From contig NZ_PJBJ01000030.1 in NCBI RefSeq assembly GCF_002836475.1, forward strand, positions 682,001 to 746,000: 64,000 bases of DNA, given 5' to 3'. Below, one piece after another: positions 1-64,000 of the stretch (its first letter is position 1; every line of letters begins with the position of its first letter). The notes below the pieces were generated by a model, which ran no database searches, was not told the origin of the DNA, and saw only the letters and a list, made by a program, of their open reading frames with translations. The position numbers were made by a program, and so were the translations under genes. Source of the DNA: Flavobacterium sp. ALD4. Lineage in GTDB: Bacteria; Bacteroidota; Bacteroidia; Flavobacteriales; Flavobacteriaceae.

Positions 1-11
1 CAAAACCTTTG

Positions 12-19
12 TACCTTTG
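12..19 (+). promoter_or_regulatory. -7 element of the thiL promoter
   Basis: TACCTTTG is an exact match to the Bacteroidota -7 consensus TAnnTTTG and lies 54 bases before the thiL start. The -33 TTG would fall outside the window, so only half of the promoter is visible. Confidence 0.5.
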
Positions 20-73
20 CAACTCTGTACCGCCCGCTTTAAAACCCCGTACAGAAAAACAAACTTAAAAAAT

Positions 74-1120
74 ATGATTGAAGATAAAACCCCACAACGT
101 ACCAGTATTGCTCAATTAGGAGAATTTGCATTGATTGATCACTTAACAAAAAACTTTGAAATCACTCAAGCTTCGACTTTAAAAGGAATTGGTGATGACG
201 CTGCAGTGCTGGACTTTAAGGACAAAAAAGTCGTTATTTCTACAGATATATTGGTTGAAGGCGTCCATTTTGACTTGGCCTATATGCCTTTGAAACATCT
301 AGGTTATAAAGCGGTCACTACCAATATTTCTGATATTTGTGCGATGAATGCAAAAGCTACACAAATTACAGTTTCCGTTGCAGTTTCTAATCGTTTTCCA
401 CTGGAAGCATTAGACGAATTATTTGCTGGAATTACACATGCTGCAAATGAATATAAAGTAGATGTTATCGGTGGAGACACTACTTCGTCACAAAAAGGAT
501 TAATCATCAGCATAACTGCGATTGGTGAAGCAGATGAAGAGGAGATTGTTTACAGAAATGGCGCTAAACAAACTGACTTATTAGTGCTTACCGGCGACAT
601 TGGTGCGGCTTATATGGGACTGCAAGTATTAGAGCGGGAGAAGCAGGTATTTCAGGTAAACCCAAATTCACAACCTGATTTAGACGCCTATACTTATTTA
701 ATAGAGCGTCAACTGAAACCTGAAGCTCGAAAAGACGTTCGTACCTTATTGCATGCCTTGGAAATTAAACCAACATCAATGATTGACATTTCTGATGGGT
801 TATCATCTGAAATCATGCATTTATGCAAGCAGTCAAAAGTAGGCTGTAATTTGTATGAAGATAAATTACCACTTGACCCGCAGTTGATTAATGTATGTGA
901 GGAATTTGACATCGATTCTACAACGGTGGCTATAAACGGTGGTGAAGATTATGAATTACTTTTTACTATTGCCATGGAGGATTTTGAAAAAATTAAAGGA
1001 AACCCTAATTTCTCCATCATAGGCCATATGACCCAAGAAAGTGAAGGACTACATCTGATCACTCGCGCAGACACTAAAATTCCGCTAAAAGCACGTGGTT
1101 GGGATGCTGTGACTGAATAA
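74..1120 (+). CDS. thiL: Thiamine-monophosphate kinase
   Basis: ATP-dependent phosphorylation of thiamine monophosphate to the active cofactor thiamine diphosphate, a cytosolic final step of thiamine synthesis. The 348-residue protein shows the ThiL/PurM-like signatures GIGDDAAV (near residue 38), DILVEGVHFDL, VIGGDTTSS and, in the C-terminal half, INGGEDYELLF. The acidic residues of these motifs bind Mg-ATP in the family. The frame is open upstream to base 17, but I chose the ATG at 74: the extra N-terminal residues are unlike the family and overlap the expected transcript start after the TACCTTTG box at 12-19. It is a single-gene unit closed by a strong hairpin terminator. Confidence 0.93.
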   Translation: MIEDKTPQRTSIAQLGEFALIDHLTKNFEITQASTLKGIGDDAAVLDFKDKKVVISTDILVEGVHFDLAYMPLKHLGYKAVTTNISDICAMNAKATQITVSVAVSNRFPLEALDELFAGITHAANEYKVDVIGGDTTSSQKGLIISITAIGEADEEEIVYRNGAKQTDLLVLTGDIGAAYMGLQVLEREKQVFQVNPNSQPDLDAYTYLIERQLKPEARKDVRTLLHALEIKPTSMIDISDGLSSEIMHLCKQSKVGCNLYEDKLPLDPQLINVCEEFDIDSTTVAINGGEDYELLFTIAMEDFEKIKGNPNFSIIGHMTQESEGLHLITRADTKIPLKARGWDAVTE

Positions 1121-1130
1121 AAAATAAAAA

Positions 1131-1167
1131 AACGGCATTTATAAATTTATAAATGCCGTTTTTTTTA
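1131..1167 (+). terminator. Terminator of thiL
   Basis: Perfect dyad AACGGCATTTATAAA / TTTATAAATGCCGTT followed by T's. A-runs on the left mean it could also serve the leftward response-regulator gene, which ends at 1182. Confidence 0.85.
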
Positions 1168-1181
1168 TCCTTAGTGGACCG

Positions 1182-1874
1182 TTAAAATAACAATCCTATA
1201 TTTCTTGCTTCACGAACCAAGTCGATATCAGTTCCGTCAATTACTTTCAACAAATCCTTAAGATTTAACTTTCGTACTTCGATTGCATTTAACGATATGG
1301 GAATGTATTGTGTTATGTCTTTGCTTGTAGTCCCTTTTGATAAATGAAATAAAATTTGCTTATCAAACAAGTCAATTTCAATACTATGCTCTTGTGATTC
1401 TAACATTTTAATAACCGATTGACTGTAATACGTTTCATTATTTATCACCTTATCGAAGGCGAATAATAATTCGTCAAATGTCAAATCATTTTTTATAACC
1501 AATCCATTGGGATTTATATTTTTTATGATGGTTTTTATCTTTAGAAACTCCGTAAACATCGTCAGCAAAATGATTTTGCAATTCGGCATGAATTCTAAAA
1601 GCAATTTCGCCAAGTCTTCACCGGAATAAATACCCTTATCCTCATAGGGCGGCATACTTATGTCTAAAAAAGCGATATCAAAAACTACAGATTCAGGATC
1701 TGTAATTAAATTATATGCTGATTCACAATCTTTGGCTTCCATTATAGAAAACTCATGATTCTTTGGGTTGTACCTTGTAATTGCGTTCTTATACCCTTGT
1801 ATAATAAAAGGGTGATCATCCACAATTAGTATATTGTTTTTTATCGTTGTTGAGGCAGCAGATTCAAATGTCAT
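1182..1874 (-). CDS. NarL/LuxR-type two-component response regulator
   Basis: DNA-binding response regulator of 230 residues. The receiver domain starts at residue 15 (NILIVDDHPF, acidic D19-D20) and carries a phosphoacceptor Asp near residue 71 in FLDISMPP. The C-terminal part (LFDKQILFHLSKGTTSKDI onward) resembles a LuxR/GerE helix-turn-helix but is divergent. It starts 2 bases after the upstream histidine kinase gene ends, so the two form a kinase-regulator operon and are the obvious cognate pair. The target genes are unknown; the nearest candidate is the small repeat protein at 4037-4372. That link is inference. Confidence 0.85.
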   Translation of the reverse strand: MTFESAASTTIKNNILIVDDHPFIIQGYKNAITRYNPKNHEFSIMEAKDCESAYNLITDPESVVFDIAFLDISMPPYEDKGIYSGEDLAKLLLEFMPNCKIILLTMFTEFLKIKTIIKNINPNGLVIKNDLTFDELLFAFDKVINNETYYSQSVIKMLESQEHSIEIDLFDKQILFHLSKGTTSKDITQYIPISLNAIEVRKLNLKDLLKVIDGTDIDLVREARNIGLLF

Positions 1875-1876
1875 TT

Positions 1877-3928
1877 CTATGTATATATTAGTTTTTGTTC
1901 TATTGGAACGATAATGGTGATAGTTGTACCTTCTCCTTTTTTTGAATTAATCTGAAATTCGCCATTGCATTCTTTTGTTCGAGAAAGCATATTTTGAATA
2001 CCTATACCCTTCTTTTTTACTTTTGCATTAAATCCGATGCCGTCATCAATAATGACAAGAACCAGATTATCACCCTTCCTTCTCAATTCTATTTTGACAG
2101 TATTTGCATTGGCATATTTATTAATGTTTTGAAGCGATTCTTGCATGATTCGGTACAAATTGATTTTCACGGAATTCACTAACAACTCCCATTTTATAGT
2201 ACTGTCAATACTTGAAATCAATTTAGTTTGAAACGTCTTCCTTTGCTCTTCAAATAGATTGTCGACGATAGCGACGAAGTTATTAATTAATTCCGATTTT
2301 TCCCTATTTAAATCATGTGAAATTTCACGAATATCCTGCTCTATATTCTTTAATTCCGACAAATAACTAATTCTTTGACTTACAGCTATATCATCCTGAA
2401 ACCCATTTAAGCCATCCAAATTCATACGAACACCAAACATTCTCCCTAAAACGCCATCATGCAGTTCTTGAGCTACCCTTTTTTTCTCCTTTAGCCTTAT
2501 GGTATCCATAGTAGTTTGTTGGGAAATCATTAAATTATAAATATCCTCATTGGCTTTTTGCTGCTGCTGCTTGTATAAAAGCACCCTGTTTTTAGTTTTC
2601 TGGGCTTTAATGATATAAATAAATAATCCTAAGATTGTTACAAAACTTAAAACATATACTAAATTCCTGTTTTGAGTTGTTAAATCTGAATTCTCTCCTT
2701 TAATTTGATCTGTCTCATATTCAATACGAGCGAATTTATCGCCCATACTGCGTTCTTCTTTTTGCAACTCTTCATTAATTTGAATGTATTCCTTATTGTA
2801 TACTGCCGCCCTCTCCGGTTCAATAATTGATAATTGCTTTAAAGCGACTAAAACATCTCGAGAAACATCAGTCGATTCAGCTAACAACAAAGCTTCATTT
2901 GAATATTTTAAGGCATTTAAAGTATCCCTTTTTGACGCAAAATATTCTGATAAATGTATTTTGTTAACAAATACACCACTGGTTAATTTTAAACTATCTT
3001 TAAACTTAAGAGATTTAAAAAATAATTCCGGAAGGTCATTTGATTCATTCAGTTTGTACTTTGAATACGCTAAATTATCTAATAATAAGCCATAAACAAA
3101 AGGCTTCTGTGTACTTAATTTTTTTTGTTCCAGTCCTTTTTGAAAATAACTTTTGGCCAATGCATATTTTTTAGCATTTAAATATAAAAATCCTATGTTA
3201 TTATATGAAGTGGCTCTGGATTGATACTCTTCAGGGATTACGTTATCGTCAATTACTGCAAGTGCTTTATTGTGATAAATAATTCCATTTTCAAATTCTC
3301 CTTGCTCGCAATATGTAGTCCCTAAAATATTATATGCATCATAGTAAATAGCATTATTCCGCTTTTCATCTTTAATAATCCGCAATAGATCAAATACTAT
3401 TTTTTCGGTTTCTGCAAAATCTCCTACGCGAAACTGTAAATCTGCTTTATTAATTAAAATTCTACTCTGATTGAATTTATCTCCAAGCTCCTTATATGCT
3501 TTTTCAGCCCTGTCATAAAACAGAAACGCACTATCCTGCACAGATTTAGAAATATAATAATCTCCAAGATAAGTGTAAGCCTTAGCTTCACTAGAGGAGT
3601 CCTTAGCTATTTGTGATTTTTCTAAAACCAAATAAACAGTTTTACTGTATTTTCTCCAGTCATTAATATTATAAAATCTATTCGCAACTCTAAAAAGATT
3701 CACTCGATTTATGGAATCATTATCATTATTAACTACAATATCATAAGCTTTTTGAGTATACTGTAATCTTTTTTCTCTAGGTAAAGCTAAATCATTAGCT
3801 AAAGTAAAATAGTTTGACAAACTGTCTTGTGAAAATTCTAGGTTGCCTTTCCGCTCGTTTTTCTTGGCACAACCAAAAAAAACAGACAGAAGTAGTAATC
3901 CTAGGTATATATAATATCTATCTTTCAA
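1877..3928 (-). CDS. TPR-containing lipoprotein sensor histidine kinase (HisKA_3 type)
   Basis: Membrane sensor kinase of 683 residues. It starts with a lipoprotein-type signal ending LLSVFFGC (lipobox Cys about 20). A long region of TPR-like helical repeats (about 50-380) follows, then one transmembrane helix (NLVYVLSFVTILGLFIYII). The HisKA_3 dimerisation/phosphoacceptor motif is ELHDGVLG (His about 490) and the C-terminal HATPase_c domain has an N-box near LQNINKYA and a G-box DDGIGF. This architecture is typical of Flavobacteriaceae TPR kinases. It is coupled to the NarL-type regulator 2 bases downstream. The sensed signal cannot be told from sequence. Confidence 0.9.
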   Translation of the reverse strand: MKDRYYIYLGLLLLSVFFGCAKKNERKGNLEFSQDSLSNYFTLANDLALPREKRLQYTQKAYDIVVNNDNDSINRVNLFRVANRFYNINDWRKYSKTVYLVLEKSQIAKDSSSEAKAYTYLGDYYISKSVQDSAFLFYDRAEKAYKELGDKFNQSRILINKADLQFRVGDFAETEKIVFDLLRIIKDEKRNNAIYYDAYNILGTTYCEQGEFENGIIYHNKALAVIDDNVIPEEYQSRATSYNNIGFLYLNAKKYALAKSYFQKGLEQKKLSTQKPFVYGLLLDNLAYSKYKLNESNDLPELFFKSLKFKDSLKLTSGVFVNKIHLSEYFASKRDTLNALKYSNEALLLAESTDVSRDVLVALKQLSIIEPERAAVYNKEYIQINEELQKEERSMGDKFARIEYETDQIKGENSDLTTQNRNLVYVLSFVTILGLFIYIIKAQKTKNRVLLYKQQQQKANEDIYNLMISQQTTMDTIRLKEKKRVAQELHDGVLGRMFGVRMNLDGLNGFQDDIAVSQRISYLSELKNIEQDIREISHDLNREKSELINNFVAIVDNLFEEQRKTFQTKLISSIDSTIKWELLVNSVKINLYRIMQESLQNINKYANANTVKIELRRKGDNLVLVIIDDGIGFNAKVKKKGIGIQNMLSRTKECNGEFQINSKKGEGTTITIIVPIEQKLIYT

Positions 3929-3977
3929 TTATTGATTGAGAATTTTATCAAAAATAGTAAAATAAAACTATTGTCAT

Positions 3978-4008
3978 AAAAAAAGGCTATCAAATAATTG
4001 ATAGCCTA
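3978..4008 (-). terminator. Terminator of the repeat-protein gene
   Basis: Dyad AGGCTATCAA / TTGATAGCCT with an A-run on the left, i.e. a T-run when read leftward. It ends the gene at 4037-4372 and separates it from the sensor kinase, so the repeat gene is its own transcript. Confidence 0.8.
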
Positions 4009-4036
4009 AATAATTTTATGGATTCTAATTTAATAA

Positions 4037-4372
4037 TCAGTCTAGTTTCATGTTTCCACCTGTAGCATTACCACCGATAATATCCAATTTCATATTTCCA
4101 CCAGTTGCATTTCCACCAATAATATCCAATTTCATATTTCCACCAGTTGCATTTCCACCAATAATATCCAATTTCATGTTTCCACCAGTTGCATTTCCAC
4201 CGATAATATCCAATTTCATATTTCCACCAGTTGCATTTCCACCGATAATATCCAATTTCATATTTCCACCAGTTGCATTTCCACCGATAATACTATTAGT
4301 TTCTGGTGTAGTAAAAGAAGTTAAAAACATTACTAAAGAGAAAATTCCGATTGTTAAGATTGCTTTTTTCAT
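4037..4372 (-). CDS. Small secreted Gly/Asn-rich 14-residue-repeat protein
   Basis: A 111-residue protein. Residues 1-22 or so form a Sec-type signal (MKKAILTIGIFSLVMFLTSF). After a short linker, residues 28-111 are six consecutive copies of the 14-residue unit IIGGNATGGNMKLD. The protein ends exactly at the end of the sixth unit. I do not recognise a named family. Regular Gly/Asn repeats of fixed length suggest a beta-rich, possibly amyloid-like or solenoid surface protein, but that is inference. The gene has its own terminator and lies between a histidine kinase operon and a LytTR regulator, either of which could control it. Confidence 0.75.
   Translation of the reverse strand: MKKAILTIGIFSLVMFLTSFTTPETNSIIGGNATGGNMKLDIIGGNATGGNMKLDIIGGNATGGNMKLDIIGGNATGGNMKLDIIGGNATGGNMKLDIIGGNATGGNMKLD
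4040..4291 (-). repeat. Six tandem 42-bp coding repeats
   Basis: Exactly 252 bp, i.e. 6 x 42 bp in frame. Units differ by only a few mostly synonymous changes, so the array expanded recently and can gain or lose whole units without changing the reading frame. Confidence 0.9.
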
Positions 4373-4414
4373 AATAGGGGATTTTTATGTTATATGTTTA
4401 TGTTCACATTATAT

Positions 4415-4437
4415 ATGACATGCTATTGTAGCGTCAT
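4415..4437. promoter_or_regulatory. Imperfect dyad upstream of the repeat-protein gene
   Basis: Arms ATGAC-GCTA and TAGC-GTCAT mirror each other around a TTG centre, with a 2-base insertion in one arm. The site is about 45-65 bases before the start codon, a plausible operator position. The regulator is unknown. Confidence 0.35.
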
Positions 4438-4552
4438 TACAATGTAAATGTAGATAGCATCTCTCTTTTTTTCTTACAAAAAAAAGGTTAAATGGTGGAA
4501 TACAATCATCTGATAGTGAATGGGGCCCAAATCTTGGTAGATGGGTATTTTT

Positions 4553-5365
4553 TTAGATCTCTAAGTAATTCCCGTTCGAAATTTCGGAAATTATAAGATC
4601 GATATTAACTTTATAAGACTTAGAAAAAGGAATTTTCACCGTAGTGTTTTTGATATAACAGACTGCATTTCCGGTGTGGATCCTTGAAATGTAACGCGAG
4701 TTAACAATATAACTGTTATGAATCCTTACAAAGGGATACGACAACACGCCCTCAAAATGTTTCAAGGTTTTGAAAGCAGTAATCATTTCGCCACCATTTA
4801 AGTGTATATCTGTAGAGTTGTTATCTGCTTGCAAGTAACAAATATCCCTAGCATCAATATACCTGTGATCACCATACGATTTTATACACAACACGAGAGG
4901 ATCCTCGATAGCGGGAGTTGCATGTTGTACTACAACCGTTGACTTCTCCTCAAGAACATGGGGATGCGCTAAAACACCAGCACTGTCAAAATCCGATTTT
5001 TTCAACTTTAAGATTGACTTTATAAAATCGATACGTGCCAAAGGCTTTAAAATATAATCTGTAACCTCATATTGGATTGCTTCGTAGGCCAAATCCTTTT
5101 TGGAAGTAGTAACAATAATTTTAGGTATCACTTTCAGATAACGGTGCAACTCGTTGATAAGCATCAATGACAGCTTGCTTTTTTTATCTGAAGGGTCAAT
5201 CTCGAGAAAAATTAATTGGGGAATATGTTCTAATATAAGGTTTAGACCTTCTTCATAATTATTTGCCGAAGCTACGAAGGCAAGCTCCGAAAAACTATCA
5301 GCCATGGCTTTTGTTTTCAAAACACTTTCTTGATCGTCGTCAATAATAATGTACGAATAGTTCAT
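4553..5365 (-). CDS. LytTR-type regulator with Glu in place of the phosphoacceptor Asp
   Basis: A 270-residue DNA-binding regulator. A receiver-like domain at about 3-120 starts YIIIDDDQES and keeps the conserved Lys in YILKPL. The strand that should carry the phosphoacceptor reads LIFLEIDP, so Glu55 stands where Asp is expected. The C-terminal LytTR domain (about 165-265) has typical features (YLQADNNSTDIHL, FVRIHNSYIVN). Glu can mimic the phosphorylated state, so the protein may be constitutively active or respond by another route; this is inference. It is monocistronic, with no kinase directly beside it. Confidence 0.85.
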   Translation of the reverse strand: MNYSYIIIDDDQESVLKTKAMADSFSELAFVASANNYEEGLNLILEHIPQLIFLEIDPSDKKSKLSLMLINELHRYLKVIPKIIVTTSKKDLAYEAIQYEVTDYILKPLARIDFIKSILKLKKSDFDSAGVLAHPHVLEEKSTVVVQHATPAIEDPLVLCIKSYGDHRYIDARDICYLQADNNSTDIHLNGGEMITAFKTLKHFEGVLSYPFVRIHNSYIVNSRYISRIHTGNAVCYIKNTTVKIPFSKSYKVNIDLIISEISNGNYLEI

Positions 5366-5666
5366 CTATAGCTCTTCCTAAATTGTTCGGCATATTATTA
5401 AGCGTTTAAAGCAGTATATGCTTCAAAAAAATTAAAACCGATGGTAGTTTTGGGAAACTCATTAAATAAAAAACAAATTATTTATCGTTATTTAACAAAC
5501 TAAAAATACATGTTTCGTTGAGTATTAAAGTCAGATGTTCATATGTTGTTAACAAATGTTCATAGATTAAGACGAAATGCACATAAATCCGATTAAATAC
5601 ATTATCACTATAGGTACAAAAGACCTCGTTTTAAACACCATACGGATTTAATAGCCCAAAAAAACA
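5366..5666. other. Gene-free AT-rich spacer
   Basis: Upstream region of the LytTR regulator and downstream region of glyS. I see no convincing ORF or repeat in it. Confidence 0.5.
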
Positions 5667-5694
5667 AAAGGCCTTCCAATTTGGAAAGCCTTTT
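5667..5694 (-). terminator. Terminator of glyS
   Basis: Dyad AAAAGGC-TTCCAA / TTGGAA-GCCTTTT located just after the glyS stop codon when read leftward, followed by a T-rich stretch. Confidence 0.8.
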
Positions 5695-5714
5695 AATGTA
5701 CTATAAGTAAGTTA

Positions 5715-7256
5715 TTACATTTTCATCAACCAGTTTTTCATCGCCACTTCATTTTCGATAATAGCATTCAAGTCCGCAATTTTAACTCGGTCTTGTTTCA
5801 TCGTATCGCGATGACGAATCGTTACGGTTTGATCTTCTATAGTTTGATGATCCACAGTAATACAAAATGGGGTTCCTAATGCATCTTGCCTTCTATAACG
5901 ACGACCTACCGCATCTTTCTCATCATATCCCACATTGAAATCCCATTTTAAGTCTTCAACTATTTTATGGGCTATTTCAGGTAAACCATCTTTTTTAACC
6001 AATGGTAAAACTACTGCTTTCGTAGGAGCTAATACCGAAGGTAATTTCAAGACTGTTCTTGTTGATCCATCTTCTAAAGTTTCTTCTTTTAAAGAAGTTG
6101 CAAAAACAGCCAAGAACATTCTGTCTAATCCAACGGATGTTTCCACTACATAAGGAACATAATTCTGATTCAATTCAGCATCAAAATATTGTAATTTTCT
6201 ACCTGAGAATTTCTCGTGTGCTTTTAGATCAAAATCAGTACGAGAGTGAATCCCCTCTAATTCTTTGAACCCAAACGGAAAATTAAATTCTATATCAGCA
6301 GCTGCATTAGCATAATGCGCTAGTTTTTCGTGGTCGTGAAAACGGTAATTTTCCTTCCCTAAACCTAGAGACAAATGCCATTTCAATCTCGCTTCTTTCC
6401 AAAATTCATAATGTTTCATTTCATCCCCCGGACGAACAAAAAACTGCATTTCCATTTGTTCAAATTCACGCATACGGAAGATAAACTGTCTCGCTACAAT
6501 TTCATTTCTAAATGCTTTCCCGGTTTGAGCTATTCCAAAAGGAACTTTCATTCTTCCGGATTTTTGCACATTCAGAAAATTCACAAAAATACCTTGCGCA
6601 GTTTCAGGACGCAAATACAAATCCATTGCGGTATCTGCTGACGCACCTAATTTTGTTCCAAACATTAAGTTAAACTGTCTTACCTCTGTCCAATTTCGGG
6701 ATCCAGTTTCAGGACAAGCTATTTCAAGTTCTTCTATCAACGCTTTTACATCTTCTAAATCTTCATTTCCTAAAGAACGCCCTAAACGCTCTAGGATTTC
6801 TCTTTCTCTAGATTTGTATTCCATCACCCTAGGATTTGTGGTTACAAATTCCTGTTCGTTGAAAGCATCACCAAAACGAGTCCTTGCTTTTTCGACTTCT
6901 TTGATTGCTTTAATATTAAGCTTTTCAGCATAATCTTCAATCAGAACATCGGCTCTATATCTTCTTTTAGAATCTTTATTGTCAATTAATGGGTCATTAA
7001 AAGCATCTACGTGGCCAGAAGCCTTCCAAGTGGTCGGATGCATTAATATTGAGGCATCAAGACCTACAATATTATCATTCAACTGAACCATTGCTTTCCA
7101 CCAATATTCACGGATGTTCTTTTTTAACTCTACTCCGTTTTGCGCATAATCATAAACTGCACTTAAACCATCGTATATTTCGCTTGACGGAAAAATAAAT
7201 CCGTACTCTTTTGCATGCGAAATTACATTCTTAAATATGTCTTCTTGTTTTGCCAT
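5715..7256 (-). CDS. glyS: Glycine--tRNA ligase (dimeric class II type)
   Basis: Charges tRNA-Gly with glycine in the cytosol. At 513 residues it matches the single-subunit (alpha2) glycyl-tRNA synthetase of Bacteroidota rather than the two-gene form. Visible class II features are the motif 2 stretch FRNEIVARQFIFRMREFEQM, which follows the RPETAQGIFVNF block, and the C-terminal Gly-Val-Leu-Arg-like motif 3 region (ETSVGLDRMFLAVF). The anticodon-binding domain follows (about 410-513). A TATTTTTG box lies so close to the ATG that the transcript may have almost no leader. Confidence 0.95.
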   Translation of the reverse strand: MAKQEDIFKNVISHAKEYGFIFPSSEIYDGLSAVYDYAQNGVELKKNIREYWWKAMVQLNDNIVGLDASILMHPTTWKASGHVDAFNDPLIDNKDSKRRYRADVLIEDYAEKLNIKAIKEVEKARTRFGDAFNEQEFVTTNPRVMEYKSREREILERLGRSLGNEDLEDVKALIEELEIACPETGSRNWTEVRQFNLMFGTKLGASADTAMDLYLRPETAQGIFVNFLNVQKSGRMKVPFGIAQTGKAFRNEIVARQFIFRMREFEQMEMQFFVRPGDEMKHYEFWKEARLKWHLSLGLGKENYRFHDHEKLAHYANAAADIEFNFPFGFKELEGIHSRTDFDLKAHEKFSGRKLQYFDAELNQNYVPYVVETSVGLDRMFLAVFATSLKEETLEDGSTRTVLKLPSVLAPTKAVVLPLVKKDGLPEIAHKIVEDLKWDFNVGYDEKDAVGRRYRRQDALGTPFCITVDHQTIEDQTVTIRHRDTMKQDRVKIADLNAIIENEVAMKNWLMKM

Positions 7257-7260
7257 AGTG

Positions 7261-7268
7261 CAAAAATA
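7261..7268 (-). promoter_or_regulatory. -7 element close to the glyS start
   Basis: TATTTTTG (read leftward) fits TAnnTTTG and ends 4 bases before the ATG, which would put the transcript start at or next to the start codon. No clear -33 TTG is seen. Confidence 0.35.
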
Positions 7269-7350
7269 TAAAAAGCGAACTTAAAAAAAGAGAAATAACG
7301 GATGTTTGAACCATTCATTTTCATATTTTTATAAATAAATCAGTAATTAA

Positions 7351-8034
7351 ATGTTAAAATACATTTTAAACCTATTCTTCCCTCCTGTCTGCATTGGCTG
7401 TAACTCATTTTTACTGACAAATGAAAAAGTTATATGTACGCTATGCAGACACCATATTCCTTTAACAAATCATCATTTAAATCCAGAAAATGAAGCTTTT
7501 AAGAAATTTTATGGCAGAATTCCACTGGAATATGCCTCTGCGTTTCTTTATTTTCACAAAAAAGGAATCGTACAAGAAATTATTCATAAATTAAAATATA
7601 AAGGGCATCAAGAAATAGGATCTGTTTTAGGCAACTGGTATGCTGAAGATTTAAAAGAAAAAACCACCGTAAAAACAGCCGATATAATTATTCCGGTTCC
7701 TTTGCATAAAAAAAAATTAAGAGAACGAGGGTATAATCAGGTAACTACTTTTGGATTGGCGCTTTCAAAGGAACTCGATATACCGTATAATGATTCTCTT
7801 TTGTTTCGAACAACTTATTCAAAAACACAATCCAAGAAAAATAGACTAGACCGAAGCGAAGGAATCGATGCTGTTTTTGATGTTTATTTTAATGACAGAG
7901 ACCATGACAAACATTATCTCCTAGTTGACGACGTCATCACGACAGGGGCTACATTGGAGGCCTGTTCCAGAGCTTTGTTGAAAATTCCGGGCGCGAGAGT
8001 TAGTATAGTATGCATGGCCATGGCACAATCATGA
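7351..8034 (+). CDS. ComF family phosphoribosyltransferase-like protein
   Basis: A 227-residue protein of the ComF/GntX family. The N-terminus has the CxxC pairs CIGC and CTLC expected to bind zinc. The C-terminal part has the type I phosphoribosyltransferase PRPP loop VDDVITTGAT (about 192-201). In naturally competent bacteria ComF helps take up single-stranded DNA; in many others the role is unclear. It is a single gene divergent from glyS, with no other competence gene nearby, so the competence role is not supported by context. Confidence 0.85.
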   Translation: MLKYILNLFFPPVCIGCNSFLLTNEKVICTLCRHHIPLTNHHLNPENEAFKKFYGRIPLEYASAFLYFHKKGIVQEIIHKLKYKGHQEIGSVLGNWYAEDLKEKTTVKTADIIIPVPLHKKKLRERGYNQVTTFGLALSKELDIPYNDSLLFRTTYSKTQSKKNRLDRSEGIDAVFDVYFNDRDHDKHYLLVDDVITTGATLEACSRALLKIPGARVSIVCMAMAQS

Positions 8035-8200
8035 GATTTTTTATTTAGTCAGAACACTGTTTTTTAAATTATTACATATTTTAAAAAATCGCCTTATTTC
8101 AGCGAGACTAAAGGTGGGTAATCATAAGAAAAAATGAGACTATCAATTAAATTAATGTTATAATAACTAAATAGAATTTCCAATTCCAAAGTTAAATGTT

Positions 8201-8208
8201 TAAATTTG
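8201..8208 (+). promoter_or_regulatory. -7 element of the superoxide dismutase promoter
   Basis: TAAATTTG fits TAnnTTTG and lies 33 bases before the chosen ATG. No good -33 TTG is visible, so support is partial. Confidence 0.35.
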
Positions 8209-8241
8209 AATAAATTTTATAAATCTTTAAACAATTATATC

Positions 8242-8850
8242 ATGGCTTTTGAATTACCTCAATTACCTTATGCGTATGACGCATTAGAACCTCATATTGA
8301 TGCACGCACGATGGAAATTCATCATTCGAAGCACCATAACGCCTATACAACTAACCTTAATGCAGCAGCGGCAGGTACTGATATGGAAGGCAAGACAATC
8401 GAAAATATTTTGATTAACCTTGACATGAAAAACACTGCTGTTCGTAACAACGGTGGAGGATTTTACAATCATAATCTTTTTTGGAATGTAATGACTCCTA
8501 ATGGAGGCGGACCTCCAACAGGAGATTTACTAACTGCAATTGAAAGTGCTTTTGGAACTTTTGAAGAATTTAAAGCAAAATTCAGCAAAGCTGGAGCAAC
8601 ACAGTTTGGTTCAGGTTGGGCTTGGCTTTGTGTTCACAAAGGTGGAAAACTAGATGTTTGCGGAACTCCTAATCAAGACAATCCATTAATGCCAGGAGTA
8701 GGATGTGGCGGAACTCCAATCTTAGGAATGGACGTTTGGGAACATGCTTATTATTTGCATTACCAAAATAGAAGACCTGATTACATTGAAGCTTTTTTTA
8801 ACGTAATTAACTGGACAGAAGTATCTCGAAGATTTGCTTCTGAAAAATAA
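8242..8850 (+). CDS. sodA: Superoxide dismutase, Mn/Fe family
   Basis: Converts superoxide to hydrogen peroxide and oxygen in the cytosol. The 202-residue length is typical. The four metal ligands are visible: His27 (MEIHHSKHH), His77 ([11 protein letters not shown]), Asp164 and His168 ([11 protein letters not shown]). Gln145 in PNQDNPLM and the GGGFYNH motif point to the manganese type, though cambialistic use cannot be excluded. I chose ATG 8242 over an upstream start at 8206 because the protein then begins [17 protein letters not shown] as in the family. No signal peptide. Confidence 0.95.
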
Positions 8851-8919
8851 TAAAAAAGGTTAGAAATTAGACTTGGGAAATACGAATCGTGTAACCGACT
8901 TTAATGAACTTTAGGAATA

Positions 8920-8958
8920 AAAAAGTCGTATGAGCTATATAGTTGATACGACTTTTTT
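8920..8958 (+). terminator. Terminator of the superoxide dismutase gene
   Basis: Stem AAAAAGTCGTAT / ATACGACTTTTT followed by further T's, about 70 bases after the stop codon. Confidence 0.8.
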
Positions 8959-9006
8959 TATGGTTTTTTTACTGCTGCTCTCTAACTTCATATCTCTTCA
9001 CTTTAT

Positions 9007-9085
9007 TCCAATAAAAAAGGTGGAATTGCTTCCACCTTTTTTGCCCCAAATCTACCATAAACTTAACCTACTAATTTTATGGTGA
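9007..9085. repeat. 79-bp two-hairpin block, copy 1
   Basis: The first 79-bp copy is identical to the second (9318-9396) except for one base in a loop. It holds two stems: AAAAAAGGTGGAA / TTCCACCTTTTTT and ACCATAAA / TTTATGGT. A weaker shared stretch about 35-60 bases further on (GAACAACC..ATAAA) shows that the duplication was originally longer. I see no protein-coding role. Confidence 0.85.
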
Positions 9086-9261
9086 TATAAACTTAAGTCA
9101 AATAAACATTGTCTACAACTATTTAAGACGAACAACCTATAAAGTCGATAACCTACTGAAAAATAAATTATTCCCGTGATAATTAAGAGACTCAACATAG
9201 TAAAAAGATATGTTATGAATTTGGATAAACAAAAAACTAGTCCTCTTTTACAGCAATTAAA

Positions 9262-9302
9262 AAAAAGCAGTGCATTTCAATTTATGAAACTCACTGCTTT
9301 TT
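9262..9302. terminator. Terminator-like hairpin before block copy 2
   Basis: Stem AAAAAGCAGTG / CACTGCTTTTT with T's. It sits just before block copy 2, as the dismutase terminator sits before copy 1, so hairpin plus block looks like a repeated arrangement with an unconserved stem sequence. Confidence 0.55.
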
Positions 9303-9317
9303 CTACCTCAATTTTAC

Positions 9318-9396
9318 TCCAATAAAAAAGGTGGAATTACTTCCACCTTTTTTGCCCCAAATCTACCATAAACTTAACCTACTAATTTTATGGTGA
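9318..9396. repeat. 79-bp two-hairpin block, copy 2
   Basis: Second copy, offset by 311 bases from copy 1, 78 of 79 bases identical. It lies 85 bases beyond the purF stop codon, so leftward purF transcripts would run into it and its first stem could act as a purF terminator. Confidence 0.85.
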
Positions 9397-9480
9397 GCCA
9401 AAACTAAATTAAATCAAGGGTTTTGGCAAAAATTTTAGATGAACAACCAATATAAACGTTTAAATGCGCTTCGCGGACGA

Positions 9481-11379
9481 TTAATACGCTCTAGCGTCTT
9501 TTCCTTCATAGAAATTCATAAAGGCTTTATTCACTACTCTGTTACCACCCGGTGTAGGATAGTCTCCTGTAAAATACCAATCTCCTAAGTTTTTTGGACA
9601 GGCAATATGTAAATCTTCAACTGTTTGAAATATAATTTTTACTTCAGCCTTAATCTCAGATGAGCTCAACATTTCTGCAATTTTATCTGAAACCTCTTGC
9701 GGCTGGAATTGCTCATAAATGGCCGTAACATAATTTACCACATCATGATCCTTATAGTTTTCCTGCGCTTTACATTTTAAATAAACTTCATCAACAATAT
9801 GATATAAGTTTCTTTCTTTAAGCAATTCTAAAGCTGCTCTAAAAGCTACCAAACCTTCCAGCTTAGCCATATCTATACCATAACAATCAGGATACCTTAT
9901 TTGTGGTGCAGATGAAACAACAACAATCCTTTTCGGATTCAAACGGTCCATCATTTTGATGATACTCATTTTCAATGTTGTCCCTCTTACAATGCTATCA
10001 TCAATAATCACTAAATTATCCGTTGGTTTAATAACACCGTATGTCACATCATAAATATGCGCCACTAAATCATCCCTACTGCTGTCTTCAGTAATAAATG
10101 TTCTTAATTTAGCATCTTTAATCGCTACTTTCTCAGTACGGATCTTAACTGAAAGTACTTCTTCTAAGGAATCCTCATTTAAATTATCTGCGTTTTTGAG
10201 AATATAATTTTTCTTTCTTTGATTTAAAAAATCCTGAGCTGCTTCCACTAAGCCATAGAATGATGTTTCAGCCGTATTAGGAATATATGAAAAAACAGTA
10301 TTGTCCGTATCTTGATCTATGGCACTAAGAACTGCTGGCAAAATTAATCTTCCCAGATTTTTTCTTTCTTGATATATTTCAGCATCACTTCCTCTAGAGA
10401 AATAGATTCTTTCAAAAGAACAGGCTTTTTTCACTGTTGGTGTCAAAATTTCCTGCATCGAAACAGTCCCGTTTTTCTTGATTATTAATGCTTTTCCCGG
10501 GTCTATTTCATGTACCGCTTCAAAAGGGACATTAAAAACCGTTTGAATAACTGGTCTTTCAGAAGCTACTACTACTACTTCATCATCCTGATAAAAATAA
10601 GCGGGACGTATCCCAGCAGGGTCTCTAAACACAAATGAATCTCCATGTCCCAGAAGTCCTGCCATAGCATAACCACCATCTAAGTTTTTAGAAGCCCTGG
10701 TTAATATTTTTGCTACATCTAATTTTTCCGCAATAACCGGAGAAGCTTCTCTTTTTGATAAACCGTCATTTTTACATTCTTGGTATAAATCAGTCACTTC
10801 ATCATCAAGAAAATGACCTATTTTTTCCATTACGGTAACAGTATCCGCCATCTCTTTTGGATGTTGACCTAATTCAACCAGACTCTGAAAAAGTTCCTTT
10901 ACATTAGTCATATTAAAATTCCCGGCTAATATCAGGTTCCTGTGCATCCAGTTGTTCTGACGCAAAAAAGGATGAACACTCTCGATACTATTTTTCCCGA
11001 ATGTTCCGTAACGAACATGCCCTAAAAACAATTCCCCTACGTACGGAATATTTGCTTTTTGAAGCGCCACATTATCCGCATATTCAGGATGTGCAGCCAT
11101 TTCCTCATTTACTCTGTCATTTATCTGAGCAAACACATCTTGGATTGGTTGCGCATGATTCGATCGCACTCGACTAATATATCTTTCACCTGGCTCCATA
11201 TCAAGCTTTATACTTGCAAAACCAGCACCATCTTGTCCACGGTTGTGTTGCTTTTCCATTAGGAGATACATTTTCTGTATTCCGTAGAAAGCAGTCCCGT
11301 ATTTTTCTTTATAAAATTCAAGCGGTTTAAGTAGTCTAACTAAGGCTATCCCACATTCATGTTGTAAAGCATCGCTCAT
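9481..11379 (-). CDS. purF: Amidophosphoribosyltransferase
   Basis: First committed step of purine synthesis: glutamine plus PRPP to 5-phosphoribosylamine. The 632-residue protein is longer than the roughly 500-residue enterobacterial enzyme, as is usual for flavobacterial versions. The glutaminase domain is N-terminal, with the putative nucleophile Cys9 (HECGIAL) needing removal of a short propeptide, and HNRGQDGAGFA and FLGHVRYGTFG motifs. The C-terminal phosphoribosyltransferase domain has the PRPP loop VIIDDSIVRGTTL. Monocistronic or leading a unit ending near 9400. Confidence 0.93.
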   Translation of the reverse strand: MSDALQHECGIALVRLLKPLEFYKEKYGTAFYGIQKMYLLMEKQHNRGQDGAGFASIKLDMEPGERYISRVRSNHAQPIQDVFAQINDRVNEEMAAHPEYADNVALQKANIPYVGELFLGHVRYGTFGKNSIESVHPFLRQNNWMHRNLILAGNFNMTNVKELFQSLVELGQHPKEMADTVTVMEKIGHFLDDEVTDLYQECKNDGLSKREASPVIAEKLDVAKILTRASKNLDGGYAMAGLLGHGDSFVFRDPAGIRPAYFYQDDEVVVVASERPVIQTVFNVPFEAVHEIDPGKALIIKKNGTVSMQEILTPTVKKACSFERIYFSRGSDAEIYQERKNLGRLILPAVLSAIDQDTDNTVFSYIPNTAETSFYGLVEAAQDFLNQRKKNYILKNADNLNEDSLEEVLSVKIRTEKVAIKDAKLRTFITEDSSRDDLVAHIYDVTYGVIKPTDNLVIIDDSIVRGTTLKMSIIKMMDRLNPKRIVVVSSAPQIRYPDCYGIDMAKLEGLVAFRAALELLKERNLYHIVDEVYLKCKAQENYKDHDVVNYVTAIYEQFQPQEVSDKIAEMLSSSEIKAEVKIIFQTVEDLHIACPKNLGDWYFTGDYPTPGGNRVVNKAFMNFYEGKDARAY

Positions 11380-11449
11380 CGTGTTGTAGTTTGTTGTGTT
11401 GTTGTTTTCTAAAATAAAATCCTACAAATAGTTTGTAAGACTAATAATC

Positions 11450-11474
11450 AAAAAAGCCCCGTTTCCGGGGCTTT
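11450..11474 (-). terminator. Terminator of the PfkB kinase gene
   Basis: GC-rich stem AAAGCCCC / GGGGCTTT with a T-run when read leftward, 7 bases after the stop codon. Confidence 0.9.
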
Positions 11475-11480
11475 AAGACA

Positions 11481-12404
11481 TTATAATTCTATATCAAATT
11501 GTGTTAAGGATTTGAATTGTTTCAATCTTGACACTACTTCCTTCTTATCCAAATCAATCATTCTTTCTGTACCAAATTTCTCGACACAAAAAGAAGCTAA
11601 GTTAGAGCCATAAATAATGGCATTTTTCATATTTTCGAACGACACGTTTTCACTTTGTGTAATAAATCCTGCAAACCCACCCGCAAAAGTATCTCCCGCT
11701 CCTGTTGGATCAAAAACCTCTTCCAATGGTAAAGCCGGTGCAAAGAAAACCTGAAGATCATGAAACAGTAAAGCACCATGTTCTCCTTTTTTAATCACAA
11801 CATATTTTGGCCCCATAGCTTGAATTTTGGCCGCTGCTTTAACCAACGAATACTCTCCGGAAAGTTGTCTTGCCTCCTCATCATTGATTGTAATTACATC
11901 TACACGTTTCATTACATCAAGTAATTCAGGCAATGCACAATCTATCCAGAAATTCATGGTATCTAAAACAACTAATTTTGGTTTCGTTTCCATTTGGTCC
12001 AAAACTCCGCTTTGTACTAATGGATGCAAGTTCCCAAGCATCACAACATCGGCATTTTTATAGTCCTCTGGAACTTTAGGCTGGAAATCAGCCAAAACAT
12101 TTAATTGTGTCTCTAAAGTATCTCTTGTATTTAAATCGTTATGATAACGACCGCTCCAAAAGAATGTTTTCCCTCCTTTAACTACTTCAAGACCAGAAAT
12201 ATCAATATTTCTTTCAAGGAGTAAATCCAAATATTCCTGCGGAAAATCATCGCCCACTACAGAAACTATCGCTGATTGCAAATTAAAAAAAGAAGCGGAA
12301 AGACCTATATAGGTTCCTGCACCACCTAAGATCTTATCTGTTTTACCAAAAGGAGTTTCAATTGCGTCGAAAGCGACCGTTCCGACAATCAATAATTTGT
12401 TCAT
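11481..12404 (-). CDS. PfkB family sugar/nucleoside kinase
   Basis: ATP-dependent kinase of the ribokinase fold, 307 residues. It shows the N-terminal glycine pair region (ILGGAGTYIGLSASFF) and the C-terminal PfkB signature with catalytic Asp in DPTGAGDTFAGGFAGF. The substrate cannot be fixed from sequence; a nucleoside or sugar is likely. It lies between purF and rnhA/purN, all leftward, but it has its own promoter and terminator, so the purine context is suggestive only. Confidence 0.85.
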   Translation of the reverse strand: MNKLLIVGTVAFDAIETPFGKTDKILGGAGTYIGLSASFFNLQSAIVSVVGDDFPQEYLDLLLERNIDISGLEVVKGGKTFFWSGRYHNDLNTRDTLETQLNVLADFQPKVPEDYKNADVVMLGNLHPLVQSGVLDQMETKPKLVVLDTMNFWIDCALPELLDVMKRVDVITINDEEARQLSGEYSLVKAAAKIQAMGPKYVVIKKGEHGALLFHDLQVFFAPALPLEEVFDPTGAGDTFAGGFAGFITQSENVSFENMKNAIIYGSNLASFCVEKFGTERMIDLDKKEVVSRLKQFKSLTQFDIEL

Positions 12405-12427
12405 TTTATGAGTTTGGAATTAAAGCG

Positions 12428-12458
12428 CAAAGGTAGTTTATAAGTTACAATATTGCAA
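12428..12458 (-). promoter_or_regulatory. Promoter of the PfkB kinase gene
   Basis: Read leftward: TTG (12456-12458), 20-base spacer, TACCTTTG (12428-12435). This is a full match to the Flavobacterium consensus, 23 bases before the start codon. Confidence 0.7.
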
Positions 12459-12479
12459 AGGTTCAAACTCGGAAAGTTT

Positions 12480-12965
12480 TCATAAAACTTTTCCTTCTTC
12501 CTTCTCATAAAAAGCATCTATTGACAACGGAGTGCTTTGTGTAGCCATAACGGCAAGTACGTCACATCTTTCATTCTGCGGATGATTATTATGCCCTTTT
12601 ATCCATTTAAAATCGACTTGATGATTTCTATAAGCCACTAAGAGACGCTTCCATAAATCAGCATTTTTTCGATCTACAAATCGTTTTTTCTCCCAACCAA
12701 AAACCCATTTTTTCAATACTGAATCAACTACATACTTGGAATCAGAAACGACAAGTACTTTTGTATTTGGATTCTTTAATTTTTCCAGGCCTACAATTAC
12801 TGCTAACAACTCCATCCTATTATTAGTCGTTAGCCTAAACCCTTCATAAAATTCTTTGCTGTAGGTTTTACCCATTTTCACGCTTTCCATAACTACTCCA
12901 TATCCTCCTTTACCAGGATTTCCTTTAGCAGCACCATCCGTATATATATGTACGTCGTAATTCAT
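12480..12965 (-). CDS. rnhA: Ribonuclease HI
   Basis: Cleaves the RNA strand of RNA-DNA hybrids. I chose the inner start giving 161 residues beginning MNYDVHIYTDGAAKGNPG, because this places the first catalytic Asp near residue 9 as in the family. The other active-site acids are visible in NRMELLAV (Glu), VSDSKYV (Asp) and ERCDVLA (Asp). A start 24 bases upstream would add 8 residues. It follows purN by 48 bases on the same strand and is probably co-transcribed with it. Confidence 0.93.
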   Translation of the reverse strand: MNYDVHIYTDGAAKGNPGKGGYGVVMESVKMGKTYSKEFYEGFRLTTNNRMELLAVIVGLEKLKNPNTKVLVVSDSKYVVDSVLKKWVFGWEKKRFVDRKNADLWKRLLVAYRNHQVDFKWIKGHNNHPQNERCDVLAVMATQSTPLSIDAFYEKEEGKVL

Positions 12966-13013
12966 TATAGTTAAAATAGATTTGTGCAATATTAGAAATG
13001 AAACTTTAAATAC

Positions 13014-13574
13014 CTACTCCAATAATCCCGCGATTACCTTAGGGAAAAATTCCTGCTCTAATTCATGGATTTTTTCAGCGATATCTTCTGGCGTTTCGGT
13101 TCCAGTTAAGGTTACCTTTTTTTGAAAAACAAGTCCACCTTCATCATAATTTTCGTTTACATAATGAATACTTATACCGGTTTCCTTTTCCTTATTCTCA
13201 ACAATTGCCCTATGAACATTCATTCCGTACATCCCTTTTCCACCATATTTTGGCAGCAATGCAGGGTGTATGTTTATAATTTTATTGGGATAAGAAACAA
13301 TAATATTTTGAGGGAATTTCAATAAAAACCCAGCAAGAACAATTAAATCCGGAGCAATTGTGTTTATCGTTTGTAATACCTTTCCTTCAATTAGTTCTTC
13401 TTTCGAAAAAACCTCTGTTCGTATTTTATTATTTTCTGCTCGTTCAATTACCTTGGCAGTTGGGTTGTTTGTCAAAACTGCCACCACTGTTCCAGTTTCA
13501 CTTGCAGCAAAATACTTTATAATATTTTCAGCATTAGTACCCGATCCGGAAGCAAAAACAACTATTTTTTTCAT
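13014..13574 (-). CDS. purN: Phosphoribosylglycinamide formyltransferase
   Basis: Transfers a formyl group from 10-formyltetrahydrofolate to GAR in purine synthesis. The 186-residue protein begins with the ribose-phosphate loop ASGSGTNAENI and carries the catalytic INIHPALLPKYGG segment (Asn, His) and the later Asp in YDEGG. Its length is normal. Divergent from acpP, it is the first gene of a likely purN-rnhA unit. Confidence 0.93.
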   Translation of the reverse strand: MKKIVVFASGSGTNAENIIKYFAASETGTVVAVLTNNPTAKVIERAENNKIRTEVFSKEELIEGKVLQTINTIAPDLIVLAGFLLKFPQNIIVSYPNKIINIHPALLPKYGGKGMYGMNVHRAIVENKEKETGISIHYVNENYDEGGLVFQKKVTLTGTETPEDIAEKIHELEQEFFPKVIAGLLE

Positions 13575-13692
13575 AATCCACCTAAGTTTAGATTACGCAA
13601 AAAAAGGAATAAAAAATGAAAATAAATAACATTAGGAAATCTTTGTTAAAATTTATTTTATAATTTAGTTGACACATTTATCAACTTATTCG

Positions 13693-13721
13693 TTGTTTTA
13701 AAATAAAGTTTTTTATTTTTG
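13693..13721 (+). promoter_or_regulatory. Promoter of acpP
   Basis: TTG (13693-13695), 18-base spacer, TATTTTTG (13714-13721), with the ATG 30 bases further. It is the cleanest match to TTG-N17-23-TAnnTTTG in the window and fits strong expression of acyl carrier protein. Confidence 0.75.
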
Positions 13722-13751
13722 CCAACAAATTAAATTCTAAAATTAAAGATT

Positions 13752-13988
13752 ATGTCAGACATTGCATCAAGAGTAAAAGCGATTATCGTAGACAAATTAG
13801 GTGTTGACGAAAACGAAGTTGTAACAGAAGCAAGCTTCACTAATGATTTAGGGGCTGATTCATTAGACACTGTTGAGCTTATTATGGAATTCGAAAAAGA
13901 ATTTGACATTCAAATTCCAGATGATCAAGCAGAAAACATTGCTACTGTTGGTCAAGCTATTTCTTATATCGAAGAAGCTAAAAAATAA
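13752..13988 (+). CDS. acpP: Acyl carrier protein
   Basis: Carries growing acyl chains on a phosphopantetheine arm in type II fatty acid synthesis. It is 78 residues, acidic, with the attachment Ser37 in [10 protein letters not shown]. It is the first gene of acpP-fabF-rnc, but a strong terminator between acpP and fabF means most transcripts should contain acpP alone. Confidence 0.97.
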
Positions 13989-13995
13989 TAATTTA

Positions 13996-14040
13996 AACAC
14001 CCGCCTACTATCATGTATGCGGGTGTTATTATTTTTTTTT
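13996..14040 (+). terminator. Terminator between acpP and fabF
   Basis: Stem AACACCCGC / GCGGGTGTT followed by an AT-rich run containing ten T's. It probably sets acpP output above that of fabF and rnc. Confidence 0.85.
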
Positions 14041-14169
14041 AAAAATTAAATTCAAGATTGATTTTCAATCAAAAGATATTTATTGTAATACCCATGGCTC
14101 TTTTGTAATAATAATACAGTGAAGAAAGCATGGGTTTTATTTGTTTAAAGATAACAAAATATATACGTT

Positions 14170-15423
14170 ATGGTATTAAAGCGAGTTGTTGTGACGGGTT
14201 TAGGAGCTCTTACTCCTATTGGAAATAATGTTCAAGAATATTGGAATGCTCTTATCAACGGTGTTAGCGGAGCTGCCCCAATAACTTATTTTGATCCTGC
14301 TAAATTTAGAACTCATTTTGCATGCGAATTAAAGAACTTTAATGCTGAAGATTTTTTAGACAGAAAGGAAGCCAGAAAAATGGACCGATATGCGCAATAT
14401 GCCATGGTTGCTTCTGAAGAAGCTGTGACTGACGCTGGATTTGATTTTGAGAAACTGGATAAGGACAGAGCAGGAGTAATTTGGGGATCAGGTATCGGTG
14501 GATTAGAAACTTTTCAAATAGAAATGTTGAACTTTGCTGCGGGTGATGGTACTCCAAAATTCAACCCTTTCTTTATTCCAAAAATGATTTCGGATATCGC
14601 TTGCGGTCATATTTCAATAAAATATGGCTTTAGAGGACCTAATTTCGCAACTGTTTCAGCTTGTGCTTCTTCTACAAATGCAATAATTGACGCGTTTAAC
14701 TATATTAGATTAGGACATGCAGATGTAATGGTAACCGGAGGTTCTGAAGCTGCAGTAACAATAGCAGGTATGGGTGGATTTAATGCCATGCATGCATTAT
14801 CCACAAGAAATAATGATCCAAAAACGGCTTCCAGACCAATGGACAAAGACAGAGACGGCTTTGTTTTAGGGGAAGGTGCGGGAGCATTAATTCTTGAAGA
14901 GTACGAACACGCAATCGCTCGTGGCGCAACTATTTATTGCGAAATTGGTGGTGGAGGTATGTCTGCTGATGCTTATCACATTACAGCACCCCATCCTGAT
15001 GGGTTAGGTGCGAAAAACGTAATGCTAAACTGCTTGAGAGATGCGGGATTAAAACCGACAGATGTTGACGGAGTCAACATGCACGGTACTTCGACTCCGC
15101 TGGGAGATTTAGCAGAATCTAAAGCAATCACACATGTATTTGGTGAACACGCCTACACAATGAACTTAAATTCAACAAAATCCATGACTGGTCACCTTTT
15201 AGGTGCGGCTGGAGCTGTTGAAACTATCTCCTCTATTCTTTCTATGAAATACGGAATAGTTCCTCCAACAATAAATCATTTTACAGATGATGAAAATATT
15301 GACCATAAACTGAACTTCACTTTTAATGTTGCACAAAAAAGAGAAATGAATGTTGTCATGAGCAATACGTTTGGTTTTGGTGGACATAATGCTTGTGTAT
15401 TAGTTAAAAAATTAGACTTGTAA
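14170..15423 (+). CDS. fabF: Beta-ketoacyl-ACP synthase II
   Basis: Condenses acyl-ACP with malonyl-ACP in fatty acid elongation. The 417-residue protein shows the Cys-His-His triad: Cys165 in SACASSTNA, His in MHGTSTPLGD and His in GHLLGAAGAVE. It follows acpP, the usual arrangement, and ends 5 bases before rnc. Confidence 0.96.
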   Translation: MVLKRVVVTGLGALTPIGNNVQEYWNALINGVSGAAPITYFDPAKFRTHFACELKNFNAEDFLDRKEARKMDRYAQYAMVASEEAVTDAGFDFEKLDKDRAGVIWGSGIGGLETFQIEMLNFAAGDGTPKFNPFFIPKMISDIACGHISIKYGFRGPNFATVSACASSTNAIIDAFNYIRLGHADVMVTGGSEAAVTIAGMGGFNAMHALSTRNNDPKTASRPMDKDRDGFVLGEGAGALILEEYEHAIARGATIYCEIGGGGMSADAYHITAPHPDGLGAKNVMLNCLRDAGLKPTDVDGVNMHGTSTPLGDLAESKAITHVFGEHAYTMNLNSTKSMTGHLLGAAGAVETISSILSMKYGIVPPTINHFTDDENIDHKLNFTFNVAQKREMNVVMSNTFGFGGHNACVLVKKLDL

Positions 15424-15428
15424 TCTAA

Positions 15429-16169
15429 ATGAATATAATAAAAAAAATATTTTCAAAATCCCGTTCAGTAGAAGACGGGATTTTTTTTGATTCCATTCAA
15501 ACTATTTTAGGCTTCTCCCCTAAGAACATAGATCACTACAGAAAAGCATTTACGCACCGTTCCACTAGTAAGCTTAATACTGAAGGGCACCCCATTAATT
15601 ACGAACGATTGGAATTTCTAGGAGACGCCATGTTAAGCTCAGTGATTGCAGCTCATCTGTTTAACAAAGCACCGCAAGGAGACGAAGGTTACCTCACCAA
15701 AATGCGTTCAAAAATTGTCAGCAGAGAACACTTGAATGAATTAGGTAAAGATTTAAATCTAATTCGGTTTATCGAAAGTAAGGTTCCTGTACAGCATTTT
15801 GGAGAAAACATACACGGCAATATTTTTGAGTCTTTAATAGGAGCAATTTACCTAGATAGAGGTTATGAATACTGCGAAAAATTCATTCAAAAAAGAGTAA
15901 TTGTTCCCTATGTGGATATTTCCCGCTTAGAAGGAAAAGTAATCAGCTACAAAAGCTTGGTTATAGAATGGTGTCAAAAAGAGAAAAAAATATTTCATTA
16001 TGATATTTATGAAGACAACGGAATAGACGGGACACGTTTCTTCGGCGTAAAATTAAGTATCGACGGTAAAGTAATTGCAAAAGCAAGAGCTACCTCAAAA
16101 AAGAAAGCAGAAGAAAAAGCATCTCAGCGCACCTATTTTGCTCTACAGGAAAAAATAGATAAGAAATAA
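15429..16169 (+). CDS. rnc: Ribonuclease III
   Basis: Double-stranded RNA endonuclease for rRNA and mRNA processing. Length 246. The RNase III signature YERLEFLGDAML and the second acidic site in GNIFESLIGAIYLD are intact. A double-stranded RNA-binding domain occupies roughly residues 175-240 and ends in the Lys/Ala-rich KKKAEEKAS motif. It is close to fabF (5-base gap), so the two are co-transcribed. Confidence 0.95.
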   Translation: MNIIKKIFSKSRSVEDGIFFDSIQTILGFSPKNIDHYRKAFTHRSTSKLNTEGHPINYERLEFLGDAMLSSVIAAHLFNKAPQGDEGYLTKMRSKIVSREHLNELGKDLNLIRFIESKVPVQHFGENIHGNIFESLIGAIYLDRGYEYCEKFIQKRVIVPYVDISRLEGKVISYKSLVIEWCQKEKKIFHYDIYEDNGIDGTRFFGVKLSIDGKVIAKARATSKKKAEEKASQRTYFALQEKIDKK

Positions 16170-16283
16170 CATCTATTTATATAAAGCTATTACGTTTTCG
16201 TTAGCAAATTAAACAAAACAACCTGAATTAGTACATCATAACTTATTTGGATACATTACATTTACAACTTATTTTATCATCAA

Positions 16284-16772
16284 ATGGCAATTCATAAACT
16301 GAATCTTGGCGAATTTGACGAAGTAGATTACCATCTTATTGCTATACATACTTCATTGGAGGATTATCGAATAGCCTATTTCATCAACCAAAAGCTTCCT
16401 ATAAACTTAGGTAAAAGTAAGGATGAAGTTCAAATCAGCATAAAAGAAGGAGAGACAAAATTTTCCCGATTTTATTATTATGATTCAGAAAATGTAATTT
16501 CCTGGAATTTGATTCAAAACAAAAACGAAGTATCGCAACAAAAAAAAGATCCTGTCCAAAATTTATTTTCACATATAGCACTGGAAATTTCTACAAAAGT
16601 GTACTTACTTCCAGAATTTAAAAAAGCAGATTATTTTTTAAAAATTGAACACACAGAAGACACGATGAATGTCTCAAAAATAAGAACAATATTAAATACC
16701 ATTGATAGCATATCCGCTGTTTATACTGTAGATACAAATCAAATAAAATCAAAAAACAATTTAATTTTTTAA
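16284..16772 (+). CDS. IPExxxVDY family protein
   Basis: A 162-residue protein of a small Bacteroidota family named after a conserved IPExxxVDY motif, represented here by the variant LPEFKKADYF near residue 110. The N-terminus FDEVDYHLIAIHTSLEDYRIAYFIN is also characteristic. The function is unknown. Its place between rnc and pyk is recurrent in flavobacteria as far as I recall. It sits 5 bases before pyk, so the two are translated from one message. Confidence 0.8.
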   Translation: MAIHKLNLGEFDEVDYHLIAIHTSLEDYRIAYFINQKLPINLGKSKDEVQISIKEGETKFSRFYYYDSENVISWNLIQNKNEVSQQKKDPVQNLFSHIALEISTKVYLLPEFKKADYFLKIEHTEDTMNVSKIRTILNTIDSISAVYTVDTNQIKSKNNLIF

Positions 16773-16777
16773 CACAA

Positions 16778-18208
16778 ATGATTTCAAACAAAAAAACCAA
16801 AATTGTAGCGACACTAGGGCCTGCATGTAGTACAAGAGAGATTATAAAAGACATGATTGACGCAGGAGTAAATGTGTTTAGAGTAAATTTTTCTCACGCC
16901 GATTATGCTGATGTCAAAGAAAAAATGAAAATCATTAGAGATCTTAATGATGAGTATGGATACACAACGGCAATACTTGGAGACTTACAAGGACCAAAGC
17001 TTCGTGTAGGAGTAATGAATGAAGGAGTTGTGGTACATGACGGTGATTTAATTACGTTTACAACGGCTGAAGACATTCTTGGAACGGCACAAAAAGTGTT
17101 CATGAAATATAAAAACTTTCCAAATGATGTTAATCCCGGAGAAAGAATTTTATTGGACGACGGAAAACTTATTTTCGAAATTGTCGAAACTGACAAAAAC
17201 ACAGAAGTAATTGCCAGAGTAATACAAGGTGGAGAATTGAAGTCTAAAAAAGGGGTAAACCTACCTAATACAAAAATATCTCTTCCTGCAATGACAGAAA
17301 AAGATATTGCTGATGCTATTTTTGCCATTGAACAAAAAGTAGATTGGATTGCACTTTCTTTTGTAAAAACACCTCAAGATTTAAAAGACCTACAAAATCT
17401 GATTGCGGAACATTCCGATTATAAAATTCCGATTATTGCCAAAATCGAAATGCCGGAAGCATTAGAAAATATAGATAAAATCGTTGCTTATTGTGATGGA
17501 TTAATGGTAGCTCGTGGTGACCTTGGGGTTGAACTTCCTGCACATGAAGTACCTTTAGTTCAAAAAGAATTGATTCGCAAAGCAAAAATGGCGCGAATTC
17601 CAGTTATTGTCGCTACTCAAATGATGGAGACAATGATTACTAGTTTAACTCCGACAAGAGCTGAAGTAAATGACGTTGCCAACTCCGTAATGGATGGTTC
17701 GGATGCCGTAATGCTTTCAGGAGAAACTGCTACAGGTAATTATCCCGTACAAGTAATCGAGAAGATGACACAGATTATTAAAGCTGTTGAAGACTCTCCG
17801 TTAATTCAAGTGCCTCAGAACACACCGCAAATAAAAACAAAGCGTTTTATCACTAAAACAATTTGTCGTCATGCTGCAATTATGGCTGACGCAATCAAAG
17901 CGAAAGCAATTTGCACTTTGACAAATAGTGGTTATACGGCATTTCAAATATCTGCTTGGCGACCATCAGCACATATATTAGTGTTTACATCAAACAAAAG
18001 AATCGTTACACAACTGAGTTTGTTATGGGGAGTAAAATCATATTACTATGATAAGATCGTAAGTACTGATGACACCGTAACTGATGTTAATGAAATCGCA
18101 AGAGAAAAAGGATACGTATCTAAAGGTGATTTCCTTATCAATTTAGCCGCAATGCCTATTAAAGAAAAAGGAATGGTCAATACCATGAGAGTTTCAGAAA
18201 TAGAATAA
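16778..18208 (+). CDS. pyk: Pyruvate kinase
   Basis: Last step of glycolysis: phosphoenolpyruvate plus ADP to pyruvate plus ATP. The 476-residue protein has the substrate loop GDLQGPKLRVG, the catalytic Lys motif IIAKIEMPEALENID, the Mg-binding VARGDLGVELP and the DGSDAVMLSGETATG segment. The C-terminal allosteric domain is complete. Downstream of the IPExxxVDY gene in the same transcript. Confidence 0.96.
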   Translation: MISNKKTKIVATLGPACSTREIIKDMIDAGVNVFRVNFSHADYADVKEKMKIIRDLNDEYGYTTAILGDLQGPKLRVGVMNEGVVVHDGDLITFTTAEDILGTAQKVFMKYKNFPNDVNPGERILLDDGKLIFEIVETDKNTEVIARVIQGGELKSKKGVNLPNTKISLPAMTEKDIADAIFAIEQKVDWIALSFVKTPQDLKDLQNLIAEHSDYKIPIIAKIEMPEALENIDKIVAYCDGLMVARGDLGVELPAHEVPLVQKELIRKAKMARIPVIVATQMMETMITSLTPTRAEVNDVANSVMDGSDAVMLSGETATGNYPVQVIEKMTQIIKAVEDSPLIQVPQNTPQIKTKRFITKTICRHAAIMADAIKAKAICTLTNSGYTAFQISAWRPSAHILVFTSNKRIVTQLSLLWGVKSYYYDKIVSTDDTVTDVNEIAREKGYVSKGDFLINLAAMPIKEKGMVNTMRVSEIE

Positions 18209-18230
18209 TCAAAATTATAGTATATCAGAA

Positions 18231-18266
18231 ACCGTCTTGTCAGAAATTAAACAGGACGGTTTTTTT
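18231..18266 (+). terminator. Terminator of pyk
   Basis: Stem ACCGTCTTGT / ACAGGACGGT (one G-U pair) followed by T's. Its T-run also contributes the -33 TTG of the next promoter. Confidence 0.85.
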
Positions 18267-18290
18267 GTGCTTAATTTTATTTTACCTTTG
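18265..18290 (+). promoter_or_regulatory. Promoter of the Bax-inhibitor-like gene
   Basis: TTG (18265-18267), 15-base spacer, TACCTTTG (18283-18290). The -7 box is exact, but the spacing is shorter than the usual 17-23. Confidence 0.5.
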
Positions 18291-18311
18291 CAAAAATAAA
18301 TTTTACTTAAG

Positions 18312-19085
18312 ATGAATTATAAAACTAAAAATCCGTTTTTAACTAATAAATCTTTTTCAGCTACAACAGCATCAAGAAAAGAAGAAGTGCACCATGCCTC
18401 TGTTATTGGTTACGACCAAGAAATGACTTTGTCAGGCACAATGAATAAAACATTACTGTTATTTTTGTTGCTTACTGCCTCTGCCATGGTGATTTGGTGG
18501 ATGGCATTTAATGGCACAAATCCCATAGTACCGGCAATTGGCGGCGCTATAGCAGGATTAGTTCTGGTAGTTATTGCTGCCTTCAAACCACAATACTCCC
18601 CTTATTTAGCGCCTGGATATGCCTTATTCGAAGGTCTGTTTATTGGTGGAATCTCTGCTATTTTTGAAGCTAAATATCCTGGAATTGTAATACAGGCGGT
18701 TGGCGCAACATTCGTAACATTTGCAGTCTGTTTGGGATTATATAAATATAGAATTGTAAAAGTAACAGAGCAGTTTAAATCAGTTGTAGTGGCGGCCACT
18801 CTTGCTATTGCCACTTATTACATTATTTCGTGGGTAGTTTCGATGTTTACTAGCTTTGCACCTGTTCACCATGGCAATTCGATGATGAGTATAGGAATTA
18901 GTGTATTTGTAATTATCATCGCCGCTTTGAATTTATTCTTGGACTTTGATAGAATTGAAAAAGGTGTGGAACAAAAAATGCCTAAATATATGGAGTGGTT
19001 TGGCGCGATGGGACTAATGATTACTCTTGTTTGGTTATACATTGAGTTTTTAAGATTGCTTTCTAAACTTTCAAGTAACGACTAA
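18312..19085 (+). CDS. Bax inhibitor-1/YccA family membrane protein
   Basis: A 257-residue integral membrane protein. After a hydrophilic N-terminus (about 1-45) there are seven hydrophobic helices, from LLLFLLLTASAMVIWWMAF to the final LMITLVWLYIEFLRLLSKL. This is the YccA-like Bax inhibitor-1 layout. Members are implicated in calcium leak or regulation of the FtsH protease; the exact role here is unknown. It is a single gene with its own promoter and a bidirectional terminator. Confidence 0.88.
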   Translation: MNYKTKNPFLTNKSFSATTASRKEEVHHASVIGYDQEMTLSGTMNKTLLLFLLLTASAMVIWWMAFNGTNPIVPAIGGAIAGLVLVVIAAFKPQYSPYLAPGYALFEGLFIGGISAIFEAKYPGIVIQAVGATFVTFAVCLGLYKYRIVKVTEQFKSVVVAATLAIATYYIISWVVSMFTSFAPVHHGNSMMSIGISVFVIIIAALNLFLDFDRIEKGVEQKMPKYMEWFGAMGLMITLVWLYIEFLRLLSKLSSND

Positions 19086-19102
19086 TCAAAATTTGACATT
19101 AA

Positions 19103-19137
19103 AAAAAAACCCTTTCCATTGCTGGAAAGGGTTTTTT
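19103..19137. terminator. Bidirectional terminator
   Basis: Stem AAACCCTTTCC / GGAAAGGGTTT flanked by A's and T's, between the convergent Bax-inhibitor-like and PAS genes. It overlaps the last base of the PAS stop codon. Confidence 0.85.
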
Positions 19138-19652
19138 TATGCTGCTTTTTCAAAAGCTATAAAATGAGATAATTTCCCTTTTAAATTAAATACTGGAAAC
19201 CCTTTGATAAGACATATATAGATTTCACCATTCTTATTATAATTCACAACTGTTTTCTCAAAAGGTTGCTGTAACTGGATTGCTTGTCGGATTTCACTAG
19301 AAGTTGTTAAATTAGAGTTGTCCCCTTGAAACATTTTCGGGCTTTTCCCTATCACTTCTTTTTCTATATATCCATTCATTTTAGTCATATTATGTGACGC
19401 AAACACGATTTCTAATTTAGCGTCAGTAACGATGACTACTTCCTCTTTCAGCATGTTTTTGAAATCCCAATCATTTTCTGTCCATTTACTATTACTTGCA
19501 ATTACACTTAGTTTATTACAATCTTCATAGATTTTCTTTACTTCATCTAAGTACTCACGGTGAAAGTTCCATGACATAACAGGTGTAACAGCAATATCAA
19601 GGCTATTATAATACTTTGCGAGTGCGATATCGTATTGTTTAAAATCTATCAT
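19137..19652 (-). CDS. LOV-like PAS domain protein lacking the flavin cysteine
   Basis: A 171-residue soluble protein. Residues 1-65 are helical with no assignment; residues 70-171 form a PAS domain closest in pattern to LOV domains: GKSPKMFQG (102-110), VVNYNKNGE (135-143), GFPVFNLKG and LSHFIAFEK. In LOV proteins the first motif is GxNCRFLQG; here the cysteine position is Pro105 and an FMN-contacting Asn is replaced by Cys147, so classical flavin photochemistry is unlikely. No output domain is present. It may be a stand-alone sensor or interaction module. Confidence 0.8.
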   Translation of the reverse strand: MIDFKQYDIALAKYYNSLDIAVTPVMSWNFHREYLDEVKKIYEDCNKLSVIASNSKWTENDWDFKNMLKEEVVIVTDAKLEIVFASHNMTKMNGYIEKEVIGKSPKMFQGDNSNLTTSSEIRQAIQLQQPFEKTVVNYNKNGEIYICLIKGFPVFNLKGKLSHFIAFEKAA

Positions 19653-19744
19653 AGAAACTATTTTAGAGCAAATATAATTTTAATTAAAAAAATAAAACAC
19701 TATTTCACATCATTTAACTATTGTTGAAGATGATTAAGTGCCAC

Positions 19745-20827
19745 TTAAAAAGCAAATTTCAACTGTACCACGACAGCTTTCTTTAGCTCTGTATTTAAAT
19801 TATTTAAGGAAATCCCTAGCAATCGCACGGAATCTTTCATGCGTTCCTGATACAAAAGTTCTTTTATCGTTTCTAAGATTAAACCCTTGTCAGAAATAAA
19901 ATAAGGTAAGGTTTTACTTCTAGTTTGTTGAGTAAAATCACTGTATTTTATTTTCAAAGTAACCGTTTTACCAGAAATATTTTGTTTTTTAAGTCTTATC
20001 TCTAATGTATTTGCAATATGTTCAAGTTGCTCCATCATAAATATCTCTGACGAAAGATTGATATCAAAAGTATGCTCCGCAGCGACTGATTTCGTAATTC
20101 GATTTGATTTCACCTCGCTATTATGAATCCCCCGCACTACATTATAATAGAAGCTTCCTGATTTCCCAAAATGTTTTTCCAGAAATTCCAAAGTTTTGCT
20201 TTTTAACTCAACACCCGTAAATATTCCCAATTGATACATTTTTTCGGTAGTCACTTTTCCAACACCATAAAATTTACGAATGGGTAACTCTTCCAAGAAA
20301 TCAATTACATCCTCTGGATTTACTGTTTTTTGTCCATTGGGTTTGTTGTAATCACTGGCGATTTTAGCAACAAATTTATTCACTGATATTCCTGCTGATG
20401 CGGTTAGCCCTACTTCATTAAAAATACGCAAACGAATTTCTTCCGCCAACAGACTGGCACTAGGGTTTCCTTTTTTATTTTTGGTAACGTCTAAATAAGC
20501 TTCGTCCAGTGAAAGCGGTTCCACCATATCAGTATATTCCCTAAAAATGGTATGAATTTTGCTCGAAATCTCTTTGTAGCGATCGAATCGCGGACTGACG
20601 AAAATAAGTTCAGGACAGTTTTTCTTTGCCATAAATCCACTGATAGCACTTCTGACGCCAAATTTCCTTGCTTCATAACTCGCTGCCGCAACAACACCTC
20701 GATTTTCAGAACCACCAACAGCGACAGGTTTCCCTCGCAAGGAAGGATTATCCATTTGCTCAACAGACGCGTAGAAAGCGTCCATGTCGATGTGTATAAT
20801 TTTTCTATTTGAAGTGATCTCGGACAT
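19745..20827 (-). CDS. dinB: DNA polymerase IV (Y family)
   Basis: Error-prone translesion polymerase. At 360 residues it is full length. Motifs visible are IIHIDMDAFYASVEQ (first catalytic Asp), the ASYEARKFGVRSA finger segment and the paired acids in EPLSLDEAYLDVT. ASAGISVNKFVAKIASDYNKP and a C-terminal little-finger domain follow. No LexA-like operator is evident upstream. Confidence 0.94.
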   Translation of the reverse strand: MSEITSNRKIIHIDMDAFYASVEQMDNPSLRGKPVAVGGSENRGVVAAASYEARKFGVRSAISGFMAKKNCPELIFVSPRFDRYKEISSKIHTIFREYTDMVEPLSLDEAYLDVTKNKKGNPSASLLAEEIRLRIFNEVGLTASAGISVNKFVAKIASDYNKPNGQKTVNPEDVIDFLEELPIRKFYGVGKVTTEKMYQLGIFTGVELKSKTLEFLEKHFGKSGSFYYNVVRGIHNSEVKSNRITKSVAAEHTFDINLSSEIFMMEQLEHIANTLEIRLKKQNISGKTVTLKIKYSDFTQQTRSKTLPYFISDKGLILETIKELLYQERMKDSVRLLGISLNNLNTELKKAVVVQLKFAF

Positions 20828-21041
20828 GATACAAATTTAAATAGGTTTTCTATTAAAACATTCTATTGGACTATAAATATTTGATACATTTGAATTCCTC
20901 ATAGTCCAGTCCAGAAGCGTCGGAAAAAGGGGTATTCCTATTATTTTTTCTGTAACCTGAATTTACTTCAGATTAAAAAATAAAAGAATGTAATGTACAA
21001 TCGTAATAAGCTACTACTACAAAAAAAAAATATAATTTCAA

Positions 21042-21512
21042 ATGATAGAAATAGAACGAAAATTTTTAGTCACATCAGATCTATTTAAAGAAGAAGCTTT
21101 TTCTCAAAACCGCATTAAACAGGGCTATTTAAGCTCAATTCCTGAACGGACAGTTCGAGTTCGAATAAAAGGGGACAGAGCCTACATAACGATAAAAGGA
21201 GCGTCAAACGAGACGGGTATGTCCCGTTTTGAGTGGGAAAAAGAAATTCCTGTAACCGATGCCGAAAAACTACTGTTACTGTGCGAAAAAGGGGTTATTG
21301 ACAAAACTCGCTTTGAAGTAAAAGTAGGCAGCCACACGTATGAAATAGATGAATTTTACGACGAAAATAAGGGCTTAGTTATTGCCGAAATAGAGCTTCA
21401 GTCTGAAAGTGAAAATTTTGAAAAACCAAGCTGGCTAGGAAAAGAAGTGACGAATGACAATCGCTATTACAACTCTAATTTAAGCAACAATCCATTTGTA
21501 AATTGGAGCTAA
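21042..21512 (+). CDS. CYTH domain (triphosphate tunnel metalloenzyme) protein
   Basis: A 156-residue protein that starts with the CYTH hallmark EIERKF. It contains the alternating charged strands of a triphosphate tunnel fold (RTVRVRIKGDRAYITIKG, RFEWEKEIP, TRFEVKVG, IAEIELQSE). Family members bind triphosphates and act as tripolyphosphatase, thiamine triphosphatase or adenylate cyclase. The short single-domain form most resembles the NeuTTM/tripolyphosphatase-like group, but the activity is not decidable here. Its stop codon directly abuts that of the convergent RlpA-like gene. Confidence 0.85.
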   Translation: MIEIERKFLVTSDLFKEEAFSQNRIKQGYLSSIPERTVRVRIKGDRAYITIKGASNETGMSRFEWEKEIPVTDAEKLLLLCEKGVIDKTRFEVKVGSHTYEIDEFYDENKGLVIAEIELQSESENFEKPSWLGKEVTNDNRYYNSNLSNNPFVNWS

Positions 21513-22013
21513 TTATTTTTTAAAAACCTCAATCGTTACCGTCATAACCCCTGCGCCTTTGTTTTTTGCTATTTCCATGAACGCTTTTTTAGAAAGGTCA
21601 ATATTTCTGGATTTTACAAACGGTCCTCTGTCAGTTACCTCTACGATAACAGATCGTCCATTACCTTGATTCGTAATTCTTAATTTAGTTCCAAAAGGAA
21701 GTTTTTTATGAGCAGCAGTATATTTATTCCTATCAAATAATGCCCCACTAGCTGTTCTCCTACCGTGAAACTTATCAGCATAATACGAGGCATGGGCATC
21801 TTTTTTGTACACGACTAATTCACCTATCGTATCTTTTTTGACTTCTTGCTGAAGTATTACTACTTTGGACTTTTTAATAGTGTCTTTGGATGCTATAGTC
21901 TTTGGAATGGCAGATTGTTGAATTAACGTTTTTTGATTATTTATAGTTTGGCTTTGACTACTCACCAATGCAACAATTGTAAATAAAAATAGGACTGTTA
22001 TTGATTTTCTCAT
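21513..22013 (-). CDS. RlpA-like double-psi beta-barrel protein
   Basis: A 166-residue exported protein with a signal peptide (MRKSITVLFLFTIVALVSSQ), a low-complexity linker to about residue 75, and a C-terminal RlpA/DPBB domain (ASYYADKFHGRRTASGALFD, AAHKKLPFGTKLRI, VEVTDRGPF, IDLSKKAF). RlpA proteins bind denuded peptidoglycan and some are lytic transglycosylases; the Asp of TDRGPF is present. There is no SPOR domain. I chose the start that yields a clean signal peptide over one 33 bases upstream. Confidence 0.88.
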   Translation of the reverse strand: MRKSITVLFLFTIVALVSSQSQTINNQKTLIQQSAIPKTIASKDTIKKSKVVILQQEVKKDTIGELVVYKKDAHASYYADKFHGRRTASGALFDRNKYTAAHKKLPFGTKLRITNQGNGRSVIVEVTDRGPFVKSRNIDLSKKAFMEIAKNKGAGVMTVTIEVFKK

Positions 22014-22062
22014 TATTAACTTTTTAGTTCGAATCTGTTTAAACAAAAACCATACCTTGATG

Positions 22063-22090
22063 AAAAAAGCCCTATAAATAGGGCTTTTTT
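22063..22090. terminator. Terminator of the small membrane protein gene
   Basis: Perfect dyad AAAAAAGCCCTAT / ATAGGGCTTTTTT between two leftward genes. Confidence 0.85.
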
Positions 22091-22098
22091 ATGATTTT

Positions 22099-22521
22099 TT
22101 AGAACCACATTGACCATGGAATTCTACTCAATATAAGCAATAATCCCAATCCGTAAAAAATAGAAAAGGTCTTAAATTTAAAGTCACTTGTTGTCAATTT
22201 TTTGTGTTTTGTCCATCCTATGGTGATTAATGCAATCGCAATAATATTAATTAAAGGATGCTCTAACGAAGTCAATCGCAATGCTTTATCAGACATTTGT
22301 CCCAATGAAGCAAAACCAAGCGGAGAAACAAAATACAAAATCAATCCGATTAATAATTGAGTATGCGTTCCTATCAATCCGAAAACTGCAATTTTTCTGT
22401 CTTTGGCAGTAAATTCTTTTTTGGAAAACATCCCAATAAAAGCATTAACTACTGCAATCACCAATAATAAAAGAGCGATATAAGCCCAACCTGAATGAAA
22501 CTTTTGAATAAATTCGTACAT
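22099..22521 (-). CDS. Small four-helix membrane protein
   Basis: A 140-residue inner-membrane protein. Hydrophobic helices lie near residues 8-30 (SGWAYIALLLLVIAVVNAFI), 45-65, 83-101 and 115-135. Homologues in flavobacteria are often labelled cytochrome-b-like, and His residues near helices (FHSGWAY, GTHTQLL, EHPLIN) could bind heme, but this is not established. The start was taken at the internal ATG giving MYEFIQKFHSGW. Monocistronic. Confidence 0.7.
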   Translation of the reverse strand: MYEFIQKFHSGWAYIALLLLVIAVVNAFIGMFSKKEFTAKDRKIAVFGLIGTHTQLLIGLILYFVSPLGFASLGQMSDKALRLTSLEHPLINIIAIALITIGWTKHKKLTTSDFKFKTFSIFYGLGLLLILSRIPWSMWF

Positions 22522-22620
22522 AAAGTAAATGTTATTTTTTAAAAACAAATATAAACAAAAAAGGTGTAAAAAACCACTTATTGCTATAAGCTAAAGTGGC
22601 TGCCTAATTAATATTATATA

Positions 22621-22654
22621 AAAAACTGCCTAAAATTAATTTTAGGCAGTTTTT
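22621..22654. terminator. Terminator after the fasciclin fragment
   Basis: Perfect dyad AAAAACTGCCTAAAATT / AATTTTAGGCAGTTTTT. Confidence 0.85.
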
Positions 22655-22673
22655 ATAAATTTAGATTAAAGTC

Positions 22674-23012
22674 CTACAAAAATGGATGTAATACTTTATC
22701 TACTACTTGAATTACTACATTAGTACCTTGAATATTAAACGTTTTAATTGTACCATTAGTAGTCCCTACTACATCGTTAATTTTTACAGTACCAACTAAA
22801 ATTGTAAATTTATTAGGCGTATATAAAGTTGTAATCAAAACGTCAGCAGAAGTAGAGTATGAAGTAGTTGAACTTGGAGCTCTATTTCCATTCTCTACAT
22901 GATATTTCAAAATATTTGTTACTTGACCGCCCGTTTTTCTGTTAATCCCTGATATAATTTTAAATTCATCTCCTGCATCCATCAATTCAAGAATACTCCG
23001 TTCACATGTCAT
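22674..23012 (-). pseudogene. 5'-truncated fasciclin (FAS1) domain gene
   Basis: The 112-residue frame contains only the second half of a FAS1 domain: NILKYHVENG, a TLYTPNKFTILVG strand pair, VKINDVVGTTNG and the end VVIQVVDKVLHPFL. The normal first half (the FAPTNxAF box) and a secretion signal are missing; residues 1-25 do not look like FAS1. Intact flavobacterial FAS1 proteins are secreted adhesion-type proteins of about 180 residues. It still has a downstream terminator. Expression as a short protein cannot be ruled out. Confidence 0.7.
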
Positions 23013-23143
23013 AATTACTATATTTTTATAGCAACTATCCTAGTAAAAAGACTAAATACGACTACAACTAGCAAAATACAAACAAACTCAATGAGAGCTT
23101 TGTACTACTAGCCTGTTTTTTAAAATACAAATATTACTAAACA

Positions 23144-23180
23144 AAAAAGCCCTCATTTCTAATCGAAATGAAGGCTTTTA
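23144..23180 (-). terminator. Terminator of the first receptor pseudogene
   Basis: Dyad AAAAGCC..CATTTC / GAAATG..GGCTTTT with a T-run leftward. Confidence 0.75.
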
Positions 23181-23210
23181 AGAATAAAAAATTTGATATC
23201 AAAAATAGAA

Positions 23211-26110
23211 TTATTCGAAAGAATATCTCACACCAACTTGCATTTGCCATCTTGAAGATTGCAATCCTAAATCATCAACTTGATTGATTCTATTGGCATT
23301 ATTAGGATCAAAACTAAATGTTGGTGTCGTTTTATCTGCTAAGAATCCTTTTTGTTCAAGTAACTGAACTTGACCAAATGATACAAAATATCTCTTATCC
23401 CAATTTTTGTTAAGTAGATTAGTGAAGTTAAACACATCAGCTGTCAACTCTATCTTGTGACTCTTTTTGTTAACATTTATTGAGAATTCATGTGCTAATT
23501 TTAAATCAACAACATGACTCCACTTTAAACGATCGGCATTTCTTTCAGCATACTTACCTTTACGGCCTCTTAAGTAGCTATCTCCTTCTATAAAAGCACT
23601 AAGTGCTTCCCACTGTTGATCAGCTGTAAAATTTGAATTTGAAACTAAGTTTATATCTGCTCTATTACCCGGCACGAAAATCAATGCTGAAGAACTAAAT
23701 GTATCTTGCAGCAAGTTTCCTCTATCATTGTAAACATAACTAAACGGTGATCCTTGAGATCCTTCGTAGAAAAGTCCAATTGTAGTTTTCATATTTTCAG
23801 ACCACTTGAATTTTACAGACGAATTGCTCAAAAATCTATGTCCCTGATCAAAATCAGATCTTGAAATTCTATCAATTGCATTAGAACCATTTACTGTTTC
23901 AATGTTATTCCACTGAGAACTGTTTTGAGAAGATGTAGCATCTAACAATACAGTAGATTTCCCATAGGCATAAGTTGCAGAAATATTAGCATCAACAAGA
24001 TCAGATGCGAAATTTTTAGTTACTGTGATTGATGAGTTCCAAGCTTTACCTGCGCTTGTATTTGAACCTAAGAAAATACCAACGTACGTATTATCAATAC
24101 GGTTATTTCTTTCATTATATCTTGGTCTTGTATCAGCTCCAATTAAATTTGAGGTTGAATTACCAAGATTTACGTTTTCATAAGTAACCGCAGATATATT
24201 ATCGTTATAAATAATCTCACCAGAAACCACAAATCCTGCTGGCAATTTTTGATCTACTGCAAAGCTCGCTTTAAACACTTGAAGTAATTTGAAGTTTTTA
24301 GCAAACAAATCAACATTTCCTCCCAGCTTTCCACTTCCAGGCAATGGACCTAGAGCAGTACCGTTATTATTAAGCTGGCTTTCTACACTTGTATCTGGAT
24401 TGAAATTAGGCGTTCCCTTACTAATATCAATTGCACCTTGAGAAACTCCATTATTATTATATGCACCACCTGGCCATACTAAAGGTAATCTAGAAGTAAA
24501 AATACCTAGACCTCCTCTAAATTGAGTAACTCTGTCTCCATTTAAATCATAATTAAATCCAACACGAGGAGAATAATGAGCTGTAGTAGCTATTCTATCA
24601 CCAACTATTGCACCTTGAAGATTTTTACCTGCAGCGTTTAACAAAGGTATCGTTCTAGTTTTTAAATCACTATTTACAGTCCCTTTATCCCAAACCGGTA
24701 CATCAACTCTTAAACCGTAAGAAAGTTTAAAGTTATTAGTAATTTTAAAATTATCTTGAATATAAGCCCCAAATTGGGTAACATTAAATTCTGCAGCTCC
24801 TTGAGAGTCATCCCCTGAACCACCAAATAATGAATACCCTAAACAGTATCTATCTGGTTTAGCGTCATCCAAAAAGTCTTGCAGAGTGCTATACCTGTAA
24901 TAACCAAAGTTTCTTCCAACAAACACATTTTTAGCGTAAGAAAATTCATTGTGAGTTCCTATCGAAATATTATGTTTCCCTACATTGATTTCAAAGTTGT
25001 CAGACACTGTAAGAATTCTTTACTTTAATAAATTTGCGGTTGAAAATGCCTCAGCTCCAAAATACATCCTTCCTGAACCATCAATGATTTCTACACTAGG
25101 AAAAGGATCACCAATAGGGTCTCTGTTATCATCTACTACTGTATAACCGATCACTAAATTATTTGAGAATTTATTACTGAAACGTGAATTTAATTCAAGC
25201 GCTGTAGAATTTGTTGTAGAAACAAAGTTTTGAGAACCATTCAAGAAATTTATACCTCTTGAAGAAGATCTATTTGGTGAAAAATTAGTTGCTTTTACAT
25301 AACTATTTTTAACAGATAATTTATGGTTGTCATTAATATTCCAATCTATTTTAGCAATCAACTTATCACTTACTAATGTACTTATATTATTAGTAAAAGA
25401 ACCTGGATTATAATTATAATTATCTCCTAAGTAATTTACAAGTTCTGGTATTCTAGCGCCACTGTTCCCTAAATAATCTTTGATATCAAAAGGATTTGGT
25501 GTAGCATTATCTTGTCTTTCGTAATTGATAAAATAAAACAATTTATTTTTTGTAATAGCACCACCGGCTCTTACACCATAAGTTTGAGCAGAAAAGTCAG
25601 CTAATTTTTCTCTTGTACTAGTACTTCCAGCTTCTGGAGGAGTTTTCCCTGCTAATGCTTGATCTCTGTAGAAAAAATAAGTAGATCCTTCAAAATTATT
25701 TGATCCAGAACGAGTAATAGCACTAATTGCGCCTCCTGCAAATCCAGATAATTTAACATCAAATGGAGAAACACTTACTTGGAATTGTTCAATTGGATCA
25801 AGAGATATTGGGCTAACTTCCGTTTGACCGCCATTAGTACCGTTCGAAGATAATCCAAAAAATCATTATTAACAGCTCCATCAATATAGATCGCATTATA
25901 CCTATTATTTTGACCTCCAATAGACAAAACATCATCTCCACTAATCTGTGCCTGCGGAGTTAACCTTGCAAAGTCAGCTATATTTCTTGACAATGATGGC
26001 AGCTTAGGAATTGAAGCAGAAGAAGTAGCCGAGCTTGACATTCCGTAATCGCTTTCTATATCGTAAGGCAACATAATACTAGTAATTGTGGAATTCGTTT
26101 TTACTTTGTT
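23211..26110 (-). pseudogene. Broken Oar-like TonB-dependent receptor
   Basis: Remnant of an outer-membrane TonB-dependent receptor, paralogous to the intact gene at 26506-29799. It carries the plug region (NIADFARLTPQAQISGDD) and the whole barrel, ending VGVRYSFE. Three defects are visible. The signal peptide and carboxypeptidase-regulatory-like domain are missing, with an in-frame TAA right at the truncation point near 26110. A run of six A's at 25857-25862 needs a seventh to join NNDF to the next frame. An in-frame TAA at 25020-25022 interrupts LLK/RILTVSDNF. Otherwise reading is continuous over about 900 codons, so inactivation is recent. Confidence 0.85.
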
Positions 26111-26383
26111 GCCTTAGTGTACATACATTAATCCTTAAAAATAGTGTTAAAAAAAATATTCACAAATCTATTTGCTCCTAAAAGAGTCCATACTAAAGCT
26201 CACACAACATTTGGAGTCACTGCTTGTAAAAACAATAAATTTAGCTGTAACTATTAAATTGGCTATAGTTGAGTTGATAATTACGATCTCCACTAATAAG
26301 AGTAATGGATGAAGCATACTATGAAAAAGCAAGAATAACATATTAGGATTTAGGTGTAATAACATATTAATAGAAAGCATAAA
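26111..26383. other. Gene-free stretch upstream of the truncated receptor
   Basis: About 270 bases between the truncation point and the terminator of the intact receptor. A hydrophobic 74-codon frame on the minus strand has no recognisable features. I see no insertion-sequence ends. Confidence 0.4.
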
Positions 26384-26412
26384 AAAAACCACGCTTTAAA
26401 GCGTGGTTTTGA
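26384..26412 (-). terminator. Terminator of the intact Oar-like receptor
   Basis: Dyad AAAACCACGCTTT / AAAGCGTGGTTTT with extra T's leftward. Confidence 0.85.
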
Positions 26413-26505
26413 CATTTAATTGGTTTAAAAATTCAAACATGAATTAATTTCAACATTCTAACTAAAGTTAGTTTCCAGTAAATTATTAAAAAAAATACTT
26501 TTTAC

Positions 26506-29500
26506 TTAGAAAGAATACCTAGCTCCTACTTGAAGTCTCCACGTTTGAGTAAAGGTTGAGTTATAATCGTATGTACTAACTGGGTATTCACCACTAACTT
26601 TATTAAATGAGTAAGAAGGAACATTGTTAGCATCTTTTCCCTCATATTTTAAAATTTGACCCCTACCAGAGATATTGTTGTTTTTATCAACACCCCATTC
26701 TGAATTTAACATATTCCCTACATTTATAAAATCCATACTAAATTGTAGCGTATTAGTTCTTCCACCTACTTTAAAATAATATTCACGTAATAATCTTAAG
26801 TCAAAACTATTAACCCACGGGCTAAGGGCAGCATTGGCTTCAGCATATTTACCTTTATTCGCTTTCAAATAGCTATCTTGTTCCATAAAGTTAAAGAATG
26901 CATCTTCGCTAGCAGTGTCGATGAATTTAATATCCCCTTTCGCTTTTGGTATGTAAATTAAATCTGCAGCAATGCCATCTCCGTTCATATCATTCGAATA
27001 CGTAAAGCTATTTCCGTAAGGAGAGTAACCTGAATAGAACAAATTAATAAAAGAAGCAGATTTTAAAATATCATTTGACCAAGGAAGTTTATACGATACA
27101 GATGCAATTACTTTGCTTGGCACCACATATTGAGAACGTTGAAGGTCTGGCAAATGTGGCCCATTAACTGTAACTAATCCATCATATGCAGAACGTGCAT
27201 TACTACCAGGCATGCCAGAAATCTCCTGAGATTCAGTATAAGTATATGCTGCCATTAATTTCAAATCCTCTATTGGTTCTGAATTAACTGTAATATTTCC
27301 TATAGTACTAAAACCTTTGCTTGTGTTTGATAACACGTATGCATTTCTTCTATTATAACTAATATCTGCCCTAGCTGGGTAAACATACCTGTCATCAGCA
27401 CCAGAAAAACGATCCCATGTGGAATCTGGCTGCTTTAAATCATAGTTTTTAAGCATCACACCATTCATAGTTTTTGTATAAATTCCTTCAACAGTAACTG
27501 ATAATGGGAAAGAAACAGGAACTTGGTAATCTAAGGCTAGAGAAGATTTCCATACTTGTGGCATTTTAAAATTAGGATCTACACCATTAATATCGCGTGG
27601 TAAAACACCATCCTCAGGAGTAATTGTATTTGGCAAATTTAATCTTTGAATCATTTCATTTACATCAGTAATCATTGGGCCTGCTAAACCCGCTAAGGCT
27701 GGATCAACCTTTTTCACAGAACCATCGAAATTATATGTGGTAGTAGCTGCATAACTTCCCTGAACCATACCTGAGTTGGTTGGCATGTTGGTGAAAAAAA
27801 CCAATGGCAATCTTCCAGAAAAAATACCAGTTCCTCCACGAAGTTTCATTGATTGATCTCCTTTTATATCCCATGAAAAACCAACTCTTGGAGAGAACTG
27901 AACATTGGCATCTGGCCATTTACCAGTATCAATTTTTCTTCCACCAAAATCTAGGTCATAAATAGAGTTATTTCTTAGAATATTATCTTCATACTTCAAA
28001 TAATCGGCACGGATCCCATAAGACAACTTAAAGTTAGGATTAACATCCCAATCATCCTGAAGATAAACTCCAAATTGATTGAAAGCAACTTCAGCAGTTG
28101 GATTTAACTCGCCATCGTAACCATAAGTCAGCGCAAAGTCTCTTGGAGCAGCTTGATTTATAAAATCATCAACACTAGCATAACGATAATAACCTGTCCC
28201 ATTTCTCATATAAGAATTATTTGCCAACTGGTGCTCAAAACTTAGACCACCTGTTATTTTATGGTTATCTAAATAATAGGTCAAATTATCTGTAATTGTG
28301 AATGTGTTGTTGTTAACGGCATTATTCCAAGTAAATAGCTCATAGCCAGCAGATATATAAGGTTCAAGAACCTGTGCTCCAGCTGTTGTTACCCCATTCA
28401 TGATATCAATAAACGGAAAAGGAGAAGAATTTGAACCACGTGCATCTTGTATTTTTGAAGATGTAATAAGGAGCTGATTTGAAAACTTATCTGAAAATCT
28501 ACTATTTAAATCTAATGAAAGTGAATTCACAATGTTATCCGTAGAATAGATAGAATTAGAAAAAGCCATGGAATATTGTGATATACGATCCATTGCTCTG
28601 TTACGGACACCAGCATCTGTTGAGTTACCATTAGTTGGGCTCCATCCTTGGTTTTTAGTATGGTTATAACGCACACTCAATTTGTTTGCATCGTTGATAT
28701 TCCAGTCAAGACGTACAAGAATTTTTTTATTAGTTTCATCAGCAGGATAATCACTATATGAACCTGCATCATAGCCATAGTTAGTACTTAAATGCTCTTT
28801 CACCCTTTCCATATCCGCAATACTAGTGCGTGAAAGTAATAAATCAAGGTTTGCAACACCATCTTCTGAAGGTCTCCAATTAACAACTTGTCCTGGACGA
28901 ACTATAGATTCTGCATTAACAAAAAAGAATAATTTATTTTTAATAATTGGACCTCCAAAAGTGAAACCTTTAGTTGTTGTTGATGCCTCAGGGCGTAATC
29001 CAAAATCAGCATCGCCAATTTTATTGCCTCGCATATCTTGGTTGGTGAAATAAGTATAAGCAGTACCTTTAAATTTGTTAGTTCCCGATTTAGTTATAGC
29101 ATTGATACCACCACCAATAAAATTAGATTGACGCACATCAAAAGGAGCTATTACTACTTGAATTTCTTCAATAGCATCTATTGAAATTGGACTTCCTCCA
29201 CCTGGTAGGCTAGAACTCAATCCAAAGTTGTTGTTAAAGTTAGCGCCATCAATTGTAAAGTTAGTCGAACGACCGTCTCCACCAGCAATGCTCATTCCAT
29301 TAGCATATGGAGAAAGACGAGCAATATCAGTAATACTCCTATTAATTGTTGGCATAGCCGTTATTTGCGCATTAGATATGTTGGTTGTTGCTCCTGTTTT
29401 ATCTCCTGAAAACTTTGTTCTCTTTGTAGAAATAACAACTTGATCTAAAAAAACATTTTCCTCATTTAAAATAACATTATGAAGATAAGCTGAACCTAGC

Positions 29501-29799
29501 CTAATCGTAATATTATTAGTTGTGTTTTTACCATATCCAAGATAAGATACTTCAACACTGTAAGGGCCACCAACACGCATCCCTGGTAAATTGTAATTTC
29601 CTTCGGAATTTGTTACACTACCGTAGGTGGTGCCTGAAGGAGTATGAGTTGCAATTACTGTTACGCCTACAAGAGGTCCTACAGCATCTGTAACTCTCCC
29701 AATAATACTAGATGAAGTGACCTGAGCCATCATAACTGAAGAACATAATAATGTTACAGTCAGTAATAAAAGCCGATTAATTTTTTTCATTGTCTCCAT
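26506..29799 (-). CDS. Oar-like TonB-dependent outer-membrane receptor
   Basis: A 1097-residue protein. It has a signal peptide (MKKINRLLLLTVTLLCSSVMMAQ, with an ATG 9 bases upstream adding MET), a carboxypeptidase-regulatory-like domain at about 30-115 (IIGRVTDAVGPLVGVTVIA, EGNYNLPGM) and a plug domain at about 130-240 (MPTINRSITDIARLSPYANG). A large beta-barrel ends in the aromatic residue of VGARYSF. Such receptors import or export large substrates driven by TonB; Oar members are linked to protein or protease export. The substrate is unknown and there is no SusD partner. It is flanked by two related receptor pseudogenes. Confidence 0.9.
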   Translation of the reverse strand: METMKKINRLLLLTVTLLCSSVMMAQVTSSSIIGRVTDAVGPLVGVTVIATHTPSGTTYGSVTNSEGNYNLPGMRVGGPYSVEVSYLGYGKNTTNNITIRLGSAYLHNVILNEENVFLDQVVISTKRTKFSGDKTGATTNISNAQITAMPTINRSITDIARLSPYANGMSIAGGDGRSTNFTIDGANFNNNFGLSSSLPGGGSPISIDAIEEIQVVIAPFDVRQSNFIGGGINAITKSGTNKFKGTAYTYFTNQDMRGNKIGDADFGLRPEASTTTKGFTFGGPIIKNKLFFFVNAESIVRPGQVVNWRPSEDGVANLDLLLSRTSIADMERVKEHLSTNYGYDAGSYSDYPADETNKKILVRLDWNINDANKLSVRYNHTKNQGWSPTNGNSTDAGVRNRAMDRISQYSMAFSNSIYSTDNIVNSLSLDLNSRFSDKFSNQLLITSSKIQDARGSNSSPFPFIDIMNGVTTAGAQVLEPYISAGYELFTWNNAVNNNTFTITDNLTYYLDNHKITGGLSFEHQLANNSYMRNGTGYYRYASVDDFINQAAPRDFALTYGYDGELNPTAEVAFNQFGVYLQDDWDVNPNFKLSYGIRADYLKYEDNILRNNSIYDLDFGGRKIDTGKWPDANVQFSPRVGFSWDIKGDQSMKLRGGTGIFSGRLPLVFFTNMPTNSGMVQGSYAATTTYNFDGSVKKVDPALAGLAGPMITDVNEMIQRLNLPNTITPEDGVLPRDINGVDPNFKMPQVWKSSLALDYQVPVSFPLSVTVEGIYTKTMNGVMLKNYDLKQPDSTWDRFSGADDRYVYPARADISYNRRNAYVLSNTSKGFSTIGNITVNSEPIEDLKLMAAYTYTESQEISGMPGSNARSAYDGLVTVNGPHLPDLQRSQYVVPSKVIASVSYKLPWSNDILKSASFINLFYSGYSPYGNSFTYSNDMNGDGIAADLIYIPKAKGDIKFIDTASEDAFFNFMEQDSYLKANKGKYAEANAALSPWVNSFDLRLLREYYFKVGGRTNTLQFSMDFINVGNMLNSEWGVDKNNNISGRGQILKYEGKDANNVPSYSFNKVSGEYPVSTYDYNSTFTQTWRLQVGARYSF

Positions 29800-29822
29800 T
29801 TTTTGTTTTTTGTTATTTTTGC

Positions 29823-29830
29823 CAAAATTA
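29823..29830 (-). promoter_or_regulatory. -7 element of the receptor promoter
   Basis: Read leftward TAATTTTG fits TAnnTTTG, 23 bases before the start codon. No clear -33 TTG. Confidence 0.4.
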
Positions 29831-30126
29831 TAACAATTTTAACTAAAAAGGTTAACACAGTGTTAAGAAAAAACTTTCGTTTTATTGATTTTGGATAAAT
29901 AAAAACTACTAATTTCATTTATTTTGCTTAATTAGTACGGAATTAATAATTTTAATTAATTTTAATAATTAATACTTTTAATTAAATGAAAAATTAATAG
30001 GAATACGATAAAAGTGAAAGGACCTTTTTTTTACTTAAAATCAGATCTTTACACCTGTAAAAAAGGCAACTTATTTCTTCAAAAACAATCCAAAACAAAT
30101 GCAGCCGAACCTCCTTTATTGTTTTT
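29831..30126. other. AT-rich intergenic stretch
   Basis: Spacer between the receptor promoter and the 3' end of the second receptor pseudogene. It contains runs of interlocking TTAATTAA-like palindromes near 29940-29990. No gene seen and no convincing terminator for the pseudogene. Confidence 0.45.
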
Positions 30127-32260
30127 TTAGAAATTGTAAAACAAGCTATAATTCCATGTTCTTCCGAAACCAAAATTTACATTATTGGACGTATCAATTC
30201 CCTTAAACAGTTGAGCATCCTTATACGTTTGGTATGAGACAGCGGTATCAAAATCCGTCTGACTTTTTATGATATCCGTTTTTGATTCTGAGATATAAAC
30301 CGCATCCAAAACGTTATTCACATTTAATCTAAAAAGAACCGAGTCACCTCTATTTTGACCCAATAGCAACTTATAAGAGACACCGGCATCAACTAAACCA
30401 TACGACGGCAATTTCAAAGAGCCTTTATCTGATACACTTGTTAAATATGTTGGATAAAATCAGCATATAAATTGGTAGCATAAAGATAGTTCGCATCTAT
30501 TTTCACCCTTTTTACCAGCTCATAAGTTGCACCAATTGCCGCTGTACTTTGCGCCGCATTACCCACTTTAACTTTATCCAAATACAATACGTTTGCACCT
30601 GCTCCAAATAATTGATTGGAAAGAGTATATCTCGTACTTGTCGCATTTCCGTTATAAAACCAATTGCCATAAGACAACATACCGTTGACCATCAATTTAT
30701 TTATAGGCTTAAAATTGAAGTCTAACTCTACCCCCTGATGCGTTTTACTTAAACCCTCATATAAAAAATAACCATTAGGGTTTTCTAAAGTACCCGCAAC
30801 TACAGTACGATCGCCCACAGTCTGAAAACGGTCTTTCCAGGTCGTTCTGTATAAGTTTAGATTTGTAGTGAATTTTGAAGAATGAAATCCGTACCCTGAT
30901 TCCATACCTACAATTTTTTCGTTGGTTAAATTATCATTTACATAATTTCTACCAAAAGGATATACCGCATACATAAAAGGTTGTTTTGAATAATACCCTG
31001 AATTCACAAATAGATTATGATTCTCATTAATATTATAATTCAAGCACGCTTTAATGTTTCCACCCACTATTTTCTTGAAATCGGTTTCTTGATTTCCACT
31101 TGCGTCTGTAAATCTAAAATAATCAATTCTTTTGAAGACTTCTTGGAAAAGGCACCTTGTACAAAGGCAGTTAAATTGTTTTTAGAATACTCTAATTGAG
31201 CAAATGCCCCTAACCAATTTATTTTACTGTCTGTATCACAAGTTATCTTTTCCTGATAATCTGAATTCCAAAATGGATTAATACTTGGCCTTACACGATA
31301 GGTATTTGTAATAATATTAGGTTGCGGAGCATTAATATCTCCATCGGAATCCGTTAAATTATCTCTATAGGCATCCCCTCCTAATAAATCATTTAAAACA
31401 CGAAAGTGACTTCCTTTATAAGTTCTTAAATCCACTCCGACATCTAACGTGATCCCTTCAGCAATTTTTGTATTTAAACTTGCCGCCCCGTCATACCAGT
31501 TATGCAAATTCGTATAAGCAGCCTTAGTGATACCTGTTGCATTATTGTACGCATACGGATTTGCCGCAGTACCCGAACCCGTTCTTCCGGACTCATCAGA
31601 GTTTATATACAATCCATTAGTCAAAATCCTAGTTTGACGAACTCCGTTAATTAAAATAGCATTACCACTGTTCCATGCGTAAATCTTATCATAATCACGA
31701 CTTCCGTCACTGTTTGCAAAATTATCATCCGTGTATTGCAACCCTCTTATTCCTCCGCTATCTGATGTTCCACCACCGCCTGCCCACGAACCGTATAAAA
31801 CCGCAGAAAGCTTCGTTTCCTCGGATATTTCAAAGCCCTAGCTGAATGACGCCACCGGCTTATGATAATAGTTCGTTCTCATGTTGAACGCTTCGCCATT
31901 TAAATATTCGACATCTATATTTAGCTTTCTATTTGGTTCACCGCTAGCTCCATATTTCAAATAGTCTGCAATAGAGATGTTGGTAGTTTTTTGATCATGC
32001 CAGTAAGTACTACCAGTAAAAATAAACTGAAAACTATTTTTAAGATTTAATTCATAGCCTAAGCCAATAAAGTAATTTTTTGCTCTAAATTGAGTTCCAT
32101 CAACGTAACCGTCACCACGAGTTTGGCTAAATAGTACTACAGCCGAAAGTCCATTGGCCATTTTTCTTTTGGAATAAGTGGCTTTATATTTAAAATAATA
32201 ATTATTCCCAAAAGTAGAACTGACCGTTCCACCCTCTTTGTTATCAGCCGTTTTTATTAT
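30127..32260 (-). pseudogene. 5'-truncated, multiply broken TonB-dependent receptor
   Basis: A second receptor remnant, of a different subtype from the Oar-like pair. What remains runs from the end of the plug (KTADNKEGGTVSSTFGNN) to the C-terminal strand (RTWNYSLFYNF). Defects: the N-terminal half of the plug and the signal are absent, with the break directly beside the pgi terminator; an in-frame TAG at 31838-31840 between SFS and GFEISEET; a one-base loss near 31085 (after VEIKK) and another near 30457 (DFIQ should continue PTYLTSVSDKG). Three separate lesions mean it is older or less constrained than the first pseudogene. Confidence 0.85.
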
Positions 32261-32297
32261 TATAAAACAAAAGCCCCTGTTTTTGAAAAACAAGAGC
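32261..32297 (-). terminator. Terminator of pgi
   Basis: Leftward stem AGCTCTTGTTTTT / AAAAACAGGGGCT (with G-U pairs) followed by TTTG..T's, about 75 bases after the pgi stop codon. The receptor pseudogene starts immediately beyond it. Confidence 0.7.
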
Positions 32298-32369
32298 TCT
32301 ACATCATATCGGTTTTAGTGAAAAATTAAAAGAAATATAATTCCAACTCTTTCCTTTAACCTCACAATT

Positions 32370-34022
32370 CTATTTATTCTTCAAATAATAATCCAAAAGA
32401 AATGAAGTTGAACTATCGTGATTGCTTATTTCTTTCGAATTAAGTTCTTCTAGAATAGAGTTGGCCAGTTGCTTTCCAAGCTCCACTCCCCATTGATCAA
32501 AACTAAAAATATTCCAAATCACTCCTTGCACAAAAATCTTATGTTCGTACAATGCGATTAAAGACCCTAATGCTTTTGGAGTCAATTTTTCAATTAAGAT
32601 GGTGTTCGTAGGCTTATTTCCTGCAAAAACTTTAAAAGGCAATAGGAATTTTGCTCTCTCGGCATCAAGTCCTTGTTTATCAAATTCAGCCTTTACCTTT
32701 TCTGCTGTTTTTCCGTGCATTAGAGCTTCCGTTTGTGCAAAATAATTAGACATCAGTTTATCATGATGCTCTTCATCGCCATACAACGGTTTTACAAATC
32801 CAATGAAATCTGAAGGGATTAACTTCGTTCCTTGATGAATTAACTGGAAAAAAGCATGTTGCGCATTAGTTCCGGGTTCTCCCCAAATAATAGTTCCAGT
32901 CTCGTAGTTAACAGGTATCCCGTCTCTACCCACACTTTTACCATTACTTTCCATTGTTCCCTGTTGTAAATAAGGAGCTAGTTTTTGAAGATATTGTGTG
33001 TAAGGAATCAACGCTTCGCTCTCCGCTCCAAAAAAATTATTGTACCAGATACTCAACAAGGCAAGAACAACCGGCATATTCTGATCAAAATCAGCCGTTT
33101 TAAAATGGTCATCCATTTCATTTGCACCACTTAACAATTCATCAAAATTATCAAAGCCTATCGCTAAACTTATGGTTAACCCAACGGCACTCCATAATGA
33201 AAAACGACCGCCAACCCAATCCCACATCGGGAAAACATTTTCTGAATTAATTCCAAATTCAGTCACCTTTTGAATATTGGTGGAGACAGCCACAAAATGT
33301 TTGGCTATATCTTCTTGCGTTGTTCCAAATTCCTTAGATAAAAACCATTCTTTGATGGTTTCGGAGTTTGTTAACGTCTCTTGAGTTGTAAACGTTTTAG
33401 AAACAACAACAAAAAGGGTTGTTTCAGGATTCAGCTTCTTTATGATTTCATTTACATGATCTCCATCTATATTCGAAACAAAATGAACATTAAACTGATT
33501 TTTATAAAACTGCAATGCTTCAACAACCATCGCCGGACCTAAATCAGAACCCCCAATACCAATATTTACAATATCAGTGAAAGGCTTCCCTGTGTATCCC
33601 GTTCTTTCTCCTGCTATTATTTCATTCGAAAAAGCTTTAACCTTTCTTTTTACATCATAAATTTCAGGAACTACATTTTGCCCGTTTACATTTATAACCG
33701 CTGATTCTTTTGCTCTTAAAGCAGTATGAAGCACCGCTCTGTTTTCAGTTTGATTAATTATCTCCCCGGCAAAATAATCCGAAATTGCCTTTTTTAGACC
33801 AACCTCATTTGCCAATTCCAATAAAAGGTCTATTGTTTCTTGATTGATAATATTTTTTGAATAATCTATTAGAAAATCATTCCATTTCAGGTGAAACTTT
33901 GCTGTTCTACTAACATCCACTTGAAACATCTCCTGCATCGTGGCATTTCGCATATCATCAAAGTGCTTTTGTAGATTTTTCCAAGACGCTGTATTTGTGG
34001 GGTTTATTGTATTTAAAGCCAT
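32370..34022 (-). CDS. pgi: Glucose-6-phosphate isomerase
   Basis: Interconverts glucose 6-phosphate and fructose 6-phosphate in glycolysis and gluconeogenesis. The 550-residue protein is full length, with the sugar-phosphate-binding [26 protein letters not shown], the catalytic Glu region GTMESNGKS and the C-terminal [11 protein letters not shown]. Monocistronic. Confidence 0.96.
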
Positions 34023-34150
34023 TTTTATTTTAATTCAAGTATTAATCCTGTTTTGGCAAAAATACTGAAATTAGTTTTAATTGCTTAACCCTTTTAATTT
34101 ATATCACAATTTAGCGGGAATTGAAAAGATATTATCATCGTAAAAAAGAA

Positions 34151-34187
34151 GGGAGGGCCATTATTTAATATAAATAATGGCCCTCCC
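34151..34187 (-). terminator. Terminator of the M23 peptidase gene
   Basis: Long perfect stem GGGAGGGCCATTATTTA / TAAATAATGGCCCTCCC, with a T-rich tail leftward. It ends the DUF3108-kynA-M23 unit. Confidence 0.9.
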
Positions 34188-34233
34188 TAATAAATCATCT
34201 TATCATAAATTAACTCAAAGGAAACCCATTAAT

Positions 34234-35466
34234 TTATAAATTACCAACGCTGTCTAACTCAAACTTCAACGGCTCAATAGTCGTTAAAAAACGAGCTCTA
34301 TTAGCACTTCTCATTGGCTCTCCTCCTGGTAATTTTAACTTTAGGGCATCAACTTGTCTTCCGTTTTTCCAAAAACGATAACATACATGAGGTCCCGTCG
34401 CCAGACCTGTACTACCGACCCTACCAATAACATCTCCTTGATTTACATGTTGACCACGTCGAACCAAAATTTTTGACATGTGTAAGTATTGAGTCGAATA
34501 CGTCCCATTGTGTTTCACTTTGACATAGTTACCGTTTCCTGCAGTATACCCTGTTCTTTCCACCGTGCCTGAAGCAGTAGTAGTAATTGGCGTTCCTCTT
34601 GGTGCGGCATAATCGGTTCCTTTATGTGCTTTCCATCTGTGCTGTACAGGATGATACCTATTCATGGAAAACCGGGAAGTCAATCTGCTGAATTTAATAG
34701 GTGTTTTAAGAAAGAAATTTTTTAAGGTTTTTCCATCCTCGTCGTAATACCCTACTTGCCCAGAGGCGGCATTTTGAACATATGGGAAGGCATAAATAAT
34801 TTTTCCCTTATATTCGAAAAACGAAGCTTCCAGATCCTCAACGCCATTATAAACAGAATCATTAATAAATCTTTCCGTAAAAGTAACGGCAAAACGATCC
34901 CCTTTCTTTAGTTTAAAAAAGTCAATAGACCATGAATATATTTTTGTGATTCTACTCGCTAAAGCAGCCTCTACTCCGGCATTCCCAAGAGTTTCAGATA
35001 ACGACCCTTTTAAAACGCCGCCTATAGTTCGTCTTCTGATAGTAATTGGTCTCGTTTTTTTATAAGCCACTATCGTAGTATCACGAAAATCGAATACATA
35101 GTAGTTCAAAGCATCTGGTTGATACACAAAAACCTGTAGCTTATTTGTTTTATCTTTTGACCTAAGCATCGTGTAAGCTCTGTTAGGTCTAATGTAACGA
35201 ACATTAAAAGTATCCCTCACGCTTTTTACGATCTCGAACACTTTTCGGTCGCCGATGTTTTGTTTACTTATAATTGTACCAAAATTATCTCCCCTTTTAA
35301 TGGTATCCTGAACGACATTAAATTCAGAATAATTAAATCCAAAATCAGAATTCTCTGCTATCGGTTTAACGGTTTTAACTTTAGTCTTTGCTTCTGGTTT
35401 ATCATTGGATTCATTGCATGATAGTATTGATGTTAATACTATTAAAATAATTAATACTTTCTTCAA
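34234..35466 (-). CDS. M23 family metallopeptidase lipoprotein
   Basis: A 410-residue lipoprotein (signal ending TSILSC, Cys about 17) with a C-terminal M23/LytM domain. The zinc ligands are visible in HKGTDYAAPRGTPI (His, Asp), YLHMSKI and GPHVCYRFWKNG. The middle region (about 50-270) resembles the OapA-like domains that precede M23 domains in DacB/MepM-type peptidoglycan endopeptidases. It likely cleaves cell-wall cross-links or activates amidases. It follows kynA by 25 bases and is probably co-transcribed, although functionally unrelated. Confidence 0.88.
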   Translation of the reverse strand: MKKVLIILIVLTSILSCNESNDKPEAKTKVKTVKPIAENSDFGFNYSEFNVVQDTIKRGDNFGTIISKQNIGDRKVFEIVKSVRDTFNVRYIRPNRAYTMLRSKDKTNKLQVFVYQPDALNYYVFDFRDTTIVAYKKTRPITIRRRTIGGVLKGSLSETLGNAGVEAALASRITKIYSWSIDFFKLKKGDRFAVTFTERFINDSVYNGVEDLEASFFEYKGKIIYAFPYVQNAASGQVGYYDEDGKTLKNFFLKTPIKFSRLTSRFSMNRYHPVQHRWKAHKGTDYAAPRGTPITTTASGTVERTGYTAGNGNYVKVKHNGTYSTQYLHMSKILVRRGQHVNQGDVIGRVGSTGLATGPHVCYRFWKNGRQVDALKLKLPGGEPMRSANRARFLTTIEPLKFELDSVGNL

Positions 35467-35491
35467 ACCGTATTTTGTTTTTTAATTCAAC

Positions 35492-36427
35492 TTATATTTC
35501 TACACCCCAATTTGCCAATTCCTCAGCGCTCCACAACTCTGGAAAGAATATCCTTCGCTGGTATTTTGGGTGCATGTATTTTCTCCAATCACTTCCTCCC
35601 GTTGCCTCTCCAGTACCTTTTCCGCTTTGGTCAATATATTTAATGGCAACATTCAAATGCTGCATGACCCAGGTGATATTAACGGTATGGTCAAAATGAC
35701 GCATCGCTTTTATCAACTCAGGGTTTTTCTGGTCGCCATCTGGAAGTTGTTTGAATTTCTGCCAGATATTAATGGAGTTGTACTCTTCCATGTGGTCCAA
35801 GAAGGTTTTTTTGTATTTTCTTTCAAATTCTTCTAACAAGTACGACTTCTTGCCTGTTGCGTAGTCTTTACCCGCGGCTTGCCAATATAAATGTTCAAAA
35901 GCATGTTCGTAAGGAGTATCTCTATCGATAGAGCCTCTGTACCTATTATCAATAAGGTTAATCAAGTCAGTAGAAGAAAATTCAATTAATCTGTACTGGG
36001 CACTTTGAAAACCACTAGCAGGAGTCAAGGTGTTCCTGAACTTCATATATTGTTCCACTTCCATACCATTTTCCATAATACTGAAAGAGGTGGTGAGCAT
36101 ATCAAAATACCGACTGATTCTCATTAATCTTTCTGCGAAGAAATCAGTTTTAATATTTTGACAATAGGCAATTTGATTCATTTCCCAAAGAATCATCTTG
36201 AATATCAATTCATTCACTTGATGATACATTATAAAAACCATTTCATCCGGAAGTGTTGTCCTCTGAGTTTGTATATTTAATAAGGCATCGGTCTGGATAT
36301 AGTCCCAATACGTTATTGGTTTGGACCAAAGTAAGCCTTCTAAGTGCGTTTCTGTTTTTTGGTCTATGGATGCATATTTTTTCTCAATTTCGTTTAAAAT
36401 AGCTTCTGCATTCTGACTAATGTTCAT
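35492..36427 (-). CDS. kynA: Tryptophan 2,3-dioxygenase family protein
   Basis: Heme enzyme that opens the indole ring of tryptophan to N-formylkynurenine. The 311-residue protein shows the family segments MYHQVNELIFKMILWEM, SGFQSAQYRLIE and the region expected to hold the heme-ligand His, WVMQHLNVA. It is located in the same leftward cluster as hppD and hmgA, giving tryptophan and tyrosine catabolic entry steps side by side. Its start overlaps the DUF3108 stop by one base (TAATG), indicating translational coupling. Confidence 0.88.
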   Translation of the reverse strand: MNISQNAEAILNEIEKKYASIDQKTETHLEGLLWSKPITYWDYIQTDALLNIQTQRTTLPDEMVFIMYHQVNELIFKMILWEMNQIAYCQNIKTDFFAERLMRISRYFDMLTTSFSIMENGMEVEQYMKFRNTLTPASGFQSAQYRLIEFSSTDLINLIDNRYRGSIDRDTPYEHAFEHLYWQAAGKDYATGKKSYLLEEFERKYKKTFLDHMEEYNSINIWQKFKQLPDGDQKNPELIKAMRHFDHTVNITWVMQHLNVAIKYIDQSGKGTGEATGGSDWRKYMHPKYQRRIFFPELWSAEELANWGVEI

Positions 36428-37197
36428 TATCTTTTTATTTTAAATGGATTGTTCAGTCCTTTAAATTCATCCAAGTCCGCTTTTATTGACCCTACTGCTA
36501 AATCAGCTTTTATTCGAATAGGTAACCTGTTGTCGTCGTCTGAAATCCAAACCGTTAGACTCTCCTGTTCTTTAAAAACACGACCTGATTGCACCAAAGG
36601 TTTAAAGACCATGGATGACACAACACCAAATTTAGTCGTAATATCTTCACGACCTACAAACTTTAACTTAAATTTTGTGGTTTCATCATCAATAAACATA
36701 TTAATGACAATAGACTCTCCTTGATTGATTTTATCAATATTAGGATAATTCCTCAAATAATAAAATGCAGATAAGATGTCTTGAGTATTTTTTGGAGTGA
36801 CAAAAGTTTTTTCGTTTCTGTTTTTATAATCTTTCACCAAAACACTACTGGCTGATTGATTAAAAAAACCTTCTTGATTTTTAATATACCCTCCTTCATT
36901 GATCTTCCTCAAATACTTTAGGGGATTACCGGATTCCTTATCGATATAACTTTCATACAAGTCGTCCACTTTGAAAAAAAAGCGAGACATTCCTGTCGTA
37001 TATCCTTTACCTACAACATGGAACGTTTTTTTATTGTTTACTACGGCGTCTTTGACCTCCAGCGTTGCATACCCAGCATTTACAAAACCATAATGGATTC
37101 GGAATTTAAACCATTCACCTACATCGTAAGCGTCTTCTTGAGGAGCATCGAAACTTACCGTTAATATCAATAATAAGAATAGTATATATTTTTTCAT
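36427..37197 (-). CDS. DUF3108 domain protein
   Basis: A 256-residue exported protein with a signal peptide (MKKYILFLLLILTVSFDAPQ). The rest matches the DUF3108 pattern: GEWFKFRIHYGFVNAGYATLEV near the start and LTVWISDDDNRLPIRIKADLAVGSIKADL at the end. The biochemical role is unknown; the fold is predicted to be an envelope beta-rich domain. It is translationally coupled to kynA (one-base stop/start overlap). Confidence 0.82.
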   Translation of the reverse strand: MKKYILFLLLILTVSFDAPQEDAYDVGEWFKFRIHYGFVNAGYATLEVKDAVVNNKKTFHVVGKGYTTGMSRFFFKVDDLYESYIDKESGNPLKYLRKINEGGYIKNQEGFFNQSASSVLVKDYKNRNEKTFVTPKNTQDILSAFYYLRNYPNIDKINQGESIVINMFIDDETTKFKLKFVGREDITTKFGVVSSMVFKPLVQSGRVFKEQESLTVWISDDDNRLPIRIKADLAVGSIKADLDEFKGLNNPFKIKR

Positions 37198-37242
37198 AAC
37201 TTACTTTGTCTGTTTCATTAACTGAACTTGCAAATTCTGTTC

Positions 37243-37273
37243 CAAATATATTAAAACAAAAAAACTCAGTCAA
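37243..37273 (-). promoter_or_regulatory. Promoter of the DUF3108-kynA-M23 operon
   Basis: Read leftward: TTG (37271-37273), 20-base spacer, TATATTTG (37243-37250). The -33 element lies in the loop of the small-RNA terminator, so the two units are packed back to front. Confidence 0.65.
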
Positions 37274-37290
37274 ATAATGACTGAGTTTTT
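37258..37290 (-). terminator. Terminator of the candidate small RNA
   Basis: Stem ACTCAGTCA / TGACTGAGT with A-run and T-run on the two sides, so it can act in both directions. Confidence 0.85.
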
Positions 37291-37367
37291 ATGCTATTAA
37301 CTAACCAAAAAACTATAAATTATGAAATTTATATCAATACGGAAGGAAACCACCCCTTCCTTTTTGC
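37258..37367 (-). ncRNA. Candidate small RNA between hppD and DUF3108
   Basis: A complete small transcription unit with no ORF. It has a promoter at 37373-37406, an expected start near 37367, a 5' hairpin GGAAGG / CCTTCC with an 8-base loop (37341-37360), an unpaired AT-rich middle and a strong terminator stem. Predicted length is about 110 nt. The DUF3108 operon has its own promoter downstream, so this is not simply a leader. It could belong to a known flavobacterial RNA family such as Flavo-1; I cannot check. Confidence 0.6.
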
Positions 37368-37372
37368 GAGTG

Positions 37373-37406
37373 CAAAGGTAGTTAACAAAACTACATTTTT
37401 AAACAA
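37373..37406 (-). promoter_or_regulatory. Promoter of the candidate small RNA
   Basis: Read leftward: TTG (37404-37406), 23-base spacer, TACCTTTG (37373-37380). The -7 box is exact and the spacing is at the upper limit of the usual range. Confidence 0.6.
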
Positions 37407-37488
37407 AAAATGAAGTTTAACACATCATCAATAAAATCACATGTTGTTCGTCCTTTATTTTTTAACATAATGTAAAAAAAATAGGTTT

Positions 37489-38649
37489 TTACAGCGTTCC
37501 TCGCAATGCTTGCTCTCTCTCTATAGACTCAAACAACGCTTTGAAATTACCCGCCCCGAAGCCTTTGGCCCCCATTCGTTGAATAATTTCAAAAAACAAA
37601 GTCGGTCTGTCTTGCACTGGTTTTGTGAAGATTTGCAATAGATACCCTTCTTCATCTGCATCTACCATTATAGCCAGCTTCTCTATTTCATTTAAATCCT
37701 CCTTCATCATTTTCATGTGGTCTCCCAATCGTTCTGGAATCGCTTGATAATATGTATGAGGTGGAGCAGACAAAAATTCCACACCTCTGGCTTTTAGCTG
37801 ACTTATTGTTTTAATGATATCATCGGTTGCAATGGCAATATGTTGTATTCCCGGTCCACCATAAAAATCAAGGTACTCCTCAATTTGCGATTTTTTCTTA
37901 CCTTCTGCAGGTTCATTGATTGGAAACTTAATGCGTCCGTTTCCGTTGCTCATTACCTTACTCATCAAGGCTGAATATTCTGTGTTAATTTGTTTGTCAT
38001 CAAAAGAAAGGAAATTCACAAACCCCATTACATCTTCATAGAACTTAACCCAGGTATTCATTTCATTCCAACCTACATTCCCAACCATATGGTCAATGTA
38101 TTTTAATCCGGTTGGCTCTGGATTGTAATCAGATTTCCATTCTTTATAACCCGGCAAGAAGATACCCTTGTAATTTTTACGCTCAACAAAAATATGAACG
38201 GTTTCTCCGTAGGTATAAATCCCCGAGCGCACCACTTCACCAAATTCATCTTTTTCAACTGTAGGCTCCATAAAAGAACGAGCACCACGCTTCATTGTTT
38301 CTTCGTAAGCACTAGTGGCATCTTCCACCCAAAGAGCAGCTACTTTCACTCCATCTCCATGCTTTCTCAAATGGTCATTTATAGGAGAGTCTTGAGTTAA
38401 AGGTGTAGTAAGAACGATTCGCACCTTGTCTTGCATCAACACATAAGAAGTCCGATCTTTCACTCCTGTCTCTAAACCTGCGTAGGCTAATGACTGGTAC
38501 CCGAAAGCCGTTTTATAATAGTGTGCTGATTGTTTTGCATTTCCTACATAGAATTCTACATAATCGGTTCCTAATAAAGGAAGGAAATCTTGTGCTCCTT
38601 CAAATATTTTTTCCAGTCCGTATTCTACTGATTTTACTTCTTTATCCAT
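37489..38649 (-). CDS. hppD: 4-hydroxyphenylpyruvate dioxygenase
   Basis: Fe(II) enzyme that converts 4-hydroxyphenylpyruvate to homogentisate in tyrosine breakdown. The 386-residue protein consists of two VOC domains; the iron ligands are expected in IDHMVGNVGW (His), GIQHIAIATDDI (His) and LFFEIIQR (Glu), all intact. It follows hmgA, the next enzyme of the pathway, with about 195 bases between them that hold a dispersed repeat. Confidence 0.95.
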   Translation of the reverse strand: MDKEVKSVEYGLEKIFEGAQDFLPLLGTDYVEFYVGNAKQSAHYYKTAFGYQSLAYAGLETGVKDRTSYVLMQDKVRIVLTTPLTQDSPINDHLRKHGDGVKVAALWVEDATSAYEETMKRGARSFMEPTVEKDEFGEVVRSGIYTYGETVHIFVERKNYKGIFLPGYKEWKSDYNPEPTGLKYIDHMVGNVGWNEMNTWVKFYEDVMGFVNFLSFDDKQINTEYSALMSKVMSNGNGRIKFPINEPAEGKKKSQIEEYLDFYGGPGIQHIAIATDDIIKTISQLKARGVEFLSAPPHTYYQAIPERLGDHMKMMKEDLNEIEKLAIMVDADEEGYLLQIFTKPVQDRPTLFFEIIQRMGAKGFGAGNFKALFESIEREQALRGTL

Positions 38650-38715
38650 TTTTATATATTTTTTATAATTCGGTTTTTTATTATGACCGAAAATGTTGTT
38701 GATTGTTCTAAAGCC

Positions 38716-38795
38716 TAGCCCTGATAACAGTGAAAATCCTTTTTTGAGGTTTTTTAACCGAAAAAAGATTGTAACGAATAGCAGGAAAAAGCTCC
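38716..38795 (+). repeat. Dispersed structured intergenic element, copy A
   Basis: A 5' box AGCCCTGATAACAGTG and a 3' box ending GAATAGCAGG..AGCTCC flank a variable hairpin TTTTTTG-AGGTT / AACC-GAAAAAA. The same two boxes occur at 59575-59716. It lies between hmgA and hppD, antisense to their transcription. From memory, similar elements are scattered in Flavobacterium genomes; the strand given is that of the two shared boxes. Confidence 0.65.
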
Positions 38796-38844
38796 TTATT
38801 TAAATTGACATACTAAGTGAGTTTGTGTGCTTCCATACAATGAC

Positions 38845-40002
38845 TTACTCAACCCAAGATTTATAGTACTCACCATCATCAATTCCCATCGCTTCTTCTG
38901 TTACCATAAGCGTCCTAAAAGTATCAACCATTACGGCCAACTCATGTGTTTCCTTATGACCGATGCTTCTTTCCATCGCTCCCGGTGCAGGACCGTGTGG
39001 AATCCCTTTTGGGTGTAGTGTGATATGCCCCTGTTCAATGTTATTTCTACTCATGAAATCACCGTCAACATAATACAGTACCTCATCACTATCTACATTA
39101 CTATGATTGTAAGGAGCGGGAACTGATTTTGGATGGTAATCATACATCCTTGGCACAAAAGAACAGATCACAAAGGCGGATGTTTCAAATGTTTGATGCA
39201 CTGGTGGCGGTTGGTGAACACGTCCTGTTATTGGTTCAAAATTATGAATGCTAAATCCGTATGGATAATTATAGCCATCCCAACCCACTACATCAAAAGG
39301 GTGAGTGGCATAAACTACCTCATGTATCATTCCTTCTTTTTTAATTTTAATAAGAAAATCGCCTTTTTCATCATGAGTCTCGAGCTCCGTTGGCAAAATA
39401 AAATCACGCTCACAAAATGGAGCATGTTCTAAGTGTTGCCCCGACTCATTTTTGTATCGTTTTGGCGTATAAATTGGCGCAAAAGATTCTACATACAGCA
39501 ATCGATTGACCGCTGTATCAAAATCAATTTGATATATAACCCCCCTTGGGATAATGAGGTAATCTCCATACTCAAACGGGATATTTCCCATCATAGTACG
39601 TAATTTCCCCTTGCCTTTGTGAATGAAGATCATTTCATCAGCATCCGCATTTTTATAAAAATAATCACGCAATGATTTCTGTGGTGCCGCTAACCCTATA
39701 GTGCAGTCTTTGTTGACAAGTAGTGCTTTTCGACTGTCGAGAAAATCATCTTCTGGTTTTAGATCAAATCCCTTTAGCAATAAGGATTTAATGTTTTTGC
39801 CAATGGCAATTTTAGGCTCTACAGAATAGGACTTAAGAATTTCTTTTACTTGTGTAGGTCGGTGAACATGGTACAACAAGGCAGAATTACCGCTAAACCC
39901 TTCTGTTCCAAAAAGTTGCTCGTAATAAAAACCTCCTTCAAGTTTTTCAAATTGTGTGTGTCTTTTTTGAGGGAAAGTCCCTAATTTATGATAAAACGGC
40001 AT
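38845..40002 (-). CDS. hmgA: Homogentisate 1,2-dioxygenase
   Basis: Opens the homogentisate ring to maleylacetoacetate. The 385-residue cupin-fold protein is shorter than the fungal/animal enzyme but matches the bacterial flavobacterial form. His/Glu-rich iron-site segments are visible (HNFEPITGRVHQPPPVHQTFE, read in parts; DSDEVLYYVDGDFMSR; LHPKGIPHGPAPGAMERS; GHKETHELAVMVDT). It is the first gene of the hmgA-hppD pair. Fumarylacetoacetase is not in the window. Confidence 0.92.
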   Translation of the reverse strand: MPFYHKLGTFPQKRHTQFEKLEGGFYYEQLFGTEGFSGNSALLYHVHRPTQVKEILKSYSVEPKIAIGKNIKSLLLKGFDLKPEDDFLDSRKALLVNKDCTIGLAAPQKSLRDYFYKNADADEMIFIHKGKGKLRTMMGNIPFEYGDYLIIPRGVIYQIDFDTAVNRLLYVESFAPIYTPKRYKNESGQHLEHAPFCERDFILPTELETHDEKGDFLIKIKKEGMIHEVVYATHPFDVVGWDGYNYPYGFSIHNFEPITGRVHQPPPVHQTFETSAFVICSFVPRMYDYHPKSVPAPYNHSNVDSDEVLYYVDGDFMSRNNIEQGHITLHPKGIPHGPAPGAMERSIGHKETHELAVMVDTFRTLMVTEEAMGIDDGEYYKSWVE

Positions 40003-40292
40003 AATAAATTTAAATTAGAAGATTAGAAATAAAATAATTAGAAAATTAAACACCTTTTCTAATTAAACCGATATTACAGACTTAGATAATGACATAATTA
40101 GACCATTTTCCCAATTAATAAAATCCAATTAAACAACTTAAATATATTATCTAATTTCCTAATTGACCTCATTATCTAATTGACCTCTTACTCAGGATTT
40201 CTCTTGATGAAGAATTGAAGATAATCCAATAAACCTAGCCATTTAGTTTTCATTATAACAAATATCGGGATTTATATTGATATATATTAAAT
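40003..40292. other. AT-rich intergenic stretch with short repeats
   Basis: About 290 bases with many ATTAGA / TCTAAT motifs in both orientations, including the near-tandem pair CCTAATTGACCTCATTA / TCTAATTGACCTC at about 40161-40190. No gene. It looks like a decayed or simple-sequence repeat region upstream of hmgA. Confidence 0.5.
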
Positions 40293-42494
40293 TTAAAATA
40301 AAAATCCAACACTAAACCATGTATACCCTTTTTTGGTTTCCGGAGACCATGTATGTTTAATTTCTATTGGGCCAATGATCGTTTCTAAACCATAACCAAC
40401 TGCATAACCTGAATATTTAGGCAGCGAAACCCATCCAACGGATTCAAACAACCGGTCTCCCAGGTTCGCGAAATTTGCAGAAAAATTCAAATGATTTTTT
40501 TTATAAAACTCATAATCAATGGTCCCTGTCGACTTAATATAACTATTAGCTGCTATACTCAAAAAATCATATCCATAAAAATGCCTGAAATTATTGATTT
40601 GATTGTAGCCGTATCCTCCAAGTACAAAGTTGAAAAATGTAACACTATCATTTCCAAATGAAAACCCAGCTTCTGTTTGAATTTTAAGCGTTGTGTTTTT
40701 AAGGATTGTAGCCGCGAATCCAAAATCAGTTTTTGCAATAGAAAACTGGTTAAACATATTTGTATAGTCAGAAGAAACTAAAAAAGACTGTATGTCTCCA
40801 GAAAAATACCACCCTTGTTTAGGAAAATACTTATCGTCAAATGAATCATAATTCATGTAAGCAAAAAGACTTAAGTAATCACTTTTATCGATCACAGGAT
40901 TACTATTAGCCAATGTTCCTGATTTAATTTTTAAAAGCTTATACTCTAACCCTCCTCCGATAAGAAATTTTTGCACAAATAAAGATTGAAAATAAACTTG
41001 ATTTGTCATGTCCGAAAAATCAACATTGATTGAATTCACTCCCAAAACATCAAAATCTAAAGTGCTTATTTCTCTGGCTATGTTTTTATTGAATTGATTA
41101 AAATAGGATTTAAATCCAAAACTTAAATTGTAACCATTTTCAATATAATAGCCAAAATTATACCTGAAGTTATCTCCTAGCACAACATCCAGCGATGCAA
41201 CATCATTTTTAAATAACGTTTTTTTACGAGTTAAGTTGACCAAAACAGCACTCTTAAACAAGCCATCATAATGCAACCCGAATTTTAAATACGATTTTGT
41301 TGTGTTTTCTTTTAACGTGAGATTTAAATCATCCCCTAGCTCGTTTGCTTCTAGCGTATAATTAATGGTTCTGAAGTTTTCTGTCGCATTGATATTATTT
41401 ATACCCGCTTCTAACTGCTTATAAGTGATTTTAGCCCAAGGTTTAAATCTTAGTTTCCCTTCCACATAATCTTTAGTATAATTATCTAATTCATTACAGT
41501 TTATCTTTACTAACTGTAAACTATCTGTTACGATTTTTAATTTGGGCTTTTGATATTTATTTGAATCACCTACTAATGCTTCTATTTTTTCATACACTGC
41601 AAATGTTGCCTCCTCGCCTTTTACAATGATTTCTTTTCCTTTATCAAATGATATCACACCGTAATCTTGAATATCCGGTTTAATGTAAATATCAGTTTTT
41701 CTTATATTGTCCTTCATTTTTTCTATCGAATGAAGATTTGTAATTTGTACCAAAATTTTTGTAGCATCTTTGAGAGAATTTCTATCTCTTAAATCGTCTT
41801 GCACGTCTACACCAATTATTATATCTGCACCAAGCTTTCTTACTTCATCGATAGGGTAATTATTAGTCACTCCTCCATCTACTAAAAGTCTACCCTCTAT
41901 TTCTAACGGAGAAAATAAGGAAGGAAATGCGGAGCTTGCCATCATAGCTTCTGCCAGACTCCCTTTATTTAACAAAACCTCTTCCCCTGTTTCTATATCA
42001 GTAGCCATGCATAAAAAAGGAATTTGTAATTCATTAAAGTCCCTTACATGCCTTACGTGCCTTGTAATTCTACTTAATAAATTAAAATTATACATCCCTT
42101 TAGAAAGTGCTTCTGGTATTCCAATTTTAAAATTATTGAATGGTAAAACAAGTGCATACAATTCATCATTTCTTTTTTCATAAAAGTTCTTAGAAGACCT
42201 TGGAATAAAATCACTTATCAATTCATCAAAATTTGTCGATTGAAAAATAGAATCAATTTGAGCTGCGGTATATCCTGAGGCATAAAGCCCCCCAACCACT
42301 GAACCCATACTCGTTCCTCCAATGTAATCGATTTTTAAACCTGCTTCTTCAAGGACTTTCAAAACCCCTATATGCGCAAAACCTTTGGCACCGCCGCCGC
42401 TTAAAACCAAGCCTATTTTCGGTCTGTCCTGTTCTTGTGAAAACAAGGTCAAACAACTAAATAAAAAAAAAAGTAAGAGGCTCTGTTTTTTCAT
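40293..42494 (-). CDS. Patatin-like phospholipase with BamA-like barrel
   Basis: About 733 residues. It has a signal peptide (MKKQSLLLFFLFSCLTLFS), then a patatin domain with the oxyanion loop SGGGAKG, the nucleophile Ser in GGTSMGSVVGG and the catalytic Asp in VDGGVTNNYP. A POTRA-like segment (about 320-395) and a C-terminal 16-strand-type barrel ending FSVGFLF follow. This is the type Vd (PlpD-like) architecture, in which the lipase is presented or released at the cell surface. I chose the inner ATG at 42494 because it starts the signal peptide; an ATG 9 bases upstream exists. It follows uvrC by 58 bases. Confidence 0.9.
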   Translation of the reverse strand: MKKQSLLLFFLFSCLTLFSQEQDRPKIGLVLSGGGAKGFAHIGVLKVLEEAGLKIDYIGGTSMGSVVGGLYASGYTAAQIDSIFQSTNFDELISDFIPRSSKNFYEKRNDELYALVLPFNNFKIGIPEALSKGMYNFNLLSRITRHVRHVRDFNELQIPFLCMATDIETGEEVLLNKGSLAEAMMASSAFPSLFSPLEIEGRLLVDGGVTNNYPIDEVRKLGADIIIGVDVQDDLRDRNSLKDATKILVQITNLHSIEKMKDNIRKTDIYIKPDIQDYGVISFDKGKEIIVKGEEATFAVYEKIEALVGDSNKYQKPKLKIVTDSLQLVKINCNELDNYTKDYVEGKLRFKPWAKITYKQLEAGINNINATENFRTINYTLEANELGDDLNLTLKENTTKSYLKFGLHYDGLFKSAVLVNLTRKKTLFKNDVASLDVVLGDNFRYNFGYYIENGYNLSFGFKSYFNQFNKNIAREISTLDFDVLGVNSINVDFSDMTNQVYFQSLFVQKFLIGGGLEYKLLKIKSGTLANSNPVIDKSDYLSLFAYMNYDSFDDKYFPKQGWYFSGDIQSFLVSSDYTNMFNQFSIAKTDFGFAATILKNTTLKIQTEAGFSFGNDSVTFFNFVLGGYGYNQINNFRHFYGYDFLSIAANSYIKSTGTIDYEFYKKNHLNFSANFANLGDRLFESVGWVSLPKYSGYAVGYGLETIIGPIEIKHTWSPETKKGYTWFSVGFLF

Positions 42495-42552
42495 AAAAAG
42501 CATGGAGTTTTTAATGGCGTTGCTGTTTATTTAATTAATATTTCACTTAAAG

Positions 42553-44352
42553 TCATTCAGTTACCATTTTGTAAAAGTCGACAATTTTTTTGGCTTTTGA
42601 AGCACCTATAACATCCGAAATCTCCTTTTCTGTTGCTAATTTCAATCTTTTGACACTTTTAAAATGTTGTATTAACGCTAACATGGTTTTTTCGCCAATC
42701 CCGGGGATAGATTCTATCGAAGAATTTAACGCTGCTTTACTCCTTTGGTCTCTGTGATGCGTGATTCCAAATCGATGCGCTTCATTTCGCAATTGCTGAA
42801 TTACTTTCAACGTTTCTGATTTTTTATCTAAATACAAAGGAACCGAATCTCCAGGGTAAAATAATTCTTCCAGTCTTTTGGCTATACCAATTATCGCTAT
42901 TTTTCCTCTCAATCCTAAATCATCGATGCTTTTTAGCGCAGCCGATAGTTGTCCTTTTCCCCCATCAATAATTATCAACTGCGGCAAAGGCTGATTCTCC
43001 TCTAACAGTCTTTTATACCTGCGATACACCACTTCGGTCATTGAGGCAAAATCATCCGGTCCTTCAACCGTTTTAATATTAAAATGACGATAATCTTTCT
43101 TACTGGCCTTACCATCCTTAAAAACCACACAAGCAGCAACTGGATTGGCTCCTTGAATATTTGAATTATCAAAACATTCAATATGCCTTGGTTCAAATGA
43201 CAGTCGCAGATCTTTTTTCATTTGCGCCATGATTCTATTAGTATGCCTATCTGGATCTACAATTTGTAATTGTTTCAATTGTTCGATTCTGTAAAACTTC
43301 GCATTTCGAACAGAAAGATCCAGAATTTGTTTTTTATCTCCTAATTGCGGTACTGTCACTTTTAAATGTTCTCCTAAATCTACCGCAAACGGAACAATAA
43401 CTTCCCTGGATAATAACTGGAAACGCTCTCGGAGCTCTATTATGGCCAATTCTAATAATTCCGCATCCGTTTCCTCCAGTTTCTTCTTGATTTCCATGGT
43501 ATGGGAGCGAATAATCGAACCATGTGAAATTTGCAAAAAGTTCACGTAAGCGGCACTTTCATCAGAAACGATCGAGAATACGTCAATATTAGTGATTTTT
43601 GGATTTACGATAGTGGAGCGCGACTGATAATTCTCAAGCACTTCGATTTTCTCTTTTATCTTCTGCGCTTCTTCAAAATACATATTCTGGGCTAATTCCA
43701 TCATTACCCTTTTAAAGTCTTTCATGCTTTCTTTAAAATTTCCTTTCAGTATTTCTCGAATGGCATCCACTTGCTTTTGATAATTCTCTAAAGATTCATA
43801 CCCCTCACAAGGCCCTTTACAATTCCCTATATGATATTCGAGACAAACTTTGAACTTCCCGTTTTCTATGTTCGATTTACTTAAATCATAGTTACATGTT
43901 CTCAATGGATAAAGCTCTTTTATCAGCTCTAGGATCGTATTCACTGTTTTAAAACTAGTGTACGGGCCAAAATATTCCGAGCCGTCTTTTACCATTCTCC
44001 TGGTGGCAAAAATTCGTGCAAAAGGCTCTTTTTTTATGCACAACCAAGGGTAACTTTTATCATCGCGTAACAATACATTGTAGCGCGGCTGCAACGTTTT
44101 TATAAGATTGTTCTCTAACAGTAGGGCATCCGTTTCCGTAGGGACCACAATGTGTTTGATGGTTACAATTTTTTTTACCAATACATTCGTCTTGGCAGTA
44201 TCATGAATTTTATTGAAATAAGAAGAAACTCTTTTTTTCAGGTTCTTGGCTTTCCCCACATACAATATTTTGCCGTCCTTATCATAATATTGATATACAC
44301 CGGGACCATCAGGTAAGGTTTGTATTTGAAGTGCTAGAGTTGGGTTTTGCAT
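42553..44352 (-). CDS. uvrC: UvrABC system protein C
   Basis: Incises damaged DNA on both sides of a lesion in nucleotide excision repair. The 599-residue protein has an N-terminal GIY-YIG nuclease (PGVYQYYDKDGKILYVGKAK), a UVR motif (YFEEAQKIKEKIEVL), an RNase H-like nuclease (ECFDNSNIQGANPV, IIDGGKGQLSAA) and a C-terminal helix-hairpin-helix (IPGIGEKTMLAL). Complete. Confidence 0.96.
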   Translation of the reverse strand: MQNPTLALQIQTLPDGPGVYQYYDKDGKILYVGKAKNLKKRVSSYFNKIHDTAKTNVLVKKIVTIKHIVVPTETDALLLENNLIKTLQPRYNVLLRDDKSYPWLCIKKEPFARIFATRRMVKDGSEYFGPYTSFKTVNTILELIKELYPLRTCNYDLSKSNIENGKFKVCLEYHIGNCKGPCEGYESLENYQKQVDAIREILKGNFKESMKDFKRVMMELAQNMYFEEAQKIKEKIEVLENYQSRSTIVNPKITNIDVFSIVSDESAAYVNFLQISHGSIIRSHTMEIKKKLEETDAELLELAIIELRERFQLLSREVIVPFAVDLGEHLKVTVPQLGDKKQILDLSVRNAKFYRIEQLKQLQIVDPDRHTNRIMAQMKKDLRLSFEPRHIECFDNSNIQGANPVAACVVFKDGKASKKDYRHFNIKTVEGPDDFASMTEVVYRRYKRLLEENQPLPQLIIIDGGKGQLSAALKSIDDLGLRGKIAIIGIAKRLEELFYPGDSVPLYLDKKSETLKVIQQLRNEAHRFGITHHRDQRSKAALNSSIESIPGIGEKTMLALIQHFKSVKRLKLATEKEISDVIGASKAKKIVDFYKMVTE

Positions 44353-44463
44353 TATAATGTTATTTCACAAAGATACATCTTGATTTAGCGAGATGCATAT
44401 CATTCTTATTAGTTTGAACTTATCTATTTAAGTCCAAATTTACGAATTACAAATAATAATCTC

Positions 44464-44471
44464 TAATTTTG
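44464..44471 (+). promoter_or_regulatory. -7 element before the AstE/AspA-like gene
   Basis: TAATTTTG fits TAnnTTTG, 17 bases before the ATG. No clear -33 TTG. Confidence 0.35.
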
Positions 44472-44488
44472 ATTTTTTTTAATACAAT

Positions 44489-45463
44489 ATGAAAAACATA
44501 AAGCCCATAATCATTTTAGGAGAATCCATATTGCCAGGCGAAAGCAAAACAATTGATATGGAAATTGCTAAACTACACAACACCGCAGAACTAAAAATCC
44601 CAATAATAGTCAGGCGTTCTAAAATCGATGGTCCCATTGTGCTTTTTTCGGCGGGAATTCATGGAGATGAAATCAATGGCGTTGAGATTGTTCGTCAACT
44701 TATCACGAAGAAAATCAACAAACCTAAAAAAGGAACCATCATTTGCATTCCCATAATTAACATGTTCGGTTTTCTTAATAAAAGCAGAAAATTTCCTGAT
44801 GGCAGAGACTTGAATCGCGTTTTTCCGGGGAGCAAAAATGGCTCTCTTGCCAGTCGCTTTGCGTATTACATGCTAACTGAAATTATGCCATTAGTTGATT
44901 ACGCAGTTGATTTTCATGCAGGAGGCGCCAGCCGATTCAATGCCCCTCAAATTCGTCTCGCTCCAAACAATCCGGAATTAATAACATTGGCCAATGTCTT
45001 TAATGCCCCGTTTACTTTATTCTCTAAAAACGTTCCCGGTTCATTTAGGAACGCAAGCCATAAATTGAACGTGAAAATGTTACTTTTTGAAGGTGGAAAA
45101 TCCCTCGACATTGACGAATCTGTTTCAGATGCCGGAGTGCAAGGTGTAAAACGACTTTTGAGTCACCTTGATATGTTAGATCCAAAACACAGTATTGAGG
45201 AACCGGAATCGGAGACTATTTATATTGAAAAATCGTCCTGGATAAGAGCGCAATGTTCCGGTTTATTACACGATAATGGCTGCATAGGCCATTACGTTCA
45301 TAAAGGCGCCCTTCTTGCTGTCATTACGGATCCTTTTGGTGAGTTTGAACGAAAAGTAAACGCCCCTAACGATGGCTACATCATCAATGCAAACCTTTCT
45401 CCTATTGTTTATCAAGGCGATGCTGTTTACCACATAAGCAAAACAATTAGAGATGGAAAGTAA
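44489..45463 (+). CDS. Succinylglutamate desuccinylase/aspartoacylase family protein
   Basis: A 324-residue zinc carboxypeptidase-fold (M14-like) deacylase. Visible zinc and catalytic motifs are AGIHGDEINGVEIV (His, Glu), the RDLNRVFPG arginine motif, VDFHAGG (His) and LLFEGGKS (Glu). A C-terminal beta-rich lid follows. The substrate is unknown; no arginine-succinyltransferase genes are nearby, so an AstE role is unlikely. It overlaps the following 5-FCL gene by 11 bases. Confidence 0.87.
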   Translation: MKNIKPIIILGESILPGESKTIDMEIAKLHNTAELKIPIIVRRSKIDGPIVLFSAGIHGDEINGVEIVRQLITKKINKPKKGTIICIPIINMFGFLNKSRKFPDGRDLNRVFPGSKNGSLASRFAYYMLTEIMPLVDYAVDFHAGGASRFNAPQIRLAPNNPELITLANVFNAPFTLFSKNVPGSFRNASHKLNVKMLLFEGGKSLDIDESVSDAGVQGVKRLLSHLDMLDPKHSIEEPESETIYIEKSSWIRAQCSGLLHDNGCIGHYVHKGALLAVITDPFGEFERKVNAPNDGYIINANLSPIVYQGDAVYHISKTIRDGK

Positions 45464-46025
45464 CAAAAAGGAATTACGCACAAAGTACAAAGCCTTAAGG
45501 AGTCAACTTTCTGATAATGATGTAGAAACCATGAGTTTGGCTATTACAAACCTCTTACTTACACTTCCTATTTGGGAGAAAAGGTATTTCCATATTTTTC
45601 TACCCATTACAGAACAAAAAGAAGTAGATACTGAATTAATCTTGCACTTACTTTCTGGAAAAGACAAAGAAATAATCATCTCAAAAGCTGATTTTGATAG
45701 TCGTAAGATGACTCACTTCCTTTTGACAGACAATACGAAAATCAAGAAAAATGAGTATAACATTCCCGAACCTGTTGATGGAATTGAAGTTCCTTCAAAT
45801 AAAATTGAAGTTGTTTTTGTGCCGTTATTGGCATACGACAAACAAGCGCACCGCGTGGGATATGGCAAAGGCTTTTATGATAAGTTCCTAGGAGAGTGCA
45901 GTCCCGGAACCATTAAGATTGGACTTTCCTTTTTTGAAGCTGAGGAATCGATTACCGATATTTATGAAGATGACATCCGGATGGATTATTGTATCACTCC
46001 AAATAATATTCATAAGTTCGAATAA
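45453..46025 (+). CDS. 5-formyltetrahydrofolate cyclo-ligase
   Basis: ATP-dependent conversion of 5-formyltetrahydrofolate to 5,10-methenyltetrahydrofolate. The 190-residue protein starts KKELRTKYKALRSQL and carries the signature VPLLAYDKQAHRVGYGKGFYDKFL. It overlaps the preceding deacylase gene by 11 bases, so translation is coupled. Confidence 0.93.
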   Translation: MESNKKELRTKYKALRSQLSDNDVETMSLAITNLLLTLPIWEKRYFHIFLPITEQKEVDTELILHLLSGKDKEIIISKADFDSRKMTHFLLTDNTKIKKNEYNIPEPVDGIEVPSNKIEVVFVPLLAYDKQAHRVGYGKGFYDKFLGECSPGTIKIGLSFFEAEESITDIYEDDIRMDYCITPNNIHKFE

Positions 46026-46062
46026 TAAAACCTAAATTCGCGTCCTAAAAATATTTTAAATT

Positions 46063-46260
46063 ATGAAAGTTATTAAAGCTTCAAAATTTGCCGTAACCCT
46101 TCTGGTTATTCTGTTTACCATATCATTGTCAAGTTGCAGTTTCAGGACAACCACACACCGCTCTAATTATAAAGCGAAAAAGATTCCTCCAGGACAAGCA
46201 AAAAAAATTCATGGAGATAAAAGCGCCAAAAATTATGCACCAGGGCATAATAAAAGATAA
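46063..46260 (+). CDS. Small basic lipoprotein (PPGQAKK type)
   Basis: A 65-residue lipoprotein: signal ending ISLSSC (Cys about 25), then a basic tail with the segment IPPGQAKKIHGDKSAKNYAP. Short proteins with this tail are common in flavobacteria and are sometimes mislabelled quinol oxidase subunit 4; the real function is unknown. Last gene of the unit, followed by a bidirectional terminator. Confidence 0.75.
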   Translation: MKVIKASKFAVTLLVILFTISLSSCSFRTTTHRSNYKAKKIPPGQAKKIHGDKSAKNYAPGHNKR

Positions 46261-46301
46261 AAAAAAAGACCAATTCAGAATCTGAATTGGTCTTTTTTTT
46301 T
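46261..46301. terminator. Bidirectional terminator
   Basis: Stem AAGACCAATTCAGA / TCTGAATTGGTCTT flanked by A-run and T-run, between the convergent lipoprotein and lspA genes. Confidence 0.9.
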
Positions 46302-46317
46302 ATCTGAGTTTTTAATA

Positions 46318-46917
46318 CTAACTTTTATGAAAAGCTTTTTTGTTGAAAAATATCAATATTCCTACACCTGTGGAAATGGCCATATCGGCGATATTGAAAA
46401 CGGCATTAAAGAAGGTGAAATCTCTCCCGCCCCAAAGAGGCAACCAATCAGGCAGGTTTCCATGCCAAAACGGAAAATAAAACATATCGACTACTTTACC
46501 GTGAAAATAGGTGCCATAGGGCTGTTCTGAAAATAGTGTAGCCAATTGAGAGTGGCTATCGTCAAAAATTACACCATAAAAAACAGAGTCTATTATGTTA
46601 CCGAAAGCTCCTGCAAGTATTAATGCGATAGCTACAACCAAGTAATTTGAACTGTGTTTCCTTTCTACCGAATCCCACAACCAGTACCCAATTCCACCAA
46701 CAGCAACAAGTCTAAATAGAGTTAGAAATAATTTACCGTATGTCCCAGGAATTTCAGTACCCCATGCCATTCCTTCATTTTCAATGAACAGAACTTTGAA
46801 CCATTTGAAAACTTCCACTTCTTCTCCTAATACAAAATTAGTTTTTACATATATTTTCGAAACTTGATCAACGATTAATATTATGAAGATAAGTAGATAC
46901 GATTTTCGTAATGACAT
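46318..46917 (-). CDS. lspA: Lipoprotein signal peptidase
   Basis: Inner-membrane aspartyl protease that removes the signal peptide of prolipoproteins. The 199-residue protein has four hydrophobic helices; the conserved acids are seen in AGAFGNIIDSVFYG (Asp) and FFNAVFNIADMAISTG (Asp). It is slightly longer than E. coli LspA because of a loop after GVIFDDSHSQ, usual for Bacteroidota. It lies downstream of ileS and the DksA-like gene. Confidence 0.94.
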   Translation of the reverse strand: MSLRKSYLLIFIILIVDQVSKIYVKTNFVLGEEVEVFKWFKVLFIENEGMAWGTEIPGTYGKLFLTLFRLVAVGGIGYWLWDSVERKHSSNYLVVAIALILAGAFGNIIDSVFYGVIFDDSHSQLATLFSEQPYGTYFHGKVVDMFYFPFWHGNLPDWLPLWGGRDFTFFNAVFNIADMAISTGVGILIFFNKKAFHKS

Positions 46918-46958
46918 TTTATAAATTTTAAGTGGGGCAAAAGTAGTTAAATTCTAAA

Positions 46959-47013
46959 AATTAAATTCCAAATCCCAATAATTTTATAACTTATTATTGG
47001 AATTTGGAATTTT
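46959..47013 (-). terminator. Long dyad between the DksA-like gene and lspA
   Basis: Arms AAATTCCAAATCCCAATAAT and ATTATTGGAATTTGGAATTT pair with only one unpaired position. Read leftward the tail is not strongly T-rich, so it may attenuate rather than stop transcription. Confidence 0.55.
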
Positions 47014-47034
47014 ACTATTGAAATTTTAAATTTC

Positions 47035-47415
47035 TTATCGTTGCGAGTTTTTAGCCTCTATACTCATGGTCGCATGAGGAACAATTTTCAGTCGCTCTTT
47101 GCTAATTAGTTTACCTGTAACTCTACATACACCGTATGTTTTATTCTCTACACGGAATAATGCATTTTTTAAATCACGGATAAACTTCTCCTGACGGATC
47201 GCTAATTGTGAGTTCGCTTCTTTAGACATAGATTCACTGCCTTCTTCAAATGCTTTGAATGTAGGTGATGTGTCGTCAGTTCCATTGTTCAAATCATTCA
47301 TGTAAGCACTCTTAATCAAGTCTAAGTCTAATTGTGCTTTTTGTATTTTATTCAAAATTATCTGTTTGAACTCTGCCAAATCAGCGTCAGAGTATCTTGT
47401 TGGTGCCTCTACCAT
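47035..47415 (-). CDS. TraR/DksA family protein without the zinc cysteines
   Basis: A 126-residue DksA-like protein expected to bind RNA polymerase through its secondary channel. An N-terminal coiled-coil (about 10-90) has acids near the tip. The C-terminal finger reads YGVCRVTGKL..PHATMSIEAK; only Cys97 of the four zinc cysteines remains. This zinc-less form is common in Bacteroidota. It starts 3 bases after the ileS stop codon, so it is translationally coupled to ileS. Confidence 0.87.
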   Translation of the reverse strand: MVEAPTRYSDADLAEFKQIILNKIQKAQLDLDLIKSAYMNDLNNGTDDTSPTFKAFEEGSESMSKEANSQLAIRQEKFIRDLKNALFRVENKTYGVCRVTGKLISKERLKIVPHATMSIEAKNSQR

Positions 47416-47418
47416 AAT

Positions 47419-50400
47419 CTATTTATTTGTTATTATTATTATTATTGTTTTTATCTCGTCAAATTCTATTTCAGTACCGTCATGGATATTATCTACAAAA
47501 ACCAATTCTTCTGTTAGTGTTTCTGATTTAATATATTCCACATTCCCTTTTACTGCCTCTTCCAGAGTATCATTTTTTTGCAAATGTACTTTGATTTTAT
47601 CCGTCACTTCAAATCCCGAATCCTTTCTGATATTTTGAATTCTGTTGACTAACTCCCTTGCAATTCCTTCCTTTTTCAATTCCGGAGAAATGACTATATC
47701 AAGTGCTACCGTTATTCCGTTTGAATTAGCAACCAACCATCCTTCAATATCTTGGGACGAAATTTCTACATCTTCTATTGTTAAAGTTATGCTTTTTCCT
47801 CCAATAACTAATTCTAATGTCCCATCGCCTTCCAACTGATTGATTTTATCAGGAGAAAAACCCTGTATCTCTTTGGAAATCAATCCCATATCTTTTCCGA
47901 AGCGGGGCCCCAAAGTCTTAAAATTAGGCTTAATTTGCTTCACTAAAACCCCAGAGGCATCATCTAAAAATAGGATTTCTTTAACGTTTACCTCTGCTTT
48001 TATAAGGTCGGAAACTGCTTCAATTTCAAGCCTCTGTTTCTCGTCAAGTACTGGAATCATTACCTTTTGCAGAGGCTGACGTACCTTAATCATTTCCTTT
48101 TTACGGAGTGATAAAACTAATGACGAGATAGTTTGTGCCTTCTGCATTTTACTTTCTAATGATTTATTAACAAAGTTTTCAACGTACTTTGGAAACTCAG
48201 ACAAATGTACACTGTCAAATTTTTCTGATTGCGTTGTCAGAGTTAAGTCTCTGTAAAGCTTATCCATAAAGAAAGGTGCGATAGGCGCTCCTAATTTGCT
48301 TACTGTTAATAGGCAGGTATACAACGTTTGATAGGCTGCAATTTTATCCTGTGCATATTCTCCTTTCCAGAAACGTCTTCTACACAATCTAACGTACCAG
48401 TTACTCAAGTTTTCCTGTACGAAATCAGAAATAGCACGAGCAGCTTTTGTCGGTTCATAGTCAGTATAAAAACCATCTACGTCCTTTATCAAGGTATTCA
48501 ATTCTGAAATGATCCATTGATCGATTTCAGGTCGTTCCTTTAATGGAATTTCATCCTCCTCATACTTAAATCCGTCGATGTTAGCATACAAACTAAAGAA
48601 CGAGTAGGTATTGTAAAGGGTACCAAAGAATTTTCTACGGACCTCAGCAATTCCTTCAAGGTCAAATTTTAAATTATCCCAAGGATTTGCATTCGATATC
48701 ATGTACCATCTTGTGGCATCCGGCCCATACTCTGCTAATGTTTCAAAAGGATCTGCTGCATTCCCTAAACGCTTAGACATTTTTTGTCCATTTTTATCCA
48801 GAACCAGTCCATTTGAAACTACATTTTTATAGGCTACTTTATCAAAAACTAACGTCGCAATTGCATGTAGCGTATAGAACCATCCACGAGTCTGATCCAC
48901 ACCTTCAGCAATGAAATCTCCCGGAAAATCTTTATTCGCGTCAATTTTATCCTTATTTTCAAAAGGATAGTGCCATTGTGCATACGGCATAGAACCACTG
49001 TCAAACCACACATCAATCAAATCCGCTTCACGCTTCATTGGTTTTCCAGAAGCAGATACTAAAGTGATTTCATCAACTACGTTTTTATGCAAGTCAACTA
49101 AATCATAATTGTCGTCATCCATATTTCCAATTTCGAATCCTTTAAAAGGGTTTTCTTTTTGAAATCCGGCCTGAATTGACTTTTCTATTTCGTTGTATAA
49201 TTCTCCTATCGAACCTATTAAAACTTCCTCCTGTTTGTCTTCTGTTCTCCATATTGGCAATGGGATCCCCCAAAACCTAGAACGGGATAGATTCCAATCA
49301 TTGGCATTTTTAATCCAATTCCCAAAACGGCCTTCTCCTGTCGATTTTGGCTTCCAATTAATCGTTTCGTTTAACTCAAACATTCTGTCTCTGACCTCCG
49401 TGATTTTTATAAACCAAGAGTCTAAAGGATAGTATAGGATTGGCTTGTCCGTTCTCCAGCAATGTGGATAACTATGGACATATTTCTCCACCTTAAATGC
49501 TTTATTTTCTTCTTTTAAACGAATTGCAATCTCAACATCAACAGAGCGTTCTGGTGCTTCACCAGCATTATAATATTCGTTTTTTACATATTTACCGGCA
49601 TACTCACCTACGTGCGAGGTAAACTTCCCTTGTAAATCAACTAATGGAACTGGAGTGCCATAGGCATCAAGAACTAACATTGGCGGAATTTCAGGCACTG
49701 CCTCTTTCGCTACTTTTGCATCATCTGCACCAAAAGTAGGTGACGTGTGAACGATTCCTGTTCCATCCTCAATTGTAACAAAATCTCCTGAAATTACTCT
49801 AAAAGCATTTTCAGCATTTTGATACGGGAGTACTAATGGCATTAATTGTTCGTATTTGATTCCAACTAAATCCGCTCCTTTACATTCAGCAAGTACTTGG
49901 TATGGAATTTTCTTGTCTCCTTCTTTGAAATTTTCAAAATCAGTTAGATCTTTACTTTCATAAAATCCTTTCCCGAATTGTTTGCCAACTAAATTCTTAG
50001 CCAAAATCAAATTCGTTAAAGAAAAGGTATATTGATTGAACGTTTTTACTAAAACATAATCGATTTTTGGACCGACAGTCAATGCAGTATTAGATGGCAA
50101 AGTCCAAGGGGTTGTTGTCCAAGCGAGGAAATAAATCTCATCAAGGTCTAAAACTGATGCTTTATAATGTTGTAGATTTTTTGAACTGATGTAATCATAA
50201 AACTTCGAACATAATTGTTCTCTTGATGATTCTAAAACTTTAAATTGGGCTACAACAGTCGTATCCGTTACATCACGGTAACTTCCTGGCTGATTCACTT
50301 CGTGAGAACTCAATCCTGTTCCTGCTTTTGGAGAATATGGCTGAATGGTGTAGCCTTTGTACATCAAATCTTTATTATAGATTTGTTTAAGCAACCACCA

Positions 50401-50883
50401 AACCGTTTCCATATATTTAGGTTTATAAGTCACGTATGGATCTTCCATATCAACCCAGTACCCCATTTTCTCAGTCAGATCATTCCATACATCAGTATAA
50501 CGCATTACGGTTTTTTTACAAGCCTCGTTATATTCCTCGATGGAAATAGACTTTCCTATATCTTCTTTTGTAATACCTAATTCTTTCTCGGTACCTAATT
50601 CCACCGGTAATCCGTGCGTATCCCAACCCGCTTTACGCTTCACTTGGAATCCTTTTTGTGTTTTATATCTGCAAAAAATATCTTTAATAGCACGTGCCAT
50701 TACATGGTGAATTCCCGGTAATCCATTTGCCGAAGGCGGACCTTCAAAAAATACGAAAGGGGGGTTCCCTTCACGTGTAGCTACACTTTGCTCAAATATG
50801 TTTTCTTTCTTCCAAAAATCAAGTACTTCTGATGCTACTGTTGGTAAGTCAAGTCCTTTGTATTCAGTAAATTTTGTGCTCAT
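47419..50883 (-). CDS. ileS: Isoleucine--tRNA ligase
   Basis: Class I aminoacyl-tRNA synthetase of 1154 residues. The HIGH-like motif is GLPGIHHVMARA, the KMSKR loop is KMSKRLGNAADP, and the editing domain lies between. It is the long, eukaryote-like type found in Bacteroidota. I chose the inner start MSTKFTEYKGLDLP; an upstream start would add 15 non-conserved residues. The C-terminus ends in five consecutive Ile codons (ATA repeated) before TNK. Confidence 0.95.
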   Translation of the reverse strand: MSTKFTEYKGLDLPTVASEVLDFWKKENIFEQSVATREGNPPFVFFEGPPSANGLPGIHHVMARAIKDIFCRYKTQKGFQVKRKAGWDTHGLPVELGTEKELGITKEDIGKSISIEEYNEACKKTVMRYTDVWNDLTEKMGYWVDMEDPYVTYKPKYMETVWWLLKQIYNKDLMYKGYTIQPYSPKAGTGLSSHEVNQPGSYRDVTDTTVVAQFKVLESSREQLCSKFYDYISSKNLQHYKASVLDLDEIYFLAWTTTPWTLPSNTALTVGPKIDYVLVKTFNQYTFSLTNLILAKNLVGKQFGKGFYESKDLTDFENFKEGDKKIPYQVLAECKGADLVGIKYEQLMPLVLPYQNAENAFRVISGDFVTIEDGTGIVHTSPTFGADDAKVAKEAVPEIPPMLVLDAYGTPVPLVDLQGKFTSHVGEYAGKYVKNEYYNAGEAPERSVDVEIAIRLKEENKAFKVEKYVHSYPHCWRTDKPILYYPLDSWFIKITEVRDRMFELNETINWKPKSTGEGRFGNWIKNANDWNLSRSRFWGIPLPIWRTEDKQEEVLIGSIGELYNEIEKSIQAGFQKENPFKGFEIGNMDDDNYDLVDLHKNVVDEITLVSASGKPMKREADLIDVWFDSGSMPYAQWHYPFENKDKIDANKDFPGDFIAEGVDQTRGWFYTLHAIATLVFDKVAYKNVVSNGLVLDKNGQKMSKRLGNAADPFETLAEYGPDATRWYMISNANPWDNLKFDLEGIAEVRRKFFGTLYNTYSFFSLYANIDGFKYEEDEIPLKERPEIDQWIISELNTLIKDVDGFYTDYEPTKAARAISDFVQENLSNWYVRLCRRRFWKGEYAQDKIAAYQTLYTCLLTVSKLGAPIAPFFMDKLYRDLTLTTQSEKFDSVHLSEFPKYVENFVNKSLESKMQKAQTISSLVLSLRKKEMIKVRQPLQKVMIPVLDEKQRLEIEAVSDLIKAEVNVKEILFLDDASGVLVKQIKPNFKTLGPRFGKDMGLISKEIQGFSPDKINQLEGDGTLELVIGGKSITLTIEDVEISSQDIEGWLVANSNGITVALDIVISPELKKEGIARELVNRIQNIRKDSGFEVTDKIKVHLQKNDTLEEAVKGNVEYIKSETLTEELVFVDNIHDGTEIEFDEIKTIIIIITNK

Positions 50884-51020
50884 TTTATCCTTTTCTTTAA
50901 TCGAAATGCGAAAGTAAGGAATTTTCAATAATTAAACGAAAATTTCACGAATTGACACCGATTTTGTTTATCGACACGATTTAATCACTACAATTTCTTA
51001 TAAACCCCATCTTTTAGTTA

Positions 51021-51224
51021 CTATTTTTCACTATCATCTAACTCAAAAAATTCATTTACAGATTTCCCAAATAACAATGATAATTTTAAGGCTAATAACG
51101 TTGACGGTACAAAACGATTTGTTTCAATTGAGTTTATTGTTTGCCTAGAAACGCCTATTTTCTCTGCCAGTTGCTCTTGCGTAATATTTAAAATGGCCCG
51201 TTCAATTTTTAGCTTATTCTTCAT
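51021..51224 (-). CDS. XRE-family (Cro/CI) transcriptional regulator
   Basis: A 67-residue single-domain helix-turn-helix protein: NITQEQLAEKIGVSRQTINSIE is the recognition region, followed by the family-typical FVPSTLLALKLSLLFG and VNEFFELD. This type usually pairs with a small membrane protein gene immediately upstream, which is present here but frameshifted. The two overlap by 11 bases. It probably regulates its own operon. Confidence 0.88.
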   Translation of the reverse strand: MKNKLKIERAILNITQEQLAEKIGVSRQTINSIETNRFVPSTLLALKLSLLFGKSVNEFFELDDSEK

Positions 51225-51680
51225 TGTACGCTTTTTTTAACGACCTAAAAGTAAGAATCTGCATAGTCAGCAAAAATGCTAAAAGAGGAATATCTTTATT
51301 ACCTTCCATTCTTGGCGCTGATGAAAAAGCAAACACAAAGGCATAATTAATAAATGGCATCATCAAATTTATGAGTACCGCTTCTATTACAGTATAGTTA
51401 TAGGATTGCATTCGGGTTTTTGCAATTAATTCATCTTCTATTTTTTCTTTTGAAATTGAAATCACAATTAACCTTAAAACTGCAAAAGTCCAAGCGATTC
51501 TGTGAAATAAATCTTGGTGTTCAAGCTCCCCAAATAGATTGAAATAATGAAAACTAAAATGATTGAACTAATAAACAATACTAAGCCAATTATTTTAAAT
51601 TTATTTGGAAGCTGGTAGCCGTTAATTTTATCGATTTTTTCAATAGCCTCTTCTTGTTCTGATTTTATTTTCACAAGCAA
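51214..51680 (-). pseudogene. Frameshifted four-helix membrane protein next to the XRE regulator
   Basis: Two frames together make one gene. The first (from 51680) encodes INGYQLPNKFKIIGLVLFIS and a second helix part, then runs into a stop. The second frame is open from about 51540 (NLFGELEHQDLFHR, hydrophobic WTFAVLRLIVISISKEKIED) to 51214. One extra T in the TTTGGGG stretch at 51528-51534 would join them into a protein of about 155 residues. Intact homologues beside XRE genes have this order (KIIGL..LF, then VISISKEKIEDE), as far as I recall. Confidence 0.75.
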
Positions 51681-51782
51681 AACAATTAAAGTTTGCTTTT
51701 CTTAAAGAACAACAAACTTGATTTAAAAAGAAACATACTTTACTTTTTAAGACGAAAATTGTTTTTCGAAAAAATTTTAACT

Positions 51783-52496
51783 TTATGAAAAAATCTCTTT
51801 TAAAACATCCAACGATTTTGGTTTCTTGAATCCATCGAGATGATGTCGATAATAATTAATCAATATTTTTAATAGCAGCTGTCTTTCGATAACGTGAAAA
51901 ATCTTTTGATCGGTATCAAAGCGCAAAGTAATTAGTTTTTTAAACAAATTACTCTCATGCTCACTCAAAGAACTAATAGCGTGAAAGGGAGTAAAAACAC
52001 CCTCAGTCATTTCAAAAAAAGGCATATCCATATCAGAGGTGTCAGGATAAAACCCTAGATATTTTGTAATCTCCAGCATCAAAATCAAATGAAAATTAGC
52101 CATTTCATCGTGATTGTCCAGCCAAAGCAAAGCCGCTTCTAGAAAGTCAAAAAGTGATTCGTTTTTTTCCTCTTCACGTATTGAATGATGTAAAACTTCA
52201 GAAACAAACATGACAATAGTACTTTTATAAATATTAGTGTGTATGGTCTGGAAAGGAGTGCTGACTTTTATCTCTTTAAAATTCTCTAATGTGCCTTTGT
52301 TCTTATGAACGGCCTCTATTTCTAGGATTGTTAAGGGTTGGAAATAAGCTATTTTCTGATTGGATTTTCGTCCTGAAAAGGCATCCCTAACAAAATAGGA
52401 CTTTAATCCATGAGATTGGGTAAAGCATTTTACTATCAAACTTTTTTCCTGAAATTTTATCGACGAAAGAACTATCGCTTTTGTTTTAACTTGCAT
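51783..52496 (-). CDS. recO: DNA repair protein RecO
   Basis: Recombination mediator that helps load RecA on SSB-coated DNA. At 237 residues it shows the N-terminal OB-fold start VKTKAIVLSSIKFQEKSLIVKCFT and a helical C-terminal domain (LLKILINYYRHHLDGFKKPKSLDVL). The zinc-finger cysteines seen in some RecO proteins are absent, as usual for flavobacteria. It lies 13 bases after porZ on the same transcript. Confidence 0.92.
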   Translation of the reverse strand: MQVKTKAIVLSSIKFQEKSLIVKCFTQSHGLKSYFVRDAFSGRKSNQKIAYFQPLTILEIEAVHKNKGTLENFKEIKVSTPFQTIHTNIYKSTIVMFVSEVLHHSIREEEKNESLFDFLEAALLWLDNHDEMANFHLILMLEITKYLGFYPDTSDMDMPFFEMTEGVFTPFHAISSLSEHESNLFKKLITLRFDTDQKIFHVIERQLLLKILINYYRHHLDGFKKPKSLDVLKEIFS

Positions 52497-52509
52497 GCGT
52501 GTTTAAAAT

Positions 52510-54798
52510 TTAACGGATGATCATTACTTTTTTAACTTTAGTTTCCACTCCGTCTTGCGCCGATATAAAAATCATATATACCCCCGAAGCCACCTTATAT
52601 TTCCCAAAAGCAGTAGTATCCCATTCCATTGTGCCACCTTCTGAAATAGCTTCATATACTAAATTACCAGCAATATCGGTGATTTTTACATTGGCCCTAT
52701 TGATTAATCCCGCAATTTTTACCGTTCCGTCATATTCAGGTCGAACTGGATTTGGATACACATAAACATTCGTTAAATCTTCACTAGCTTTTGTAGCGAT
52801 TCCTTTAAACGAAATCATTCCCTTGGCTGTGGCTATAAAAACTTCGCCAGTTACATTGTTTATATCAATGTCATTAATAACGTTACTGGGCAAAGGAGAA
52901 TTATTTATCGTAAAATGATACTTAGTTTCCTGACCGTTTGGCGACACCAGAAACAATCCGGAATCTGCGGTACCTATCCATTTATTGTTTGCTCCATCCA
53001 CGGCAATATCTGTGATAAATTGCTCATAAAGTAATTCTTGAGCAAGATTATCATCTAATATAATTATAGGATTAGCCGTAAGCTGACTCCCTGTTTGAAA
53101 ACTCCCCACATTGGACAATATGCGCAGACCTTTTATTGTACCTATCCACAATTGATTTCTGTTATCTACAGCGAGGGCTCTAACATCTGAAGCCGGTAAA
53201 TTTCCAGTATCCGTACCTATTGTGATTCTTTTAAAAGTATTACTACTTTCGTTAAAACCTACAACACCGTCTCTATTTGTTGCCATCCATTTTGTACTAT
53301 TTTTATCAATGACCATTCTACCAAAACTATTATCTTCACTAGAATCTAATATATTATCAGTCGAAAAACGCTGCCACTGCCCATCCGTTTTTACCACTTT
53401 TAATCCGTTTTTCACCCTACTGTTCGTCACCCAAAGATTTCCTGATTTATCAAATGCCGCCCCATTTATTCGAACATCAAAATAGTTTGGACCCACAAAT
53501 GTTAATGACTCTAAGCCGCTGTTGGTTTGACTATATAAAAATGTAGGTTTGTCCGCTTCTATTTTTAATAATCCCGAAAAGAAAGAACTGGCATATACTT
53601 CATCCTCTTTATTAGGGTTCACGGTTATTCTACATATTGATTTCGCGCCTAAAACAGAGGTGTACGGGATATTTAACCATCCGTTTTTACTGAATTTACT
53701 GATGCCGTAACTATCTAAATCATACGGATTATAAGAAACATCATAGTCTCCGTAGACTGCCCACAAGGAACTTGAGGTAGCCTGAAAGGCAAAAATATTG
53801 TTTCGCAAAGGTCCCATGGGTGTTGTGTTTTCAAAAGCAGAAACCATGACAATTGTAGTAGTTAGTAAACCATTTTCTTTTGTACCAATGTAAATTACAT
53901 CGTTAATACTAGTCGCACAAGTAAAAACAGGACTATAACCCGTAACTTGAACGTTGTTTATTTGACGTACTAAACTTAATTGTTCACCATAGACATAGAC
54001 ACTGGCAGCGGTAGTTACGATTAAATAATTCCCAGTTGCGCGGATGTCGAGAGCAGAATCTGGTAATGTCGAAAACTCGATAAAAGAATTTGTACTGGTG
54101 TCGTATTTATTTATATTTCCGGAATCGCTAACTGCAATCAACTCCGCAGCAAAGGCTTCTATGCCAGACCAACTACCAGACGCACTCCTAACCCATTGCT
54201 TGTAATCATTTAAATTTTTATTTATAATGGAAGCACTTCGGACGCCGTTATTTGTGGCGGCATAAATAAAACCATTATGAATGGCTGTTTGTCTAACACT
54301 TATTTCTGTACCAGCATCCCCGATGAAATAAGTATCGCCAAAAAGCATACTCTTTAAATTAAATTGCACAATACCAAAATCACAGGAAATATAAACAACC
54401 CCATCAAATTCCGTGAAATGATTCACTTTTTTCCTATTTGCAGGAAGTTGCTTATTGATAATATCAACTACTTTCAACATGGCGCCATCAGCTTCGTTAA
54501 TCACGACTATAAGGCCGTTTTCATAACCTACCAGTGTTTTATCAAAAACGGCACTGTAATAAAGGGCGCTGATTGTCTGGCCTGAAAGCCCATCAATAGT
54601 ATTGGTAGTTTTGATTTGGTTATCGGTCGTGTTTTTAGAAAACAAAGCGTTTTCTGAGGCAGCAAAAATTGTGGTAGATGAGACAGAAACATCCTTAATA
54701 TCATTGTATGAAAAATAGCCCTGCCACAGCAAGTTATTTTGGGAAAATCCCATTTGTGAGATTAAAAAAATCAGAAAGCTATAAAATATTATTTTCAT
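52510..54798 (-). CDS. porZ: Type IX secretion system protein PorZ
   Basis: A 762-residue exported protein: signal peptide (MKIIFYSFLIFLISQMGFSQ), two beta-propeller domains with two-component-regulator-type blades (WIGTIKGLRIL, WIGTADSGLFLV, WMATNRDGVVGF), and a T9SS C-terminal domain (VYVYPNPVRPEYDGTVKIAG..VYMIFISAQDG..KKVMIIR). This is the PorZ layout: a surface component of the attachment complex that delivers anionic LPS to secreted cargo. Its neighbour recO is the common flavobacterial context. It implies the organism has a type IX secretion system, linked in relatives to gliding and protein export. Confidence 0.88.
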   Translation of the reverse strand: MKIIFYSFLIFLISQMGFSQNNLLWQGYFSYNDIKDVSVSSTTIFAASENALFSKNTTDNQIKTTNTIDGLSGQTISALYYSAVFDKTLVGYENGLIVVINEADGAMLKVVDIINKQLPANRKKVNHFTEFDGVVYISCDFGIVQFNLKSMLFGDTYFIGDAGTEISVRQTAIHNGFIYAATNNGVRSASIINKNLNDYKQWVRSASGSWSGIEAFAAELIAVSDSGNINKYDTSTNSFIEFSTLPDSALDIRATGNYLIVTTAASVYVYGEQLSLVRQINNVQVTGYSPVFTCATSINDVIYIGTKENGLLTTTIVMVSAFENTTPMGPLRNNIFAFQATSSSLWAVYGDYDVSYNPYDLDSYGISKFSKNGWLNIPYTSVLGAKSICRITVNPNKEDEVYASSFFSGLLKIEADKPTFLYSQTNSGLESLTFVGPNYFDVRINGAAFDKSGNLWVTNSRVKNGLKVVKTDGQWQRFSTDNILDSSEDNSFGRMVIDKNSTKWMATNRDGVVGFNESSNTFKRITIGTDTGNLPASDVRALAVDNRNQLWIGTIKGLRILSNVGSFQTGSQLTANPIIILDDNLAQELLYEQFITDIAVDGANNKWIGTADSGLFLVSPNGQETKYHFTINNSPLPSNVINDIDINNVTGEVFIATAKGMISFKGIATKASEDLTNVYVYPNPVRPEYDGTVKIAGLINRANVKITDIAGNLVYEAISEGGTMEWDTTAFGKYKVASGVYMIFISAQDGVETKVKKVMIIR

Positions 54799-54862
54799 TA
54801 AATAGGGTACTTATGATTCACAAATATAACACAAACCAAAGTATTCGGTTTTTGGTATAACC

Positions 54863-54912
54863 AAAAAAAATGCCTTCTACTCAATCCCGGAATATCGGAA
54901 TGGTAGAAGGCA
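54863..54912 (-). terminator. Terminator of gdhA
   Basis: Stem TGCCTTCTAC / GTAGAAGGCA with a run of eight A's (T's leftward) and an inner CCCGGAATATCGG loop. Confidence 0.85.
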
Positions 54913-54934
54913 TTCAATTTATTTAAAAAAAGAT

Positions 54935-56278
54935 TTATACCACTCCTTGAGCAAGCATAGCGTCAGCCACTTTTACAAAACCAGCAATATTTGCCCCCTT
55001 TACGTAGTCAACATATCCATTTGAATCAGAACCGTACTTCACACATGAAGAATGAATATTAAGCATAATTTCTTTTAATTTTTGATCTACCTCTTCAGAT
55101 GTCCAGCTCAATCTCAATGAGTTTTGAGACATTTCTAATCCTGAAGTTGCAACACCCCCTGCATTTGCTGCTTTTCCTGGAGCAAACAATAATTTTGCTT
55201 TCTGGAACACAATAACTGCGTCTGGCATAGTTGGCATGTTAGCCCCTTCAGCCACACAAATACATCCGTTTGCTACTAAAGTTTTAGCTTCCTCTTCGTT
55301 CAATTCGTTTTGAGTTGCACAAGGTAATGCAACATCACATTTTACTTCCCATGGGCGTTTTCCCGCGATATATTTAGCGTTTGGATATTTCTCAACATAC
55401 TCGCTAATTCTTCCTCTTAATTCATTTTTAAGCTCCATTACAAAAGCTAACTTTTCAGCATCAATCCCTTCAGCATCGTAGATGTACCCAGCCGAATCTG
55501 ACATAGTAACTACTTTACCACCTAATTGAGTTGCTTTTTCAGTAGAATATTGAGCAACATTTCCAGAACCTGAAACAACAACTGTTTTACCTGCGAAACT
55601 ACTCCCCTTAGTTTCCAACATACTTTGAGCGAAGTATACGTTTCCGTACCCGGTAGCTTCGGGTCTTATTAATGAACCCCCGAAAGAAAGTCCCTTACCC
55701 GTTAAAATTCCTGTAAATTCATTTCTCAGTCTTTTATATTGACCAAACATAAATCCAACTTCTCTTCCTCCAACACCGATATCTCCAGCAGGTACATCCG
55801 TATTTGAACCAATGTGCCTGGACAATTCAGTCATGAAACTTTGACAAAAACGCATTACTTCATTATCTGATTTACCTTTAGGATCAAAATCAGCACCCCC
55901 TTTTCCACCACCCATTGGCAATGTGGTTAAGCTATTTTTAAAAGTTTGCTCGAATGCTAAAAATTTTAAAATACTTAAATTTACAGAAGGATGAAAACGA
56001 AGTCCTCCTTTATATGGTCCGATAGCGGAATTCATTTGTATGCGATAACCTCTGTTTACTTGAGTAGCTCCTTTATCGTCAATCCAAGCTACGCGAAAAG
56101 TAATGATTCGGTCAGACTCAACCATTCTTTCCAAAAGCATTTTGTTTTGGTATTTTTTATTTTCTTCAATGAAAGGAATTACTGTTTCAGCAACTTCTAA
56201 AACTGCCTGTAAGAATTCTGGCTCGTTTGGGTTTCTTTTTGTAACCTCTTCAATAAAAGTAGTTATACTTTGTGACAT
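54935..56278 (-). CDS. gdhA: NADP-specific glutamate dehydrogenase
   Basis: Interconverts 2-oxoglutarate plus ammonia and glutamate. The 447-residue protein matches the hexameric short type (as E. coli GdhA). Visible motifs are the substrate site GPYKGGLRFHPSVN, the catalytic Lys region LPMGGGKGGADFDP, PAGDIGVGGREVG and the dinucleotide fold VVVSGSGNVAQY. Upstream there is an exact -7 box and a palindromic site, so expression is probably regulated. Confidence 0.95.
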   Translation of the reverse strand: MSQSITTFIEEVTKRNPNEPEFLQAVLEVAETVIPFIEENKKYQNKMLLERMVESDRIITFRVAWIDDKGATQVNRGYRIQMNSAIGPYKGGLRFHPSVNLSILKFLAFEQTFKNSLTTLPMGGGKGGADFDPKGKSDNEVMRFCQSFMTELSRHIGSNTDVPAGDIGVGGREVGFMFGQYKRLRNEFTGILTGKGLSFGGSLIRPEATGYGNVYFAQSMLETKGSSFAGKTVVVSGSGNVAQYSTEKATQLGGKVVTMSDSAGYIYDAEGIDAEKLAFVMELKNELRGRISEYVEKYPNAKYIAGKRPWEVKCDVALPCATQNELNEEEAKTLVANGCICVAEGANMPTMPDAVIVFQKAKLLFAPGKAANAGGVATSGLEMSQNSLRLSWTSEEVDQKLKEIMLNIHSSCVKYGSDSNGYVDYVKGANIAGFVKVADAMLAQGVV

Positions 56279-56302
56279 GATTATTAGATTATTAACGTTT
56301 AA

Positions 56303-56314
56303 GAAAACGTTTTC
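56303..56314. promoter_or_regulatory. Perfect 12-bp palindrome, candidate operator of gdhA
   Basis: GAAAACGTTTTC with central CG, in the 5' leader of gdhA, resembles LacI/GalR-family operators. A half-site ACGTTTTC recurs at 56333-56340, beside the -7 box. The regulator is not in the window. Confidence 0.4.
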
Positions 56315-56325
56315 GTTAGTGGTTG

Positions 56326-56333
56326 CAAATATA
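56326..56333 (-). promoter_or_regulatory. -7 element of the gdhA promoter
   Basis: Read leftward TATATTTG, exact TAnnTTTG, 47 bases before the start codon. No clear -33 TTG. Confidence 0.45.
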
Positions 56334-56521
56334 CGTTTTCTAAGATTACCTCTTAATACTATTTAACTATATCTTGGCGAATTATCTTTTCAATACTAAT
56401 TCCATAAAAAATTAGCTTTTGAAGTTGTGAATTACTGAAAAACGTTGTACTTTTCTTATGCAATTCAGCTTTTAATTATTTATTTTAAAATTTATTTTTA
56501 ATGGATGAATGATGTTTTTTA

Positions 56522-56529
56522 TATATTTG
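56522..56529 (+). promoter_or_regulatory. -7 element of the outer-membrane-like gene
   Basis: TATATTTG, exact TAnnTTTG, 25 bases before the ATG. The -33 is not obvious. Confidence 0.4.
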
Positions 56530-56554
56530 TAAGGACTTGAAATTTTAACAAAAA

Positions 56555-57358
56555 ATGCTCAAACACGTTGCTCCCTTTTTATTTGTTCTATTGGGTTTTT
56601 CATTCAATGCAAATGCGCAATTCGGCTTTTCGCATGAAGTAGGCATAATAGCCGGACCTGTGGCTTTTCAATCGGATTACGGACAGCGGTATAACCTAAA
56701 TACAAATGCAGGGAATACGGGTCTAGGAATCGGGATTATTCATTATATCAATTTTTCCTATGAAGCAGAATGTAACTGTTATACTCCTGACACTTATTTT
56801 AATGACCACTTTAAACTACGTAGTGAACTCTCCTATAATAAAACTGATTTAGAACATTTTGGAGAGTGGGTATCCCCTGAGCGTAACAGTCTTGGCGCAA
56901 AGCAACTGCGAGCAATGAAAGGAAGCACAGCAGTTACTAATATAGGTGTACAATTAGAATATTTCCCTTTCAGTATACGAGATTTCACTGCGAGAACGGG
57001 TAGTTTGGGGCCGTTTATAAGTCTTGGAGGTCAATTCAGTTACTATAACGCCAAAGCCTATTCCACATTAGGCCCTTTAGGTACACCAATAACTACATTC
57101 CCAAAATACTTAACCCCAACTGACAATCGCCCTTATGGTTTTTCTACAGAGGGGGGTACAGTTTGGTCAGTTGTTTCCAGTGTAGGAACCCGTTATAAAT
57201 TAAGCCCATTAAGGGACTTAATGATTGATTTGAGATTTCAATATTTTTTTTCCAATTGGGTAGATGGTTTAAATCCAAATCCTGAGATTTACAAAGAGAA
57301 TAAAGCCAACGACTGGTTAGTCTGGCTTAATGTTGGTTATATCTACTACCTGCAATAG
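56555..57358 (+). CDS. Outer-membrane beta-barrel-like protein (THC0290_0291-type)
   Basis: A 267-residue exported protein with signal peptide (MLKHVAPFLFVLLGFSFNANAQ) and a mature part starting FGFSHEVGIIAGPVAFQSDY. It has alternating polar/apolar strands and a C-terminus WLVWLNVGYIYYL suggesting an outer-membrane barrel. I recall the N-terminal segment from a flavobacterial family named THC0290_0291, of unknown function. It is divergent from gdhA; any link between the two is unproven. Confidence 0.7.
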   Translation: MLKHVAPFLFVLLGFSFNANAQFGFSHEVGIIAGPVAFQSDYGQRYNLNTNAGNTGLGIGIIHYINFSYEAECNCYTPDTYFNDHFKLRSELSYNKTDLEHFGEWVSPERNSLGAKQLRAMKGSTAVTNIGVQLEYFPFSIRDFTARTGSLGPFISLGGQFSYYNAKAYSTLGPLGTPITTFPKYLTPTDNRPYGFSTEGGTVWSVVSSVGTRYKLSPLRDLMIDLRFQYFFSNWVDGLNPNPEIYKENKANDWLVWLNVGYIYYLQ

Positions 57359-57375
57359 GCCTGAAAATTTTATAG

Positions 57376-57412
57376 AAAAGCCCAATTCTAAGATTTAGAA
57401 TTGGGCTTTTTT
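57376..57412. terminator. Bidirectional terminator
   Basis: Stem AAAAGCCCAATTCTAA / TTAGAATTGGGCTTTT between the outer-membrane-like gene and the convergent PLP enzyme gene. Confidence 0.9.
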
Positions 57413-57454
57413 ATGGATTATTACTCTCAAAGAAAGAGGAAGGTACTAAGCTAT

Positions 57455-58597
57455 TTATGCTAATGCTCTTTTTAAATCGTCTATTAAATCATCTGCATCT
57501 TCGATACCTACGCTCAAACGAACTAAATCATCTGTGATTCCAATTTCTTTTCTTTTATCTTCCGGAATCGATGCGTGTGCCATCATTACCGAATAGTTTG
57601 CCAGTGACTCTACTCCACCTAAAGATTCTGCGAGAGTAAACAGCTTTATTTTTTCAAGAAAATTAATTGCATCTTCTTTTTTACCGGAGACGAAATTGAA
57701 AGAAACCATTCCTCCAAAACCACGCATTTGGTTTTTAGCAATTTCATGAAAGGGATCACTTGGCAGTCCTGGATAATAGACGGTTTTGACTTTTGGATTA
57801 TTATTCAAAAATTGAGCAATTTTCTCTCCATTTTCGCAATGTCTTTGCATTCTTAAATGCAATGTTTTTATTCCTCTCAGCACTAAAAAGCTATCCATAG
57901 GTCCCAATATCGCTCCGGTAGCAAATTGTTGAAAATGCATTTGTTTCCCTAATTCTGCATCTTTCATAATCAAAGCGCCTGCCATAACATCAGAATGTCC
58001 TGCAAGGTATTTTGTTGCTGAGTGCATAACGATATCCGCCCCTAAATCCAATGGATTCTGCAAATACGGCGTTGCAAAAGTATTATCAACAGCAAAAAGC
58101 ACTTTATTGGCCTTAGTGATTTTAGCAATTGCTACAATATCTACCAATTTCATCATCGGATTGGTTGGCGTTTCGACCCAAACTAATTTGGTGTTTTCAT
58201 TAATTAATGACTTGAACTTTTCCATGTCATTCATATCTACAAAATGGAATACTATACCTGAATCTTTATATATTTTTGTAAACAATCTGTAAGTTCCTCC
58301 GTACAAGTCATCCATAGCAATAACTTCATCACCTGCTTTCAATCCTCGCATCAAACAATCTGTTGCCGCCAATCCCGATGAAAAAGCCAATCCTCTTGCT
58401 CCATTCTCGATACTTGCTAGTGCATTTTCTAAAGCGGTTCTTGTAGGATTTGCAGTTCTGCTGTATTCATAGTCCCCAATAGGCTGCCCCGGACTTGTTT
58501 GTGCGAATGTAGTTGTTTGATATATGGGAGGCATAACAGCCCCTGTACTTGGATCGTGATGTTGCCCGCCGTGTATTGTTTTAGTATTGAATTTCAT
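57455..58597 (-). CDS. Cystathionine gamma-synthase/lyase family PLP enzyme
   Basis: A 380-residue Cys/Met-metabolism PLP enzyme. Motifs: YQTTTFAQ, EYSRTANPTR, the phosphate-binding SSGLAATDCLM, and the PLP-lysine in SATKYLAGHSDVMAGAL. Sequence alone does not separate cystathionine gamma-synthase (metB), gamma-lyase or methionine gamma-lyase; the PGLPSDPFHEIAKNQMRGFGGMVS region fits synthase/lyase enzymes. There are no methionine pathway neighbours to decide. Confidence 0.9.
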   Translation of the reverse strand: MKFNTKTIHGGQHHDPSTGAVMPPIYQTTTFAQTSPGQPIGDYEYSRTANPTRTALENALASIENGARGLAFSSGLAATDCLMRGLKAGDEVIAMDDLYGGTYRLFTKIYKDSGIVFHFVDMNDMEKFKSLINENTKLVWVETPTNPMMKLVDIVAIAKITKANKVLFAVDNTFATPYLQNPLDLGADIVMHSATKYLAGHSDVMAGALIMKDAELGKQMHFQQFATGAILGPMDSFLVLRGIKTLHLRMQRHCENGEKIAQFLNNNPKVKTVYYPGLPSDPFHEIAKNQMRGFGGMVSFNFVSGKKEDAINFLEKIKLFTLAESLGGVESLANYSVMMAHASIPEDKRKEIGITDDLVRLSVGIEDADDLIDDLKRALA

Positions 58598-58670
58598 ATG
58601 GTTTTATTTTCAGTTTTTCCTTGCTACACAAACTTACCCATTAATTTATTCTTAGGAAGCAACAAGTTGC

Positions 58671-58678
58671 TACCTTTG
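58671..58678 (+). promoter_or_regulatory. -7 element of the DUF3298-type lipoprotein gene
   Basis: TACCTTTG, exact TAnnTTTG, 23 bases before the ATG. The -33 is not evident. Confidence 0.4.
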
Positions 58679-58701
58679 TCTTTAATTAACACTTTTTTGA
58701 G

Positions 58702-59445
58702 ATGAAAAATTACATCCTTTTTGCCTCTTTATTCTTTCTGTTGGCACGTTGTGAAAAAGAACTAGTTTTTGAAAATCAGTCTTTTGAAAAGAAAACAAGT
58801 TTGGCCTGCAAGGACCATTGCCCTCATATCAGTGTGCAAATTCCTATTGCCAAAGACGTCCCAATCGTGGCCGACAGCATCAATAAAAAAATATTCTCTG
58901 TTTTGAAAGAGATTGTGTACTTTGGAGAAAAGCCTTATGTCCCGACCGATTACAAGGGGCTAGTCAGCTCATTCATAGATTCGTACGAGAAACTGCAAAA
59001 AGATTTTCCAAAAGATTCTTTTGGATGGGAAGCTGAAATTGAAGGTAAAGTAAAATACCTGTCTGAGAACATTATCAATATAGAAATCAAGCACTACACC
59101 TACACTGGGGGTGCTCATGGGTATCAAGGGCTACGTTCCTTACTGTTTGACCCCAAAACAGGAAAAACAATTTTACAACATCAATTGTTCAAGGATCGGA
59201 ATGCCTTTAGAGCTTTCGCCGAAAAGAAATTCAGAAACAAATATAAAATCCCAAAAAACGAATCGATTAACGCAACAGGACTGCTGTTTGAAAATAACAC
59301 TTTTCATTTGCCGCAAAACATATTTTATACCGATAAAGGATTGCTTTTATTTTACAATCCATACGAAACCGCCTCCTATGCCGACGGGACGAAAGAATTG
59401 TTGTTGTCCTATACAGAAGTCAATGAGTATTTATTGATTAAGTAG
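58702..59445 (+). CDS. DUF4163/DUF3298-type lipoprotein
   Basis: A 247-residue protein: short lipoprotein signal (MKNYILFASLFFLLARC, Cys 17), then a DUF4163-like N-terminal region (HISVQIPIAKDVPIVADSIN) and a DUF3298-like C-terminal region (YTYTGGAHGYQGLRSLLFD, LLFYNPYETASYADG). This pair is shared with the extracytoplasmic part of RsiV anti-sigma factors, which bind lysozyme in Bacillus. Here there is no anti-sigma domain, so the role is unknown. Confidence 0.85.
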   Translation: MKNYILFASLFFLLARCEKELVFENQSFEKKTSLACKDHCPHISVQIPIAKDVPIVADSINKKIFSVLKEIVYFGEKPYVPTDYKGLVSSFIDSYEKLQKDFPKDSFGWEAEIEGKVKYLSENIINIEIKHYTYTGGAHGYQGLRSLLFDPKTGKTILQHQLFKDRNAFRAFAEKKFRNKYKIPKNESINATGLLFENNTFHLPQNIFYTDKGLLLFYNPYETASYADGTKELLLSYTEVNEYLLIK

Positions 59446-59470
59446 TTTGCCTTTTAAACCCTAGGTTTAG

Positions 59471-59527
59471 ACACCTATTACAACCTTTGTCAAAGTTTCG
59501 AACTTTGAAAAAGGTTGTAATAGGTGT
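59471..59527. repeat. Near-perfect 27-bp inverted repeat
   Basis: Arms 59471-59497 and 59501-59527 match at 26 of 27 positions around a TCG loop, giving one long hairpin. It contains the core ACAACCTTTGTCAAAGTT. It resembles short palindromic repeats seen in intergenic DNA of flavobacteria (REP- or MITE-like), from memory. No ORF crosses it convincingly. Confidence 0.75.
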
Positions 59528-59574
59528 TGTTCGGTTTTATGAATACCCAAATCTTGAAACTCCCACAAAGCCTT

Positions 59575-59716
59575 TAGCCCCGATAGAAGTGGAAACCCTC
59601 GTGCACTCCATCCTTTTTTTTTCTGGCAGAAAAGAGCGACCGGAGGAAGCTCCTTTTATAGCATTGAAAAAAACAGTGGAATGAAGGAGGTTGTATCGAA
59701 AAGCGGGATTAGCTCC
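59575..59716 (+). repeat. Dispersed structured intergenic element, copy B
   Basis: Begins with the 5' box AGCCCCGATAGAAGTGGAAA and ends with the 3' box TTGTATCGAAAAGCGGG..AGCTCC, both shared with copy A (38716-38795). An internal GCGACCGGAGGAAGCTCC at 59636-59653 looks like an additional 3' box, so this copy may be composite. A 65-codon frame across it is not a gene. Confidence 0.65.
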
Positions 59717-59730
59717 TAATACTAATCCCC

Positions 59731-60186
59731 TTAAATAAACTTACGAATACTCATTATAATTCCAATGTGCAACCCTTCGTGAAAGTCGTTGAAAGCCATC
59801 GCCTCTGAAGCGCTTTTTAGTACAATCCCTGCAGATGTTGGGTATTCCTGATAATTAGTGAAATTTTTATTTTGTAAATCGGTTTCGGTTTGATTGATTG
59901 TTTCCATAAGTAATGTTTGGATTTCATCGACCTCGGCTTGAGTCACAATATGTTCTGGCTTGGTTCCTTTTTTATATTTCTCGACCATTTCGTCTGAAAT
60001 CATCATAGGCATTCCCGATAATTTGTAAACCAACATCTGCTGAACGACAACGATATGGGCAATATTCCAGATTAAGTTATTATTGTATCCTTCCGGAATT
60101 TTATTCAATTGTTCCAAAGTATACCCCGCCAGCATTTGAGATACTATTTTCCTGCTTGTTCTGGTAAGTTCTAATGTTTCTTGCAT
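59731..60186 (-). CDS. DinB-like four-helix-bundle protein
   Basis: A 151-residue soluble protein of the DinB/YfiT-like metal-binding superfamily. The His ligands are probably in LIWNIAHIVVVQQM and FNDFHEGLHIGIIMSIRKF. Members include bacillithiol- or mycothiol-dependent S-transferases; the substrate here is unknown. It is not related to DNA polymerase IV despite the name. The start was chosen at MQETLELTRTSRK, dropping 20 non-conserved residues. Confidence 0.82.
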   Translation of the reverse strand: MQETLELTRTSRKIVSQMLAGYTLEQLNKIPEGYNNNLIWNIAHIVVVQQMLVYKLSGMPMMISDEMVEKYKKGTKPEHIVTQAEVDEIQTLLMETINQTETDLQNKNFTNYQEYPTSAGIVLKSASEAMAFNDFHEGLHIGIIMSIRKFI

Positions 60187-60352
60187 TTTTCTAATTTTTT
60201 TATAAAAATAATCATTTTCCATCTCAAATGAATTTTCTTTGCACAAAGAAAATGAAGTTTATTATGAAATGAGCATTGTCATAAAGTAGTTGCAAAGGCC
60301 AATGATGATGCACCAATTACAGATGGTCAGTAAAAACAATAAATACCAACAT

Positions 60353-60709
60353 ATGAATAAAATATACTATATCGCTTCCTGCGATACCTGTCGAAAAATT
60401 ATAAAATCGTTACCAAAGGGCAATGACCTTGTATTTCGTGACATCAAACAAGATCCACTTACAACAGAGGAACTAGAGGAAATGTACCAACTTTCAGGAA
60501 GTTATGAAGCGTTGTTCAGCAAAAAAGCCCAGTTGTATAAGTCTATGAATTTAAAGGACAAGTCCTTGACCGAAGAAGACTATAAAAATTACATTTTAGA
60601 GCATTATACTTTTTTGAGCCGACCTGTTTTTGTCATTGAAAATGGCGTTTACGTTGGCGGAACCCAACAAAACATGCTTCAAGTAATGAAAGCATTGGCT
60701 AATGTCTAA
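60353..60709 (+). CDS. ArsC/Spx family protein
   Basis: A 118-residue thioredoxin-fold protein. It begins NKIYYIASCDTCRKIIKSL, with the CxxC pair Cys10-Cys13, and has FLSRPVFVIENG near residue 85, where ArsC/Spx proteins have their LRP or SRP motif. It could be an arsenate reductase-like or Spx-like redox protein; no arsenic genes lie nearby. I chose the start at 60353 to match family length. Its end overlaps the DMT transporter gene by 8 bases. Confidence 0.83.
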   Translation: MNKIYYIASCDTCRKIIKSLPKGNDLVFRDIKQDPLTTEELEEMYQLSGSYEALFSKKAQLYKSMNLKDKSLTEEDYKNYILEHYTFLSRPVFVIENGVYVGGTQQNMLQVMKALANV

Positions 60710-61583
60710 AAGGAATGTTGCGCTGTTTGGTGCTACTATTGTTTCCGTAATTTATGGGGTGACTTTCACCATAGCAAAAGATGTAATGCCAAAGTACATT
60801 GATGCTTATGGTTTTATTTTGCTAAGGGTAAGTGGCGCTATGCTTTTGTTTTGGCTGTCCTGGTTGTTTATGCCAAAGGAAAAAATAGCCCTCAACGATT
60901 TTCCACGGATTATTGCTGCCGCATTCTTTGGTGTCGCTTTTAACATGCTTACATTTTTTAAGGGATTAAGCCTTACTTCCCCTATTTCGGCATCCGTGAT
61001 TATGGTTACCACCCCAATGATTGTGTTAATTCTTTCGGCAATTATCATGAAAGAACGCATGCGAAAACGCATGGTTACGGGTATTATTCTAGGGTTAATA
61101 GGCACGGGATCTCTTATATTATACGGCCGATCAATCGGCAGCGCCACAAACGCGAGCCTCGGTAATATGCTGGTCTTAATAAATGCCGTGTCTTACGGTT
61201 TTTACCTGATAATCGTAAAGAAATTGATGGATAAATACAATGCCTTCACCTTTGTGAAATGGATCTATTTATTCGGATTTTTAATGGTCCTGCCTTTTGG
61301 CTGGAGCCAATTTGAAGCAGCTGACTGGGCAGTGGTACCCACATTGGTCTATTGGAAAATAGGATTCGTGGTGGTGATCTCCACCTTTATCACCTATTTG
61401 TTGAACCTGCTTACGATGAAAGAATTAAAACCAACAACCGTTGCTGTTTTTATTTATCTCCAACCGGTTTTTGCCACGGTATTCGCCATTGGCTTAGGCA
61501 AAGATGAATTAAATCTGGTGAAAACACTATCGGCAATTTTGATATTTGTGGGTGTTTATTTGGTGACACAGAAGAGAAATTAA
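60702..61583 (+). CDS. DMT (EamA) family transporter
   Basis: A 293-residue inner-membrane protein with about ten helices in two EamA halves, from VALFGATIVSVIYGVTFTIA to the final LSAILIFVGVYLVTQ. The second half has the typical LKPTTVAVFIYLQPVFATVFA. Probably an exporter of small metabolites; the substrate is unknown. It overlaps the preceding ArsC/Spx gene by 8 bases, so the two form an operon. Confidence 0.88.
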   Translation: MSKRNVALFGATIVSVIYGVTFTIAKDVMPKYIDAYGFILLRVSGAMLLFWLSWLFMPKEKIALNDFPRIIAAAFFGVAFNMLTFFKGLSLTSPISASVIMVTTPMIVLILSAIIMKERMRKRMVTGIILGLIGTGSLILYGRSIGSATNASLGNMLVLINAVSYGFYLIIVKKLMDKYNAFTFVKWIYLFGFLMVLPFGWSQFEAADWAVVPTLVYWKIGFVVVISTFITYLLNLLTMKELKPTTVAVFIYLQPVFATVFAIGLGKDELNLVKTLSAILIFVGVYLVTQKRN

Positions 61584-61675
61584 TTTATGCTCCATGCTCA
61601 CTGTTAATGATGTTAGAAAGAGTTCTATCAAAAACTGCGACTACCGCTAAAAACGGAACACTGAATACTTTTTAT

Positions 61676-61683
61676 TACCTTTG
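61676..61683 (+). promoter_or_regulatory. -7 element of the YicC-like gene
   Basis: TACCTTTG, exact TAnnTTTG, 19 bases before the ATG. The -33 is not evident. Confidence 0.45.
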
Positions 61684-61702
61684 AACTCTTTTAGAAAATT
61701 AT

Positions 61703-62563
61703 ATGATACAATCAATGACAGGTTTTGGTAAAGCAACTATTCAATTACCAACAAAAAAAATAACAGTAGAAGTAAAATCCTTAAACAGTAAAGGTTTAGA
61801 TTTGAATGTGAGAATGCCTTCCCTTTACCGCGAAATGGAATTGGGTTTACGTACTCAAATTGCTTCAGCACTAGAAAGAGGAAAAGTAGATTTTTCTATT
61901 TTTATCGAAAGCACCGCTGAACAAACTACTACTAAAGTGAATGTGCCAATCGTGAAAGCATACATCAATCAATTAAAAGAAATTGATGCAGATGCAGATC
62001 AAACAGAATTGATGAAAATGGCAGTAAGAATGCCTGACGCAATGAAAATTGAGCGCGATGAAATTGATGAAAATGATTGGGCACAAATTAAAGTCGTGAT
62101 CGAAGAAAGTTTGAATAACATTAAGACTTTTAGAAGAGATGAAGGACTTTCATTAGAAAAAGAATTTCAATTGCGAATAGGAAACATTCGTCAGTACATG
62201 ACTGAAACTTTAGCATTGGATCCGGAACGCGTTAAGGCTATAAAAGACCGTTTACAAACTGCTATTGATGAGTTGAAAGTAAATGTCGATGAAAATCGTT
62301 TTGAACAAGAATTAATATATTATTTAGAGAAACTAGATATAACCGAAGAGAAAGTACGTTTAACAAATCACCTGGATTATTTCTTGGATACCCTAAACGG
62401 AACAGAAGCTAACGGGAGAAAACTAGGTTTCATTACCCAAGAAATGGGTCGTGAAATTAATACCATGGGGTCTAAATCCAATCATGCACAAATGCAGAAA
62501 TTAGTCGTTCAGATGAAAGACGAATTAGAAAAAATTAAGGAACAGGTTTTAAATGTGCTATAA
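61703..62563 (+). CDS. YicC/YloC family endoribonuclease
   Basis: A 286-residue protein with the YicC N-terminal signature MIQSMTGFGKATI and KSLNSKGLDLNVRMPS, and the DUF1732-type C-terminus (GRKLGFITQEMGREINTMGSKSNHAQMQKLVVQMKDELEKIKEQ). Family members are endoribonucleases acting in RNA decay. It is followed by gmk, the classical yicC-gmk neighbourhood. Confidence 0.93.
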   Translation: MIQSMTGFGKATIQLPTKKITVEVKSLNSKGLDLNVRMPSLYREMELGLRTQIASALERGKVDFSIFIESTAEQTTTKVNVPIVKAYINQLKEIDADADQTELMKMAVRMPDAMKIERDEIDENDWAQIKVVIEESLNNIKTFRRDEGLSLEKEFQLRIGNIRQYMTETLALDPERVKAIKDRLQTAIDELKVNVDENRFEQELIYYLEKLDITEEKVRLTNHLDYFLDTLNGTEANGRKLGFITQEMGREINTMGSKSNHAQMQKLVVQMKDELEKIKEQVLNVL

Positions 62564-62624
62564 TATTCACTTGTAGCGACTAGCTTTATTAGGTCTGTTT
62601 TTACAACCTTTTATTAAATTACAC

Positions 62625-62649
62625 CTACAAGGTTTTAAAAACCTAGTAG
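62625..62649. repeat. Short palindromic hairpin between yicC-like gene and gmk
   Basis: CTACAAGGTTTT pairs with AAAAACCTAGTAG with one mismatch. Could be a weak terminator or another intergenic palindromic repeat. Confidence 0.45.
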
Positions 62650-62669
62650 AAAAGAATAACAACACTACA

Positions 62670-63245
62670 ATGAGCAAAAGAGGAAAATTAATCGTGTTTT
62701 CGGCACCTTCGGGATCCGGAAAAACGACGATAGTAAGACATTTATTAAGTAAAGAAGATTTGAATTTAGAATTCTCGATTTCAGCAGCTTCCCGCGAACC
62801 AAGAGGTGAAGAAGCAACTGGAAAAGATTATTATTTCATGTCTACTAAAGAATTCAAACAACACATCAAGAATGACGACTTTCTGGAATGGGAAGAAGTA
62901 TACAGAGACAATTTCTACGGAACTTTAAAAAGCGAAGTAGACCGCATCTGGGCCAAAGGGAAAAATGTGATATTTGATATTGATGTCGTTGGCGGACTCC
63001 GTATTAAACATAAATTCCCAGAAGAAACACTCGCTGTTTTCGTAAAACCGCCCAGCGTAGATGAATTGAAAAGAAGACTGAAAGAACGCTCTACTGAAAG
63101 TGAAGATAAAATCAATATGCGAATCGCTAAAGCTTCCGTTGAGTTAGCCACTGCCCCGCAGTTTGACACTATCATAAAAAATTATGATCTAGATACCGCC
63201 AAAGAAGAAGCGTATCGATTAGTGAAAGATTATGTAACCAAATAG
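62670..63245 (+). CDS. gmk: Guanylate kinase
   Basis: Phosphorylates GMP to GDP with ATP. The 191-residue protein has the P-loop SAPSGSGKTTIVRHL, the GMP-binding SAASREPRGEE and DYYFMSTKEF segments, and the lid region (KRRLKERSTESEDKINMRI). Placed after the YicC-like gene and before nadD. Confidence 0.96.
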   Translation: MSKRGKLIVFSAPSGSGKTTIVRHLLSKEDLNLEFSISAASREPRGEEATGKDYYFMSTKEFKQHIKNDDFLEWEEVYRDNFYGTLKSEVDRIWAKGKNVIFDIDVVGGLRIKHKFPEETLAVFVKPPSVDELKRRLKERSTESEDKINMRIAKASVELATAPQFDTIIKNYDLDTAKEEAYRLVKDYVTK

Positions 63246-63251
63246 TTATTA

Positions 63252-63344
63252 CACAAAGATTCACAAAGAACAGTAAGGAGAGATCCACAAAAAGTTTGTA
63301 AAGTACTTCATGCGTCTTGGCGAAAACTTTGTGAATCTCTGTGA
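63252..63344. repeat. Inverted repeat between gmk and nadD
   Basis: Arms CACAAAGATTCACAAAG (63252-63268) and CTTTGTGAATCTCTGTG (63328-63344) match at 16 of 17 positions across a 59-base loop. From memory, such CACAAAG/CTTTGTG elements are common between flavobacterial genes. It lies within the gmk-nadD transcript and could form a long stem. Confidence 0.65.
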
Positions 63345-63356
63345 AACAAAATATTT

Positions 63357-63938
63357 ATGAAAATAGGACTATATTTCGGAACTTTCAACCCCATTCACGT
63401 TGGGCACCTGATCATTGCCAATCACATGGCTGAAAATTCAGACTTAGACCAGGTTTGGTTAGTTGTTACGCCACATAACCCTTTCAAGAAAAAAAGCACC
63501 TTGCTTGATGACTACCATCGTCTGCAAATGGCGCACCTTGCCACCGAAGATTTCCCAAAATTGAAACCCTCCGATATTGAATTCAAATTGTCGCAGCCTA
63601 ATTATACGGTAAATACTCTGGTTCACCTAGAAGAGAAATTCCCGAATCATGAATTTTCGTTAATTATGGGAGAAGACAACTTAAAATCCTTGTACAAGTG
63701 GAAAAATTATGAGGTCATTTTAGAAAACCACGCCATCTATGTCTATCCTCGAATTTCATCTGAAGCTGAAATTCTAGATTTAAAAAATCACCCAAAAGTG
63801 CATTTGATTGACGCTCCCATAGTCGAGATTTCATCTACTTTTATTAGAAACAACATTAAGGAGGGAAAAAATATTCAGCCTCTTTTACCGGCTAAGGTGT
63901 GGGAATATATTGACCATAATAATTTTTACAAGAAATAA
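63357..63938 (+). CDS. nadD: Nicotinate-nucleotide adenylyltransferase
   Basis: Adenylylates nicotinate mononucleotide in NAD synthesis. The 193-residue protein starts with the nucleotidyltransferase motif GTFNPIHVGHLIIANHMAE and ends with the ISSTFIRNNIKEGK motif. Complete; its stop codon abuts a leftward frame entering from the right edge. Confidence 0.95.
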   Translation: MKIGLYFGTFNPIHVGHLIIANHMAENSDLDQVWLVVTPHNPFKKKSTLLDDYHRLQMAHLATEDFPKLKPSDIEFKLSQPNYTVNTLVHLEEKFPNHEFSLIMGEDNLKSLYKWKNYEVILENHAIYVYPRISSEAEILDLKNHPKVHLIDAPIVEISSTFIRNNIKEGKNIQPLLPAKVWEYIDHNNFYKK

Positions 63939-64000
63939 TCACTCCAGCACAATCTTTAACTCTGTCTCAATCTCTTGAAAAGCGTTAATAAGATTATCAT
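63939..64000 (-). CDS. C-terminal end of an unidentified gene (partial)
   Basis: An open leftward frame of about 20 codons enters from the right edge and ends in TGA, immediately after the nadD stop codon: DNLINAFQEIETELKIVLE. The coding-like composition and the end-to-end position suggest a real convergent gene, but it is too short to identify. Confidence 0.35.
   Translation of the reverse strand, partial: DNLINAFQEIETELKIVLE

Follow-up and report, generated by a model that had tools for sequence, protein, structure and literature searches.

The window analysed here, a 64,000-nucleotide stretch of the genome of Flavobacterium sp. ALD4, carries on its minus strand a gene for 4-hydroxyphenylpyruvate dioxygenase (hppD) and a gene for a DUF3108 protein, with a tryptophan 2,3-dioxygenase family protein as a further neighbour (PF03301 above its cut-off; TIGR03036 at 100.6 bits, below its cut-off of 390.7). 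The hppD–DUF3108 intergenic region contains, on the same strand and in this order, a promoter, a hairpin, an AT-rich linker and a terminator, from which a small RNA (sRNA) is predicted. The features, in window coordinates, are as follows.

37489-38649 (-): hppD, 4-hydroxyphenylpyruvate dioxygenase (TIGR01263, 442.9 bits; cut-off 277)
37416-37421 (-): GTTAAA upstream box, probable regulator or RNA polymerase site, at a conserved spacing to the -7 box
37404-37406 (-): TTG, previously read as a -33 element; not conserved
37373-37380 (-): -7 box of the sRNA promoter, TACCTTTG
37258-37368 (-): predicted sRNA transcript, about 111 nt, from promoter and terminator positions and a covariance model match
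37341-37360 (-): hairpin 1, UGGU loop, GGAAGGGG-UGGU-UUCCUUCC, from its fold and compensatory changes
37340-37291 (-): AT-rich linker, from sequence
37314-37333 (-): hairpin 2, UAUAAAUU-UCAU-AAUUUAUA, proposed anti-start-codon loop, from its fold, near-invariant core and start-like complement
37296-37313 (-): U-rich arm, GUUUUUUGGUUAGUUAAU, proposed partner of A-rich leaders; GGTTRGTTAAT present in 37/37 genus copies
37258-37290 (-): sRNA terminator, 13-pair stem and T run, covarying in genus and family
37243-37273 (-): promoter of the DUF3108 operon, TTG-N20-TATATTTG, overlapping the sRNA terminator
36427-37197 (-): DUF3108 protein (PF11306, 185.5 bits)

The start of the transcript near 37368 follows the convention that places the sigma-A box at -12 to -5 (PMC9723704), and a covariance model built from 37 genus copies (model R1) matches 37257-37372 with 135.1 bits (G000:C1:719257-719372). 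The minus strand between 37258 and 37377 folds much more stably than shuffled sequences (z -5.5; equalled by 0/200 shuffles), as does the plus strand between 37258 and 37406 (z -7.6; 0/200). A sequence-only reading of the region had described a 5' hairpin with a 6-bp stem; the hairpin is present, while its stem folds with eight pairs, two of them G-U. Taken alone, hairpin 1 has a mean z of -2.6 against shuffles, falling below -2 in 22 of the 37 genus copies. The terminator stem-loop, AAAAACTCAGTCA-TTATT-TGACTGAGTTTTT, spans 37290-37260. The element displays its own promoter, its own terminator and no conserved ORF, the general features of an intrinsically terminated intergenic sRNA.

Promoters and independence of the sRNA gene

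On the minus strand TTG (37406-37404), a spacer of 23 bases and TACCTTTG (37380-37373) are arranged exactly as the sequence-only reading wrote them. The role it assigned to the TTG, as the -33 part of the sRNA promoter, is not borne out by the relatives, as TAnnTTTG is found in all 37 genus copies whereas TTG lies 17-24 bases upstream in just 15, and about 30% of 10-base windows hold this triplet by background. In F. johnsoniae no -33 motif could be identified (PMC7366714).

A different upstream element is retained. The hexamer GTTAAA is located 41-43 bases upstream of the -7 box in 36/37 genus copies. The spacing is 40-44 bases for 112 of the 114 named loci (the named-locus scan covered at least 119), and 26 of the 36 copies from the rest of the family have the hexamer 38-48 bases upstream. 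Other TAnnTTTG sites in 464 kb of the organism's own genome show no preference for this distance. The named loci have a second GTTAAA peak, at 33 bases (64 cases); it is situated about 670 bases farther along, by eye within the DUF3108 gene. In several genera the box is doubled, the two copies being 10 bases apart, which suggests that it is recognized by a regulator. Four divergent copies from other genera (L112, L116, L394 and L407) contain GGTTGGTTAATAGC and a terminator with no usual TAnnTTTG at the expected place; several of them share an upstream ACGTCTATA, perhaps another type of promoter.

The gene order around the sRNA is well conserved within the genus, where hppD adjoins it at 33/37 loci and DUF3108 at 35/37. 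At 33 loci from other genera DUF3108 is adjacent in 20 and hppD in 15, while 11 of these loci, which are short, contain none of the four neighbours tested. The frequent position of DUF3108 downstream, in the genus and in those 20 loci, would be expected if the RNA were a leader or attenuator acting in cis on the DUF3108-tryptophan dioxygenase operon, with occasional read-through of the terminator. This is improbable. The DUF3108 operon was previously proposed to have a separate promoter with its -33 element in the terminator loop, and this proposal stands: a TTG (37273-37271) at the loop's edge is followed after 20 bases by TATATTTG (37250-37243), and the arrangement of a TTG in the terminator and then TA-n(2-3)-TTTG is kept in 33/37 genus copies. 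Furthermore, the sRNA is present in two genus loci that lack DUF3108 (L029 and L037) and at the short loci without any tested neighbour, and a leader would leave the near-invariant core described below without a role.

It is still less probable that the RNA is part of the 3' end of hppD and is cut from the hppD mRNA. The element does lie just downstream of hppD in 33 of the 37 genus loci; however, it has its own -7 box in every genus copy and a fixed upstream box, and it is retained in the four genus loci from which hppD is absent. Since the sRNA is kept without hppD or without DUF3108, and since its own -7 box is found in 37/37 copies, the sRNA is considered to be a gene in its own right. An independent sRNA gene, with its own sigma-A-type promoter and its own terminator and with a predicted transcript, is strongly supported by these comparisons of sequence.

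Distribution and covariation in the Flavobacteriaceae

A DNA search retrieved the sRNA from 36/36 genus relatives, and weak partial matches from 4 of 23 genomes of other genera. Model R1 matched 383 of 398 genus genomes (the genus set, as used here, includes Myroides and Paenimyroides) and 331 of the 333 that are at least 90% complete with at most 5% contamination. A 2.6 Mb genus genome that is 99% complete (G317) is one of the rare high-quality genomes with no R1 match. In a sample of the order, R1 matched 18 genus genomes, six of the 12 listed genomes from other genera of the family and, weakly, one genome outside the family; a further 151 genomes gave no match.

A second model (R2) was rebuilt with other genera from a base alignment (A2) of 22 of the 37 genus copies and six others. 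At an E-value of 0.001 R2 detected 257 of 397 family genomes, a figure that is inflated, because the model also gives a match of 37.1 bits at another place within 464 kb of the organism's own genome. The family tally therefore relies on bit scores: at least 110 of the 397 genomes (three of these in the genus) at 60 bits or more, and at least 137 at 50 bits or more. This match (L120:9898-10012, plus strand, G000:C1; 37.1 bits) is intergenic and consists of TTTTGGTTAGTTA followed by a strong hairpin, with GTTAAA further upstream and no clear TAnnTTTG; it represents either chance or a diverged paralogue. Two weak R2 matches within the window look, by eye, like ordinary terminators. Some genomes carry more than one sRNA copy: two copies are 280-320 bases apart in G750, G795 and G920, and three are dispersed in G603.

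The terminator shows covariation within the genus, with both sides changed in 6 of its 17 predicted pairs. Family covariation was evaluated in a selected alignment of 35 rows (A4), comprising 28 of the 36 copies from other genera and 7 of the 37 genus copies; it omits the divergent or weak L112, L116, L394, L401, L404, L406 and L407, as well as L383, which is near-identical to L382. The figures hold for these rows, all of which have GUGGU in the loop of hairpin 1. In A4, hairpin 1 and the terminator together have 19 predicted pairs, of which 15 are altered on both sides with pairing kept; in hairpin 1, compensatory changes affect 6 of the 7 counted pairs. Pairing is found in 94.4% of cells, compared with 76.0% in shuffles, the covariation score is reached by 0/500 shuffles, and pairing drops to 36-66% when the structures are slid along the alignment. 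In single-sequence folds most A4 rows have a middle hairpin that holds or flanks CAU, and several fold differently.

The comparison across Flavobacterium that the sequence-only reading had proposed thus came out in favour of its central claim, a self-contained sRNA gene and not a leader: the stems covary, the element is kept in relatives, and promoter and terminator are its own. That the locus holds a real, conserved and independent sRNA gene is almost certain.

The invariant core and its likeness to translation starts

The stems of the RNA change in sequence; its linker hardly does. The sequence-only reading had pointed to the CCTTCC strand of hairpin 1 as a possible pairing element, a role that fits poorly with hairpin strands that vary with compensation, whereas the near-invariant segment is the linker. 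The G-rich loop of this hairpin, which the same reading had also named for pairing, may have a role, being kept as GUGGU in most copies. In the genus the longest near-invariant part is UUUCAUAAUUUAUAGUUUUUUGGUURGUUAAUAGCAUAAAAAC, where R is A in 14 and G in 23 of the 37 copies; in other genera it is UUUUCAUAAUUUAAAGUUUUGGUUGGUUA or a close variant, and the loop of hairpin 2 reads UUUUCAU in most of them.

The complement of this core on the other strand, AACTAACCAAAAAACTATAAATTATGAAA, resembles a translation start. For comparison, a start matrix was derived from 350 genes predicted within 464 kb of the own genome. The core complement scores higher than 92% of these 350 starts and higher than 99.91% of 14,812 other ATGs, and lies at the 99.3rd percentile among 1,565 A-rich ATG contexts. 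In these bacteria A-rich leaders replace Shine-Dalgarno sequences, according to published work. The start-region likeness of the most conserved part of the RNA suggests, at the level of sequence, that the sRNA regulates protein production.

A start-like complement, with its ATG in place in 34/37 genus copies, might alternatively indicate a short gene on the plus strand whose translation start is the conserved core. This reading is exceedingly improbable, and a plus-strand peptide was rejected: the ORFs that open at the core complement are 2-36 codons for amino acids long and show no conservation past Met-Lys, the ATG is missing in three of the 37 copies (L012, L016 and L025), and the conserved -7 box and the covarying terminator sit on the minus strand.

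The sRNA might instead bind or titrate a protein, with the GUGGU loop of hairpin 1 or the U-rich arm contacting an RNA-binding protein and mRNA pairing being secondary. Consistent with such a role, GUGGU is found in 35/35 rows of the selected A4 alignment, and some genomes carry multiple or tandem sRNA copies. Within the genus, however, the loop is GUGGU in 25 of 37 copies and is lost in the other 12 while the longer linker stays, and the start-region likeness of the linker complement would have to be a coincidence. We consider protein binding as the main function unlikely. In five genus copies (L021, L027, L030, L033 and L035) GUGGU is replaced by a loop that contains UCAUA, letters shared, by eye, with the core loop.

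The function that we favour, as a reasoned proposal that is probably correct, is that of a trans-acting sRNA that pairs at translation starts. The loop CAU of hairpin 2, together with the U-rich arm that follows, would pair with target mRNAs over their start codon and A-rich leader; this pairing may alter, in either direction, the translation or stability of the target. As translation in these bacteria does not depend on Shine-Dalgarno pairing, the putative pairing element would be the complement of an A-rich leader and AUGAAA, and not an anti-Shine-Dalgarno sequence.

Searches for targets gave a mixed picture. Seven secondary matches of the DNA search cover the core, and each of them spans, in antisense orientation, the ATG of an ORF; named by eye, these ORFs include a SusC-like receptor, a fasciclin-like protein, a putative glycosidase and a stress-protein-like gene, among others. 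Two of the seven sit in G040 and G042, genomes without an R1-detected sRNA, and the secondary matches can therefore be explained by a general resemblance to gene starts. In the own genome the linker forms predicted duplexes below -16 kcal/mol with 26 of the 350 gene starts, compared with an average of 8.5 and a maximum of 20 for 60 shuffled linkers; it also pairs well inside genes (14/350 below -16; mean -11.06 vs -11.29). Of the duplexes below -14, 63/70 cover the AUG. The 89 genes classed as signal-peptide-like by a crude rule form somewhat stronger predicted duplexes than the remaining 261 (p 0.003), and ATGAAA starts occur in 42/89 of the former and 37/261 of the latter.

Motif counts were made in 150 genomes (54 with the A-type arm and 96 others), with the sRNA's own locus removed and the reversed pattern as control. 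Shortly before ATGA, CTAACCAAAA and CCAACCAAAA were counted 174 and 193 times in the A-type genomes (reversed, 167 and 137) and 119 and 166 times in the others (reversed, 178 and 149). Across the 150 genomes the arm complement thus shows no clear enrichment before ATG, being somewhat higher in one of the four comparisons (193 vs 137) and similar to the control or rarer in the other three, and the A/G variant of the arm is accompanied by no clear matching shift in targets (174:193 vs 119:166). Malate dehydrogenase, the best prediction in the own genome, was rejected as a conserved target; its full motif occurs in the own genome only, with partial motifs in two others.

Relation to known RNAs and significance

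The sequence-only reading had considered both a known and a new flavobacterial RNA family. At the sRNA and in the loci of ten relatives, no Rfam 15 family reaches its gathering threshold. The best of the weak matches, the PyrR binding site (RF00515), was rejected at 26.7 bits (E 0.088) against the 54 required. Flavo-1 (RF01705), which the sequence-only reading had named, was likewise rejected, with no match in 37180-37520 even at E-values up to 10 (42 bits required). Flavo-1 is also a flavobacterial non-coding motif and has two copies in the window. One, at 38713-38792 on the plus strand (72.4 bits; gathering threshold 42), lies between hppD and a homogentisate dioxygenase-like gene on the strand opposite to both, and a second, weaker one is at 59572-59714 on the plus strand (45 bits against the same threshold).

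While outside Rfam, the sRNA probably belongs to a described family, that of Rfp18 from F. psychrophilum. Rfp18 is an sRNA required for the expression of proteases (Guerin et al. 2021, PMC9723704), and is described as an independent small transcript that is widely conserved in the genus and strongly structured, and of which one stem-loop pairs with all predicted targets (PMC9723704). The present sRNA is likewise structured, independent and widely conserved in its genus. The assignment also draws on map position. Rfp11 is at 182,564 and Rfp36 at 840,245 on the F. psychrophilum map (PMC9723704), where hppD is THC0290_0232, and fpp1 and fpp2 are THC0290_0237 and 0238 (PMC5682007). By interpolation an hppD-adjacent RNA, at about 280 kb, would bear a number near 15 if Rfp numbering follows the map. 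Rfp13, Rfp15 and Rfp18 all fit this position and all are named as conserved and structured (PMC9723704); of the three, the choice falls on Rfp18, which is the one said to be widely conserved in the genus. On the basis of position and description, we therefore regard the sRNA as the probable counterpart of Rfp18.

Deletion of Rfp18 lowers the mRNAs of Fpp1 and of the THC0290_0300 metalloprotease in stationary phase (PMC9723704). As the deletion lowered two target mRNAs, Rfp18 is not a simple repressor, which counts against the mechanism proposed above. The own genome contains three M43-type peptidase matches close together (G000:C12:443120-446569, minus strand).

The closest studied mechanism to the one proposed is that of GibS from Bacteroides thetaiotaomicron, which has a conserved unstructured seed with predicted pairing across the start codons of its targets, in a phylum without Shine-Dalgarno leaders (PMC7366714). 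The likeness is one of description, the targets of the present sRNA being putative; GibS is 145 nt long with its seed in the 5' portion (PMC7366714), in contrast to the predicted 111 nt or so of the sRNA. The sections of the Rfp18 report consulted here (PMC9723704) do not mention a reach beyond the genus, an upstream box or a start-region-like core. In the literature searched, as far as its text was accessible, no description of such a family-wide RNA was found, which is no proof of absence. What is new in this analysis is that the RNA reaches across the family, that its upstream box is fixed and that its core resembles a start region.

The explanation as a whole, an independent sRNA gene of about 111 nt that acts in trans at translation starts and is the likely counterpart of Rfp18, is in our judgement reasonably probable. 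A broader and more tentative view is that a family-wide sRNA of the Flavobacteriaceae, with a loop and U-rich arm that mirror the start consensus, might be a broad regulator of translation or mRNA stability biased towards secreted proteins, for which AUGAAA is a common start. Were this view correct, the regulator would be the counterpart of the anti-Shine-Dalgarno sRNAs of other bacteria, fitted to Shine-Dalgarno-free translation.

To our knowledge, few regulatory RNAs of the Bacteroidota have been studied by experiment. This sRNA, present in nearly all examined Flavobacterium genomes and in many related genera, is a strong candidate core regulator. The conserved core renders the control of Shine-Dalgarno-free translation by an sRNA directly testable, and, if the sRNA is indeed Rfp18, it would be a widespread regulator linked to the expression of secreted proteases.
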